From: Spinacia oleracea
Lineage: Eukaryota > Streptophyta > Magnoliopsida > Caryophyllales > Amaranthaceae
Direction: 5' to 3'
DNA length: 64,000 bases
NCBI RefSeq assembly: GCF_020520425.1
Contig: NC_079489.1
Span: 94,406,810 to 94,470,809 of the forward strand
Shown: positions 1 to 64,000 of the stretch, in pieces
Layout of the letters: the number at the start of each line of letters is the position of its first letter
Numbering within the stretch: the first letter of the stretch is position 1
Translations under genes and position numbers: made by a program
The notes under the pieces: model-generated
The model's database searches: none
The model's input: only the letters and a program-made list of their open reading frames with translations
Told to the model about the DNA's origin: nothing

Positions 1-1273
1 AACCGAACAAGAACAAGTCTTTAGGACTCCAAGTGTCGTCCCTCCGTAGATAGTCCACAGCACGTCCGGATCCGCCTTAAGATTGACCAACTAGAATCGC
101 CCTTAAGGTACTAGAAAATTTCGGCACTTTTATGAGCAAGATGTGTGTTTTAATTTTCTCTCAAAAAACTCATTTTTGAATACTTTGAAACTCATTATAA
201 ATTGTGAGCCCTAGCCTCATATTTATAGGGGTATGGAAAGGGAATCGAAATCCTATTCAGATACAAATTAATTAAACCTAGAATCCTACAAGAACTCTAA
301 TTTAATTAATTTATCAAATAGAATTAGGAATTTAATCATTAACCGAACTCTGCATGTTTTAGGAAACGTGCACGAACACAAACACTTGCACACACACGCA
401 CGGCAGCCACGATGGGCCCCCATGCGTGCGCGCGAGCAGCAGCCCACGCAGCGCCCGCGTGCGCTGCGCGCTGCGCGTGCTGTGCGCGCTGTGCGCGCTG
501 CGCAGCCTGCTGGGCCTGGCCTTGCGCTGGGCCTGGCGTGGCTGTTTGTGCGGCGCGCTTGGCTTGCTGGGCGATGGCCTGGCTTCGTGCTGGGCCTCGT
601 CCGGCAGGCCTCGTCCGATGCTTATTCGTACGATGCGCTTCCGATTAAATTTTCCGATTCCGGAATTCATTTCCGAAACGAACAATATTTAATATTTCCG
701 ATTCCGGAATTAATTTCCGTTTCGAACAAATATTTAATATTTCCGTTTCCGGAATTATTTTCCGATTCCGGTAATATTTTCGATTCTGACAATATTTCCG
801 TTTCCGGCAATATTTCCGATTCTGGCAATATTTCCATTTCCGATAATATTTTCCGATACGTACCATGTTTCCGTTTCCGGCAACATCTACGACTTGGATA
901 ATATTTATATTTCCGATACGATCCATATTTCCGTTTCCGGCAATATCATCGTTTCCGGAGTATTCATTTCTTGCCTGTGACGATCTTAGCTCCCACTGAA
1001 ACCAAGATCCGTCGGTTCCGAATATTCATAGATGGAGTATTTAATGCCATTAAATACTTGATCCGTTTACGTACTATTTGTGTGACCCTACGGGTTCAGT
1101 CAAGAGTAAGCTGTGGATTAATATCATTAATTCCACTTGAACTGAAGCGGCCTCTAGCTAGGCATTCAGCTCACTTGATCTCACTGAATTATTAACTTGT
1201 TAATTAATACTGAACCGCATTTATTAGACTTAACATAGAATGCATACTTGGACCAAGGGCATTATTTCCTTCA
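1..1273 (-). mobile_element. Copia LTR, cut by the window edge
   Basis: This is one long terminal repeat of a Copia element read on the minus strand. Its minus-strand start (TGAAGGAAATAATGCCC) is at 1273. It contains the same blocks as the four complete LTRs at 15104, 20361, 29468 and 34722: a conserved AT-rich head, a run of TTCCG/CCGGAA repeats (about 645-960), a GC-rich block (about 410-610) and the tail with AACAAGAACAAGTC. The GC block resembles the 20361 element more than the 15104 element. About 130 bases of the LTR tail are missing because the window starts inside it. Whether it is a solo LTR or one end of a full element cannot be seen. Confidence 0.9.
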
Positions 1274-1858
1274 GGGGATATCATTCCCTTCCGGCAAAAA
1301 TTCACCTACCCACTCCAATAAGGTGTCAAAGTGTTCATCTCTCCAACCACCTTTACATTTGAGGTTGTAAAGTATTGACACACATTCCAACTTGCTGAAT
1401 TTTGTACAACCGGGATACAATGAAGTTTCAGCAGCCTTTGATACTTGTTCGAACATCTGAGGTCGTTCGTCCAAGTGATCTTTCAGCCCATCCATCATCT
1501 CATTTATTTCATCATCTTCTTCCTCATCATCATCCGTCTCATTATTCTCATAAATATCATCATCACTCTCATTACTCTGAACATCAAATTCATGGACACT
1601 AGAACTTGGACGATCAGGTATTGTTTCACCATGCCAAAACCAAACATGGTAATCTTGCTTAAACCCACGTCGAAATAAATGATCCTCAATTTCATCAATG
1701 TCACCTAACCGCTTGATATTGTTACAATCACGGCAGGGACAATAGATTTTTTCGGCTTTTGTACTCCGTTGGTGTGCTAAAGCACATCTAATGAACTCTG
1801 CAACCCCACTCAAGTATTCTGCCGTAGTATGGTCACCATACATCCAACGACGACTCAT
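1274..1858 (-). pseudogene. TNP2-like CACTA transposase, N-terminal exon, truncated
   Basis: Open frame of about 195 residues starting at the ATG at 1858 (MSRRWMYGDHTT). It has the transposase-associated zinc region of En/Spm TNP2 proteins: CPCRDCNN, then HLFRRGF and the WFWHGE motif. An acidic D/E-rich linker follows, then the conserved LYPGC.KFS, GW.DEHFDTLL and LPEGN segments. These are the standard opening blocks of TNP2, which binds element ends and cuts CACTA transposons. The frame runs directly into the Copia LTR at 1273, so the catalytic part is displaced beyond the window. The upstream end of the same transposon is at 4377. The family call rests on motif recognition, and the protein is not functional as it stands. 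Confidence 0.85.
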
Positions 1859-3654
1859 TACTAATAACAACAACAAAAGGTTCCACACATAAACACATAT
1901 ATTAAGAAGTCACAAAATCATTAAGAAGTTCCGCAAATCTTTGGTTACATCATTTAAGTTTATCAATGCTTCACTGAAGTGATATTAGAAGTCCAAAAAC
2001 AGTCCTAATAAGTAAAACGGAATGGATACTTAAGCATAGAATACTAATGTACACGTTTTATTATTACACTTACTATACTTATCCAAATTTTATTTATCGT
2101 AAAAATGATATGCACTTACTGTACTATTGATTTCAACTTTCAAAAGAGGAAAAGAGAAATTTTATGAAGATAATTAGATATATCAATACCTTATGCAATT
2201 GTTGAAATTCGAACAAGCACGATGATAGATTATGCTGGCAGTACGATCATCGCCCCTCTCTTCAACCATATGCGTATCTACCCATCTTCACAATTAACTG
2301 CAAATTAAAGAAATAATTGAAAAACAGCCAAAAAAATCTAAATAAAAATGAAAATCAAAACGAAAATCAAAACGAAAATCAAAACGAAAATCAAACGAAA
2401 ATAGTTCGGGGGCCAAATTCAGATATTTCTCATAGAATGCATGTAACAGGAAATTAACTATCTACCACATCACCACGTAGCAATCACATTATTCAAGTTA
2501 TTGGCATTAACGCAGCATTCAAGTGCGGAACTAAGTGCTTACGTAACCTCGGGGAAGGAAGAAGGGTAATGCCAGAATAAAATCCTGTAACCTGGGCTGT
2601 AAGAAGCCTTTCATATATGCTGATAGGCTTCAGTCGGCAAAAATGTGGTGTTATTTATCCTTTAAACCTATTGGAATCAGATATCTCTTTTGCCTAATAA
2701 TGGAGGAGGTTGAAAAATACTCTAGGAACTTCCTTTACTCCAAACAAGGCTCTAGTATTCCAGGATTTAAAAGCTATCCTAAAGTGGCAGGTGGCCGGAA
2801 TGTCGCACCCACAAAGCAGCAGCCAATAAGCTGATAAAAAGTGGGGCTCAGAAGATAGCAGACTTACAGTTAAAAATAATCTTTAATTGCTGAGATTTGA
2901 CGAGTTCAGTTGGTAATGGGCACGATGTTCTGCATCACACTACTTATTTCTTTCAAGTTTATATATGATGTTTGTGTGGCTCGTATGCTAAAGTTTCTTA
3001 GAGGAAGGTTTTGAGAGGTACAAGAGCTAGTTCATGCGCATATGTGAGAGCCTTGAAAATGTTCAACTCTTCTTTTTCAGTGTAAATACTAAATAGTCTA
3101 AATCAGTGTGGACAAAGGCCAGTGATTTCCTGAAGGTCTTGGGTTTACAACGACCACTTAATGGTTTTGACTCACAACTGACTTGAGGTAAACTTGAGTC
3201 AAGCAGCCATCCCATATCGTCTGTACACAAAGGTTTGAGATCTTAAAACAGAATTTTAACCCAGATGGTTGGATAACAGAGATTATTTTGTAAGGTCCTG
3301 CAAATGAAGAGTTCCCCTTCCCAACTCTACCAAGAAGACGGGTGAATACTGATGTTTTTGAAGGGCCTGATACTACTGATCTAAGTGATGTATTCAACAC
3401 TTTGAGCATACTCCGTAAAATAAATTAAAAAAATTAAAAAAAAAAAAAAAGGTAATCCAAAAGCCTCTTGGAAATCAGCAAAATAACATCCAAACAACAG
3501 TCTGAAGGGGTGAGTAGCAGTCAGCAACAGCCCTTAGGCCATTCCCCATTACTTGTTATGAGCAAGCTTAAATAGTGGCTGTGTGCTTTTTAAAGAAATA
3601 GATCTATACTCGGAAACATAGCAATCCCCATTTACTTCGTTGGGTCGTTAAGTT
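1859..3654. other. Non-coding interior of CACTA 1
   Basis: There is no recognisable gene here. About 2338-2403 is a short tandem array of an AAAACGAAAATC-type unit. About 2640-3420 has a more balanced base composition and may be leader or intron sequence or a captured host fragment. No protein motif is identifiable on either strand. Confidence 0.4.
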
Positions 3655-4040
3655 TCAAAAACGAAAATCAAAACGAAAATCAAAACGAAAATCAAAAACG
3701 AAAATCAAAAACAATAATCAAAACGAAAATCAAAAACTAAAATTGAACCCTAATCTGAAAACGAAAATAAAAAACGAAAATAAAAATTGAACACACCATA
3801 CCACCTGAACCACGACGCCGAGCAACCACCGGAACCACGACGCGACGGGGAGATGCTGAACCACGGAACCAAGACAGCGACGCAGGGCTGAACCACGGAA
3901 CCACGGAACCAAGACAGCGACGCAGGGCTGAACCACGACGCGACGGGGAGATGAGCAACCAACGGAACCAAGACAGCGACGCAGGGCTGAGCAACTCTTG
4001 GGTTTGACGGCGACGCAGGGCTGAGTTCGACGGCGACCTT
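3655..4040. repeat. Two adjacent tandem repeats in the CACTA 1 leader
   Basis: Bases 3655-3785 repeat AAAACGAAAATC-like units of about 12 bases, the same unit as at 2338-2403. Bases about 3800-4030 are a GC-rich minisatellite mixing GGAACCAAGACAGCGACGC and ACGACGCGACGGGGAGATG blocks in a period near 50 bases. Reading frames across it are repeat artefacts. Confidence 0.75.
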
Positions 4041-4129
4041 GGATATTTGTTTAAGGGAAAAGGCTTGGAGCTATAGCAGAGAAGGAACAGAGATTGAGCG
4101 CGATTTGTACGTTGCAACTATAGGAAAGT

Positions 4130-4377
4130 AAAAATTTTAATTTGAAACGCGGACTTGTTGCAGCGGGCATTAACATGTACGCTGCAATAACTTCGGGTTG
4201 TTGCTGCGGGCTTTTATTTTGTACGCTGCAACAAACGCATTTGTTGCGAACAACTAAAATGTACGCTGCGATAACCCTTTAAAGGGTTTGACCCGCGTTG
4301 ACCGACTGGTTGTTGAAGCGTATTTATACTTGTACGCTGCAACAAGGGGGCTGCAACAGGGGTTTTTTCTACTAGTG
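4130..4377 (-). repeat. CACTA 1 subterminal repeats and terminus
   Basis: Five or more copies of TGTACGCTGCAAYAA, some paired with inverted GTTGCWGCGGGC copies, end in CACTAGTAGAAAAAACCCC (minus strand, start 4377). In En/Spm elements such subterminal arrays are binding sites for the element-encoded TnpA-type protein. The motif differs from that of CACTA 2 at 7010-7379, so the two elements belong to different families. Confidence 0.8.
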
Positions 4378-5989
4378 AATTCAGGTACTTCTCTTATAGA
4401 CCTGCTTATTCTAATGCTTTGGTTGTTTTGAATTTTATTGTTTTTTGATGGATTTAATGTACTTGTCAATTGAATTGGAAGTTTGTAACTTAAGGTTGTT
4501 GATTGGAAAGAAGTCATGAACTATGTAGTTTTATTTATGGTGTTTTGGGTTTTATTTATGTATGCAAGGGAGAAGGATTTTTCTTCTGAGGTAGCTTAAT
4601 CATTTCAGTGCGTAAATTTAATGGCAGGTTTTGAAACATCCTCATGTAAATATGTAATGGCTCTTTTAGGTGTTGTGCGTGTTAGAACTATACAATTGAA
4701 ACTTGTATATAGCATAGTATGTGTCCCTCTGTTGTGTCTAGAAAATGTTTACTTATGTTATTTTTCCTTCAGTTGCTTTTTCACCATATGCACTCCGAGT
4801 AGTTTAACTTCATTGGAGTGGACTTGTTCTTTTTTCACTTGTCATTTTTTAATTTATATTCTACACAAATTGTTGAATTCAGTACAGGAAGTATGCACCT
4901 GCTGAACTTCAGGCTCAAGTGATAGTGGAAGCACTTAGCAACTCTTGGTATATATAATTCCACACCAAATTAAATTCGAGGATCGCTCTCTCAATTTTCG
5001 CTGATGACACTTGTTGGTCATGCGTCAAACATCTGCACGGCCTGTAGTAGAACTGTAAGTTATACTGGCTATCACACAATGGATTTTATTCCCCTTATTT
5101 GTCTGGGTGCATGGGTTGTTCTCTCCATTCGATACCTGAGGTTAGGACTGTCAACAGATTTGCTAATAGATAGTCATTCCTTTAGATGATTACATCTACG
5201 TGTTTAGTTGCATTTTTCATGCGATATATTTTGAATGCTTGTAAATTTTGAGATGAACGAATTTGAATGTGAAAATCTCAAGTTTTGTGATTGGAAATCA
5301 ATCTCAAGCTTGATCCGTTTTGGTGTGGTTTGGTCAATTCATAAGAATATCATAGAATTGTGGCTCATAATTCGATGATTTAGGGAATAAGATGTTTGAT
5401 AAAATAAAATTAAAATTAAAAACTGCTTAAAGAAATGTTCTTTTATGAAGATTTATTTGATTTATGCTCATTAGCTCTGAGAATTTCTTTTAAGTATAGT
5501 ATTGGTGTTCAAGGGTAGGATGTCTGTTAATTAAAACATTACATATTACATCACACAAACTTAATTAATCTAACTGGTCTGCCAATAAGATCTGATCTTT
5601 ATTGATGTTAGGCCAATGATCCGTTTTTGTATGGTGATATAATAGTTGCTGAAATGGTTGGTTTGGCTGGGGTTTTTCTTAATTGCAAATGATTGAAAAT
5701 TACCATAAATGCTGCTGAAACTTGAGTAGTCAGTACCAATTTCGCAAATATCACTGCAGGATTTACAACTAATTTGTAACAGAGTGCTAGTTGCTTGATT
5801 ACTTCCTTTTACTGGTAAGTCTGGTTGAATCAATGTAGCTAGCTGCATTTTATGTTACTAAGACTTGTCTAGAAGTGTTAAGAGTATACGTGTTCAAGTG
5901 TCTTACACGGCTGTCGAAGGAATGTTACTTCTATAATTTACTTTAAGTGTGTGCAATTTAAACTCATTCCATCTGAAATGGTATTGCAG
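4378..5989. other. Unassigned sequence in CACTA 2
   Basis: AT-rich, intron-like DNA. One short piece around 4893-4945 reads as a plausible exon on the plus strand (KYAPAELQAQVIVEALSNSW), and a GTAAGTT donor follows an open stretch at about 5056. I cannot name a source gene. The T-rich tracts and splice-like signals suggest genomic capture of intron-containing genes. Confidence 0.3.
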
Positions 5990-6120
5990 GACAAGGTAGT
6001 GGTGTCATACAGAGAACTGCTAGTGAAGCAGTTCTAGTTACGTTAGTGGCAGCTCGTGACCGGATGTTGAAAAAGGCGGGAAAAAATTCTCGGGGGAAAC
6101 TTGTTGTTTATTCAACGTCA
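5990..6120 (+). pseudogene. Tyrosine/DOPA decarboxylase exon fragment (captured)
   Basis: Plus-strand open segment directly after a consensus acceptor (ATTGCAG at 5983-5989). It encodes the stretch GVIQ.TASEAVLVTLVAARDRML followed by KLVVYS, which is diagnostic for plant aromatic amino acid (tyrosine/DOPA) decarboxylases, the PLP-dependent enzymes that make tyramine or dopamine. The family normally has QTHS after this point. Here the reading diverges after about YSTSD and hits a stop near 6146, so only one exon piece was taken. No active-site lysine exon is present. It lies about 90 bases before a hexokinase exon in the same orientation, as a chimeric capture. Cytosolic enzyme in the source gene; not functional here. 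Confidence 0.65.
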
Positions 6121-6180
6121 GATGTGCGTGATTCTGTAACTGTTTAATGTCATGTTATGTTGGTTCATTTGTTAGATTAA

Positions 6181-6429
<249 letters not shown>

Positions 6430-7009
6430 TAGTTAATTTTTATGACCATGGCTATTCTGTTATCTACAACCAGTGTGCTCTACTTTTGTTCTATTACAGT
6501 ATAGCTTAGTGTTAGTGGTTCTAGAGAAATGTTGCTGAAGTCATAATGGTTGCTATGGCTTGTTGGGATATATTCAGGACTCACGATCACTTGCTAGCTT
6601 GTGAGTCTGGTTGCAAGATCCTGTTTACATATTAGATGTTGAAAAATAAATAACCTTGATTCGATATAATTTAAATGTCCATTGCCTTTGTAACTCGATC
6701 TCTAGCTAGCTAGTTCATTGTAATATTTAACTTAAACTTTTATGTTTAAAGTGTAGTTAGGTTATCAACATGTTGGTTGATCTATGGTGAATTTGCCTTT
6801 TATTGGGTTGTAAACTGTTTTGACAGGTATATATTAATGTATTATAACATTCCCGGTATTGGGAAGGATCAAATTACAAAGGAAACATTGCCGAAATTTT
6901 CACCTAGCTAGTTTACTTTTTTTTTATGCTCATATACTTGTACTGAAACCTGCTTATTTTATTTAATCTTTGGATTAAATAAAATCAGCAGCTCATTTTT
7001 TTTAGAATA

Positions 7010-7379
7010 TCCAAAAGTCATTTGCGTCGCAGATTGGCTAAAACTGCGACGCAAATGACTTTTTTTTAACATGATGAAAAGTCATTTGCATCGCACTTTA
7101 TCTAATCTGCGACACAAATGACTTTTTTTTAACATATTGAAAAGTCATTTGCGTCGCAGTTTAGCTAAACTGCGACGCAAATGACTTTTCGGCATGTTAA
7201 AAAAAAGTTATTTGCGTCGCAGGTTAACTAATCTGCGACGCAAATGACTCTAATTTGCGTCGCCTAAATGTGCGACGCAAATGACTTTTTTCATTTGCGT
7301 CGCAGCCAGTTGCGTCGCACCAATGTGCGACGCAAATGGGCTTAAATGACCGACGCAAATGACTGTTTTTCCACTAGTG
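7010..7379. repeat. CACTA 2 subterminal hairpin array and terminus
   Basis: About ten alternating direct and inverted copies of AAGTCATTTGCGTCGCAG form four consecutive imperfect hairpins of about 60 bases. Shorter copies follow, and the array ends in the CACTAGTGG terminus (minus strand, start 7379). This fits the transposase-binding subterminal region of an En/Spm element. It could transcribe into stable stem-loops. Confidence 0.8.
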
Positions 7380-8612
7380 AACACGACGAAAACTTTGGAT
7401 CTTTTGGTTCACCTTTTTTCTTCTCCAATCTTTCCTCATACCAGTGCATCGCACCATAAAACTTACAAATATATGTCGGATCTCCAAGGTCCCAATACTC
7501 TGTGCAAACATTAAAAATTATGTCAGTCTGTAACTTAATATGCATGTGAAACAGATTGATTAATCTTAAGTATTCTCAATTTTTCATATGATATTATATA
7601 CCTTGAACTCCTTGTGTATTAGTATTAGCTGTAATTCCATTGGTAGAAACGGAACTGTTGGCAGACTTGGCACCTATAACATATCATATTATCATGTGTG
7701 TAATCAAATTCAAATATAAATAGTATTTTAGGCATAAAACCCTAAAAGAATCTGATTACTTACCAGACTTTGAAATAGTAGCACTGGATGGAGTTCTTTT
7801 TGCAGTAGACTTCGTGAGATTTTTGTGTGTCCCTTTATAGTTTACTCATATCCATGTATATTAGTGTAGATTATATAAATCAATTACTGTACTCAATATT
7901 ATCCTCATTTTTTTTAGTAATAACATACCTTGATCTCCATGAATATTTTCTTTGGTGGAAACGTAGTTATCAGCTCCTACATTATAGTATATTGAACTCT
8001 CAAAACCAAATACATCCGGTTTAGGTTTGTATATTATAATACATAAATCTGATTGTGTTTCTGATTACTTACCACTTGGAGTGCTTTTTGCAATAGAATT
8101 AGTGGCAACCCTTTTCTTTCTTTGTTCACTTTCACATTGACTGTAAGCATCCTTCCCTTGAACTTGGTTGTGAACCGGATTTGCTTCATGATACAATATC
8201 ATTAATAAAGCTTAGCTAAGAGTTTCAACATGTCTTTTAATTCATAGTTCTTTCTGAAAACCAACTATTAAGGCATGCCAGATTATATTGTAATGATTAA
8301 AATGCGTTGAACTTTATAAAATTAACGAATAAAAAGTGATATATCTGACCATTTGAAATGTCGCTCAGTGGATTTCTCTGACCGGTATTGAGTGATTTTC
8401 CCCTTTGTTCCCTTGGTGGTAGTGGTCGCTCTATAACTCAGGATCAATAATTGTCAAGTTTGTATAATGTGTCGTTGCAATAAATAGATAAATAGTTAAT
8501 GTATAAGAGAGGTTATGGTACTACCGGCATTATCAATTTCTCTTCTTTGGCGCTTCCTTGCCATAATCTCCTTCCTCCTTAGCCTCGCGAATGATGGAAA
8601 ATTTGGATCCAT
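7380..8612 (-). pseudogene. Helitron Rep/helicase, N-terminal exons, truncated
   Basis: Several short minus-strand exons. The first starts at the ATG at 8612 (MDPNFPSFARLRRKEIMARK), with a GTAGTA donor near 8523. Further exons lie around 8440-8350 (ending PLSDISNG), 8190-8065, 7975-7930, 7815-7765, 7665-7605 and 7515-7380. The last has the block YWDLGDPTYICKFYGAMHWYEER...PKFS, which opens plant Helitron helicase-like proteins (their CGA is FYGA here, so one zinc-ligand Cys is lost). The exon is cut at 7379 by the CACTA 2 terminus. The Rep nuclease and helicase domains should lie beyond the insertion, outside the window. Exon limits are approximate. Confidence 0.65.
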
Positions 8613-8859
8613 AGATGAATTTTGTAATCAATGTGTAGAAATTTTTAATCCATATAATACAGACCAAGCTATAACATGTTAAAAACACAATTCAGCATAT
8701 GTTTTGATCCGAAATAAAATCATATCATGTAATGTACCTTAGATTGATGTTATGTATAAAACAATGAATTTGTCCTGGAATTTTGTTGTAAGGATATAGA
8801 GATATACAATCAAAATTCCCTAACCCTAGTCAGATTTTCTATAAGCAAGCCATACATCA

Positions 8860-9530
8860 GATCTGTATAATTTAATGTTAGCATCCATTAAAGAATCTTG
8901 GAAGTATAATAAAAAGCAATTTAATCATATTTTAAGTATTTTCTATACATAAAGACATTTTACTATAAATAAGTCAGAAGATATTTGCATATCTATATAC
9001 TATAAGATATATGCTAATATACTACGTACTAAAATTCTATATATATTTGATTTGTGAAAGATTTTTGAGTTCGATATCTATGCTAATATATTGTGATACA
9101 TAACTTATATGTGCCCTGATAATTTTTTCTTTCTGGATTCTGGAAGCATAGCACTTAAACGTTTAATAGAGTATAAGATTTCTGGATTATCTGGATCTTT
9201 GAGTGTAATAAAAGGCAAGCCAAAAATAAGATCTGTATAAATTTAATGGTAGCATCCATTAAAGAATCATGGAAGTGTAATGAAAAGCAATTTTAGTATA
9301 CATTTGTCATCCTAATATATTGTGATACATAACTTATATGTGCCCTGATAATATTTTTTTTCTGGATTCTGGAAGCATAGCACTTAAACGTTTAACAGAG
9401 TATAAGATTTCTGGATTCTCTGGATCTTTGAGTGTAATAAAAGGCAAGCCAAAAATAAGATCTGTATAAATTTAATGGTAGCATCCATTAAAGAATCATG
9501 GAAGTATAATGAAAAGCAATTTTAGTATAT
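8860..9530. repeat. Tandem duplication, about 228-base unit
   Basis: The segment starting TAATATATTGTGATACATAA at about 9085 recurs at about 9313 with few differences, and a partial copy begins near 9826. The block AGCATCCATTAAAGAATC occurs at about 8880, 9250 and 9480. It is non-coding and lies inside the Helitron. Confidence 0.75.
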
Positions 9531-9698
9531 TTCAAGTATTTTCTATACATAAAGACACGTAACTCTAAATAAATAAGAAGATATTTGCATATATATATAT
9601 CAATATTATATTTGATTAGTTTATAAAATTGATATTGATTCTTCATCCTATTGTCAGATAGGAGTTCTTTCTGAAAATATTTGTTGGTATATATAGAA

Positions 9699-9701
<3 letters not shown>

Positions 9702-9764
<63 letters not shown>
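9702..9764. repeat. (AT)n microsatellite
   Basis: About 31 uninterrupted AT dinucleotides. It produces a meaningless tyrosine/isoleucine-repeat reading frame on the minus strand. Confidence 0.98.
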
Positions 9765-9768
<4 letters not shown>

Positions 9769-11179
9769 TACTAGATATATATATCTGATTTGTGACAGAT
9801 TTTTGAGTGCGATAAATTTTCTCATATATTGTGATACATAACTTATATGTTCCCCTGCTATATGTATTTTTTTTAATCCTTGAATCTCCTTATACTGGCT
9901 GAAACAAATCAACAGATGTTCCCCTCATAAGTGTACAGTGATATCTTATTTTGATTTTTGTAACATGAAAGATTATGGGCTTTTTAACTTGATACCCCGT
10001 TATTAGTACTCATAAATTAGAAGCATAATACTTAAACGCTTTACAGAGTATAAGATTTCTAGATTCTCTGTACATTTGAGAACTCATTCTTTAGGAAAGG
10101 AATGGACACACCAGTTTTATTATACCTAAAATATGATTCGGTGCACAAAACTTTAAAATTTTACAATATCTTTTTAATATATTTCTAAAAATCAAATCTG
10201 CAGGTACACACAGACGATCCAAATTTGGTGTGCACCGAATTTACCATTTTGTCGGTGTAACCTGCTAGTATTCCGTTCTAACTCCTTTAACTTCTTGTTT
10301 TCAGTCGCCCCGCACCTTGCAGAGATACTGGACTGAACTCTGAACCGTCATCGTGTGGTTTATCAAGAACTGATTGGATTATCCACCACATATGTCCTGA
10401 ATGCAAGTTCTTCAATTGTTCTACATTTAAAAGCAGGGTAATGATTTTGAATCTGGAGCTTACCTTATGGGGTCCAACTTTTATGAAATTTGTAATGGGA
10501 AAATCCAGAGGGGTGCTACTGCTATGAACAACTGCTGCAGAGAGCACAATTGCAAAAACATTGAGAGATTGTCCAGCAAGTTTCCTAAGACAAGTTATCA
10601 AAGATGGGAGGACCAATCTGCATATCAATCTGATTTGATTTAATCATCATACATGTAGTTGCACCATTCTGGAGATTGTTTCTGTTTTTTCCTTAATATG
10701 AATTGAATGTAACTTTACTATCTTTTCTGGATAAGGTTCATCTGTTTTTGTACTCAGTATTATTTTCAAATTTTTTTCATCCCTATTACTCAGGCTCACG
10801 TGTCAGAGTCACTCAACACATGAACCTTTCAAGGGAAGCATTAAAGCCGTGGATGGTTCAACTCTTTGAATAAATGGACAACGGGTTAAAGTTAAAAACC
10901 AAGGTAACTAAATTACATTCAATCTGTGTAATATATCTGATTGGAATGAATATGATGTTATATATGATTGGGAGGAATATGATGTTATATAAACGTAGAA
11001 AAATATGATCACTTCCAAATATAAATATTAATTAGACTAATGTCATAATGAAACTAATATTTGAACCAAATAGATTCTAGATTGAAAATACTATAACCCC
11101 GAGAGGTCTTAAAACACACGTTTTGAAGTAAACTGTATTACTAAAGGAAAAACAAAACGCCTGCCCCATAACCCATTGC

Positions 11180-13753
11180 TTATTTCTTCTCCATCTTGAT
11201 CACAACCTTCTTTCTGTTAGTAGATCTTTGCACCGAACTTGTTTCACCAACGTTCCCATCACTCGTAGCTTCCTCAAGAGGTCGTTTTTGTGGTGTGATA
11301 GTGCCCTCAATAAAGTCTTCACTATTACATATAACAGGTGTGGGGTCCTACAATTAGTAAACATAAATCGTTATATTATATAATAAGTATTTAAAACGTA
11401 GATATCAACTTTAGGGATTGATATATACAAACCTTCTTTTTCTCAGTTGAAGGTGTATTCGTATTATTAGTAGATTCAATCTCCACATCATTATCCTGTC
11501 AAAGGAATAAAAATAAACATAAATATTATATCTGACAGTTTATTCTTATTAAGAATTTCAATGTGAGAAACTTGATCAATACTTACTTGTGCCACCTCAT
11601 TCACATCCAAGAACTTTTTTATCAAGTCTTCATCATCACTTAGCCTTACTACAGTGAACTTATCCCAATCTTGATCAAGATTGTATTTAGAGATTTGAAT
11701 TCTAAATAAAAAATTTCTTTCCAAAAGCATCTGTAGTTCCTCTGGAAATGAATCACCCTTACCATCCTATAATCATAAATATAATTGATATAAATACACA
11801 ATGTATGATGATTATGACACATAAGAAAATAAACTTTTTTCATGTTACTTTTACCAGTAATATTATTAAGGATCAATAGTTGTATACCTTCAATAAATTA
11901 TCTTTCAAGTCCATTGCCGATATCTGTATAACCTGAAAAACCTCCCGATCAAACATGACAAAACTTGCTGATCCACTGTCATCCTCAACTGATACAGTCA
12001 CCTTGCACCTAGCATTTTTTTATATATATAAAGTAATATGGTGAATATTCTTGGTTTTATTAAATGATCCTATAATATTTTAGTTATATAGATATGGCGA
12101 AATGTACCTTGGTGACGCAGATTTAACATGTGAATCACATTTTATGCACCAATATCTCCCACCACCTTCATAGTCAACCTTTTTGTTACAACTTTTGCAC
12201 GAGTTATAATACCAGTTGGTATCCTTTTCAAAACCCACAATTGTGGCAACAGTGGCACAAAAGCATTCCTACAATATATAATTTATATCAAAGTTATTAG
12301 AAAATTCAATAAATTATTAGAAAATCCATAATATCTTTCACTTTCAACATATATCAACCATTAAAATCCACAATTGGTTGAGACAGTAATAAATCAATTA
12401 TTAAATGTTATATCTACACAATACCTTATTAGTATCGGGTATCTCATCTAATTGCTTACGTTCAGACAATTTCATAAACTCGTCTTCTATGGAATGTGAA
12501 TTCTGGCTTGACAAATGAGTGATACCCAGCAAGCGAGAAACATCCCCATCGGTGATGCTATAAAACAAAATATTGGTACAAATAAAACTTCTGCCACACA
12601 AATCATTCATATGTCATTAAAGAACCATAAATACACAGGTTGAGATATTACCTTTCCTTATAATCATTCACTTCTGAGATGTCCTCATTGATGAATATCT
12701 TGGTCGCAAAGAGTGAATTACAAAGTAACTTGATCTAGTACATGATATAACCAACAATAATAATTATTATAATACGAATTGAATTTTATCATACACCATG
12801 TAATAATTGTCAAGATGTGAACAGACATGTATAGTATTACCTCTCCATATCTTTATTTTAGCGAATTGTAGTATAATAATAGGACGTCCTTGGATACCCT
12901 CTTTTTTGTACTCAGACATTTGTTCAGCATATTTCCCCATACAGTACCACTTATTGTATTTTTGCTATAAAAACACAACAAAATTAGAATATAATTAAAA
13001 TACACATCTATTCTCAGAATTAATAAGACACAAACAATCCATACTTTAAATCTTCTAACTCGAACATCACTTTGTAATTTGGTGTTCCATTGGTTGAAGT
13101 GTCAATTTTGTCGCTCATTGCAGTGCATTCTCCAATAACATCTATCATTGGATAAAAAAGAATACATTGTTAACATATAAACTAAATTCAAAAAATACTC
13201 TATATCATACCTACTAAAAATACATCATTGACCTCCTTTTTAAGCATCTTGTCGAAGGGCACAAAGTCAAATCCATGTAGTGAAAGTTGTACATTTTCAC
13301 ACTCCCTGACATTCGTTTTGTAAAAGAAAACGATTTTGTAGTCATGGCTAGTAGCCCTATGTTGACCACCTGTTTTTTTTACCAAAAAATTAGAGATAAT
13401 ACGGGTCGCGCCCTCTTTCACAAGATTCTTATAATTGTCAAACAGATGTTTGTTTATGGTTGCTTGTATTTTGGAGCCCTGTATGTAATATAGTAAATGA
13501 TTAGCTATTATTAAAGATTTTAACAATAATAATTTACACAAACAAATTAAAAAAATCGACAACAATAAGAAAACAAACAAAATATTAAATTTCAGAATCA
13601 CGAAGTTACCTTCTCATCCACCAATATTAATTCATGAGTGCCGATTACAGTATGGTCTTTGAAATCCAGTTGTTCCCAAAACCTTACAATCCTCACCTTC
13701 AATCTCCATGATTCTTTTAGGGGAGTGATATCTTTTATCATGGTGAATGCCAT
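11180..13753 (-). CDS. RPA70-like single-strand DNA-binding protein of a Helitron
   Basis: Multi-exon minus-strand gene. Exon 1 is 13610-13753 (MAFTMIKDITPLKESWRLKVRIVRFW), exon 2 13211-13478, exon 3 13045-13141, exon 4 12841-12963. Later exons lie near 12660-12720, 12425-12560, 12110-12270, 11890-12006 and 11588-11766, and the last ends at TAA 11180-11182. Exons 1-4 show OB-fold blocks of the plant RPA1 family (HDYKIVFFYKT, FDFVPFDKML, DVIGE, GRPIIILQFAKIKIW). The 12110-12270 exon has the zinc-binding DBD-C pattern CKSC...WCIKC. A basic Lys-rich C-terminus follows. RPA coats single-stranded DNA, and Helitron copies are thought to help rolling-circle transposition. No frame break is obvious in the exons I translated. 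Later exon borders are approximate. A host RPA gene captured by the Helitron is the alternative. Confidence 0.7.
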
Positions 13754-14649
13754 GATCTTTAGAATAATAGATAATAGTTACGTAGAAACTGATCATTTAA
13801 CCCGAAGCTGTAATTCATTTATATAGGGCCATAATGTCCTATTTTTGTAGATTATTATATTATGGAATATATTGTTTGCTTGGTGGTGTATTATGATTAA
13901 ATATATGTTATAATAAACCTCTAATATTTCATACCTTATATATTGCAGAAGGTGAATTGAAAAAAAGCAAAGATGTCGTATATGTTCCATCTCCAAAATA
14001 TTTGATGCTGACATAAATATACGCAGCTGAAGATTTCATAGATATTTTAAATTTTCGTTTGGAATGGAATGAGTGTAATCGTTAAAATATAATAAGATTA
14101 ATATTATGTTCTTGGTGGTTCCCATTATTATAGCCTAAAATATAGAATAATAGGCATGTGAAATAGAATATTAACCTTCTTTTTTATACGGTTAAACAAA
14201 TCTGTAAAATTAATATTAAGTTTTTTGTGTTTCCTTTGTAATAGCCTAAAAAATAGGAGAGTAGGGATGTAAGATTGGACTGTTTATTTTTTCTGGAAGT
14301 TTTGTTATTTGATGCGTGATATTATCTTGTTACAAAATATTTGTTTCTTTAATTATTTTTTTAACATTTTTCTCAGCCGTTTTTTTTTTTTTTTTTGGAA
14401 AGTTAAACATTAGATTGGGAGATATTATTGTTTTGTGAAATATTTGTTGCTTTATTAAAAAAAAATAATAAAATTTCGTAGCCTTTTTTTCCTGGAAGTT
14501 TAAGATCATGTGCGGTATTATATTGTGTAATAAAAAGTTCATGCTTAGTTTTTTTTTAATTTTTTTTTAATATTAAAAGAGAGGACCAATCATGTGGTGA
14601 CATTTGTCATCACCACATTGAGTTCCTCTCTTTTAGTATAGTATATAGA
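13754..14649 (-). other. Helitron 5' region and terminus
   Basis: Very AT-rich leader upstream of the RPA start, with poly-T runs near 14375-14395 and 14550-14570. It ends at the 5' TC terminus (14649). The palindrome ATGTGGTGA...TCACCACAT (about 14591-14621) sits 30-60 bases inside the end. No gene is visible on either strand. Confidence 0.6.
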
Positions 14650-14797
14650 TGAGGCATTTCTACTAATAAGACTATGTTTTATATAAGCCATATAGGCTTT
14701 AATGCTTTAATGGATTAGGAATGCTTAGATGGAGCATTTATTTAATTAAATTACGTTCTTATATTGTTCTCATATTCATGTAGGTGGTGTAATTTGA

Positions 14798-15006
14798 GGT
14801 TTTGGATCCTCTAGAGTTCTAAAATAAATCTACAAGGTAGAGTTTGAGCATATCAACCATTGAATGAAAAATCAATGGTTCATATATTATCTTTCCAAAA
14901 TTCCCCTATTTTTTCTCATCAATATGAGCCATTGATTTTAAAATGTATGGTTTTGATACAAATCTATCTTGTAGAGTTTTATTAAAACCCTAGAGGATCC
15001 GGACTC
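14798..15006. mobile_element. Mutator-type MITE
   Basis: A 209-base element with terminal inverted repeats: GGATCCTCTAGAG near the left end, GGATCCTCTAGGG on the reverse of the right end, followed by matching CTACAAGRTAGA blocks. It is flanked by a perfect 9-base duplication GTAATTTGA (14789-14797 and 15007-15015), which points to a Mutator-like transposase. No coding capacity. Confidence 0.8.
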
Positions 15007-15103
15007 GTAATTTGATGTTAGCTTTATTTAATTGGAGTAAACAATGACTTTCGTGAGATCCAAATGAGTGGGTTAGAACAATAGATCTTATTAAGGTCCT
15101 TTA

Positions 15104-16498
15104 TGTTAGGTTATGATACATATGACAATTCATAAATCATGCGGAAAAACCATAAAGCCAGGAAAACATATTATTTACACATAATCATTTAGCATAGTTT
15201 AGATGCATACTCTTTGTTGCGTGCCCTCCCTAGCTGCGCCCGAACCGAACAAGAACAAGTCTTTAGGACTCCAAGTGTCGTCCCTCCGTAGATAGTCCAC
15301 AGCACGTCCGGATCCGCCTTAAGATTGACCAACTAGAATCGCCCTTAAGGTACTTAGAATTTTCGGCACTTTATAGGCAATTGTATGACTGAATTTTGCT
15401 CTCAAAAACTCACTTTGAATACTTGAATTCTCGATGTAAATATGTGACCCTAGGCACCTATTTATAGAGTTATGGAAAAGGATTTGGAATCCTATTAGGA
15501 TACTAATTTATTTAATTATAATCCTACTAGGACTCTAATTAAATAAACTAAATCTTTTAGGATTAGATTTAATCATATGACAAATCCCGGTAGCTTTAGG
15601 ATTCGAGTAGCACACAAACACACACGCACGCACAGCAGCCCACGAGGGGCGCCATGCGCGCGCGCGCAGCCCGCAAGCTCGCAGCCCACTGCCGCAAGCC
15701 CACACGCTACCGTAGCCTTGGCGCGCGCTGGGCCTGCCTTGCGGTGGGCCTGGCGCAGCCTTGGCTGGTGCGTTTGTGGCGCGCTGGCTTGCTGGGCGAG
15801 GGCCCGGCTTCGTGCTGGGCCTTCGTCTGGCAGGCCTCGTCCGATGCTAATTCGTACGATACGCTTCCGATTAATTTCCCGATTCCGGAATTCATTTCCG
15901 ATACGAACAATATTCAATATTTCCGATTCCGGAATCAATTTCCGTTTCGAACAAATATTTAATATTTCCGTTTCCGGAATTATTTTCCGATTCCGATAAT
16001 ATTTCCGATTCTGACAATATTTCCGTTTCCGGCAATATTTCCGATTCCGGCAATATTTCCATTTCTGATAATATTTTCCGATACGTACCATGTTTCCGTT
16101 TCCGGCAACATCTACGACTTGGATAATATTTATATTTCCGATACGATCCATATTTCCGTTTCCGGCAATATCATCGTTTCCGGAGTATTCATTTCTTGCC
16201 TGTGACGATCTCAGCTCCCACTGAAACCAAGATCCATCGATTCCGAATATCCATAGATGGAGTATTTAATGCCATTAAATACTTGATCCTTTTACGTACT
16301 ATTTGTGTGACCCTACGGGTTCAGTCAAGAGTAAGCTGTGGATTAATATCATTAATTCCACTTGAACTGAAGCGGCCTCTAGCTAGGCATTCAGCTCACT
16401 TGATCTCACTGAATTAATAACTTGTTAATTAATACTGAACCGCATTTATTAGACTTAACATTGAATGCATACTTGGACCAAGGGCATTATTTCCTTCA
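15104..16498 (-). repeat. 3' LTR of the outer Copia
   Basis: A 1395-base repeat bounded by TG...CA (minus strand TGAAGG start at 16498). It matches 34722-36114 with about ten substitutions and small indels. Inside are the GC-rich block (about 15650-15840), the TTCCG-repeat block (about 15865-16195) and a conserved terminal 300 bases. Long reading frames inside it are artefacts of the repeats. Confidence 0.95.
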
Positions 16499-17363
16499 GT
16501 CTCCCACTTGTCCTTAGGGACAAGTGTGCATTTCCTAATTCCTTTGTCGCTCGATGCTTGCTCTTGAACATAAGGTAAGAGTTGTCATCCTTATTATGTC
16601 CAGAGGTGTTTCTCGGTTTCAGAGTTCAACTGATCAAATAAACAGATAATCATAGCCTATGATTCATCCGAGCACGGCCATGCATTTCACAGTTTCTAGC
16701 TCTCCGAGTGGCCTTGTACAACTTTTAAGCATCTCATCCCGATTTATGGGAGGACAATCCCAATCTTGCGATCTTGAGATTAGACTTCGTTTGATAGGTG
16801 ATTACCTGAGCGTTGCCTTTATACCCTCCTTTTACGGTGCGATGGTTGGTCAACGTCAAAGCAACCAGTTCTCAAACAAGTAATCTCAAATCACTCAGGT
16901 ATTGAGGATTTAGTGTCTAATAATTTTAATGAAATTTACTTATGACAGATTTTCATCTCTTACAGTAAAGTTTCATAGGTCTTGTCCGATACTAGTCTTC
17001 CCAAAGTAAGTATCTATGCAAATGATTATGACATTGCCATGTCCACATAGTTCAAGAAACAGAACTACTAGTCATCTTGCATTCTAGTCGTCTAACGTTT
17101 TCTATGCGTCCAATTTTATAGAAAACTCCGACTAGGGACCATTTTCAACCTTTGACATTCAAGTTCACTTGATAGACATTTCTTAGTCACAGGACTGGTC
17201 CTGACAGTCTATCTTGAATATATCGTCAAATTGAAGGGACTCATCATTTAATAAACCACAATTTAAATGGAAAAATGAATTCTTTTCATTTATTGTGAAT
17301 GATTAACCAATAATGTTTTACAAAGATTTAAACTCTAAAACTTTAAAACATTAAACAGGGTCA
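16499..17363 (-). other. 3' untranslated region and polypurine tract of the outer Copia
   Basis: The minus-strand purine tract AAGTGGGAGAC abuts the 3' LTR at 16499. The rest is non-coding in the sense direction and is strongly conserved with 28700-29467 of the inner element. It contains a 74-codon antisense frame (16659-16883) also present in the inner element. Confidence 0.8.
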
Positions 17364-20360
17364 TCAAAGCCATTCTCCAATATGATTGATTCCCATAGCT
17401 GCAGTGTGCGAGTTGTGCTTCGCCTGCGGCAGAGGTTTAGTCAATGGATCTGATATGTTGTCATCAGTTCCAATCTTGTTTATCTCGACTTCTTTTCTTT
17501 CAACGAACTCTCGTAGAAGGTGAAATCTACGAAGTACATACTTGACTCTCTGGTGGTGTCTAGGCTCCTTTGCCTGTGCAATAGCTCCGTTATTATCACA
17601 ATACAGGGCTATTGGTCCTTTAATGGAGGGGACTACACCAAGTTCACCTATGAACTTCCTTAGCCATATAGCTTCCTTTGCTGCTTCATGTGCAGCAATG
17701 TACTCCGCTTCAGTTGTAGAATCCGCAATGGTGCTTTGCTTAGCACTTTTCCAGCTTACTGCTCCTCCGTTGAGGCAGAAGACAAACCCAGACTGTGATC
17801 TGAAATCATTTTTGTCGGTTTGGAAACTTGCGTCCGTATAGCCTTTAAAAATTAATTCATCATCTCCACCATAGACCAGGAAGTCATCTTTGTGCCTTTT
17901 CAGGTACTTCAGAATATTCTTGGCAGCAGTCCAATGCGCCTCTCCTGGGTCTGACTGGTATCTGCTCGTAGCACTGAGTGCGTACGCAACATCCGGGCGT
18001 GTACATATCATAGAATTCATTATTGAACCAATCAATGATGCATATGGAATCCCATTCATTCGTCTACGCTCATCAAGTGTTTTTGGGCACTGATTCTTGC
18101 TTAGAGTCATTCCATGAGACATGGGTAGGTAGCCTCGCTTGGAGTCCGCCATCTTGAACCTATCAAGCACCTTACTGATATAAGTGCTTTGACTAAGTCC
18201 AATCATCCTTTTAGATCTATCTCTGTAAATCTTGATGCCCAATATGTACTGTGCTTCTCCTAGATCTTTCATCGAAAAACATTTCCCAAGCCAAATCTTG
18301 ACAGAGTTCAACATAGGAATGTCATTTCCGATAAGTAATATGTCGTCGACATATAATACTAGGAAAGCAATTTTGCTCCCACTGACCTTCTTGTATACAC
18401 AAGATTCGTCTGCGTTCTTGATGAAACCAAAGTCACTGACTGCTTCATCAAAACGTATATTTCAGCTCCTGGATGCCTGCTTCAATCCGTAGATTGACTT
18501 CTTTAGCTTGCATACCTTTTTAGCATTCTTTGGATCCTCAAAACCTTCAGGCTGTGTCATAAACACAGTTTCTGTTAAAACGCCGTTTAAGAAAGCAGTT
18601 TTGACATCCATCTGCCATATTTCGTAATCGTAATATGCAGCGATTGCTAACATTATCCGAATAGACTTTAGCATTGCAACTGGTGAAAAGGTTTCATCGT
18701 AATCCACACCGTGGACTTGCCTGTAACCTTTTGCAACCAATCTAGCTTTGAAAACTTCAAGTTTCCCATCTTTGTCCTTTTTCAGTTTGAAAACCCATTT
18801 GCTTCCAATGGCTTGGTAGCCATCTGGCAAATCGACCAAATCCCATACTTGGTTTTCAGACATGGAGTCTAATTCAGATTGCATGGCTTCTTGCCATTGC
18901 TTGGAGCTAGGGCTCGTCATAGCTTGTTTGTAAGTCGCAGGTTCATCACTTTCAAGTAATAGAACGTCATAGCTCTCGTTCGTCAAAATACCTAAGTACC
19001 TTTCCGGTTGAGATCTATATCTTTGCGATCTACGCGGGGTAACATTTCTAGTTTGACCATGATTCTCACCAGATTCTTCTAAAGATCTCTGAGTTTCATC
19101 CTGAATGTCATCTTGAGCATTCTCTAGAGTTTGTTGTTCGACTCGAATTTCTTCGAGGTCTACTTTTCTCCCACTTGTCATTTTGGAAATGTGATCTTTC
19201 TCCAAAAAGACACCATTTCGAGCAACAAACACCTTGTTCTCAGATGTATTGTAGAAGTAATACCCCTTTGTTTCCTTTGGATAGCCCACAAGGATACATT
19301 TGTCAGATTTTGGATGAAGTTTGTCTGAAATCAATCGTTTGACGTATACTTCACATCCCCAAATCTTCAGAAAAGACACATTTGGAGGCTTTCCAAACCA
19401 TAATTCATATGGAGTCTTTTCGACAGCTTTAGACGGAGCTCTATTTATAGTGAGTGCAGCTGTATTTAGTGCATGTCCCCAAAATTCTAATGGAAGTTTG
19501 GCCTGACCCATCATTGACCTGACCATGTCTAGCAAGGTTCTGTTCCTCCGTTCCGACACACCGTTCCATTGTGGTGTTCCAGGAGGAGTCAATTCTGATA
19601 GAATTCCACATTCTTTCAGATGGTCATCAAATTCATAGCTCAGATATTCACCGCCTCTAGCAGACCGCAGTGCCTTAATCTTCTTGCCTAATTGATTCTC
19701 TACTTCACTCTGAAATTCCTTGAATTTGTCAAAGGATTCAGACTTATGCTTCATTAGGTAGACATAACCATATCTACTGAAGTCATCAGTGAAAGTGATA
19801 AAGTAGCTGAAACCACCTCTAGCATTTGTACTCATTGGTCCACATACATCTGTATGGATTAAACCCAATAGTTCATTTGCTCTTTCTCCAACTTTAGAGA
19901 AAGGTTGCTTTGTCATTTTGCCAAGTAAACATGATTCGCATTTACCATAATCCTCTAAGTCAAATGGTTCTAGAATTCCTTCCTTTTGAAGTCTTTCTAA
20001 GCGTTTCAAGTTTATATGGCCTAATCGACAATGCCACGGATAGGTGAGATCTGAATCATCCTTTTTGGCCCTTTTGGTATTTATGTTATATACTTGTTTG
20101 TCGTGATCTAATAAATAAAGTCCATTGACTAATCTAGCAGATCCATAAAACATCTCTTTAAAATAAAACGAACAACTATTGTCTTTTATTAAAAAGGAAA
20201 ATCCCTTAGCATCTAAGCAAGAAACTGAAATGATGTTTTTAGTAAGACTTGGAACATGGAAACATTCTTCCAGTTCCAAAACTAGCCCGGAGGGCAACGA
20301 TAAATAGTAAGTTCCTACAGCTAATGCAGCAATCCGTGCTCCATTTCCCACTCGTAGGTC
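17364..20360 (-). pseudogene. Copia pol (protease end, integrase, RT, RNase H), inactivated
   Basis: Minus-strand continuation of the gag frame at 30951. The integrase has its zinc-binding part (HCRLGH...CESC), the first catalytic Asp (HTDVCGP) and the Glu (NGVSERRNRT). The second Asp is replaced: the usual SDRGGEY reads SARGGEY (Ala codon at 19659-19661). RT blocks follow (SKWVFKLK, ARLVAKGY, DVKTAFLNG, YGLKQASRS). An in-frame TGA at 18462-18464 sits where Trp is expected. Beyond it the same frame is open through YVDD (18342-18353), RNase H (DASFQTD, TTEAEYIA, LYCDNNGAI) and LTKPL, ending at TGA 17364-17366. The polyprotein would replicate and integrate the element. Here three lesions, including the split from gag, disable it. 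Confidence 0.93.
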
Positions 20361-21812
20361 TGAAGGAAATAATGCCCTTGGTCCAAGTATGCATTCTATG
20401 TTAAGTCTAATAAATGCGGTTCAGTATTAATTAACAAGTTAATAATTCAGTGAGATCAAGTGAGCTGAATGCCTAGCTAGAGGCCGCTTCAGTTCAAGTG
20501 GAATTAATGATATTAATCCACAGCTTACTCTTGACTGAACCCGTAGGGTCACACAAATAGTACGTAAACGGATCAAGTATTTAATGGCATTAAATACTCC
20601 ATCTATGAATATTCGGAACCGACGGATCTTGGTTTCAGTGAGAGCTAAGATCGTCACAGGCAAGGAATGAATACTCCGGAAACGATGATATTGCCGGAAA
20701 CGGAAATATGGATCGTATCGGAAATATAAATATTATCCAAGTCGTAGATGTTGCCGGAAACGGAAACATGGTACGTGTCGGAAAATATTATCGGAAATGG
20801 AAATATTGCCAGAATCGGAAATATTGCCGGAAACGGAAATATTGTCAGAATCGGAAATATTACCGGAATCGGAAAATAATTCCGGAAACGGAAATATTAA
20901 ATATTTGTTCGAAACGGAAATTAATTCCGGAATCGGAAATATTAAATATTGTTCGTATCGGAAATGAATTCCGGAATCGGAAAATTTAATCGGAAGCGCA
21001 TCGTACGAATAAGCATCGGACGAGGCCTGCCGGACGAGGCCCAGCACGAAGCCAGGCCATCGCCCAGCAAGCCAAGCGCGCCGCACAAACAGCCATGCCA
21101 GGCCCAGCGCAAGGCCAGGCCCAGCAGGCTGCGCGCAGCGCGCAGCGCGCACAGCGCGCACAGCACGCGCAGCGCGCAGCGCGCACAGCGCGCACAGCAC
21201 GCGCAGCGCGCAGCGCGCGCGGGCGCTGAGTGGGCTGCTGCTCGCGCGCACGCATGGGGCCCATCGTGGCTGCCGTGCGTGTGTGTGCAAGTGTTTGTGT
21301 TCGTGCACGTTTCCTAAAACATGCAGAGTTCGGTTAATGATTAAATTCCTAATTCTATTTGATAAATTAATTAAATTAGAGTTCTTGTAGGATTCTAGGT
21401 TTAATTAATTTGTATCTGAATAGGATTTCGATTCCCTTTCCATACCGCTATAAATATGAGGCTAGGGCTCACAATTTATAACACAAGTTTAAAAGTATTC
21501 AAAGTAAGTTTTTGAGAGAAAAATTCAGTCACACATTTGCCTATAAAGTGCCGAAAATAATAGTACCTTAAGGGCGATTCTAGTTGGTCAATCTTAAGGC
21601 GGATCCGGACGTGCTGTGGACTATCTACGGAGGGACGACACTTGGAGTCCTAAAGACTTGTTCTTGTTCGGTTCGGGCGCAGCTAGGGAAGGCACGCAAC
21701 AAAGAGTATGCATCTAATCTATGCTAAATGATTATGTGTAAATAATATGTTTTCCTGGGTTTATGGTTTTTCCGCATGATTTATGAATTGTCATATGTAT
21801 AATAACCTCACA
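20361..21812 (+). repeat. 5' LTR of the inner Copia
   Basis: Starts TGAAGGAAATAATGCCC and ends CTCACA. It contains the TTCCGGAA repeat run (about 20680-20990) and a GC-rich GCGCACAGCGCGCAGC-type array (about 21120-21225) that is shorter than in the 29468 copy. Confidence 0.95.
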
Positions 21813-21813
21813 G

Positions 21814-21827
21814 TGGTATCACGAGCC
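21814..21827 (+). other. Primer binding site of the inner Copia
   Basis: TGGTATCACGAGCC, one base after the LTR. It resembles the common plant site for initiator Met-tRNA (TGGTATCAGAGCC) with one extra C. The same variant is in the outer element. Confidence 0.8.
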
Positions 21828-24650
21828 TCTTATTATTTTCATAATCTAAATTGCATAAACATGGTTAAATATTACAAATTTGCAAGAATTAAAAGGGGTG
21901 ATTAATTTTCGTAATTGTTAATTAATTGCAAATTGCGTTTATTTAATTATACGTACGCAGTTTTTCGGCAGTTTCTTCGTTACTCATCCAAATCGAGTGA
22001 TTTTTGTGTCAATTCCGCATGTAAAAGGCATTCTAAAATTTTGACAAAAATAGTATTTTTCTGCCGAACCCAGAATTCTCAAATTCGAAGCCTAACTATG
22101 ACTTTTCGAAGGTTTTAGTTTTTCGAATGCAAAATTTCGTAAATTTAAGATGTTAAATTAAATATTTGCGATTCTTGTTGATAAATCTTGAATTTTTGAT
22201 TGACCTACTGCATATGTTTAACAAGTTTGAATGCCTAGTCTTGTTAATTATGCAATCTAATTTGTAATTATGATTAATTTGTTGAAAATTGAATACTTTA
22301 GAATTAATTTGATTTTCATAATTAATTGTAATTTAATTAGAAACCTATGATTAAAAACCACCATAAAAATTGTAAATTTACGATAAATTTTAAATTTTTA
22401 TGACCTAGACTTGAATCCATAACAATCGGAAATCAATTGGATAATAAATTTTCGATTTTTTCGCCCTAAAATTATGAAATTAATATTATTTATTAATTTG
22501 TCATTAATTTTAAATATAAATTTTAAATTTTTATGCGATTCGTTCATATAACTTGCACGCACAAAGCAATGGACGCTTCGTGTTACCCTTAAGGGGTGTT
22601 GCATAATGCGGGCATGCGACGACGAGCAAGGGAGCTCGTCGCCCATGCGGCACGAATGCAATGAGCAAGGGCGTAGTGCACGAGCACAAGGCAGCAGCCT
22701 TGCCTTGTGTCGTGTGCCACGACCAATGGACGAATGGGCATGGGCGTAGGGCGAGCCAAGGCAATCGCGTGTGGGCAGCAAGCGAGCTGCGCCACAACGC
22801 GCGCTGCCTCGCACAAGAGCGCGCAGCCTCGCGCGCAGCGAGCGCAAGCTCGCGTGCCACGAGCGCTGCGCCTAGCATTGCTCGCACGCACAGCGAGCGA
22901 TGTCGCCCGCCCAGCGAGCGATGTCGCGCGCCCAGCGAGCGATGGCTCGCGCGCACAGCGAGCGATGTCGCCCGCCCAGCGAGCGATGTCGCGCGCCCAG
23001 CGAGCGATGGCTCGCGCGCCCAGCGAGCGATGTCGCGCGCCCAGCGAGCGATGTCGCGCGCGCACTGCGAGCGATAGCTCGCGTGCGATGAGCGCTGGCG
23101 CGCGCAGCGAGCACCAATGCGTGCGGAGGCTTGCGATAGGGATGCAGCAGCTATGCGACGAGCGCATGGGCTGCGCGCACATGGCCAGCAATGGCTGTGT
23201 GCGTACGGCCCATGGGCATGCAATGCGTAGGGTGTTTGCGTTACGATTAGATCGTTTTGAATGTTTAATTTGAAAATTTCAGTTCACGTAATTTTAATTA
23301 ATTTTAAAATTAATAATTTAAATTATTTTCTTGGATTTTAATTTTGAATATTATAATTATAATAAATGTAATTTATTCTAATTATTTTACTAAAATTAAA
23401 ATCATGAATTAATTTAAATGCGACTGAAATTAAATTAAACTTTTTGGATTCAATTATAAATTTATATGAGCTTTAAATTTTAATTAAATTTGTATGTTTC
23501 CGGTTAGACTAGAAATACATTTTTATGTTTAAAATTGGTAAAGCATATGAATTTATTGGTTTAAGTGGGAGCGCTTTTTAGTCATAAACTCTTGATTAGG
23601 TCTACAAATCCTTAAGGTTAAAACAACTTGATTAGAATTAATAAGGACTGAATAATTGGTAGATTATTGGTGCCCTTGATTAATTGCTGCAAATGTTTAC
23701 GTGATGCATAATGTGTTTTACTAACCAGCTATGTGGGCCATTCATGATAATGAATGGGTGAATGGTATATATTGTATATGTACTGTTTTGCAGGTTATGA
23801 AGTGACTAGTATGGCCCAAATAGGATAGAAAATATGGTCTGCGTACCATTAATTTGAATGTAATTGGTCTAAAGTGCCAAAGTTATTTTTCAATTCAAAT
23901 ATGGTCTGCGAACCATCAAATAGTTGTAATTAGTTATAGCTTATCCTATTTGAAGAAAATGGTGCCTCCCACGGAGATTTTCAAGACGGACTTTGAAGTC
24001 AAAGCTTCAAGATGAAGTCGGGCCATACTAGATCACAAATATCTTATGCATGTTTTAAGTTATTTATTGCTTTAAATATGTCTTAAAATGCATGAGATCA
24101 AAAGCTTGATTATGTTGCATGATTAAGGATTTTAGTTCACTTAAAATCTAACCAACATAGTAAGAGCTTAAGTTCCAAACTTAAAAATTGAGTTAAAAGG
24201 TGCCATGCCAAAATATACACTTGCTTGGATATCCTTTACATCAATCTAGTAATAGTTTTCGCTCAGCGAGGTGTTACTTATTGGTCCTAAAGGGGCAAGG
24301 TACACAAATAATTGTGAGTACATGTTAGTTTTGGTGAAACTCAACGATATAAGTAAGGAGTCCTTTTATGTCGTGGCAAAATCGATAGGTTTACCTAATA
24401 AGTTCTTAGACGTACCTATCAACCAAGAATAGTTTCTAGACTATTAGCAAAAGGCTTTTGCTTACCTAAGATGTTTTAGGATTAAGTCGACAAACTGTGC
24501 TTAGTTCTTCAATGATTTTAGGGTCTTGGAATCATTTTATTCACACCTGCCGGAACAATAAAATCGAATAAAATGTTAATAACTTGTTTGAATTGCATGG
24601 TTGCTTTAATTTCAAGTTATTATTCATGATAAATGTTTAGACTTTGCATG
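21828..24650 (+). other. Leader of the inner Copia with GC-rich minisatellite
   Basis: A long non-coding leader homologous to 31941-34706. AT-rich flanks surround a GC island (about 22600-23240). Its core (22890-23075) is a tandem array of a 21-base CGAGCGATGTCGCGCGCCCAG-like unit, about nine copies. Reading frames there are open on both strands only because the unit length is a multiple of three. Confidence 0.8.
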
Positions 24651-27600
24651 CTTCAATGTATGTTTTAATTATTGTTTATAATTAAATATCTTGCACTGCA
24701 ATAAATCCTTTTAGAAAGGTAACAGTAAATTTCCTCGATTGGTAGTGAATCCAAGAACGATTCACGGAAATGAGAGAAAGTGAGCAATTTAAAATGTACG
24801 TTTCTTTTAGCGACTTTTATGGTTGTTTTCGAAGATCAAAATCGAATGGCAAACCAATTGGTGCTTGTGAATTCAAAATACAATGTAGTTTTGAGATCAT
24901 AAAGCATTGAGTTTAATACGCTCAGCTTTACCAATGGTTAACAACCTAATATCTTTGTCCATTTAATTCTCGAATGAGTCTAGTCCCTAGACATTCGAAT
25001 AGATCGATACTTAGAGAACTTTAGAAGCTTCTGGTAAGATCATCTGGTTGAACCAAAATATTCAACATAAATTAAAATGGAAAAGAACCTTGTTGGTGAC
25101 ATTGGACATGTCTAACAAAGTATAAAAGTCAACACTAAAGAATTCAATTCTTAAGACTATAAGAAAGGGTACAAGAAATAGGAAAACAAAGGAACATATG
25201 AAAGGAATTTACGATTCCGTTTCTACCTATAAGTTTATGTTTAAAGAGAAGTGACCTAGCAATCAAACTTCCTTGGTATCATATACCGCTTGAGGATCTT
25301 ACTTCGGTAATAACTCAAACAATGGAAGCTAGGATACACTAATGACCTACAAGTGGGAAATGAAGCATGGCAATGCTACATTAATTGTAGGGTCATCTAG
25401 TTTGTTTTAAGTCATTTCAAAGGCTGGAACTTAATGGCTATTTTGTTCCATAATCAGCATACCTAAATTTCTGCTTCAAACACAGAAAGACTCACATTCA
25501 GAAGAACAAAAACAATGCTTGTTTGTTTGTTTATTTGAATGAAATGGTCAATTACAGGTTGAGTCAATATGCTTGATTAAAACAAACAACTCTTTAAAGA
25601 ACTTTACTAGGTTCAAATCAACCCCTTGATTTGAGTTCCACAAATCTTTGGCATTGTTGCTTAGACCATATCAACAAGTTAACATTCATAAGCTCTATTT
25701 TGATGGACTTCTGAAAGTTGATTGATTTCTAGATCATTTTAAGACAACTAGTCTTACTTGTTGAAAGTAACAAAAGATATGAACTATTGTTAGAACGCCT
25801 AGACAATGGAGTTCAAAGCTAAAGAAAGATTTTATGACTTTATTATTTCACATGGATTTGAGTGAATATTGGTTTATTTACTCAAATGTGATATAAGTTG
25901 AATCTGTTTGGCTAGTTCAAAGATTCAGAAGTATAAAATCCACTTGGCAAGAAATCATAAAGATCTAGGTTAGATCATGTTGATGATTACTTGAGACCAA
26001 ATATGATCATCAATGATTGTGTGTTATAATTTCACAATCTAGGTCCATAAGATATGGCATATCTACGTTGGAATGATCGAAGTCAATTAGTACTTGATTC
26101 GATCAATGATGAATCATAAAGACTTTTCCTATAATTTCTAAAACAAAATGCTCAACTACCACCAAACTAAACCAAATTCGTCAAAGCTATTGAAAAGTAA
26201 TTTCAGAATATCTTTTCATAATATATCTAAAGAGTTCTTAAACACAGTGGGAGCTTAGTGTTTGTTATTCAACAAACTAAGGTCCAAGTATAGATATATG
26301 TTTCATTGTGATGAGACACAAGGGTATTGTTTCTACCACGAATTTTTGAGAACATAATGTTTGTTTGCTCGAAATAATGTCCTTTTGGAGGTTCGTTTCC
26401 AAAATGACAAGTGGGAGAAAATAGACCTCGAAAGTTTTCGAGGCGAACAACAAACATAAACGGACATTCCGGAGGCTTTTCGAAGTGCTTCAGAAAATCC
26501 GAACTTATTCTATAAGGACTTTACAAGTGGCTTTAAAGAATAGACATCTCTTAGAAGACTTTACAAGTGCTTCAAGGAGAATAGAATATTCAAAGGACTT
26601 TCAAGTGGCTATTGATATTCTATTGTTTGATGTTCTATACCCAAGTAGGCATAGAGTTCAAGTCACTGAAACTATGAGATTCTTCTATTAGATAGTGAAG
26701 AAACATGGAATTCAGGTCACTGAAACTATGCAATTCTTCTATTAGATAGTGAAGAAACCTACAACTTGCAGTCAAACTATTATCATATAGATTAATGAGT
26801 TTGTGACTTGTAAGAAAGCTATGACGAAATATAGATTCCCTAAAATGGTTAGAGGCCATATATAGACTATATGTTTAAATGGTTAGAGGCCATAAAACAT
26901 ACTCAATGTTTTGATGACAAAAATTGAAATTTTGTTGATTTGCAAGAATAGTTTCACACCTATTGGTTGCAAGTTTGTTTTAAGGATAAAAACCATCAAA
27001 CATGGAATTGTGTTCACGCACAAAGCTAGATTAGTTGCTAAAGGTTACAAGCAAATTCATGGCATGGATTGTGTTGAAACCTCATGCAAAATCGTAATAC
27101 TTAAGTCTATAATTCAAGCAATGATTGCATATTAGTACATATGGATGACAAAACGTATTCCTCGGTCAAATGTTGGAATATAATATGTACATGGTATGTC
27201 ATAGAATTTGTGGATCCAAATAAATGCTTGAAAAGAAAGCTAGCTTACGAAATCTAAGTACAGATTTAAGCAAGCAATTGGGAGTTGGAACTGTATTTTA
27301 GTGAAGCTAATAAGTATTTTAGTTTCATAAAATGTACATGATTCTTATAGATGTATAAGAAGTTTAGTGGGAGTACGTAAAACTTAATTGGTCCTATGTG
27401 TATCACACACATATCTCTCTATTGTGAAATAACATTCAAATGCTAAATACTTAGATTTGAGATTATTCATCAATGACGGACCAAGGCGAAACTTAGTACA
27501 TACTGGGTATTAAGATCTATTTACAAAGATCTTATGATATTGTTTTGGATTAAGTAAATGGCATTTACTAAATCAAACACGAAAGTCTCCATTGGAGATA

Positions 27601-28680
27601 TTCGACCCATGTGAATAAATCTAAGTAAAGGATGTTTGAACTATGTATAAGCATTTACTAAGTTAAACATCAAAGGATCTAAATAAGATTCTTAACCTAT
27701 ATTATATGTCAAAGAATTTAGCTGAATTTAGTATCTACTGAAACTAGATAAGCTAAAGTTACATGAATAGAATTCAATTGGGAATTATTCTGCAAAAGAA
27801 TTTATCATGTATGATATAATATGAGGATCGCCAAAAACGTATCGTATGACTTTAGCCATGACGAACATATACCAATCTCTATTGATCTAAGTAAAGATCA
27901 ACTAGATTGAGATCAAGAATACTTATGGTACTTGAAAAGGTACATAGGAATAGTTCTTGATTCAAGGAAATAAAGATATGCTAAATATTGATGCTACACG
28001 CATAAACACTGGCAAAGGATCAAGCAAGACCCTTTGGAGTTAACCATTGATAAGGACGAGCTATAGAGCATCGTGTTTTGAAATGGCAACATGGATTGGA
28101 GACCATGAGTTGTTGCGTGGGAAATTAAAATATTAATTTCTATGTTCTAAGATATAGTTGGAGAGTCTTCCACATATCTATGAACTGCTTGGATAGGTAA
28201 ATCCAAACAAAGCATCACTAGCAACCTATACAGTTGAAGTAAAAGTAATTATTGCCTAAGAAGCAATAAAACAGGGTTGTTTAAAGTTCTTCACTGAACT
28301 TGGGTAGATCACCTATCTGCTGGCTTGATGGTTCTTCATTGAAAATGCGTAGAACCACTCTTGAAGCAAGAAAAACGTCTGCTAACTTAATGGTTCTTCA
28401 TTGCAAAATGAGTAAAACCACCATCGAAGTAAGAAAGACTAGATCACATAATAAACAAACTCGAAAAGATCTTATCATCATATCTCGAAGAACATTCGAT
28501 GAAAAGGATATTAAGATTGGCAAAGCATGATAACTAAACCTATGCAACAAGTGAGAAGCAACACTCACGTTGTAGCACTGGAAATCAAGCATAGCTTTGA
28601 ATTCCATGAACTGTTTTAAAGATGGGTTTGAGGCCCATGGTTGTAAAACAATGGGGTTAAACATTTATCATATATGAAAT
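24651..28680 (+). pseudogene. Decayed Copia coding region
   Basis: No frame stays open, but pol remnants occur in the expected order: a post-integrase segment (about 26395-26450, matching 19160-19215 of the outer element), an RT segment (26950-27110, IGCKFV, KARLVAKGYKQIHGMD), and a degraded RNase H segment (about 28205-28265). Stops and indels are dense. Gag is not recognisable. This contrasts sharply with the nearly identical LTRs. Confidence 0.75.
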
Positions 28681-29467
28681 GTATTTTCATATTCCATTTA
28701 ATCTTGGTTTAGTATTAAATGATGAGTCCCTTCAATTTGACAATATATTCAAGATAGACTGTCAGGACCAGTCCTGTGACTAAGAAATGTCTATCAAGTG
28801 AACTTGAATGTCAAAGGTTGAAAATGGTCCCTAATCGGAGTTTTCTATAAAATTGGACGCATAGAAAACGTTAGACGATTAGAATGCAAGATGACTAGTA
28901 GTTCTGTTTCTTGAACTATGTGGACATGGCAATGTCATAATCATTTGCATAGATACTTACTTTGGGAAGACTAGTATCGGACAAGACCTATGAAACTTTA
29001 CTGTAAGAGATGAAAGTCTGTCATAAGTAAATTTCATTAAATTATTAGACACTAAATCCTCAATACCTGAGTGATTTGAAGATTACTTGTTTGAGAACTG
29101 GTTGCTTTGACGTTGACCAACCGTCGCACCGTAAAAGGAGGCTATAAAGGCAACGCTCAGGTAATCACCTATCAAACGAAGTCTAATCTCAAGATCGCAA
29201 GATTGGGATTGTCCTCCCATAAATCGGGATGAGATGCTTAAAAGTTGTACAAGGCCACTCGGAGAGCTAGAAACTGTGAAATGCATGGCCGTGCTCGGAT
29301 GAATCATAGGCTATGATTATCTGTTTATTTGATCAGTTGAACTCTGAAACCGAGGAACACCTCTGGACATAATAAGGATGACAACTCTTACCTTATGTTC
29401 AAGAGCAAGCATCGAGCGACAAAGGAATTAGGAAATGCACACTTGTCCCTAAGGACAAGTGGGAGAC
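28681..29467 (+). other. 3' region and polypurine tract of the inner Copia
   Basis: Non-coding, highly similar to 16499-17260 reversed. It ends in the purine tract AAGTGGGAGAC before the LTR at 29468. An antisense 74-codon frame (29083-29307, minus) matches the one in the outer element at all but a few residues. Confidence 0.8.
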
Positions 29468-30945
29468 TGAAGGAAATAATGCCCTTGGTCCAAGTATGCA
29501 TTCTATGTTAAGTCTAATAAATGCGGTTCAGTATTAATTAACAAGTTAATAATTCAGTGAGATCAAGTGAGCTGAATGCCTAGCTAGAGGCCGCTTCAGT
29601 TCAAGTGGAATTAATGATATTAATCCACAGCTTACTCTTGACTGAACCCGTAGGGTCACACAAATAGTACGTAAACGGATCAAGTATTTAATGGAATTAA
29701 ATACTCCATCTATGAATATTCGGAACCGACGGATCTTGGTTTCAGTGGGAGCTAAGATCGTCACAGGCAAGGAATGAATACTCCGGAAACGATGATATTG
29801 CCGGAAACGGAAATATGGATCGTATCGGAAATATAAATATTATCCAAGTCGTAAATGTTGCCGGAAACGGAAACATGGTACGTGTCGGAAAATATTATCG
29901 GAAATGGAAATATTGCCAGAATCGGAAATATTGCCGGAAACGGAAATATTGTCAGAATCGGAAATATTACCGGAATCGGAAAATAATTCCGGAAACGGAA
30001 ATATTAAATATTTGTTCGAAACGGAAATTAATTCCGGAATCGGAAATATTAAATATTGTTCGTATCGGAAATGAATTCCGGAATCGGAAAATTTAATCGG
30101 AAGCGCATCGTACGAATAAGCATCGGACGAGGCCTGCCGGACGAGGCCCAGCACGAAGCCAGGCCATCGCCCAGCAAGCCAAGCGCGCCGCACAAACAGC
30201 CATGCCAGGCCCAGCGCAAGGCCAGGCCCAGCGCAAGGCCAGGCCCAGCAGGCTGCGCGCAGCGCGCAGCGCGCACAGCGCGCACAGCACGCGCAGCGCG
30301 CAGCGCGCACAGCGCGCAGCGCGCACAGCGCGCACAGCACGCGCAGCGCGCGCGGGCGCTGAGTGGGCTGCTGCTCGCGCGCACGCATGGGGCCCATCGT
30401 GGCTGCCGTGCGTGTGTGTGCAAGTGTTTGTGTTCGTGCACGTTTCCTAAAACATGCAGAGTTCGGTTAATGATTAAATTCCTAATTCTATTTGATAAAT
30501 TAATTAAATTAGAGTTCTTGTAGGATTCTAGGTTTAATTAATTTGTATCTGAATAGGATTTCGATTCCCTTTCCATACCGCTATAAATATGAGGCTAGGG
30601 CTCACAATTTATAACACAAGTTTAAAAGTATTCAAAGTGAGTTTTTAAGAGAAAAATTCAGTCACACATTTGCCTATAAAGTGCCGAAAATAATAGTACC
30701 TTAAGGGCGATTCTAGTTGGTCAATCTTAAGGCGGATCCGGACGTGCTGTGGACTATCTACGGAGGGACGACACTTGGAGTCCTAAAGACTTGTTCTTGT
30801 TCGGTTCGGGCGCAGCTAGGGAAGGCACGCAACAAAGAGTATGCATCTAATCTATGCTAAATGATTATGTGTAAATAATATGTTTTCCTGGGTTTATGGT
30901 TTTTCCGCATGATTTATGAATTGTCATATGTATCATAACCTCACA
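29468..30945 (+). repeat. 3' LTR of the inner Copia
   Basis: A 1478-base repeat matching 20361-21812. It differs by about six substitutions, by one extra copy of a 20-base GCGCAAGGCCAGGCCCA-type unit near 30210-30240 and by a longer GC-rich array (about 30250-30350). Confidence 0.95.
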
Positions 30946-30950
30946 AGGTC

Positions 30951-31940
30951 GACTTCACCCTTGCTTAACTTTCTACTTCTTCTTAGTCCCTGTGGATTGG
31001 AACATAAGTGTGAGCCACAACCTGTATCTAATACCCAAGAAGTTGAATTAGCAAGTATACAGTCTATAACGAAAATACCTGAAGATGGAACGACTGTTCC
31101 GTTCTTCTGATCTTCCTTTAGCTTTGGACATTCTCTTTTGTAATGGCCTATTCCATCACAATAAAGACAGCTTGATGTGGACTTGTCCTGCTTTGATTTA
31201 GCATTGCCCTTGGACTTTCCACCTTTCTTGAACGGTCTCCTTCTAGCCTTGAGTAAATCTTTGGCTTCACAGTCCAGTATTATTTCAGCCTTTCTGACAA
31301 GGTGAACAAATTCTGCAACTGTTTCTTCTCTTGGTTCACTTAGGTATAGTTGCTTGAAGCGACCAAACCCACTGTGTAGTGAATTGAGCAAGATAGAGAC
31401 TGCCATCCTTTCGCTTATTGGTGTTCCTAGTAGACTTAGGCGATCAAAGTATGAACGCATAAGATCCACATGGAACCTCAGTGGGACGCCTACCCTCTGT
31501 TTAGTGCGAAGGAGCTGAACATGTGTTTCTTGGACCTCCATCCTATAACACCTGTTGGGAGAACTAACCTTTAGACCAGACATTGATTCAATCAACTCAT
31601 GGACGTTCAGGTCCCTGTCCTCCGTGCTTCCACGACAGATATCCCTCAGATTCTTGATGAGCGTAAAAGGTTCATAGGCTACAAACCTTCTAGCCCAATC
31701 ATCAGGGATATTGTTCAGCATGAGACTCATAACCTTTTTGAGATCCGCATCCCAGGCGTAAAATCTCTCAGGGGTCATGTCTCTGGCATAGTAGCTTGGC
31801 ATGGGATGTGACAGTACATACTCAAGTCCATTGAGTTTGACTATTTCAACTAGCTTAGCTTCCCATTCAAGAAAATTTGCCAGGTTCAGCTTGACCATAA
31901 GCTCAGAACCTATGATGATGTTTTGATTGTTGTTTGCCAT
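30951..31940 (-). pseudogene. Copia gag and protease start, separated from pol
   Basis: Minus-strand open frame of 330 codons from the ATG at 31940 (MANNNQNIIIGSELMVKL). The capsid-like region is followed by a basic stretch (KARRRPFKKGGKSKGNAK), one zinc knuckle CLYCDGIGHYKREC, and the protease active site WVLDTGCGSHL. Gag forms the cytoplasmic particle, and the knuckle binds RNA. The frame is intact up to the insertion at 30950, where it runs into the inner LTR and stops at 30933. On the other side of the insertion the same frame resumes at 20360. ATG 31940 was preferred over an upstream in-frame ATG because the conserved part begins there. Confidence 0.92.
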
Positions 31941-34706
31941 ATTTAAAACTACAATTGAAAAGAATAAACAAATAAATAACCATTCACAGTTTCTCTTAAT
32001 AAACTTAAATTCTAGCATACATGCATAATTCAATGTTTATTAAGCATTTTATTCAAGTTATGTGTTCCGGCAGGTGTGAATAAAATGATTCCAAGATCCT
32101 AAAATCATTGAAGAACTAAGCACAGTTTGTCGACTTAATCCTAAAACATCTTAGGTAAGCAAAAGCCTTTTGCTAATAGTCTAGAAACTATTCTTGGTTG
32201 ATAGGTACGTCTAAGAACTTATTAGGTAAACCTATCGATTTTGCTACGACATAAAAGGACTCCTTACTTATATCGTTGAGTTTCACCAAAACTAACATGT
32301 ACTCACAATTATTTGTGTACCTTGCCCCTTTAGGACCAATAAGTAACACCTCGCTGAGCGAAAACTATTACTAGATTGATGTACAGGATATCCAAGCAAG
32401 TGTATATTTTGGCATGGCACCTTTTAACTCAATTTTTAAGTTTGGAACTTAAGGCTCTTCCTATGTTGGTTAGATTTTAAGTGAACTAAAATCCTTAATC
32501 ATGCAACATAATCAAGCTTTTGATCTCATGCATTTTAAGACATATTTAAAAGCAATAAATAACTTAAAACATGCATAAGATAAATGTGATCTAGTATGGC
32601 CCGACTTCATCTTGAAGCTTTAACTTCAAAGTCCGTCTTGAAAATCTCCGTGGGAGGCACCATTTTCTTCAAATAGAATAAGCTATAATTAAAACTAATT
32701 ACAACTATTTGATGGTACGCAGACCATATTTGAATTGAAAAACAACTTTGGTACTTTAGACCAATTACATTCAAATTAATGGTACGCAGACCATATTTTC
32801 TATCCTATTTGGGCCATACTAGTCAGTTCATAACCTGAAAAACAGTACATATACAATATATACCATTCACCCATTCATTATCATGAATAGCCCACATAGC
32901 TGGTTAGTAAAACACATTATGCATCACGTAAACATTTGCAGCAATTAATCAAGGGCACCAATAATCTACCAATTATTCAGTCCTTATTAATTCTAATCAA
33001 GTTGTTTTAACCTTAAGGATTTGTAGACCTAATCAAGAGTTTATGACTAAAAGGGCTCCCACTTAAACCAATAAATTCATATGCTTTACTAATTTTAAAC
33101 ATAAAAATGTATTTCTAGTCTAACCGGAAACATACAAATTTAATTAAAATTTAAAGCTCATATAAATTTATAATTGAATCCAAAAAGTTTAATTTAATTT
33201 CAGTCGTATTTAAATTAATTCATGATTTTAATTTTAGTAAAATAATTAGAATAAATAAAATTTATTATAATTACAATATTCAAAATTAAAATCCAAGAAA
33301 ATAATTTAAATTATTAATTTTAAAATTAATTAAAATTACGTAAACTGAAAATTTCAAAACGATCCAATCGCAACGCCACAACCCCACGCAACGCACGCCC
33401 ATGGGCCCCACGCACACAGCCATCGCTGGCCATGTGCGCGCAGCCCATGCGCTGCGTCGCATCGCTGCTACTGCTCTCCTTCGCAAGGCATCACGCGAGC
33501 TGGTGCTCGCTGCGCGCGCCAGCACTCGATGCACGCGAGCCATCGCTCGCTGCGCTCGCTCGCCAGCGCTCGCTTCATGCGAGCCAGCGCTCGTTGCGCG
33601 TGCTCGCCAGCGCTCGCTTTATGCGGGCCATTGCTCGCTGCGCGAGGCATCGACGCTGGGCGTAGCACTCGTGGCACGCAAGCTTGCGCTCGCTGCGCGC
33701 GAGGCTCCGCACGCTTGAGCGAGGCAGTGCGCGCTGTGGCGCAGCTCGCTTGCTGCCCACACGCGACTGTTGTGCCTTGCTTTCGCCCTCGCCCATTCGT
33801 CCATTGCTCACAGCCCACGACACAAGGCAGGGCTGCTGCCTTGTGCTCGTGCACCATGGCCTTGCTCATTGCATTCGTGCCGCATGGGCGACGAGCTCCC
33901 TTGCTCGTCGTCACATGCCCGCACTATACAACACCCCTTAAGGGTAACACGTAGCGTCCATTGCTTTGTGCGTGCAAGTTATATGAGCGAATCGCATAAA
34001 ATTTAAAAAATTTATATTTAAAATTAATGACAAATTAATAAATAATATTAATTTCATAATTTTAGGGCGAAAAAATCGAAAATTTATTATTCAATTGATT
34101 TCCGATTAACATGGATTCAAGTCTAGGTCATAAAAATTTAAAATTTAACATAAATTTACAATTTTTATGATGGTTTTTAATCATAGGTATCTAATTAAAT
34201 TATAATTAATTATGAAAATCAAATTAATTCTAAATTATTCTAATTTTCAACAAATTAATCATAATTACAAATTAGATTGCATAATTAACAAGGCTAGGCA
34301 TTCAAACTTGTTAAACATATACAGTAGGTCAATCAAAAATTCAAGATTTATCAACAAGAATCGCAAATATTTAATTTAACATCTTAAATTTACGAAATTT
34401 TGCATTCGAAAAACTAAAACCTCCGAAAAGTCATAGTTAGGCTTCGAGTTTGAGAATTCTGGGTTCGGCAGAAAAATAACTATTTTTGTCAAAATTTTAG
34501 AATGACTTTTACATGCGGAATTGACACAAAAATCACTCGATTTGGATGAGTAACGAAGAAACTGCCGAAAAATTGCGTACGTATAATTAAATAAACGCAA
34601 TTTGCAATTAATTAACAATTACGAAAATTAATCACCCCTTTTAATTCTTGCAAATTTGTAATATTTAACCATGTTCATGCAATTTTAGATTATGAAAATA
34701 ATAAGA
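31941..34706 (-). other. Leader of the outer Copia
   Basis: About 2.8 kb of non-coding sequence between primer site and gag. It has a GC-rich island (about 33380-33960) of GCGAGCCATCGCTCGC-like units, related in composition but not in exact repeat to the inner element's island. Many open frames overlap there on both strands without recognisable protein character. Confidence 0.8.
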
Positions 34707-34720
34707 GGCTCGTGATACCA
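34707..34720 (-). other. Primer binding site of the outer Copia
   Basis: The minus strand reads TGGTATCACGAGCC one base inside the LTR end at 34722, the same tRNA-Met-type variant as in the inner element. Confidence 0.8.
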
Positions 34721-34721
34721 C

Positions 34722-36114
34722 TGTTAGGTTATGATACATATGACAATTCATATCATGCGGAAAAACCATAAAGCCAGGAAAACATATTATTTACACATAA
34801 TCATTTAGCATAGTTTAGATGCATACTCTTTGTTGCGTGCCCTCCCTAGCTGCGCCCGAACCGAACAAGAACAAGTCTTTAGGACTCCAAGTGTCGTCCC
34901 TCCGTAGATAGTCCACAGCACGTCCGGATCCGCCTTAAGATTGACCAACTAGAATCGCCCTTAAGGTACTTAGAATTTTCGGCACTTTATAGGCAATTGT
35001 ATGAGTGAATTTTGCTCTCAAAAACTCACTTTGAATACTTGAATTCTCGATGTAAATATGTGACCCTAGGCACCTATTTATAGAGTTATGGAAAAGGATT
35101 TGGAATCCTATTAGGATACTAATTTATTTAATTATAATCCTACTAGGACTCTAATTAAATAAACTAAATCTTTTAGGATTAGATTTAATCATATGACAAA
35201 TCCCGGTAGCTTTAGGATTCGAGTAGCACACAAACACACACGCACGCACAGCAGCCCACGAGGGGCGCCATGCGCGCGCGCGCAGCCCGCGAGCTCGCAG
35301 CCCACTGCCGCAAGCCCACACGCTGCCGTAGCCTTGGCGCGCGCTGGGCCTGCCTTGCGGTGGGCCTGGCGCAGCCTTGGCTGGTGCGTTTGTGGCGCGT
35401 TGGCTTGCTGGGCGATGGCCCGGCTTCGTGCTGGGCCTTCGTCTGGCAGGCCTCGTCCGATGCTAATTCGTACGATACGCTTCCGATTAATTTCCCGATT
35501 CCGGAATTCATTTCCGATACGAACAATATTCAATATTTCCGATTCCGGAATCAATTTCCGTTTCGAACAAATATTTAATATTTTCGTTTCCGGAATTATT
35601 TTCCGATTCCGATAATATTTCCGATTCTGACAATATTTCCGTTTCCGGCAATATTTCCGATTCCGGCAATATTTCCATTTCTGATAATAGTTTCCGATAC
35701 GTACCATGTTTCCGTTTCCGGCAACATCTACGACTTGGATAATATTTATATTTCCGATACGATCCATATTTCCGTTTCCGGCAATATCATCGTTTCCGGA
35801 GTATTCATTTCTTGCCTGTGACGATCTCAGCTCCCACTGAAACCAAGATCCGTCGATTCCGAATATCCATAGATGGAGTATTTAATGCCATTAAATACTT
35901 GATCCGTTTACGTACTATTTGTGTGACCCTACGGGTTCAGTCAAGAGTAAGCTGTGGATTAATATCATTAATTCCACTTGAACTGAAGCGGCCTCTAGCT
36001 AGGCATTCAGCTCACTTGATCTCACTGAATTATTAACTTGTTAATTAATACTGAACCGCATTTATTAGACTTAACATTGAATGCATACTTGGACCAAGGG
36101 CATTATTTCCTTCA
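34722..36114 (-). repeat. 5' LTR of the outer Copia
   Basis: A 1393-base repeat that is the partner of 15104-16498. Its outer edge at 36114 is followed directly by the CTTTA target duplication. Confidence 0.95.
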
Positions 36115-36439
36115 CTTTAGGTGTAATTTTACATCATCTCACATTTTCAAGTTTACGAACTTTGCTCATGAATTAGTTTATAAACGAAGTTGAGTTAGCT
36201 TTTTAATTATTTCCCTCTTTTATTTTCGGATAGAAACTTTAAATTAAAATCTATTGGGTTGTGCAGGCAAAATTTCTTATATTCGTTTGGCTATTGTAAA
36301 ATACAAACTTTTAGGAAAGACGGTCTAACCGTTAGACCAACTTTTAGATGAGTTGGACTTCCAATTTTCGCGGGTCAATCTAGCGGGTATGGATTCTATT
36401 TTCGGGTCCTATAAAATCCTAATTTTCACCAAACTTGAA

Positions 36440-36770
36440 ACCCTAATTCACTTTCTCTCTCCTCCTGTGTGCTCTCTCTCTCTCCCCCAAGATCTCTCTA
36501 CTCTCTCTCTCTCTCCTCAGGATATCATTTGTGCCGACGAGGTTGAAGCATGGGACGACGGCGACGAAAGATGGTGACGGCGGCGATGACGACGAAGGAT
36601 GGTAATTCGTCCCTCTCTCTCCTCCGTTCTCCTCTGTTCTCCTTTGTTTCAGTTTTATTTTTGTTTCGATTATAATTCATTCAATTAGTTTTTGTTTTTC
36701 ATTTTATTTGATAAGGATTTGATTGGTTTTTTTATGCGATTAGGTGATCTCGGCGGTCGTCAAACTACCG
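36440..36770. other. CT-rich and GC-rich gene-like fragment
   Basis: A (CT)n-rich stretch (36463-36522), like a plant 5' untranslated region, leads into a short GC-rich segment with GAC/GGC triplets (36530-36600) and a GTAATTCG donor-like site. It resembles the start of a captured gene, but the encoded peptide is low-complexity and I cannot name it. Confidence 0.35.
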
Positions 36771-37059
36771 GAAACTAATCCCAATCTCGCAGATGTGGAT
36801 GCAACGATGGATGCGCTAAGAGTGGTGGTTGTGGCTGGTTCCCGACGCCGAGTATTTCATTCGATTCACCGTCGATGAGAGGGAGGAAGGAGAATTTGGT
36901 GCTACCGCGCGTTGGTGTTGGTTTTGTTGAACCTTCGGTGGTGGCGGATGGTTGTGAGTTGTTGTTGGTGTTGTGGCGAGATGTCGAGTAGAGTAACTGG
37001 TGCTTACTGCTCCAGTTCATGCTTTACAAGCCTCTAATATGATTTTGGATTTGTATTGT

Positions 37060-39140
37060 AAATGTAAACTAATTTTGTTTTGTGTTATTTATTTTAGTAA
37101 TGTTTAAATTAGTTATAGTTAAGAATTATTCTATTTTAGTTATACTTTTGGTATATTTAGTTATGAAATAAAATGATTTAGTTACATTGTTTTTTCATTC
37201 TAATTAATTTTTTAGTTATTCTTTCGTTGTGTCTAGTTAAAAATATTCTCATTTTAGTTAAGAATAGTACCGTTTTAGTTATGCAAAAACTTTGTTAGTT
37301 CGGAATAATTTTATATTAGTTAAGATTAAATTCAATTAGTTAAGCAATGAAACTAATTAGTTAAGTTTAAAATTCAATTAGTTAAACAATGAAAGTAATT
37401 AGTTAAGTTTGAAATTCAATTAGTTAAACAATGAAAGTAATTAGTTAAGTTTGAAATTCAATTAGTTAAGCGATGAAACCAATTAGTAAGCTTAAATCAT
37501 TCGATACAGATGGAAAAAAATAGTTAGGAGAATTATAGGTCATAATTATAACTAATTAGTTAAGCAATCGAACCAATTAGTTAAACACTCAAACTAATTA
37601 GTTAAACAGTGAAACTAATAAGTTTACAGATATAAAGGAAGTATTTGGTAAGCCTGAATTTCAATTAGTTAAGCTTAAAATTCAATTAGTTAAGCAATGA
37701 AAACAATTAGTTAAGTACAAAGTTTTAATTTAAGATTTTCGAGTTTTAGTTATTATTTCAGAAGTTTTAGTTGAAAATAATTATGTTTTAGTAAAGATTA
37801 TATTTGTTTTAGTTGAAAATCATTTCGTTTTAGTTAAGAATAATTTCGTTCCCATTTTATTTTATAATAAATTAAAAAACGACTTAAATGCTTAAAAAAG
37901 TATAACTAAACCATTTTATTTTATAACTAAATATAACAAAAGTTTAACTAAAAAGAATATATTAACAAATTTACACTTAATCATAAGTTTAATATAACAA
38001 AATTGGGATTTGTCGATGTACGTCTCAATAAAAAAAGATTTGCCTCTATTGCGCTGCATTTATATACAGTTCAGAAGAACGGGATGCAACGATACAAGAT
38101 AAGCAATCATTAACAACGTCAAATTACATAATTTTAATGATTAACCTTAATTAAAACGAAATAATTTTTACTAACGAATTAGTTAAGCAATGCAACCAAT
38201 TAGTTAAGCAATGCACCTAATTAGTTAAGCAATGAAACCAATTAGTTAAGCACTGAAACCAATTATTTAAGCAACGAATCCAATTTGTTAAGCAGTGGAA
38301 CTAATTTGTTTAGAAATGAAACTAATGAATTTACAATTATAAATATACTAGTTGTTAAGCGTGAAATTCAATTAATTAAGCAATGAAACCAATTAGTTAA
38401 ACAAATGATCAACTAGTTAAGCATTTAGACCAATTAGTTAAACGATGAAACCAATTAGTTAAGCAACCGAACAAATTAGTTAAGCACTGAAACCGTTTAG
38501 TTAAGCATTAGAACTAATTAGTTAAGATTTTCTGAGTTTTAGTTATGATTTTAGAAGTTTTAGTTAAGCTTTTCAAAGTTTTAGTTATGATTTCAGAAGT
38601 TTAAGTTATATGTTTCTAAGTTTAGTTAAGATTTTATAAGTTTTAGTTACGATTTTCTTAGATTTAGTTAAGAATAATCGTGTTTTAGTTAAGATTAAAT
38701 CGTTAATGAAAATTCTTTACTAGTGACCCTAAAGTGATATTATAATGGGTCAGGTGTATTGTTTTTGGGCTTTGACCCATCCTTTCCTTGGAAAATGGTT
38801 TTGACTCATGTTGTTCCTATTTTCGTTAAAGTGATTTTTATAAGTATTTGTGAAGCGTGAAATTGAATTAGTTAAGCATTGAAAATAATTATTAAGCAAT
38901 GAATCTGATTAGTAAGCACTGAAACTAATTAGTTAATCCTGAAATTCAATTAGTTAAGAAATGAAACCAATTAGTTAAGCAACGAAACTAATTAGTTTAG
39001 CAACAGAACCAATAAGTTTAGCCTTAAATTCAAATAGTTAAATCTGAAATTCAATTAGTTAAACATTAGAACCGATTAGTTAAGCAATGAAACCAATTAG
39101 TTAAGCAACGAAACGAAATAGTTAAAACAATGAAACCATT
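37060..39140. repeat. Degenerate TTAGTTAAG minisatellite
   Basis: Dozens of copies of a 21-base unit near AATTAGTTAAGCAATGAAACC, clearest at 37330-37720, 38180-38540 and 38870-39120. Looser TTTAGTTAAGAATAAT-type copies lie around them. The reverse-oriented motif (TTAACTAAA) occurs at 37880-37990, 39140-39260 and 39990-40400, so the whole region has inverted symmetry. Every unit carries TAG or TAA, so it is non-coding. Confidence 0.85.
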
Positions 39141-39289
39141 TCTTGACTAAAACAACTTTAATCATAATTAAGAAAAGATTTAACTAAACCATTTTATTTC
39201 ATAACTAAATACAATAAAAGGGTAACTAAAATAATATTATTTTTAACTAAAACCAATAATCATTACAAATAAACCAAATGCGAAGTATA

Positions 39290-39740
39290 CACTATTGCTC
39301 CTTCAAAATGGCCGGAAAAGGAATGTCTGCTTCCATTTTGCATTTCGCGTTTCTGCGTTCTTCCTAATTCTTTGTCTTTGCTTCAACATCCACCTGCAAA
39401 ACCAAGCACGACTTAGTCACCACCCCTGTCTGCACCATCTCCTGCACCACACTCGGACTTCCCGATTATTTCGCTATGGCGAACAATATCTTGAATCCCC
39501 CCTCTCCGTTGCAAAGTGTGAAACTCTTAGGATCTTGAGATGAAATGAAGAGGCGGGGCAACAGGAGGTCCTGCGACCCACATCATCCTCTTTCAGCCTC
39601 ACCCCTGTCTGCATACCACTGACCACCGATGCTAAGCCACCCACAACACTGCACACAAGAGGAGGCAGAGGAATTGAGTCCTTATCATCATCTTCTTTCC
39701 AGAAAACATAGTATGATTTCAACTACAATTTCTTGCCTGC
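39290..39740. other. Unassigned gene-like fragment
   Basis: A compositionally distinct island. The minus strand has an 82-codon frame (39722-39474) and the plus strand an 82-codon frame (39295-39543). No family is recognised. The piece at about 39325-39362 recurs inverted at about 40898-40935 (CATTTCGCGTTTCTGCGTTC shared), so two copies of one captured 5' region may be present. Confidence 0.3.
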
Positions 39741-41118
39741 TTCAAAGCACATATTGTATCAGACATGTCAAAGAAATATCCTATGATCTCAAGTGAATAA
39801 GTACATTGCTACCCAGTTCTGGGTAGATATTGTCAGCCTATCACAAGTTCCAGAATATGCAAATGTTCTACCTCAATTCTCCCTCACCGCCAAGACATAT
39901 ACAGACATTTAAAGCAAAATGCATACACACACTGACACACTCATGGATTTTCTTACTGGTCTAGTCCTCCATTTAATCATAACTAAACATATATTGTTCT
40001 TAACTAATACGATATTATTCTTAACTAATACGATATTATTCTTAACTAAGTATAACAAAAATATAACTAATTAAAGTTCAGATTCGATCAAACGTATTCT
40101 GAGCTACATGGAGTCTTACGAATTAAACCAGATTTTGTGTGTAACAACACAAACAGATGAAAAATTCAATCAATTGCAAGACAACCAACATAAAAACTAA
40201 TGAATTAACATTTTAATTCAGAAAAACCCTAACCTTCTGATCTGATGTACAACTCCCACAAATCTTAACTAAACTAAGCAAATTGTTAACTAAATATAAC
40301 CATGGATTAACTAATTTAATTCGTAACTGAAAACTAAACACAACAAAATGATAACTAAATATGAGAAATCATTAACTAATTTAATTCATAACTAAGCATG
40401 TCACATACTAAAATATCACAACTCAGAAGTAAAATTGAAAAGAGATTACTAAACTGTAAATTTCATCAACAATTTCATGCATATTCAAATGAATAATTTC
40501 AACTAAATCAGTGTAATGAAGAGACCTAAGATATATGCGAAGGAACGAAACCCTAGATCTGCGTTTTGAGTGTGAAATTGAACATGAAAAAAAACCTAAA
40601 TCAAAATCAAAATTTTAAAAAAAATCTACCAGAATAATTCAGATAATTAGACGGTAGAGATCGTCTTCTGAGCTTGAGTTTGAGCTTGAGAAGGACGAGA
40701 GATCGCCGACGAATTTGATAAGGAGAGATGTCGGCAACGAGATCGATGGGCAGCGGTAGCGAGGTCAACGGCGGCGAGGAGGTGACGGAGACGGCGGCTG
40801 AGGTGTGTCCTTCTCTTGTGATGGAAGGAGGAACAGAAGAGAGAGAAAATGAGGTGGGAGGAGGAAGATAGAGAAAAGTGAAACGTAAGAGATGAAAGGA
40901 GGAAGAACGCAGAAACGCGAAATGAAAAATGGAAGGAGAGTTTTTTTTTTTTTTTTTATACCTGCGCGTGACTTCACGCGTGCGTGGGGAAACTTCCCGT
41001 CTCACAGGCGCGTGAGGGTTAGTCCGTCTGACACAAAAGCTTTTGATTGTAAAATTACTAATCCACACAATTTAATCCCATTAATTTTTAAAAGTATTTT
41101 CTGATTTTATGTATTAAA
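39741..41118. other. AT-rich stretch and GA-rich fragment before the Helitron end
   Basis: 39990-40400 carries inverted TTAACTAA motifs. 40650-40960 is GA-rich on the plus strand (CT-rich on the minus strand) and looks like a plant 5' untranslated region in minus orientation, with an 18-base T tract at 40941-40958. No protein is recognised. Confidence 0.4.
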
Positions 41119-41255
41119 AAACCCCGTGCATTAGCACGGGCATACACTAGTGTCAAAAAAGGAAAAAGTTACACTTGTACCCGTACAAATGTTCTAGTAC
41201 TTCCCTCCTTTGTTTGTTGTCGTAAACTCGTGGTATGTCGTGAATAAATTGGTTC

Positions 41256-41264
41256 TATATATAA
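41256..41264 (+). promoter_or_regulatory. Putative USP TATA box
   Basis: TATATATAA, 182 bases upstream of the USP start codon and 105 bases downstream of the Helitron CTAG end. Position and sequence suit a core promoter; no transcript evidence is available. Confidence 0.45.
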
Positions 41265-41445
41265 CTAAAAATGAACGGGACCCCACTACTATTTTGTCAT
41301 TAGAAACACGTGGATGTGTGATTCGTCCAAACGTAAAGAGCACACAGATTGAAAATAGCAGTAACGTGAATAACTTGAATTGGCAGCAGTCGAAACCAGA
41401 AAGTTGAGGTCCTTTGACTTTATCAAACAGAGAAGCAAAATAAAA

Positions 41446-44400
41446 ATGGCGGAAGAATCAGCAGAGATGAAACAAATGGGGAAGATGATAATAGCAATAG
41501 ATGAGAGCGAGTGTAGTAGCTACGCGCTTAAGTGGGCGTTGCAAAATCTTGATGATAAGCTCAAATCTGGTGTTATTCTTTTTACAGCGGTTTCTATTGA
41601 CTACAAGGGCGTCTTTGCTGGCGGTTATGGCTCTGTTCGTAAGTTCTTTCTCTTTTTTCTCTCCTGTCTTTTTAATTACTCCGTATATTTATGGGTTCAT
41701 TTTTTGAATTGTTTCATTTTTCTTTTCTGCCTGAAATTAATGCGTTTGACATTAAATCGGGTTTTTCTAAAGATTAGAACAACTTCAGTGACAAGCTAAT
41801 CATGTGATCTAAAATTTTAAGTTAATTGACTTAATACCTAGTTTGTAAAATCAATTCACTAAATCAGGGAGGTGGAAAAGAAATTCCAAATCAATACTAC
41901 TACCTCCGTTCCTAATTTTGTCACATCATTTGCTATAAAGTTAATATTGAAACGATAATCTCAAATTGAGATCTTTGTTAGTGGAAAATTTCCAACCTTG
42001 CGAATTCGATAACCTTCTTTAAATAATTAAAATTGAAATTGAAATTATATGAATCTATTTCACTTCTTTTGTTGCAACTTATACATGTGAAGTTAATTGA
42101 ACTTATATTAACTTATTTTGTCTTAAATAAACTTATCTTTGAAAATTTCTAAACTTATCTTATACTCCCTCCGTTCCATAATTATCTTCCTGTTTGACCA
42201 AAAACACGGATTTTAAGAAAAGTGGGATATAGTACATGAAAATGTGGAATATAGTACATGAAAATGTGGAATAAAGTACAAATGATGATTGAGTTGTATG
42301 GAAAAGTGGAATAAAGAACATGTGAAAGAGAATATAGTAAATGGGAAAAATAGAATATAGTACATGGGTGGGGTTTTCAATTCAATTTTAATTAATATAG
42401 TACATGATAAAGTGGGGACCTTAGTAGCCAAAATTAGAAACAGGAAGATAATTTTGGGACGCTCGTTTAGGACAGCATGAAGATAATTTTGGGACGGAGG
42501 GAGTATTATCTAAAATTATCTTTAACTTCACATAAATTATTACTCTGTATTTATGAATGAAAACAAAATAAGACGAGTCATAGTGTAAGTGGGATAAATG
42601 CGAAATAAACAATGGCTATATAAGGGTACTAAATTATTTCAAAAATGTGAAAGTTAAGAAAGAAATAAATAAAATAAGTGGGAGTGGGACCATGAGAAGA
42701 GTGATGAGATGTTACTAAATACTCCTATCAGTCCCTAAATACTCACACCGCTTCTTTTTTTGGCCGTCCCTTAATACTTGCACCGTTTCTATAAATGAAA
42801 TTTTTTATCAATATTATATTATTTCTCACACTTATCTACTACCCCACCTACACCCCTATTCTTTACAAAATATTATTTAAAAATTCACATACTCCACTCA
42901 CCACTCCCCACCTCTTACACATTTCACATTAACAATATTAAAAAAATACCCGACTATCAACTAACACCATTAAATTAATAAGTCAATTCAAATGTCTTAA
43001 ACTCCGCAAACCGGTGCGAGTATTAAAGGACGGAGGGAGTATGTACTCTCTCTGTCATGTCTTCTTTATCATTTTTTTTTTGAATTTTAAGGCTATTTAC
43101 GATTGAGCAAATTCTCCTAAATTCTTTTCAATATTATATTTCAAAACCTATTCGTGTGAAATTTTTTATATTTGTCTCGATATATAGTCTTATAATATAA
43201 AATATTTTATCATACTACCTCTGTTTTAAAAAGATCTTTACGCTTTGAAAAATGTGTCTAAAAATCAAAATTTTGACCATAAATTCTCACTATTATATCT
43301 ATCAAAAATTATCATGAGATATCTTGTTAGATTCATCTCTAAATGTATTTTATAAATATCAATTTTTTATAATTTTTTGCCATACGAAATTGGATATATT
43401 AACGGTCAAACATTACACCGGAGTCCGTGCAAATAGTAACTGTAAAGATCTTTTTGAAACGGAGGTAGTATGTATTTCAAAAACTTTTGTGTGCTCTTGA
43501 TCTACGGTATTTTACTGTACATCCAACCTAGCGCATAAAAAGTGAAAAATAAAACTCACTCAAGGTAAAAAGTGACCCAGACCAAAGATAAAAGTGTACC
43601 CGACTAAAGATATAAGTCACCTTATTCAAGGACTAAAATTACCTTACTCATTGATAAATGTGACCCTAACAAATGAAAATGTGACCCTAACAATAATCAA
43701 TGAAGTGACTTTTATCAAGAGTGATATGCTTGTTACAAGTTCTAAGTATGACCAATACAACACCAACAACGAGAATATACCAATACACAAGCGTAATATA
43801 AATATACCAATACACAAGCGTAATGTATGCTTGTTACAAGTTCTAAGTATGACCAATACAACACCAACAACGAGAATATACCAATACACAAGCGTAATAT
43901 AAATAGTAGGCTATGTGGGGCTTGAACCCACACTATGTGCAATATTGTACTTTGTTTTACCTTTTGAGTTAATAGCCTTGAAAAATAAGGTAACTTATAA
44001 CTACAATAAAGAAAACTAATAACATCAATAAGGGTAACTAAAATAACAGAATAGGTGCGGATAACCTTCCTTTTTTGGACCGCCACACGATATATTATCG
44101 TAGATCGGTCTTTCTGAAAAGTTTGTGTATGTATTTAGAGTTATTCGTTTAAACATTTGATTGAAATTTGTGCAAAAGGCAAATAGGCCTAACAAAAGAG
44201 AAAAGATGGAGTACGTATATTTTTTTTTCAATGCTATTACGCTAATGTATTGTATTAAAAACAATTTTTTTATGAAATAAAATAAACTCAAACTTTGTCA
44301 TGTATCATTCGAGAAATTAAAGACACGGTATAAAATTATCTCGTATATGTATTATTTTGTTCATTTGCCTTTAAATTTATGTTCTAGATCTTTTGAATTT

Positions 44401-47400
44401 AATATGTTGTATTATTGTTTCTAATTTGTACGGAATATATGTCAATTTCGAAATTAACATTTTTCTGTTTTTTTTCATTTTTTTCTCGAATTATAAATTA
44501 CTTTGTTTTAGAGCCGATCAACATGGGCCCGGCCCAACCCGGTCCGGAAATTACCGGGTTTGTATATAAGAAAATATAGTTTCAATATTATTTAGAAAAT
44601 ATACAAAAAGAAAAGATATATACATAAAATATTATTTTAAGAGTTAGGTGAGTCTGAGGTGAGTCTGGAGATAATGTGTAAAAATATGGTGAGTTTTATG
44701 TGAGTCTGGATAATGAAAAAGTTAGTGAAAAGCTGATGTGGCAGAGTCTGAAAATTGAAAGTGAGTCTGGGGATAAACTCACCCTAATACGATTGAACAT
44801 GGCTGGATCTCTAACCAATATCTTATGGGTACCCCATAAAAGCCATTGCAAAAATAAGATGGAAAACTATTCATGAAACCATCGTTTTTTCTAAACTTGT
44901 TCAGGTTTTTTTATGAGAAATTAGTCGTGCGCCCCAATTTTATTTTTTTATTTTTTATATGTAAATATCTTCTAAGAAATTATTTATTACGGAGTAGTTT
45001 AAAGATATTATGTTTTTCATTTATCACATATCTTACCCCTTTTTTTTCCCTTTTTTGCACTATCACGTACACTTTGAAATTAATTCTTGATTTATTTTTA
45101 ATATTTCTCCAACTTTAATACTCCCTCCGTATTTATTTAAGAGATATACTTGGCCGGGCACGGGTATTAAGAAGAAAATTTGAATGAAATAAAGTAATAA
45201 AACAAGTGGGGTTGGGTAGATATTTTAATAAGTAAAACAAGTGGGGACCATGTTATTTAGGGGGGTTGGGGTCGGGGTAGGGTGTAGATATATTATTTAA
45301 TTATATGGTGGGGTTGATAAGTTACTAAAAATGGCAAGTGTATCTCTTAAATAAATACGGCCGAAAAAGACAAGTGTATTCCTTAAATAAATACCGAGGG
45401 AGTAGTAAAGAATGCGAAGGAAAATCCCATAAAGAAGTGATAGTGGTGCATATCAATATTGGTATTTTTCATACTTCATATAAGGTAACTAGATTGGGTA
45501 GATATTCAAAAATTATATTTGACCATCTTTTTTATAAAATATGTATCCCTTATAATACACGCGTAATTAATAAATCTTGAGCGTACTCATTTAATATCTA
45601 ATGTATTTTATATGTTTAATATAATAATTTGACCAAAAATTCGATATGCTTAATATTTTAATTTGACCAAAATGTTGATTATATATATTTTTTATTATTG
45701 ATATGTATTTGACTAAAATATTACCAAAATCATTTAATGCTGATATAATCTATAATCCTTACTTTTTTTCCATATATAACAGTTTATACAAAAGGAGATG
45801 AAATAAAATAAAATAAAATAAAATAGATATGTTATTTTAAGAAATGGGTTTTTGGCGGAAAAAAGTGCACCAGGAAGTGACACCCCGCACGTACGGTTTT
45901 TAGGGGGATCTGGTCTCGACCGGTCGGCGTGTCATTTCTGGTGTCTGTTTTAATATAATGTAATATTTGTGAATAGAAAGTACATGTATGAACGTATAAT
46001 ATATAATACATAAAAATTCTTTACTATAGTACGCGTATGGAATAGTAATTATAAAGTCGATAAACGAGTTAAGAATTTTTGGAACTTTTTTATAAAGAGT
46101 TTGAAACTCGTAATATTTTTTTGCTTGTTATTAGTACTCTCTTAGGTAAGAATTATCAGAAAATCAGTAATAGTATAAAATTTGAGATTTTTAGCATGTT
46201 CGACTTATATTTTTCAAATCCATGTATGGCTATGCATATTTTTTTAGATTTGTGCCATAGATTTATACAACATATAATATACGGAGAAGAAGGAAAGGAA
46301 ATATTTTTTTGCAAAATACAAGTATTGAGTTTTCAAAAGTTTATTTAATAAAAAATAGAAAATATAATTAAGGAATTATCCGAAGATGACACTTGTCATT
46401 CCTAATGTCTCATTTATGATGTGAAAACATATCCTAAACGGAAAGTGCACCATTTAATAAAATATAAAAGTACGGAGGGAGTATAAATGTATAGGGTTAC
46501 ATGGCATCGTATGAAAAAAACAAACAATTTTCCCAAATCACAATATTAAGCAGCAGGTAGTTCATATTCCCTCTATTCCATGATGCTTCTCACTTATTCA
46601 TTATGCGCAGTCTCCATTGTATTACTTTGACCAATAATAGTTTTAATTTCGCATTCGTAAAAAATAAAAAATGTGCTATATATAAAATTTACATTGAAAG
46701 AAATCCAATGAGATTTCACACGTTAATATTTTTTCTATTATCTATACTAATATATTAAAAGGCGTTGCGAAAAATGTTTATGTGCCACGTAGAACTCTCC
46801 TGTTTACGCCACGTCATTCACTCACCAAGGTTATGGGATGTTGTTGACAATTAAAAATCAATACAAAAAGGTTCGAACACAAGACCTCAAGTTTGGAGAA
46901 TAACTCTCATTACCATCTTAACCAACCTCTAATTGTTGTTTATCAATGCACGTTAATTTATAAATACATGTTAACATGAAGTCTAAAACAACTAAATTTC
47001 TATGTTACCTCTTATTTCTTATGGACTATATTGAAATAAAAATAATAATTAAAATATTAGAAAAACCATGAATTAAACAATTAAAACATTAAAAAAATTA
47101 CATGGCATTATAAAGGTAATGTACATGTGTAATTGATGAACTTAATAAATCTTTTCACTTTTATGGTCTACATGTATTTTAGTCAAATATTGAGTTGAAA
47201 AAGAATTTCGAATTTTAATTATTCAAAGTAGCAACCGGGGCATCGCCCGGGCTACACACTAGTTTATACTACTAATTGCGGTTAAAGTTTTTAAACTTTT
47301 ACCATATGATAGTAAACATGAGGAATGTTATGGAACAGATGAAGTAGTTGATAAAGACACGGATTTTTGTAGTGTACGTAGTATCTTATTTCATAACAAA

Positions 47401-50400
47401 TTTAATCTTTTTATAATGGAAAATTTGTAATTATTAATCCAATTTTTGCCCGATTTTCTTTAATTAAGCCTACCTATGCGATATTTCTAAATAATCCAAC
47501 CTTTATGACCCAACTACTATTATTAAGCCTAACAAGTTACTAACATGCTATAGGCGGTATTCACCCTTACGTGGCATATAACAATTATAATTTATTTATT
47601 TTCCTTATTTCCTTTAATTGCTATTTTAATTTTCGTTCCTCTCTCCTCTGCGATTTTCTGCTTCATCTCTGAACTCCTCTCCATTATTTCTCTTCTACCT
47701 CTTCTCCACCATTGTCGATCCCTCATACCTCTCAATTCGAAGTTCATCAAAAATAATCAGCAATTGTTATGACTGGGGTAAAACAATTGCCTGGATCTGG
47801 ATCTTCTTCAAATTCAAGGTTTTTTTTTCTTTCAAAATTTTCAACAAGACCATAATAACCAACATCCCACAACATAAAAAAAAAAAACTATATTATTGCA
47901 ACAACTAGGGTTTTTACGAACTGACCATCAAGGAAGCCCAAAATTCAAAATTTACCAAAACAGGAACAAAAACGCTAAGGTTCATAAGTTCACCTTTAAT
48001 TGTACGATTTTGGAGACGAAATTTGAATGCGCGTGGATGAAGTCACCTATTTCCACAAGAAAATCGCTGATGATGTCATGAACCAGTACAATTGTGGTTG
48101 AAGCAGAAGTGATGGAGGAGAGAGGAATTGAAACACGTTACAGAGAAGAGAAGGGTTAAGGGTTTTTTTGAAAAAAAACATGAAATACTTGTTTAGGTGG
48201 CAAGTGATGATGACGTGTCCAATATTTTAGCAGGGAAATCAACTTTAGGTTGTCAACGTTTTTAACGTTGACTTTGTAGCAGGTAACCGGTCATCCAGGC
48301 TTAATAATAGTAGTTGGGTCATAAAGGTTGGATTATTTAGAAATATCGCATAGGTAGGCTTAATTAAAGAAAATCGGGCAAAGGTTGGATTAATAATTAC
48401 AAATTTTCCTTGACTTTGTTGCAGGTAACCGGTCATCCAGACTTAATAATAGTAGTTGGGTCATAAAGGTTGGATTATTTAGAAATATCGCATAGGTAGG
48501 CTTAATTAAAGAAAACCGGGCAAAGGTTGGATTAATAATTACAAATTTTCCTTTTATAATTACTAAAGTACAAAGTTTAAGAAAATAGTTTGAAATATAC
48601 ACTTTTTTTTTATCTGGTTTAGTATATTTGTGTGAAATAGAAAACATTACAAAATGGAGGTAGTATCTGAAGTGAAATGTTTCTACCCTTTAGATGGGGC
48701 ACGTCTCATATACTTCCTTTGTTCTTTTGTTCTTTTTTATCCAATTTAAGAAGGACTGTTATATAGTGATTGTTAAACCGTTTTTTGAAATTCTAATTTA
48801 TTATGGGCTTGTGTTTTAAGTGAAAATGTATGATTTAGATAGAGGTGGAATTTGAAGGTTGAAAAAATATATATTATATGATGAATTAATATTGAGTGTT
48901 AAAAGAGGAGATGACATGGAAGAGGCTAATATATATATTGGACTAATTTGATGTAGAATGAGGAAGATAAAATGGAAGACGCGTTGAAACTGTAAAGTAA
49001 CAAATTGAAAAAAAAAACAAAACAAATTGATGGATGATATGGGGAGATGACATATGGTTTATAGTCATCTATGATTTTGCTTTTTAAATAATAGGTGTAG
49101 AGGTGTAGATGTTAAAGGGGGAGATGGAGTGGAAGAAGCTAATGAAAACCTGTATTGGATGATTGGTGAATTTGATGTTGAAATGGGATAATATAATTTA
49201 CTAACATATTACCTCTATTTTATTAAGTTCTTTACGCTTTGAAAATGTGTCCAACAGTTTAAACTTTGACCATATATTCTCACTATTATGTCTATCCAAA
49301 ATTATCATGAGATATCTTGTTAGATTCATCTCGAAATTTATTTTATAAATATCAACTTTTTATATTTTTTTACCATACTTAATTATAATTAGATATATTA
49401 ACAATCAAACATCGCACCGGTGTCCGTGCAAATAGTAAATGTAAATAACTAATTGAAACAAAGGTAGTATGATATTGTTAAGTGTATAATACTATAATCG
49501 ACATTTGAGTATTAAACTAGTTATCCCACATTAAAGAGATAGAAAGAAATTGACTAATAGATTGTGGCCTACTCTACCTATCACCAATTGGTTAAATTTA
49601 GGATGGAACGTTGTTAGGCTTATACATGGTCAATCTCTTCTCTTGTATAGGCTTAGTGTATGGTCTTGTGAGTTTATCATGGTATCGGAGCAACTCATTG
49701 TTTGTCACAAAAAGGGAGGGCCCACCGATGTTGAAGAATTTGCAATATGGAGAAGAGTTGAAGATCTGTTGGAGAAAGTAGCCCAACATTAGTGAATGCC
49801 CAAGTGGGGGTTTCAAGCTTAAAGGTGGCTCACATGTGAAGAGGAGTGTTAAGAGTATAATCCATATGTGAGTATTAAAATAGTTATCTCACATTGAATA
49901 AATAGAAAGGGAATGACTAACATATACAATTGGTAGGCTCTACCTATCACCAATTGGATTTAGGATGAAACCCCTTCAATCTTATATATGGTCAATCTCA
50001 TGGGCTTGTTTATGGTCCCGTCAGACTTACTAGATATGGACCATGTGTCCATGTGGTACATACTCCAAGGGTAAACCAAAAATGTCCATTCAGCAAAGTG
50101 TTTAGTTAAATAATTTATTAGTGAAGTATAATTACTCCTCTAATATCATTATCCTAGTTGTTCCACTTTCTAGACTTCTAGTACTTGCAAGTTTGACAAT
50201 GCAAAATTTTGTGTACTACTTTGTATATCATTACAACATTTACTTGGTGCATTTTTTGTTGTCTAATTAAACAGCTGCTGAACTACTGACATCAATCCGG
50301 GACAATCAGAACAAGCTTGCAAATTGTCTCCTAACGAAAGCCAAAGAAATCTGTGCACAACATGGGGTATGAACTTTTGTAATACTTAGAGTGCGTTCTA

Positions 50401-53400
50401 TTCTCCTGATTTTCACTTATTTTTTTTGAACTTATCTTATCTGAACTTATTTGAACTTAAGTGAACTTATCTGAACTTATTAAAACTTATCAAAACTTAT
50501 TTTAGTTAAAAGTTGTACTTGGTCAACCATTATTTTTCCTGAACTTATCTTATCTGAACTTAACTGAACTTATCTGAACTTATTTTCTCTGAAATAAGTG
50601 GAAATAAGGTGAATAGAACAGGGCCTAATTGGTTCATCATGGAAGATTTTAGGTGTACTCTGAGTTAGAGGCAAGCTTATTCATTTGTGAATTATAAGGC
50701 AAGCTTATTCATTTGTGAATTATAAGAGCTTGATTACCTGTTAATTTTATTCTGGACTTTCTCAGCTCCTTTCTGATTCAATTATTGATTTCTCTTTAAA
50801 ATCGTTTACAGATGATCATGCATGTATGCTTTTATATTTGTGTTTTCGACGTAGCACCGGGAATGCTAAGCACTAAGCATATATACTAGAGCTTAGTCTT
50901 ATAGAATAAACATTTAGATAGAAGATCTATCACATAATTAACATCCTGTCAAAAACAAAGTTCTCAATGTGCACTTGTTGATACTCGTTGTTTGAGTTGA
51001 TGCAGGTTGATGCTGAGACCGTTTCTGTGATGGGCAATCCGAAAGAGATGATATGTGATGCTGTGGAGAAGTTTCACTGTAATTTACTTGTTATGGGAAG
51101 TCATAGCCGGGGAGCTATACAAAGGTTTGTCTAAAATTAGAGAATTTTATCTCAAGATTAAACTGTAACTTTTACAAATTATTTTGTGTTGCACAAATTA
51201 ACGTCAACTTCAAAAGATTACACATAACTTTTCTTTTTTGGCCTCTTATATACTAATTGTTCCGGGTGTGGAATGAGAACAGCTGACTGTGGGATACTGG
51301 ACTCCTGTCGAGATTGCCGGTTGATATCTGCACAACAGAATGGATTAACTAGCCTCGGGGGTGGTTCGAGGATCCCCCCTCCGATGCTTAAGTAAGATTA
51401 CTGAGAGATTAAGAGATGATTAAGAGATGATTAGGAGATGATTAGAGAGTAAGAAAGAAGTGTGTTTAAGTGTTTGTGTACCTCATAGCAATAAATGAGG
51501 TGCTCCTTATATAGTCCAATCCAAGGGTACGATCTGTTAGGTCCCTTGTGGTTAGATAGCGACCTGTTGATAGTGACCCTTGGTTGGTTGTCTTCATGAT
51601 AATGCCGGTATGGGGTCTGGCAAATAATGCCGGTTGAGGATATTTACCTAAGATGACCAGATTACCTGCAGGTTGAGTTTACATACGGGGAGTTCTGCCG
51701 GTACCAGGTGGTGCCGGTAGGACACCCCGTACAACTAGCCCCCTCAGAGTAAGCGCATATATGACAATTATTGCGCTTGCTCTGAGTTTAATGGGAAAAA
51801 ATAAGTATTATTTTGATACCTGGTGGTACAACTAGCCCCCTCAGAGTGAAGCGCGGGCGCTGACTGTGTTGCGAGTGTTTCTGAGAAAAGACCGCGAACA
51901 GTTTGTCGACTGCCTTCGCTCTGAATGAGGAACTTTGTTGCTAGGTCCTTTGGAAAAAAGATTTGGACGACTAGCCCCCTTGTAAAAGGTTTGGACGACT
52001 AGACCCCTTGAAAAAAGATTTGGACGACTAGCCCCCTTGAAAAAAGTTTGGACGACTAGCCCCCTTGAAAAATATTTTGACGAATAGCCCCCTTGTAAAA
52101 GGTTTGGACGACTAGCTCCTTTGAAAAGAGATTTGGACGACTAGCCCCCTTGAAAAAAGATTTGGACGACTAGCTCCCTTGAAAAAGGATTTTGACGACT
52201 AGCTCCCTTGAAAAAGGATTTTGACGACTAGCCCCCTTGTAAAAGGTTTGGACGACTAGCGCCCTTGAAAAAAGTTTTTGACGACTAGCCCCCTTGTAAA
52301 AGGTTTGGACGACTAGCCCCTTGAAAAAGGATTTGGACGACTAGCCCCCTTGAAAAAAGATTTGGACGACTAGCCCCTTTGAAAAAAGATTTTAACGACT
52401 AGCCCCCTTGAAGATGCTGTGGGTGACTAGGCATTATTTTGAATTTTTATCGTGCAAGTGGCGGGAGATTGTTACCCACGTTCTCCCACGTGGCCTTCAT
52501 CCCGAGCGTTATTTGGTGCGCTTAATCTGGGTCGTTCATTCTGAGTGTAACTGACCTTTTAACTGCTTGACTTACGGGTCGTGACGTTTTGCATACCCCC
52601 CTTTTGACCCATAAAAGGCCTTAACCTCTTCGAGATTTTTTATTTCACCCCCTTTTTTCTTGAACTTCCGACCTTTCTCTCTCTCTTCCCCTGGGGTTTT
52701 TCGCTGAACTTTGTTGCTGTTTGATTCTCAAGCTTTTGCTGTTGTTGTGGTTTGAATTTTCCAAGGTTTATTAGCCTCCCTTTTCGTTGTTACCGAATTT
52801 CGGGTTTTTCTTCCTCTCTTATTTTTGTGCTTGATTTTCTTTCGTTTATGTGTTTTTTGTAGGTTCTCCCTTTTTTTCTCTTTCGCGTGCTTCATTTGTA
52901 TTTCAAACTCCAGAAAAACAGTAGGTATCCCCTCCTCTATTTTGCTACTCTTTGCTATACATATATTTTTGTTTTTGCATTTCTGTGGTGTCAAATTTTT
53001 TAATTATCCGCCGCCTTAAAAACAAAATGACCAAAAATTTGGGTGGGGACAACCCTTCTTCTCAGTCTTCTGGGTTTACCGGTTGGAGTGTTCCTCAAGA
53101 GAGTAATTGTAGTTGGGCCCGGGAGGAGCCGTACTCTCAATCTAATTTAAGACGGACTGCCATTCGTGAGGTTTATGACGAGGGTTTGAATCAGGCTGAG
53201 AGAGAGCGTTGTTATGCCCTACATCATCTGCGGGCTCGAATGATACGGGAAATGAGGTCTCATGAGCATCCTATTCCGGCTTCTGAGCCTGCTTTAGATG
53301 TTTCTCCCCTTTCGGTGCGGTATTATATTCGTGATTACCGGGAATTCTTGGATTCCGCCGGCAGTGGCCACGGGCAGTATGGAACTAATACTGGCAACTT

Positions 53401-56400
53401 CAGTGTTTCTTTTGGTCAGGCTGATAGGATGGCTTCCGAACAACAGGCTAGCACTAGTGGCCGCCGCCCTGGTAAAGAGCCTGTTAATGATGATATTGAT
53501 ATGGCTACCGGCAAATACTCCGATGGTGATTCCATCTTCGAGGATTCCGCCGGCAAGGATGTTGATGCTCATAGGGGTGATGATGGTGAAGATGCTGGCG
53601 TTTCTGGTAGGAATGACGCAGACATTGGAGACGACGGTATTGGTTCAGATGATGACGATCCGGCCGACGTGATAGTCGTTGAAGTTCTTGCGGATGAGGC
53701 TAAAGAACAGCCTTATTTTACCGACGACTCCGCGGATGTTCATAGGAAAGAAGAACACCCTCCCTTAAAAAGTATTCCTCGTACAACCGCGATTTTGACG
53801 TCTTGGCGCGATCTGATCATAAAGAAGAATCATGTGGTTCATGGAGGGACTTTTCTTGGATTGCCGGCCGAGTATAAGCTGGTAGTGCCGGATGAAGGTG
53901 CAACTATATTTGACTGTCCTCCCGGCCATATTGCTGTGTATGCGAAGCATTTCGATTTTGGGCTTCGCTTTCCTCTGCACCCCTTTGTTGAGAAAATATT
54001 CCGGGCTTGGAACGTCTGCTTGGCCCAAGTTACCCCTACTACCATCAGAACTGTTATCTCATATGTCTGGTTGTGTTTGTTTAAACAATGGCCGCTGACG
54101 TTGAATTTGTTCAAGCGGCTGTTATGGTTGAAGAAGGATGGAGAGACGGGGTGGATGTCGGCGTATAGCGCAACGAAGAGAAAGACTGTGCATCCTCCTT
54201 TGTCGAGCTGTAAAGATTGGCAGGATCGCTTTTACTTCGTTCAAGTTCCTGACGGCTTTTTGCTCCGACGGACATTTTCTAAACCCCGGCCTCGAATGGA
54301 GCAGTATAACCAGTGTGGTTTGGGCCGACGGGAGAGAAAGGCTTTTGATTATTTGGCGTGTGACATTTTAGATGTCGGCCTCAGCAAAAAACAGGCTGTT
54401 AATCGGAATTGGCTCCCTAATGCCTATTATATTTTGGGTAATCTGCCCTTGTCCGCTGTCGGCCTTTGCAACACCCACTGCTTTGGTAAACATATTTTCA
54501 GCTGAATGGGATGTACTTATTATTGCTATTTATAGCTTTGTGTATTGCATAAGTTTTTTGCCGGTTTTAATTGAGTCGTTGTCTTTGCAGGTACTAAAAC
54601 ATTGGATAGAGAAATTCTCGGATTTGACGAGAATTGGAGACCTGTGTGTACGCAGCCTCCGCCGCCTAAGGGAAAGTACGACACCATATCAACGTACTCC
54701 ACACGGGCCTCATCCCGTCGCTCAATTGCTACTGTTGCAAAGAATCGTGTTGCCGGCGGTTCTAAAACCAAATCTTCGTCTGTCTCTATTCCAAAAACTG
54801 TGCAACCGCCCACTATGCAATCTAATCCAACCGGCCGTGGTGGGAAGACTCGAAAGAGGTTGTCACTTACTAGTGGGCGTTCTGACCCCACTAAGAAGTC
54901 TAAGGCCGCTGGCGGCGATGATGTTTCGGCTGCTGTTGACCAATACGAAATCCCTGCTGACGATGTTTTCAAAAAGACGGCTGATTCTGCTGTTGCGGTT
55001 CACCCGTTTCCGCAGCCGTCCATTGAGATTTTGGACGTGGAAGGTGGTGGCGGCGAGAATGAGGCTCCGTTTCAGCACTGTGCCACGTCGGCCGCAGTGA
55101 CAGGGGGTAATTCTAGTATGCCTCCTGTTAGTCGTAGTGAGAATCGATCTGGTGATTCTCGACTGAATTATCATCTGCCGCTTCGTACCGGCGGTTGGAT
55201 TGAGGATACCCCCTTTAAGATCCCGGAAGCAATGAAATCATGGTTCGGGTCTTCTGGCGGCGAACCCACCGATCAGTTCTACCCAAACATTGATCTGCTG
55301 TGTGGGGAGTTGGTGGCGACCGATTCTGCTAAGGACGGTGGGGATTTGGGCTACCGTGCTTTTCGGGATCTGATTACTCCTGCTGACAGGCCACAGGGTC
55401 AGATTGACGCCCCTGCTGCTCAGCATTTCAACGATTTGTACAAGGTATTTCTTGCTTAGTTTGCTACAACTTTCTATCCGGCTATTTTTGATTACTCACT
55501 TGTTTTTTTGTTTTGTTTCTTAGGCTGTTCAATCCAGCATGGATTTGTATTATGTCTATCGTTGGAACCAGATGCAGCTGACGCAAAATAGCATTGATAT
55601 TGCCGAGCTGAAGAAGCGGGCTGAGGCGGCTGAATCTGCTTTGAAGATTAATGAGAAGAAGTTGGAGAGTGCTTCTTCGGATTTGGAGGCGGCGAACCGA
55701 AGGCTGGAAGAGGTTGAGCCGAAGCTGAAGGCTGAAACTGAGAGGGCAGACGGTCTGACTGAGGAGCTGACTGATCTTAACCAGAGTTTGCCTGTGGTGA
55801 AGAAGACTGCCGCCAAGAGAGCTGTTGATAAGCTTCTCCAGTCTGACTGGTTTAATGATATTCTTACTCTGCGCCATAACGGTGGTTGGTGCGCTGCTCA
55901 TCGGGTCGTTTGCCATGTGAAGAAGCTGGATGAGGATGGGTGGCAAGAATTTGAGGATGGGTATGAGGAGAAAGAGCTGTACAAGGTTGCTACCGGCTTT
56001 GAGCCTCAGGAGCTACCCGAGGCTGTGATTTGCAATGCCAATCAAAGAACCTTGCCCCCCTTGCAAGTTCCAGAAGATGCCTACTGGTCTGGTGATGAGC
56101 ATGCCGTTTGACGGTCTTGGCAGTCATCACCCTCCTCTTCTTGCGGATCCTCTACATGTTAGGGTTTTTTAGTTTAGGCGGTTGGCTTTTAACTTTTTGC
56201 CAGATGCTGTTAGGGCACTTATTGTTGATGTAACATATCTTAGAACATCGTTTTATTGTAGGGGTGTCGGTTTTTAACCAACATCTTTTGTGCCTTGTGA
56301 TCAGCTAATCACTTCGCAAGATTTTTTGGTGATGGCTGTCGGTTTTTAGTGTTTTTTCTGCTGTAATCATGCATTTATAACAAGTAGTTTTTGATTTTAT

Positions 56401-59400
56401 TAGCATGAACTCTTGTTTGTTGTCGGCCTTTCTATATTGTTAACTTGTTTGAACGATACACTTCGAAATGATTGTTATACTTCGAAATGGAGTGCATCTT
56501 AACAGCGTTTATTTTCTCTAACATTTTTAATTACAACAATTTATTATGGACTGCTACGCTTCACAGTAAAAGTGTCCATACGGCATTTATTTTCTTTACG
56601 GCTACTAATCACATCCACATAATTCGCTGAATGCTACGCTTCACAATGGAGTGCCCTTTACCGGCAATTATTTTCTCCAAAGTTACTAATCCCATCATCC
56701 TATTATGGACTGCTACGCTTCACAGTAAAGTGCCCAAACGGCATTTATTTTCTTTACTGTTACTGATCACATCCATATAATTCACTGAATGCTACGCTTC
56801 ACAATGGAGTGCCCTTTAACGGCATTTATTTTCTCCAAAGCTACTAATCACAACAACTTTATTATGGACTGCTACGCTTCACAGTAAAGTGCCCAAACGG
56901 CATTTATTTTCTTTACTGTTACTGATCACATCCATACATTACCTTTTCGTGTTGATTTGTGCCGCGTTTGTTTTTTGCTTTTTTCTTCCTTCATTTATTG
57001 ACTGGCCGTATTTGAGGACCGCCCTAATTATACATAACAGCAAAATGCAGACTGCTATTGCAATCAGTCTGCTCATACACAATCATTATAGTTTTTCAAA
57101 CATAGTACTTTCTCAGAGTACTGGCGTTCCAGGAGTTTTTGAGCGCGGTACCATCCATTTGCATTAACCGGTATGATCCAGGAACTATTTCCTCCCATAT
57201 CTGGTATGGTCCTTCCCAATTGGCTGTCAGCTTTCCTTGAGCATTTCCTTTTCCTGTTGCCGCCGTTCTCCGCAGTACTAGGTCTCCTGCTCCTAGAGGG
57301 CGGTGCTTAACTTTCTTGTTGTATGCTCTGCTCATTCTGCTTTTGTATGCTGCCGAGCTTACTTCTGCTTTCATGCGGATTTCTGGCATGAAATCCAACT
57401 GATGTCGCAGCAGCTGATCGTTTCTCTCCTCATCGTAATGCTGGATTCGCATGGTTGGCAGAGCCATTTCTGCCGGTATCACAGCCTCAGACCCGAAGCT
57501 CAATTTAAATGGACTCTCGCCGGTAGCCTCCTTGATAGCAGTTCTGTTGCACCACAGAATTTCTGGCATAAGATCTGCCCACTTGCCTTTACAGTCTTCT
57601 AGCTTCTTTTTCAGTGCAGCCAGGATTTGCTTATTCGCCGCCTCTGCTTGCCCATTGCTCTGTGGGTGACATACTGACGAGTGAGCTAACTTTACTCTGT
57701 ATAAACCCAGGAAGCATTGTATGGGTGCACAATCAAACTGTGATCCATGATCAAAAACTATTGCATGCGGCAGCCCGAATCTTGTTATTATATTTTTCCA
57801 TATGAACTTTTTCACCTGGTTTGCCGTTATTTTTGCTACCGGCTCTGCTTCTATCCACTTGGTGAAGTAGTCCACTGCTACTATTAAGAACTTGCGCCCT
57901 CCAGTCGCCATTGGGAATGGTCCAACAATATCCATTCCCCATTGTGCGAATGGGATTGGGTTCAGAATGGGCATCAAATCATTGGCCGGCAAGTTTATCA
58001 CAACTGAAAACTTTTGACATTTCTCGCACTTTTTTACATAAGCTCGACAATCTTCTAACATTGTTGGCCAGTAATAACCTTCCCTTTGACAGATGATGGC
58101 AAGGGGTTTTCCACCGGCATGGTTCCCACATGTTCCTTCGTGCATCTCTTCGATCAGCCTTGCTGACTCGAATGCTGTCAGGCACCTTAAGAATGGCAGG
58201 CTAAATGACTTTTTGTACAACCGTCCCCACAGGATGATGTACCAAACCGAGTCCCTTCTTGTCTTTTTGGCTTCTGCCAAATCTGCTGGTAGAGCTCCAG
58301 TCTGTATGTATGTTTGGATATTATCGTACCATTCTGAGGTAGTTGTGATGGCCATGACCCGTATTACCTCCGACTCCGTACTTCGCTTATTCATGACTTC
58401 CATCATGACTGTTCTTTTCAAGTCGGCGACATTTGAACTTGCTAACTTTGATAGTGCGTCTGCCAGTGTGTTTTCTGCTCGGGGTACCAGATTAATGCTG
58501 TATTTCTCTAGTTGAGCCGACACCGACCTCAACTTCTCCAGGTATTTGACCATTGAAGGTTCTTTGGCCTCATATTCTCCGCTGAATTGACTTGCTACCA
58601 GCTGGGAGTCTGTTGTCAGTATTACTCTTTTGGCATCTGCTGCGAGGCACATTTGGATGCCGGCAATTGCTGCCTCGTATTCTGCCTCGTTGTTTGACGC
58701 GTTGAACGTAAACTTTATAGCATACTCAAAAATGTCTCCTGTTGGCGATTTCATGATTATTCCTGCCCCACTGTCTGTCTGTGCAGCTGAACCATCCACT
58801 GACACATCCCATACTTCAGCTTGTACTTCATCTTCTTGGTATGACGCTTCAACTATGAAGTCCGCCAATGCCTGGGCTTTGATTGCAGTTCTTGGCCGGA
58901 ATTCCAAGTCAAACTCGGACAACTCTATTGCCCATTTTAGCAACCGGCCTGATGTATCTAGCTTGCTGATGGCCTTTTCGAGAGGAAAGTTTGTTAGCAC
59001 TTCGATTGTATGCGCATCAAAGTATGGTCTTAACTTTCTAGTCGCGATGAGGACTGCATATGCCATTTTTTCCACCAACGTGTACCTTGTTTCTGGGCCG
59101 TTTAGCACATGGCTCACAAAATATACCGGCTGCTGCCCTTTGTTTTCTGTTTCGGCTACCAGTACTGCTGCAACTGTTTTTGGCTACGCCGATATGTACA
59201 ATTGTAATTTGCCGCCCTCTTTTGCCCTTGCTATTGTTGGCAGGTTCTTTAAGTGACTTTTTAGAGCTTCAAAAGCCTCTTCCTCTGCCGGCCCCCATTT
59301 GAACTTCTTGTTTTGCCTCAAGGTTGTGAAGAAGGGCATTTGCTTATCTGCCGACTTGCTCACGAATCTGTTTAAGGCGGCCATTTTTCCTGTCAGCCGC

Positions 59401-62400
59401 TGTATGTCTTTTACGCTTTTGGGTTGCGGCAGACTGATGATTGCTTCTACTTTTTCGGGGTTAGCGTCTATGCCACGCTCGCTGACCAAGAAACCCAGGA
59501 ATTTTCCCGACCTTACTCCGAAGACGCACTTTTTTGGGTTCAATTTCATCCTGTATTTCCTCAAAGTTTCGAAAGTTTCTCGGAGGTCGCTAACATGATC
59601 CTCCTCCTTCCGGCTTTTTACGATAGAGTCGTCTACATAGACCTCCACGTTTCTGCCTTTTTGGTCGGCAAACACCTTGTCGACCAGCCTTTGATACGTT
59701 GCCCCTGCATTCTTCAACCCGAATGGCATCGCCTTATAACAGAAAACTCCTGCATCCGTGATAAAGGCCGCCTTCTTCCTGTCTGATTTATGCAGGCTGA
59801 CCTGATGATACCCTGAGAAAGCATCTAGGAAACTAAGCATCGCATGGCCGCTAGTGGAGTCTACCAGCCTATCAATCCGTAGTAGTGGGTAGAAATCTTT
59901 CGGACATGCTCTATTAAGGTTGGTGAAATCTACGCACATTCTCCATGACCCACTTGACTTTTTTACCATTACTACGTTTGCCAACCATTCAGGGTAGTCA
60001 CATGGCTCAATGAAACCTGCCGCCAGCAGTTTATCCACCTCTTCTTATATTGCTGTCATTTTTTCCGTGGAGAAATTACGTTTTTTCTGCCGTACAGGCC
60101 TAACATTTCTGTCGGCGTTTAATCGGTGAACCATTATCTCTGGATCGATACCAGGCATCTCATCCGCCGAGAATGCGAAGATGTCCGCGTGCTCTCTCAG
60201 CAAGCTTATGAGGTTAACCTTCATGTCACTCCCCATTTCTGTACCGATCACGACTGTTCTATCCATGTTTCCAACCTCCAGCTCGATATTTTCTGTCAGA
60301 CCATCTGGCATTGGTCTTGGTGCTGATACCGGCCTCTCATCAAAGTGTTCCATGTTCAGGTCGGTTCGACCCCTTTTTGTGCAGCTCTTCCTTTTTGACA
60401 GTTGTTCCTGTCTTGCCGGCTTAGTAGTCAAGTGTACCTCTTGCCTTGCCGGCTCAGTAGTCAAATTCACTTCTGGGACCATCCTTCCCGGTGTTCTCAA
60501 AGCAGTCAAGTAACAGGACCTTGCTGCCAACTGACTTCCCCTTATCTTTGCCGGCCTTTCCAGGTTCGACATATATATCATTGTCAAGTGATAGGTGGAG
60601 ACTACCGCCTGCACGTCATGTATGAATGGGCGACCGATGATCACATTGTAGGCCGCTGGTACTTTAATGATTAGGAAATCCACCATGAGATCTCGCATTT
60701 CAGATCCTTCTCCGATTTTCACCGGCAGCCTTATACTACCCTCTGGGTACACTGTAGATCCTGAGAAACCGATTACTGGGTAGTTCACCCTTTGAAGCTC
60801 GTCCTCTGGTATGTGCAGTTGTTTGAAGGCTTCCCAGAAGATGATGTGAGCTGCCGCCGTCTACCAGTACTCTGTTCACATCGGCATTTGCTATATCAAT
60901 TGTAAGAACTAGTGGGTCATCATGCGGAAAAATGATGCCTCTGCAATCCGACTCCGAGAATGTCATCACTGGTATGCTGGGTGGGTTAGGCCACACTCTT
61001 GTGTTATGAAAGTTTACCATGTGCCTGTGTTCCTCCAAGCTTCTACTGGCGCCGCTTATTGTCCCTCCGTGGACTGGGCCGCCAGAAATTACTGGCACTG
61101 GTTTCCGGCTGTTTTTGCTCGATTCTAGGCGGCTGATATGACTGCTCGATTCTAGGGTATTGTTGTTGATTTTGCTGTTGTGGCCGGTATGAATTGGTAG
61201 GGTTTCCCCCCACCGAGTTGTTGTTACCATTTCCTTGCCTCGCCCTATACTGCGAGAAATACCCCTTTCTGACCATATCCTCAATGTTATCTTTGAGGTC
61301 TCTGCAGTCCTCTGTTAGGTGGCCGTGCTCATTATGGAAGTCACAGAATTTCTTGACATTCCTTTCCCTACTCTGCATTGGTGGCGGCCTTCTCCAGCCG
61401 TCCATCTTGTTGTTTATGTTATAAATTGCCGTCCGCGGTGTGTTCAGCGGAGTGTAGTTATCAAAGAGTCCTCTGGACTCCCTTCTGTCTTGCCGGCTTC
61501 TCTGCCCTTGTGGATTGGCATTTCTGTTATTCTGGTTTCTCTGGCCTGCCCCTTGCTGATTATTGCTCTGATGAAAATTATTTCCTCCTTTTCCCGTCTG
61601 TGGGTTATAGCCTGGATTGTACCCGACATTTCCGCCGGTTTCCACTACCACATTGGAGATCTTCATCATTTCATCCCCCCTGATGTACTCGTTGGCCTTG
61701 TGCAGGACGTCACCCAGATTGGTGTATGACTTCCGGCTGAGATATTTCTTGAATTCGCACTCTTGCATTCCCCTCATAAGAGCCAGAACAGCAACCTCCT
61801 GCTGCAAATTGGGAATAGTGATTGACTCGTTGTTAAAGCGGGTGAGATAATCCCTTAACGGCTCTCTATCTCTTTGAGCGAACGACATCAACTCTCCCGA
61901 TGATTTTTTTCTCTTCTGTTTGCTCACAAATCGTGACAAAAACGACGCCTGCAGCTGTCGGAAACTGTATATGGAGTGTGCCTCTATGCCCTTATACCAG
62001 CTCGCTGCAACTCCTAGGAGTGTAGATGGGAATACTTTGCACCACATGGCATCAGAATCAGTGTACAGCATCATGTGCTGTTCGAATGTGGTGCAGTGAT
62101 CCTCCGGATCCGTCGTCCCATCGTATCTCCCTGTCGGGATTTTTATCCTTTCCATCCTTTCTTCTAGGATCTCTCGGCACAGAGGAGAATCCTTTGGCTG
62201 GATTGTCTGCCGTCTAGCTATCTGTAGAACCGGCGCTCTTCGTTCATATTCCGCGATGGGGACTTGCTCTGTTTCAGGCCATTCTGTTTCCGCCAGATCC
62301 GAGCGCTTTCTTTTTCTGGGGTGTTTTCTTGATTCAGGGCGATTAGGAGATCCCTAACAGGTAACTGGGGAACTGCCGACCTGGTCTTTCTTAGACTGTC

Positions 62401-63582
62401 GACTGACCCTAGCTGCGGCGAGGCTGGTAGCTCTGACAAAGCGGCCATCACCGCTGACAGTGTTTTCAATTGCTCTCCCGTGAATACTTCCGATAGAGGA
62501 GACAGACGCTCCTGCAGCGTCTGCTCCAGCGGAGTTTTCGGTTGCTCTCTGGCAGGGCTTTCTATTTCTAACTCATCATCGTCCTCCACTGTAAATTCCC
62601 TTTGTGCCGGTATCGAGGTGTTTTTTGTTGCTGGGCTTATAACTGATTGTGCTTATGACGGATGGGCGGGGTTTAGAAGTGAGGGTTGGAACTTGGAGAT
62701 TGTCGCCGGTTGCAGGGTTGTTGCCTTTTCTTGACTTTTCTTTGATTTTTTACCGTCTTTCTGTGAGAAATCCATGTTGACTGTTCTACCGTTTCAAGGG
62801 ATAAGGTCCTCTCCTTCTAGCGCCAATTGTTCCGAGTGTGGAATGAGAACAGCTGACTGTGGGATACTGGACTCCTGTCGAGATTGCCGGTTGATATCTG
62901 CACAACAGAATGGATTAACTAGCCTCGGGGGTGGTTCGAGGATCCCCCCTCCGATGCTTAAGTAAGATTACTGAGAGATTAAGAGATGATTAAGAGATGA
63001 TTAGGAGATGATTAGAGAGTAAGAAAGAAGTGTGTTTAAGTGTTTGTGTACCTCATAGCAATAAATGAGGTGCTCCTTATATAGACCAATCCAAGGTTAC
63101 GATCTGGTAGGTCCCTTGTGGTTAGATAGCGACCTGTTGATAGTGACCCTTGGTTGGTTGTCTTCATGATAATGCCGGTATGGGGTCTGGCAAATAATGC
63201 CGGTTGAGGATATTTACCTAAGATGACCAGATTACCTGCAGGTTGAGTTTACATACGGGGAGTTCTGCCGGTACCAGGTGGTGCCGGTAGGACACCCCGT
63301 ACAACTAGCCCCCTTAGAGTAAGCGCATATATGACAATTATTGCGCTTGCTCTGAGTTTAATGGGAAAAAATAAGTATTATTTTGATACCTGGTGGTACA
63401 CTAATAGTGTACTGAGGGTCTGTTTGGTTGAGATTACACATAACTTTTCTTTTTTCAGTTTTTGGCCTCTTATATACTAATATACAGTACATCTTTCTTG
63501 CAGGGCTTTTCTTGGAAGTGTTAGCAACTATTGCATTAATAATGCAAAGTGTCCTGTTCTTGTTGTAAGGCAACAAGTTTGA
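41446..63582 (+). CDS. Universal stress protein (UspA family), four exons
   Basis: Exons are 41446-41638, 50275-50366, 51006-51124 and 63504-63582, all with GT-AG borders. They total 483 bases, 160 residues plus stop. Residues 1-64 give the N-terminal strand and helix (GKMIIAIDESECSSYALKWAL). Exon 2 supplies the usual amphipathic helix ending KAKEICAQHG. Exons 3-4 carry the nucleotide-binding loop MGSHSRGAIQRAFLGSVSN and the final strand CPVLVV. Family members are small cytosolic/nuclear alpha/beta proteins, many binding ATP, induced by stress. The loop follows the ATP-type pattern with Ser replacing the second Gly of G-2X-G. Length and exon phases suit a normal plant USP. Introns 1 (8.6 kb) and 3 (12.4 kb) are swollen by transposons, but every exon is open. 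ATG 41446 follows the purine-rich context TAAAAATGG. Confidence 0.9.
42165..42503. mobile_element. Stowaway-type MITE
   Basis: A 339-base element with ends CTCCCTCCGTTCCATAATTA and, reversed, CTCCCTCCGTCCCAAAATTA, flanked by TA. It has an internal repeat of GTGGAATATAGTACATGAAA. It lies in USP intron 1. Confidence 0.88.
42722..43039. mobile_element. Stowaway-type MITE
   Basis: A 318-base element flanked by TA. The left end is CTCCTATCAGTCCCTAAATA and the reversed right end CTCCCTCCGTCCTTTAATA. A second internal block near 42764-42792 repeats the end, suggesting an internal duplication. Confidence 0.82.
43215..43468. mobile_element. Stowaway-like MITE, CTACCTC family
   Basis: A 254-base element flanked by TA, with ends CTACCTCTGTTTTAAAAAGA and reversed CTACCTCCGTTTCAAAAAGA. 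A related, more diverged copy lies at 49209-49467 in the same intron. Confidence 0.88.
43728..43907. repeat. Tandem duplication, about 99-base unit
   Basis: The block ATGCTTGTTACAAGTTCTAA through CACAAGCGTAAT occurs at 43728 and again at 43827. Inside it, AATATACCAATACACAAGCG is itself repeated. It abuts the tRNA-like relic. Confidence 0.85.
43908..43978 (-). other. tRNA-like relic (possible SINE head)
   Basis: On the minus strand 71 bases show a perfect 7-base acceptor pair (AGGCTAT with ATAGCCT) and a perfect T arm, GTGGG-TTCAAGC-CCCAC, matching a pol III B box. The D and anticodon arms do not fold well, so it is not a working tRNA. A tRNA pseudogene or the head of an old SINE are the options. 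Confidence 0.4.
45121..45402. mobile_element. Stowaway-type MITE
   Basis: A 282-base element flanked by TA, with ends CTCCCTCCGTATTTATTTAA and reversed CTCCCTCGGTATTTATTTAA. A second inner copy of the end (CTCTTAAATAAATACGG, 45344-45361) suggests a duplicated or nested right end. Confidence 0.88.
45403..46740. other. USP intron 1 sequence without a gene
   Basis: AT-rich with short open frames only. It contains the hairpin listed at 45867-45943, an (AAAAT)n run at 45802-45824 and an isolated MITE end ACGGAGGGAGTA near 46473-46484. Nothing else was recognised. Confidence 0.5.
45867..45943. repeat. GC-rich imperfect palindrome
   Basis: CACCAGGAAGTGACAC on the left pairs with GTGTCATTTCTGGTG on the right (about 14 of 15). 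The loop itself contains the palindrome CGACCGGTCG. It is a sharp GC island in AT-rich intron DNA. It could be a tiny MITE or a stem-loop; no target duplication is evident. Confidence 0.6.
46741..47262 (+). mobile_element. Small non-autonomous Helitron
   Basis: A 522-base element. It starts A|TCTATACTAATATATTAAAA at 46741 and ends with hairpin CCGGGG-CATC-GCCCGG (47235-47250), a short spacer and CTAG (47259-47262) before host T. All the Helitron hallmarks are present. No coding capacity. Confidence 0.9.
47418..48551. mobile_element. Mutator-like element with a duplicated right terminus
   Basis: An 1134-base element flanked by the perfect 9-base duplication TTTTATAAT (47409-47417 and 48552-48560). 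The inverted repeats are about 110-120 bases long (left 47418-47538, beginning GGAAAATTTGTAATTATTAA). The right repeat occurs twice in tandem (about 48285-48412 and 48422-48551), nearly identical. The interior (47630-48230) has a CT-rich leader-like stretch but no recognisable protein, so it is non-autonomous. Confidence 0.9.
48561..49208. other. USP intron 1 sequence without a gene
   Basis: AT-rich. 48890-48960 and 49100-49180 share related phrases (GAGATGACATGGAAGAGGCTAA and GAGATGGAGTGGAAGAAGCTAA), hinting at an old duplication. An isolated MITE end (GGAGGTAGTA) lies near 48656. No gene. Confidence 0.4.
49209..49467. mobile_element. Stowaway-like MITE, CTACCTC family, diverged
   Basis: A 259-base element flanked by TA that shares its internal sequence (TTTACGCTTTGAAAATGTGT, TATCATGAGATATCTTGTTA) with 43215-43468 in the same orientation. 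Its ends are more diverged. Confidence 0.8.
49476..50032 (+). mobile_element. TRIM (miniature LTR retrotransposon)
   Basis: Short direct repeats at 49476-49679 and 49847-50032, about three-quarters identical, start TGTTAAG. The primer site TGGTATCGGAGC (tRNA-Met type) is at 49680-49691 and the purine tract GAAGAGGAG precedes the second repeat. The target duplication GATAT is perfect (49471-49475 and 50033-50037). At 557 bases it cannot encode retroelement proteins, so it relied on others. The divergent LTRs suggest an old insertion. Confidence 0.85.
50388..50626. mobile_element. MITE with GTTCTATTC ends
   Basis: Ends GTGCGTTCTATTCTCC and reversed GGCCCTGTTCTATTCACC, followed by matching TTTCACTTATTT and TTTCCACTTATTT blocks. 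The interior is tandem TGAACTTATC units. The likely target is TA or TAA. It lies in USP intron 2. Confidence 0.7.
50671..50727. repeat. Tandem 28-base duplication in USP intron 2
   Basis: GGCAAGCTTATTCATTTGTG... is repeated twice head to tail with no differences in the shared part. It is probably a recent slippage event. Confidence 0.8.
51258..51830 (-). repeat. 3' LTR of the Gypsy element
   Basis: A 573-base repeat; plus-strand ends TGTTCCGGGTG and GGTGGTACA. Just outside it (51831-51842), the minus-strand purine tract GAGGGGGCTAGT is the likely plus-strand primer. Confidence 0.93.
51966..52410. repeat. 29-base minisatellite in the Gypsy 3' region
   Basis: Sixteen copies of a GACGACTAGCCCCCTTGAAA-type unit (27-29 bases; spacer variants GAAAAAAGATTTG and GTAAAAGGTTTG). 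The core ACTAGCCCCCT also occurs at the LTR/polypurine border (51831 and 51714-51760), so the array may have grown from the priming region. Confidence 0.9.
52610..52618 (+). promoter_or_regulatory. Putative TATA box of the antisense gene
   Basis: CATAAAAGG on the plus strand, followed by a CT-rich leader (52660-52700) and about 400 bases before the start codon at 53027. GTGACGT, resembling a bZIP-type site, lies at about 52580. Prediction only. Confidence 0.3.
53027..56111 (+). CDS. Antisense spliced gene of the Tat-type Gypsy element
   Basis: Three exons on the strand opposite gag-pol: 53027-54485, 54591-55444 and 55524-56111, with GT-AG introns of 105 and 79 bases. They join in frame to 966 residues with no stop. 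Parts: Ser/Gly-rich N-terminus; acidic stretch (about residues 170-240); a conserved core with DLIIKKNHVVHGGTFLGLP, FPLHPFVEKIFRAWNV and RTVISYVWLC, which I recognise as the plant 'putative gypsy type transposon' domain; a basic Ser-rich linker (about 500-620); and a C-terminal coiled coil (about 790-858, ELKKRAEAAESALK onward) before a charged tail. Tat-lineage elements are known to carry such antisense frames; their function is unknown. ATG 53027 (MTKNLGG) was chosen because the in-frame upstream part is hydrophobic and untypical. It is the only intact long coding region of the element. Confidence 0.8.
56112..56458. other. 3' region of the antisense gene
   Basis: T-rich non-coding sequence after the TGA, presumably a 3' untranslated region. 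Nothing else was recognised. Confidence 0.4.
56459..56935. repeat. Alternating 80-base repeat (about 160-base higher-order unit)
   Basis: Six half-units alternate between two types that share TGCTACGCTTCACA: one with CAGTAAAGTGCCCAAACGG, the other with CAATGGAGTGCCCTTTA. Together they make a 160-base period with three copies. It lies between the converging ends of pol and the antisense gene. Confidence 0.88.
57096..60853 (-). pseudogene. Gypsy pol: protease end, RT, RNase H, integrase, with two stops
   Basis: A single minus-strand frame interrupted by in-frame stops TAA (60045-60047) and TAG (59184-59186). RT: WRMCVDFTNLNRACPKD, YKAMPFGLKNAGATYQ and the catalytic YVDD at 59628-59639. After it come a Gypsy RNase H relic and a second, archaeal-type RNase H (VSVDGSAA...SGAGI, NNEAEYEAAIAG, TTDSQLV) typical of Tat elements. 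Integrase zinc finger HEGTCGNHAG...CEKCQ, catalytic residues in WGMDIVGPFP, FDHGSQFDC and SNGQAEAANK. It ends at 57096 without a chromodomain. All catalytic residues survive; the two nonsense codons (one base each from a sense codon) and the upstream frameshift disable it. Confidence 0.9.
60853..61130 (-). pseudogene. Gypsy gag-pol junction and protease, frameshifted
   Basis: Between the gag frame and the pol frame a third frame carries PVPVISGGPVHGG, then MTFSESDCRGIIFPHDDPLVLTI and the protease active-site segment VLVDGGSS. Switches are needed near 61125 (A-rich run) and near 60853, right after VDGGSS, where the codons for the conserved continuation sit one base out. Small indels explain both. 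A programmed shift at the first site cannot be excluded. Confidence 0.7.
61125..62775 (-). pseudogene. Gypsy gag, with a stop and a frameshift
   Basis: The probable start is ATG 62775 (MDFSQKDGKKSKKS). An in-frame TAA at 62653-62655 follows after 40 codons. The frame then continues to about 62310, where a frameshift moves coding to the frame containing ARRQTIQ and, from 62155, MERIKIPTGRYDGTTDPEDH. That part is the typical plant Gypsy retrotransposon gag domain (WYKGIEAHSIYSFRQLQASFLSRF, MRGMQECEFKKYL). A Gln/Asn-rich linker and one zinc knuckle CDFHNEHGHLTEDC follow. Gag packages the RNA; it is not translatable as one protein here. Confidence 0.85.
62811..62825 (-). other. Primer binding site of the Gypsy element
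   Basis: The minus strand reads TGGCGCTAGAAGGAG two bases inside the 5' LTR. It is a TGGCGC-type primer site as in many plant Gypsy elements; the exact tRNA is not assigned. Confidence 0.65.
62828..63400 (-). repeat. 5' LTR of the Gypsy element
   Basis: A 573-base repeat, same length as 51258-51830, with about five substitutions between them (for example near 62836, 63084 and 63313). Confidence 0.93.
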
Positions 63583-64000
63583 AGGACATCTTTGATTTCT
63601 GGTTATGTATTGATGTTATTTTAAGTATGCTGCTATTTTATACCAGCACGTTATGGTAAAATATTGTGCTGGAGTTGTTCTATTAAATTGAGGATAAAAC
63701 TAGATCAGTCAAGCTCCATAGTACAAGGGTTGGCATTTTATCGCAGGAGACAAAACTTTGCAATGATGCTTTCTTCATATTGTCAAGTGTGAACACGCCA
63801 CACCATCAATTAAATAAGCATTTGTGTAATGTCTAAACAAGAACAACAATGCGGGTGCCAGAATCACAAAATCTAAGTATAATTGTTTGATTTGCAGCCT
63901 TCTAATTTTGTGACAATGTTGCAAACAACGGCAAGTTTGTTAGAAAAACAGACGATTGAGTGTGGCAGCAAGTCGTACTCCCGCTTGTGCTAATCGTAGA
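63583..64000 (+). other. USP 3' untranslated and downstream sequence
   Basis: T-rich sequence after the stop, suitable for a 3' untranslated region (TTGTGCTGGAGTTGTTCTAT near 63664). No clear AATAAA; AAATAAG occurs near 63812. No second gene is recognised before the window ends. Confidence 0.4.

What the first reader, a model, noticed from the sequence alone, without database searches (positions are those of the whole stretch)
53027..56111. Antisense spliced gene stays open while the element's gag-pol is broken
The 966-residue antisense gene has two correct introns, three exons in matching phase and no stop. The same element's gag-pol has three nonsense codons and about three frameshifts. With LTRs about 99 percent alike, an unconstrained 3-kb frame could still be open by chance. 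The contrast of none versus about six lesions nevertheless suggests either selection on the antisense gene or recombination that refreshed it. The domain mix (acidic region, gypsy-type transposon domain, basic linker, coiled coil) resembles a chromatin- or RNP-associated factor rather than a capsid or polymerase. Its role in the Tat lineage is not known.
Basis: partly seen in the sequence, partly recalled or inferred. Interest (0 to 1): 0.75.

Follow-up and report, generated by a model that had tools for sequence, protein, structure and literature searches.

The report
Spliced antisense gene of plant retrotransposon
A plant jumping element carries on its opposite strand a real multi-exon gene that selection has long kept and that is swapped between related elements, although the intactness of this one copy is explained simply by its youth.

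Summary
Window 51258-63400 is a young plant Ty3/gypsy element (573-bp LTRs with 5 differences, identical 5-bp target duplications). Its antisense gene has three exons, GT-AG introns, 966 residues and no stop; its gag-pol has three nonsense codons and three frameshifts. The contrast is not evidence of selection: P(0 of 6) by length is 0.085, 12 of 28 full-length copies (this one included) lack antisense lesions, and lesion rates in antisense gene and pol do not differ significantly. The 13 coding changes private to this copy are 11 nonsynonymous and 2 synonymous, as without constraint.

Selection on the gene is nevertheless real at family level: dN/dS is 0.17-0.30 between clades and 0.08 (exon 1) to a sister type; four of the five other frames give 1 or more. 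Intron positions recur in families 47% and about 25-33% identical in the shared domain.

Unexpected: elements with 97-99% identical integrase DNA carry either of two strongly diverged antisense genes (22 and 17 of the 39 nearest), so the gene behaves as an exchanged cassette.

It belongs to the known antisense Transposase_28 genes of Retand elements; intron architecture, measured constraint and exchange are what is added. Nuclear accessory function is inferred.

The parts
51253..51257 (.). target-site duplication CTAAT
51258..51830 (-). 3' LTR, 573 bp
   Evidence: 5 mismatches to the 5' LTR
51953..52447 (.). array of 28-29-bp tandem repeats, variable between copies
   Evidence: gapped and less alike between copies
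52427..53026 (+). leader and putative promoter of the antisense gene
   Evidence: nearly gap-free in the copies aligned, unlike the array beside it; promoter function inferred
53027..54485 (+). exon 1 of the antisense gene (ends in phase 1)
53936..54133 (+). Transposase_28 domain, residues 304-369
   Evidence: dN/dS 0.03-0.07
54486..54590 (+). intron 1
   Evidence: GT/AG in 30 of 30 copies; homologous junction in other families
54591..55444 (+). exon 2: linker and conserved stretch before the coiled coil (ends in phase 0)
54730..55110 (+). linker stretch that is replaced by the sister type in the L028-L036 group (limits approximate)
54845..54904 (+). bipartite basic cluster KTRKR...KKSK, putative nuclear signal
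   Evidence: function inferred
55445..55523 (+). intron 2
   Evidence: GT/AG in 30 of 30 copies; homologous junction in other families
55524..56111 (+). exon 3: coiled coil (about 55569-55829) and C-terminus, stop included
56469..56855 (.). 158/159-bp tandem repeats between the convergent antisense gene and pol
57096..62787 (-). gag-pol, broken by three nonsense codons and three frameshifts; start of gag approximate
62828..63400 (-). 5' LTR, 573 bp
63401..63405 (.). target-site duplication CTAAT

Best explanation
The antisense gene is a genuine accessory gene of a Retand-lineage retrotransposon. It is read against gag-pol and its introns are removed from the antisense mRNA; they survive transposition because the genomic RNA is the other strand, where they are not introns (inference from layout). 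Purifying selection keeps the protein in the element lineages that go on moving (shown from codon patterns), and each inserted copy then drifts, so this copy is open because it is young (shown). The locus is exchanged between element lineages on a nearly constant pol (shown). The product is most likely a nuclear protein: the Transposase_28 domain contacts DNA, chromatin or a host factor, the bipartite basic cluster brings it to the nucleus and the coiled coil oligomerises it, serving the element in trans, for instance in transcription, nuclear entry or targeting of the new copy (inferred).
For: dN/dS 0.17-0.30 between clades with intervals below 0.38, and 0.084 (0.058-0.118) in exon 1 to the sister type L075; shared changes N/S 150/201 against private 205/83; splice dinucleotides in 30 of 30 copies and homologous junctions with phases 1 and 0 in families 47% and 25-33% identical in the matching domain; antisense exon 3 and integrase convergent in 82 of 82 pairs found within 6 kb, the window's own included; basic cluster kept in three linker versions; private changes of this copy 11 N, 2 S, no stop. 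Nuclear location of Grande gene23 and its own promoter, as reported in the review PMC7264820 (parts 1 and 2 of 3 read).
Against: No RNA evidence was available; splicing, translation and nuclear location are not shown. One opposite-strand frame also has a low ratio (0.25-0.35), read here as a register effect because it holds 37 stops in the window copy. The N-terminus and coiled coil show weak or no significant constraint in some comparisons. No fold was obtained.
Confidence: 0.72

Rival explanations
1. The product is a brake or self-recognition factor: a nuclear protein, HBZ-like in logic, that represses or tunes sense transcription of its own element type; divergent types are exchanged because they escape each other's control or host control.
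For: Antisense layout, conserved basic cluster, two strongly diverged types on one pol backbone, 22 and 17 of 39.
Against: No target site or repression shown; the same facts fit a helper protein.
Confidence: 0.18
2. The antisense transcript matters as RNA (dsRNA or siRNA control of the element) and the open frame is secondary; PMC7264820 raises this possibility.
For: Convergent orientation in 82 of 82 pairs within 6 kb.
Against: Codon-level constraint with four of five other frames at 1 or more, in-frame domain and kept splice sites show that the protein is selected. Both roles could coexist.
Confidence: 0.06
3. This particular copy is kept open by selection, for instance after co-option by the host.
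For: Open frame beside a broken gag-pol.
Against: Its private changes are 11 N and 2 S, unlike the family's shared ratio (P = 0.003) and like that of decaying copies (P = 0.23); 12 of 28 full-length copies, this one included, are equally free of lesions.
Confidence: 0.03
4. The frame is open by chance and nothing is selected.
For: For the time since insertion this is true of the copy itself.
Against: Ratios far below 1 between clades, Pfam domain, junctions conserved across families.
Confidence: 0.01

Closest known systems
Antisense TRP28 (Transposase_28, PF04195) ORFs of Retand elements (Vicient 2025, PMC11963269; main text parts 1-3 of 5 read, rest searched for terms)
   Same: Antisense, between pol and 3' LTR, Transposase_28 domain, tandem arrays nearby, element and LTR sizes within the published ranges; Smc-type coiled-coil ORFs reported in the same region.
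   Different: Here the Transposase_28 part and the coiled coil are exons of one gene with conserved intron positions; that text has no occurrence of 'intron' and used ORF Finder. dN/dS and exchange between pol backbones were not seen in what I read.
Maize Grande gene23 (as described in the review PMC7264820, parts 1 and 2 of 3 read; primary paper not held)
   Same: Antisense gene between pol and 3' LTR, own promoter, nuclear protein.
   Different: Sequence relation to this gene was not tested; whether gene23 has introns could not be checked.
Extra ORFs (eORF) in the survey of Neumann and colleagues 2019 (PMC6317226, passages only)
   Same: Transposase_28 named for 23% of Retand elements.
   Different: Survey used uninterrupted ORFs of at least 250 codons and raised the question whether eORFs have a function; here constraint is measured.
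HTLV-1 HBZ
   Same: Spliced antisense gene of a retroelement (the abstract of PMC2099442 in the listing mentions the spliced antisense transcript).
   Different: Analogy of layout only; no sequence comparison was made.

Membership tests
Retand lineage (Tat clade, Ty3/gypsy) | additional RNase H between RNase H and integrase (Ogre and Retand, PMC6317226) | tested here: met
   RT_RNaseH at 3-91, RVT_3 at 129-247, integrase domains at 342-507 of one open stretch
Retand lineage (Tat clade, Ty3/gypsy) | long pol-3' LTR region (2.9-6.6 kb, PMC11963269) | tested here: met
   about 5.3 kb, 51831-57095
Retand lineage (Tat clade, Ty3/gypsy) | antisense ORF with Transposase_28 | tested here: met
Retand lineage (Tat clade, Ty3/gypsy) | RT groups with Retand RTs in a tree | not tested
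   no reference RT set was held; Ogre is disfavoured only by the Transposase_28 gene
Transposase_28 (PF04195) | score above the curated cut-off | tested here: met
   31.2 bits, cut-off 26.2; matched by 18 of 18 members of alignment A1
Spliced antisense gene of a retroelement | splice signals and phases conserved between families | tested here: met
Spliced antisense gene of a retroelement | spliced RNA observed | not testable with these tools
   no transcript data at hand

The most novel reading that the evidence does not exclude
Retand elements of this genome share one pol lineage but carry alternative, long-diverged versions of a complete antisense locus (leader, introns and exons), each kept by purifying selection and exchanged by recombination, with finer exchange of the linker alone. 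The locus would be a specificity module: each version recognises its own element, a host factor or a silencing pathway, and swapping it lets a lineage escape control or competition, much as immunity or incompatibility cassettes are swapped in other mobile elements.
Probability: 0.2. Interest if true: 0.78.

Novelty: new member of a known kind. Interest (0 to 1): 0.55.

Why it matters
A survey found antisense Transposase_28 ORFs in 97% of recently active Retand clusters (PMC11963269), and another asked whether such extra ORFs do anything (PMC6317226). Here the protein is shown to be under purifying selection, in the Transposase_28 region about as strict as in pol; surveys that ignore introns would split such a gene into several ORFs; and the gene is exchanged between element lineages on an almost unchanged pol. 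That makes function testable: one gene with defined exons and two natural versions to compare. It also shows how one open frame in a young copy can mislead.

Tried and rejected
Lesion contrast as evidence of selection: rejected by lengths, sister copies and private changes. Host co-option of this copy: rejected by the private changes. Antisense RNA as sole role: disfavoured by codon patterns.

Rows left out: 35 of the 40 rows are full length (window included); I used the window and 29 other loci, 28 full length and 2 partial in all, so 7 full-length and 3 partial rows were not analysed. Pol stretches were fetched for 20 of these copies and several are short or interrupted. L013 and L023, spoiled by nested inserts, were left out of the pol figures and of the second line. 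All 131 rows were typed.

Literature: searches listed no paper whose title or abstract start describes introns of the Retand antisense gene; the paper on Grande gene23 and one on extra ORFs are not held, so absence from print is not claimed.
Full report
What is there. Window 51258-63400 is one Ty3/gypsy element on the - strand, 12.1 kb, with two 573-bp LTRs that differ at 5 places (K = 0.0088) and identical 5-bp target duplications. At the often-used rate of 1.3e-8 per site and year (recalled) that is about a third of a million years. Gag, RT, RNase H, an additional RNase H and integrase lie on the - strand. On the + strand, between the 3' LTR and pol, lies the antisense gene: exons 53027-54485, 54591-55444 and 55524-56111, phases 1 and 0, 966 residues.

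Gag-pol of this copy. The two larger gaps and the stop at 60045 are absent from 4 of 4 sister copies compared; the stop at 59184 is absent from the 16 of 20 sister copies with letters at all three bases; the 1-nt shift is shared with 1 of 4; the stop near 62653 was not compared. In two of four sister copies the gag-protease stretch is one open frame of 741 and 785 codons, in a third 650, and intact copies of the pol frame exist in the genome.

The contrast is chance. Six lesions all in gag-pol have P = 0.085 from lengths alone (966 against about 1,897 codons). 12 of 28 full-length copies, the window included, have no lesion in the antisense gene. In the 21 copies with both stretches the gene has 18 lesions in 20,250 codons and pol 25 in 17,422 (p = 0.13; stops alone 8 and 15, p = 0.09); without the two copies with nested inserts 14 in 18,319 and 17 in 16,453 (p = 0.47; stops alone 5 and 12, p = 0.086). 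So pol may carry somewhat more stops, but not significantly. Among these 19 copies 4 have an intact gene and a broken pol stretch, 6 the reverse, 3 neither broken, 6 both. The window's own private changes in the gene are 11 nonsynonymous, 2 synonymous, no stop: 13 in about 2,900 sites is 0.45%, close to half the LTR divergence (0.44%). A random change makes a stop in about 3-4% of cases, so no stop among 13 has P of about 0.6. At least 11 N of 13 has P = 0.003 under the family's shared ratio and 0.23 under the ratio of private changes.

Selection on the family. Copies were grouped by identity: the window with L010-L027; L028-L036; L037-L038. Pooled Nei-Gojobori ratios between groups are 0.302, 0.170 and 0.225 with bootstrap intervals below 0.38; within the first two groups 0.28 and 0.47; pol 0.12-0.15. 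Pairs share history, so the intervals are guides only. The same columns in the two shifted frames give 1.04-1.48 and in two opposite-strand frames 1.20-1.50; the third opposite-strand frame gives 0.25-0.35, which I read as a register effect, since it holds 37 stops in 965 codons of the window copy. By region: Transposase_28 core 0.03-0.07, the region around it 0.12-0.13, residues 661-783 0.09-0.11, linker 0.27-0.28, acidic part 0.17-0.41, C-terminus 0.10-0.33, coiled coil 0.26-0.75, N-terminus 0.45-0.69; several of the last have intervals that reach 1. Biallelic changes shared by two or more copies are N/S 150/201, private ones 205/83 (stops counted as N; p = 4.5e-13); pol shows the same shift, 26/106 against 146/119. 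The gene is kept while lineages move and decays after insertion, as pol does.

Introns. All four splice dinucleotides are intact in 30 of 30 copies. That alone is modest: 49 of 176 inner intron columns vary, so eight invariant columns have P of about 0.07 (own arithmetic). The strong evidence comes from other families of the same genome. L076, 47% identical in exon 1, has the phase-1 donor after the Transposase_28 exon, an acceptor in the same place, and the donor and acceptor before the coiled coil. In eight loci whose matching domain is 25-33% identical, 8 of 8 have the phase-1 donor at the homologous place and 6 of 8 a recognisable phase-0 donor and acceptor before the coiled coil; these families have one more intron in the linker. 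Of three spliced by me, one stayed open and two carry a stop. Surveys of uninterrupted ORFs would see such a gene as several ORFs: PMC11963269 (parts 1-3 of 5 read; 'intron' 0 times in the main text) lists TRP28 and Smc-type ORFs separately, and PMC6317226 (passages) used ORFs of at least 250 codons.

Exchange. In the four copies of the L028-L036 group that I plotted, about 54.7-55.1 kb is only 58-74% identical to the window while the flanks are 93-100%; in the three compared, that stretch is 92-94% identical to L075, a locus of a sister type. L075 differs from the window in exon 1 by dS 0.77 with dN/dS 0.084; its leader and introns differ too (about 63-82%). Yet L075's own integrase stretch, 2.1 kb downstream on the other strand, is 98% identical DNA. 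Elements whose exon 3 is 78-83% identical to the window's (n = 29) have integrase at a median of 97% (87-98), against 98% (96-100) for elements with exon 3 at 94% or more (n = 28, window included). Of the 39 nearest integrase DNA relatives listed (97-99%), 22 carry the window's gene type and 17 the other, two of the 39 judged on fragments; the three nearest carry the other type. A faster rate of protein change cannot give this, since synonymous sites, leader and introns are diverged while pol is not: pol synonymous distance within the window's family is about 0.09. Recombination between lineages, most simply template switching between co-packaged RNAs (inferred), has joined either gene type to one pol; whether the gene or the pol part moved is not decided.

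Orientation. 82 of 82 exon-3/integrase pairs within 6 kb are convergent, in families from 100% to about 32% identity in exon 3; 37 of the 119 typed exon-3 rows had no listed integrase nearby. In the L076 family integrase is 77% and exon 3 35% identical, so the antisense protein diverges much faster than pol. For L001-L008 the orientation to pol was not tested.

How it may work. Shown: coding, selection, conserved junctions, orientation, exchange. Inferred: expression, splicing in vivo, nuclear location, role. A basic cluster recurs in three linker versions (GRGGKTRKR...KKSK in the window, GRGGTRRKR...KRAR or KRVR in the L030 and L075 versions, GRGGHATRKR...KRSK in L076), which fits a nuclear signal and the nuclear location reported for Grande gene23 (PMC7264820, parts 1 and 2 of 3 read). 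DNA binding of the domain is a published prediction (PMC11963269). Short hydrophobic-plus-acidic motifs such as SIEILD and VVHVEESDHE resemble SUMO-interacting motifs; that motif is recalled and was not tested.

Verdict.

Noticed in passing
47415-48554: Inverted repeats of 113-116 nt, 96-98% complementary, 0.8-0.9 kb apart, with a 142-nt direct duplication at 48268-48551: a possible foldback element.
   Followed up: no
43249-43391 and 49242-49384: A 143-nt direct repeat, 89% alike, 6 kb apart.
   Followed up: no
56469-56855: Tandem repeats of 158/159 bp between the 3' ends of the convergent antisense gene and pol; they might act in termination of both transcripts (role is a guess).
   Followed up: no
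whole genome G000: Transposase_28 is very abundant: 2,698 first-look candidates, 150 scored, all 150 over the cut-off.
   Followed up: partly
G000, exon-3 rows near 35% identity: A family whose antisense C-terminus is 35% but integrase 77% identical to the window's: the antisense protein evolves much faster than pol.
   Followed up: partly
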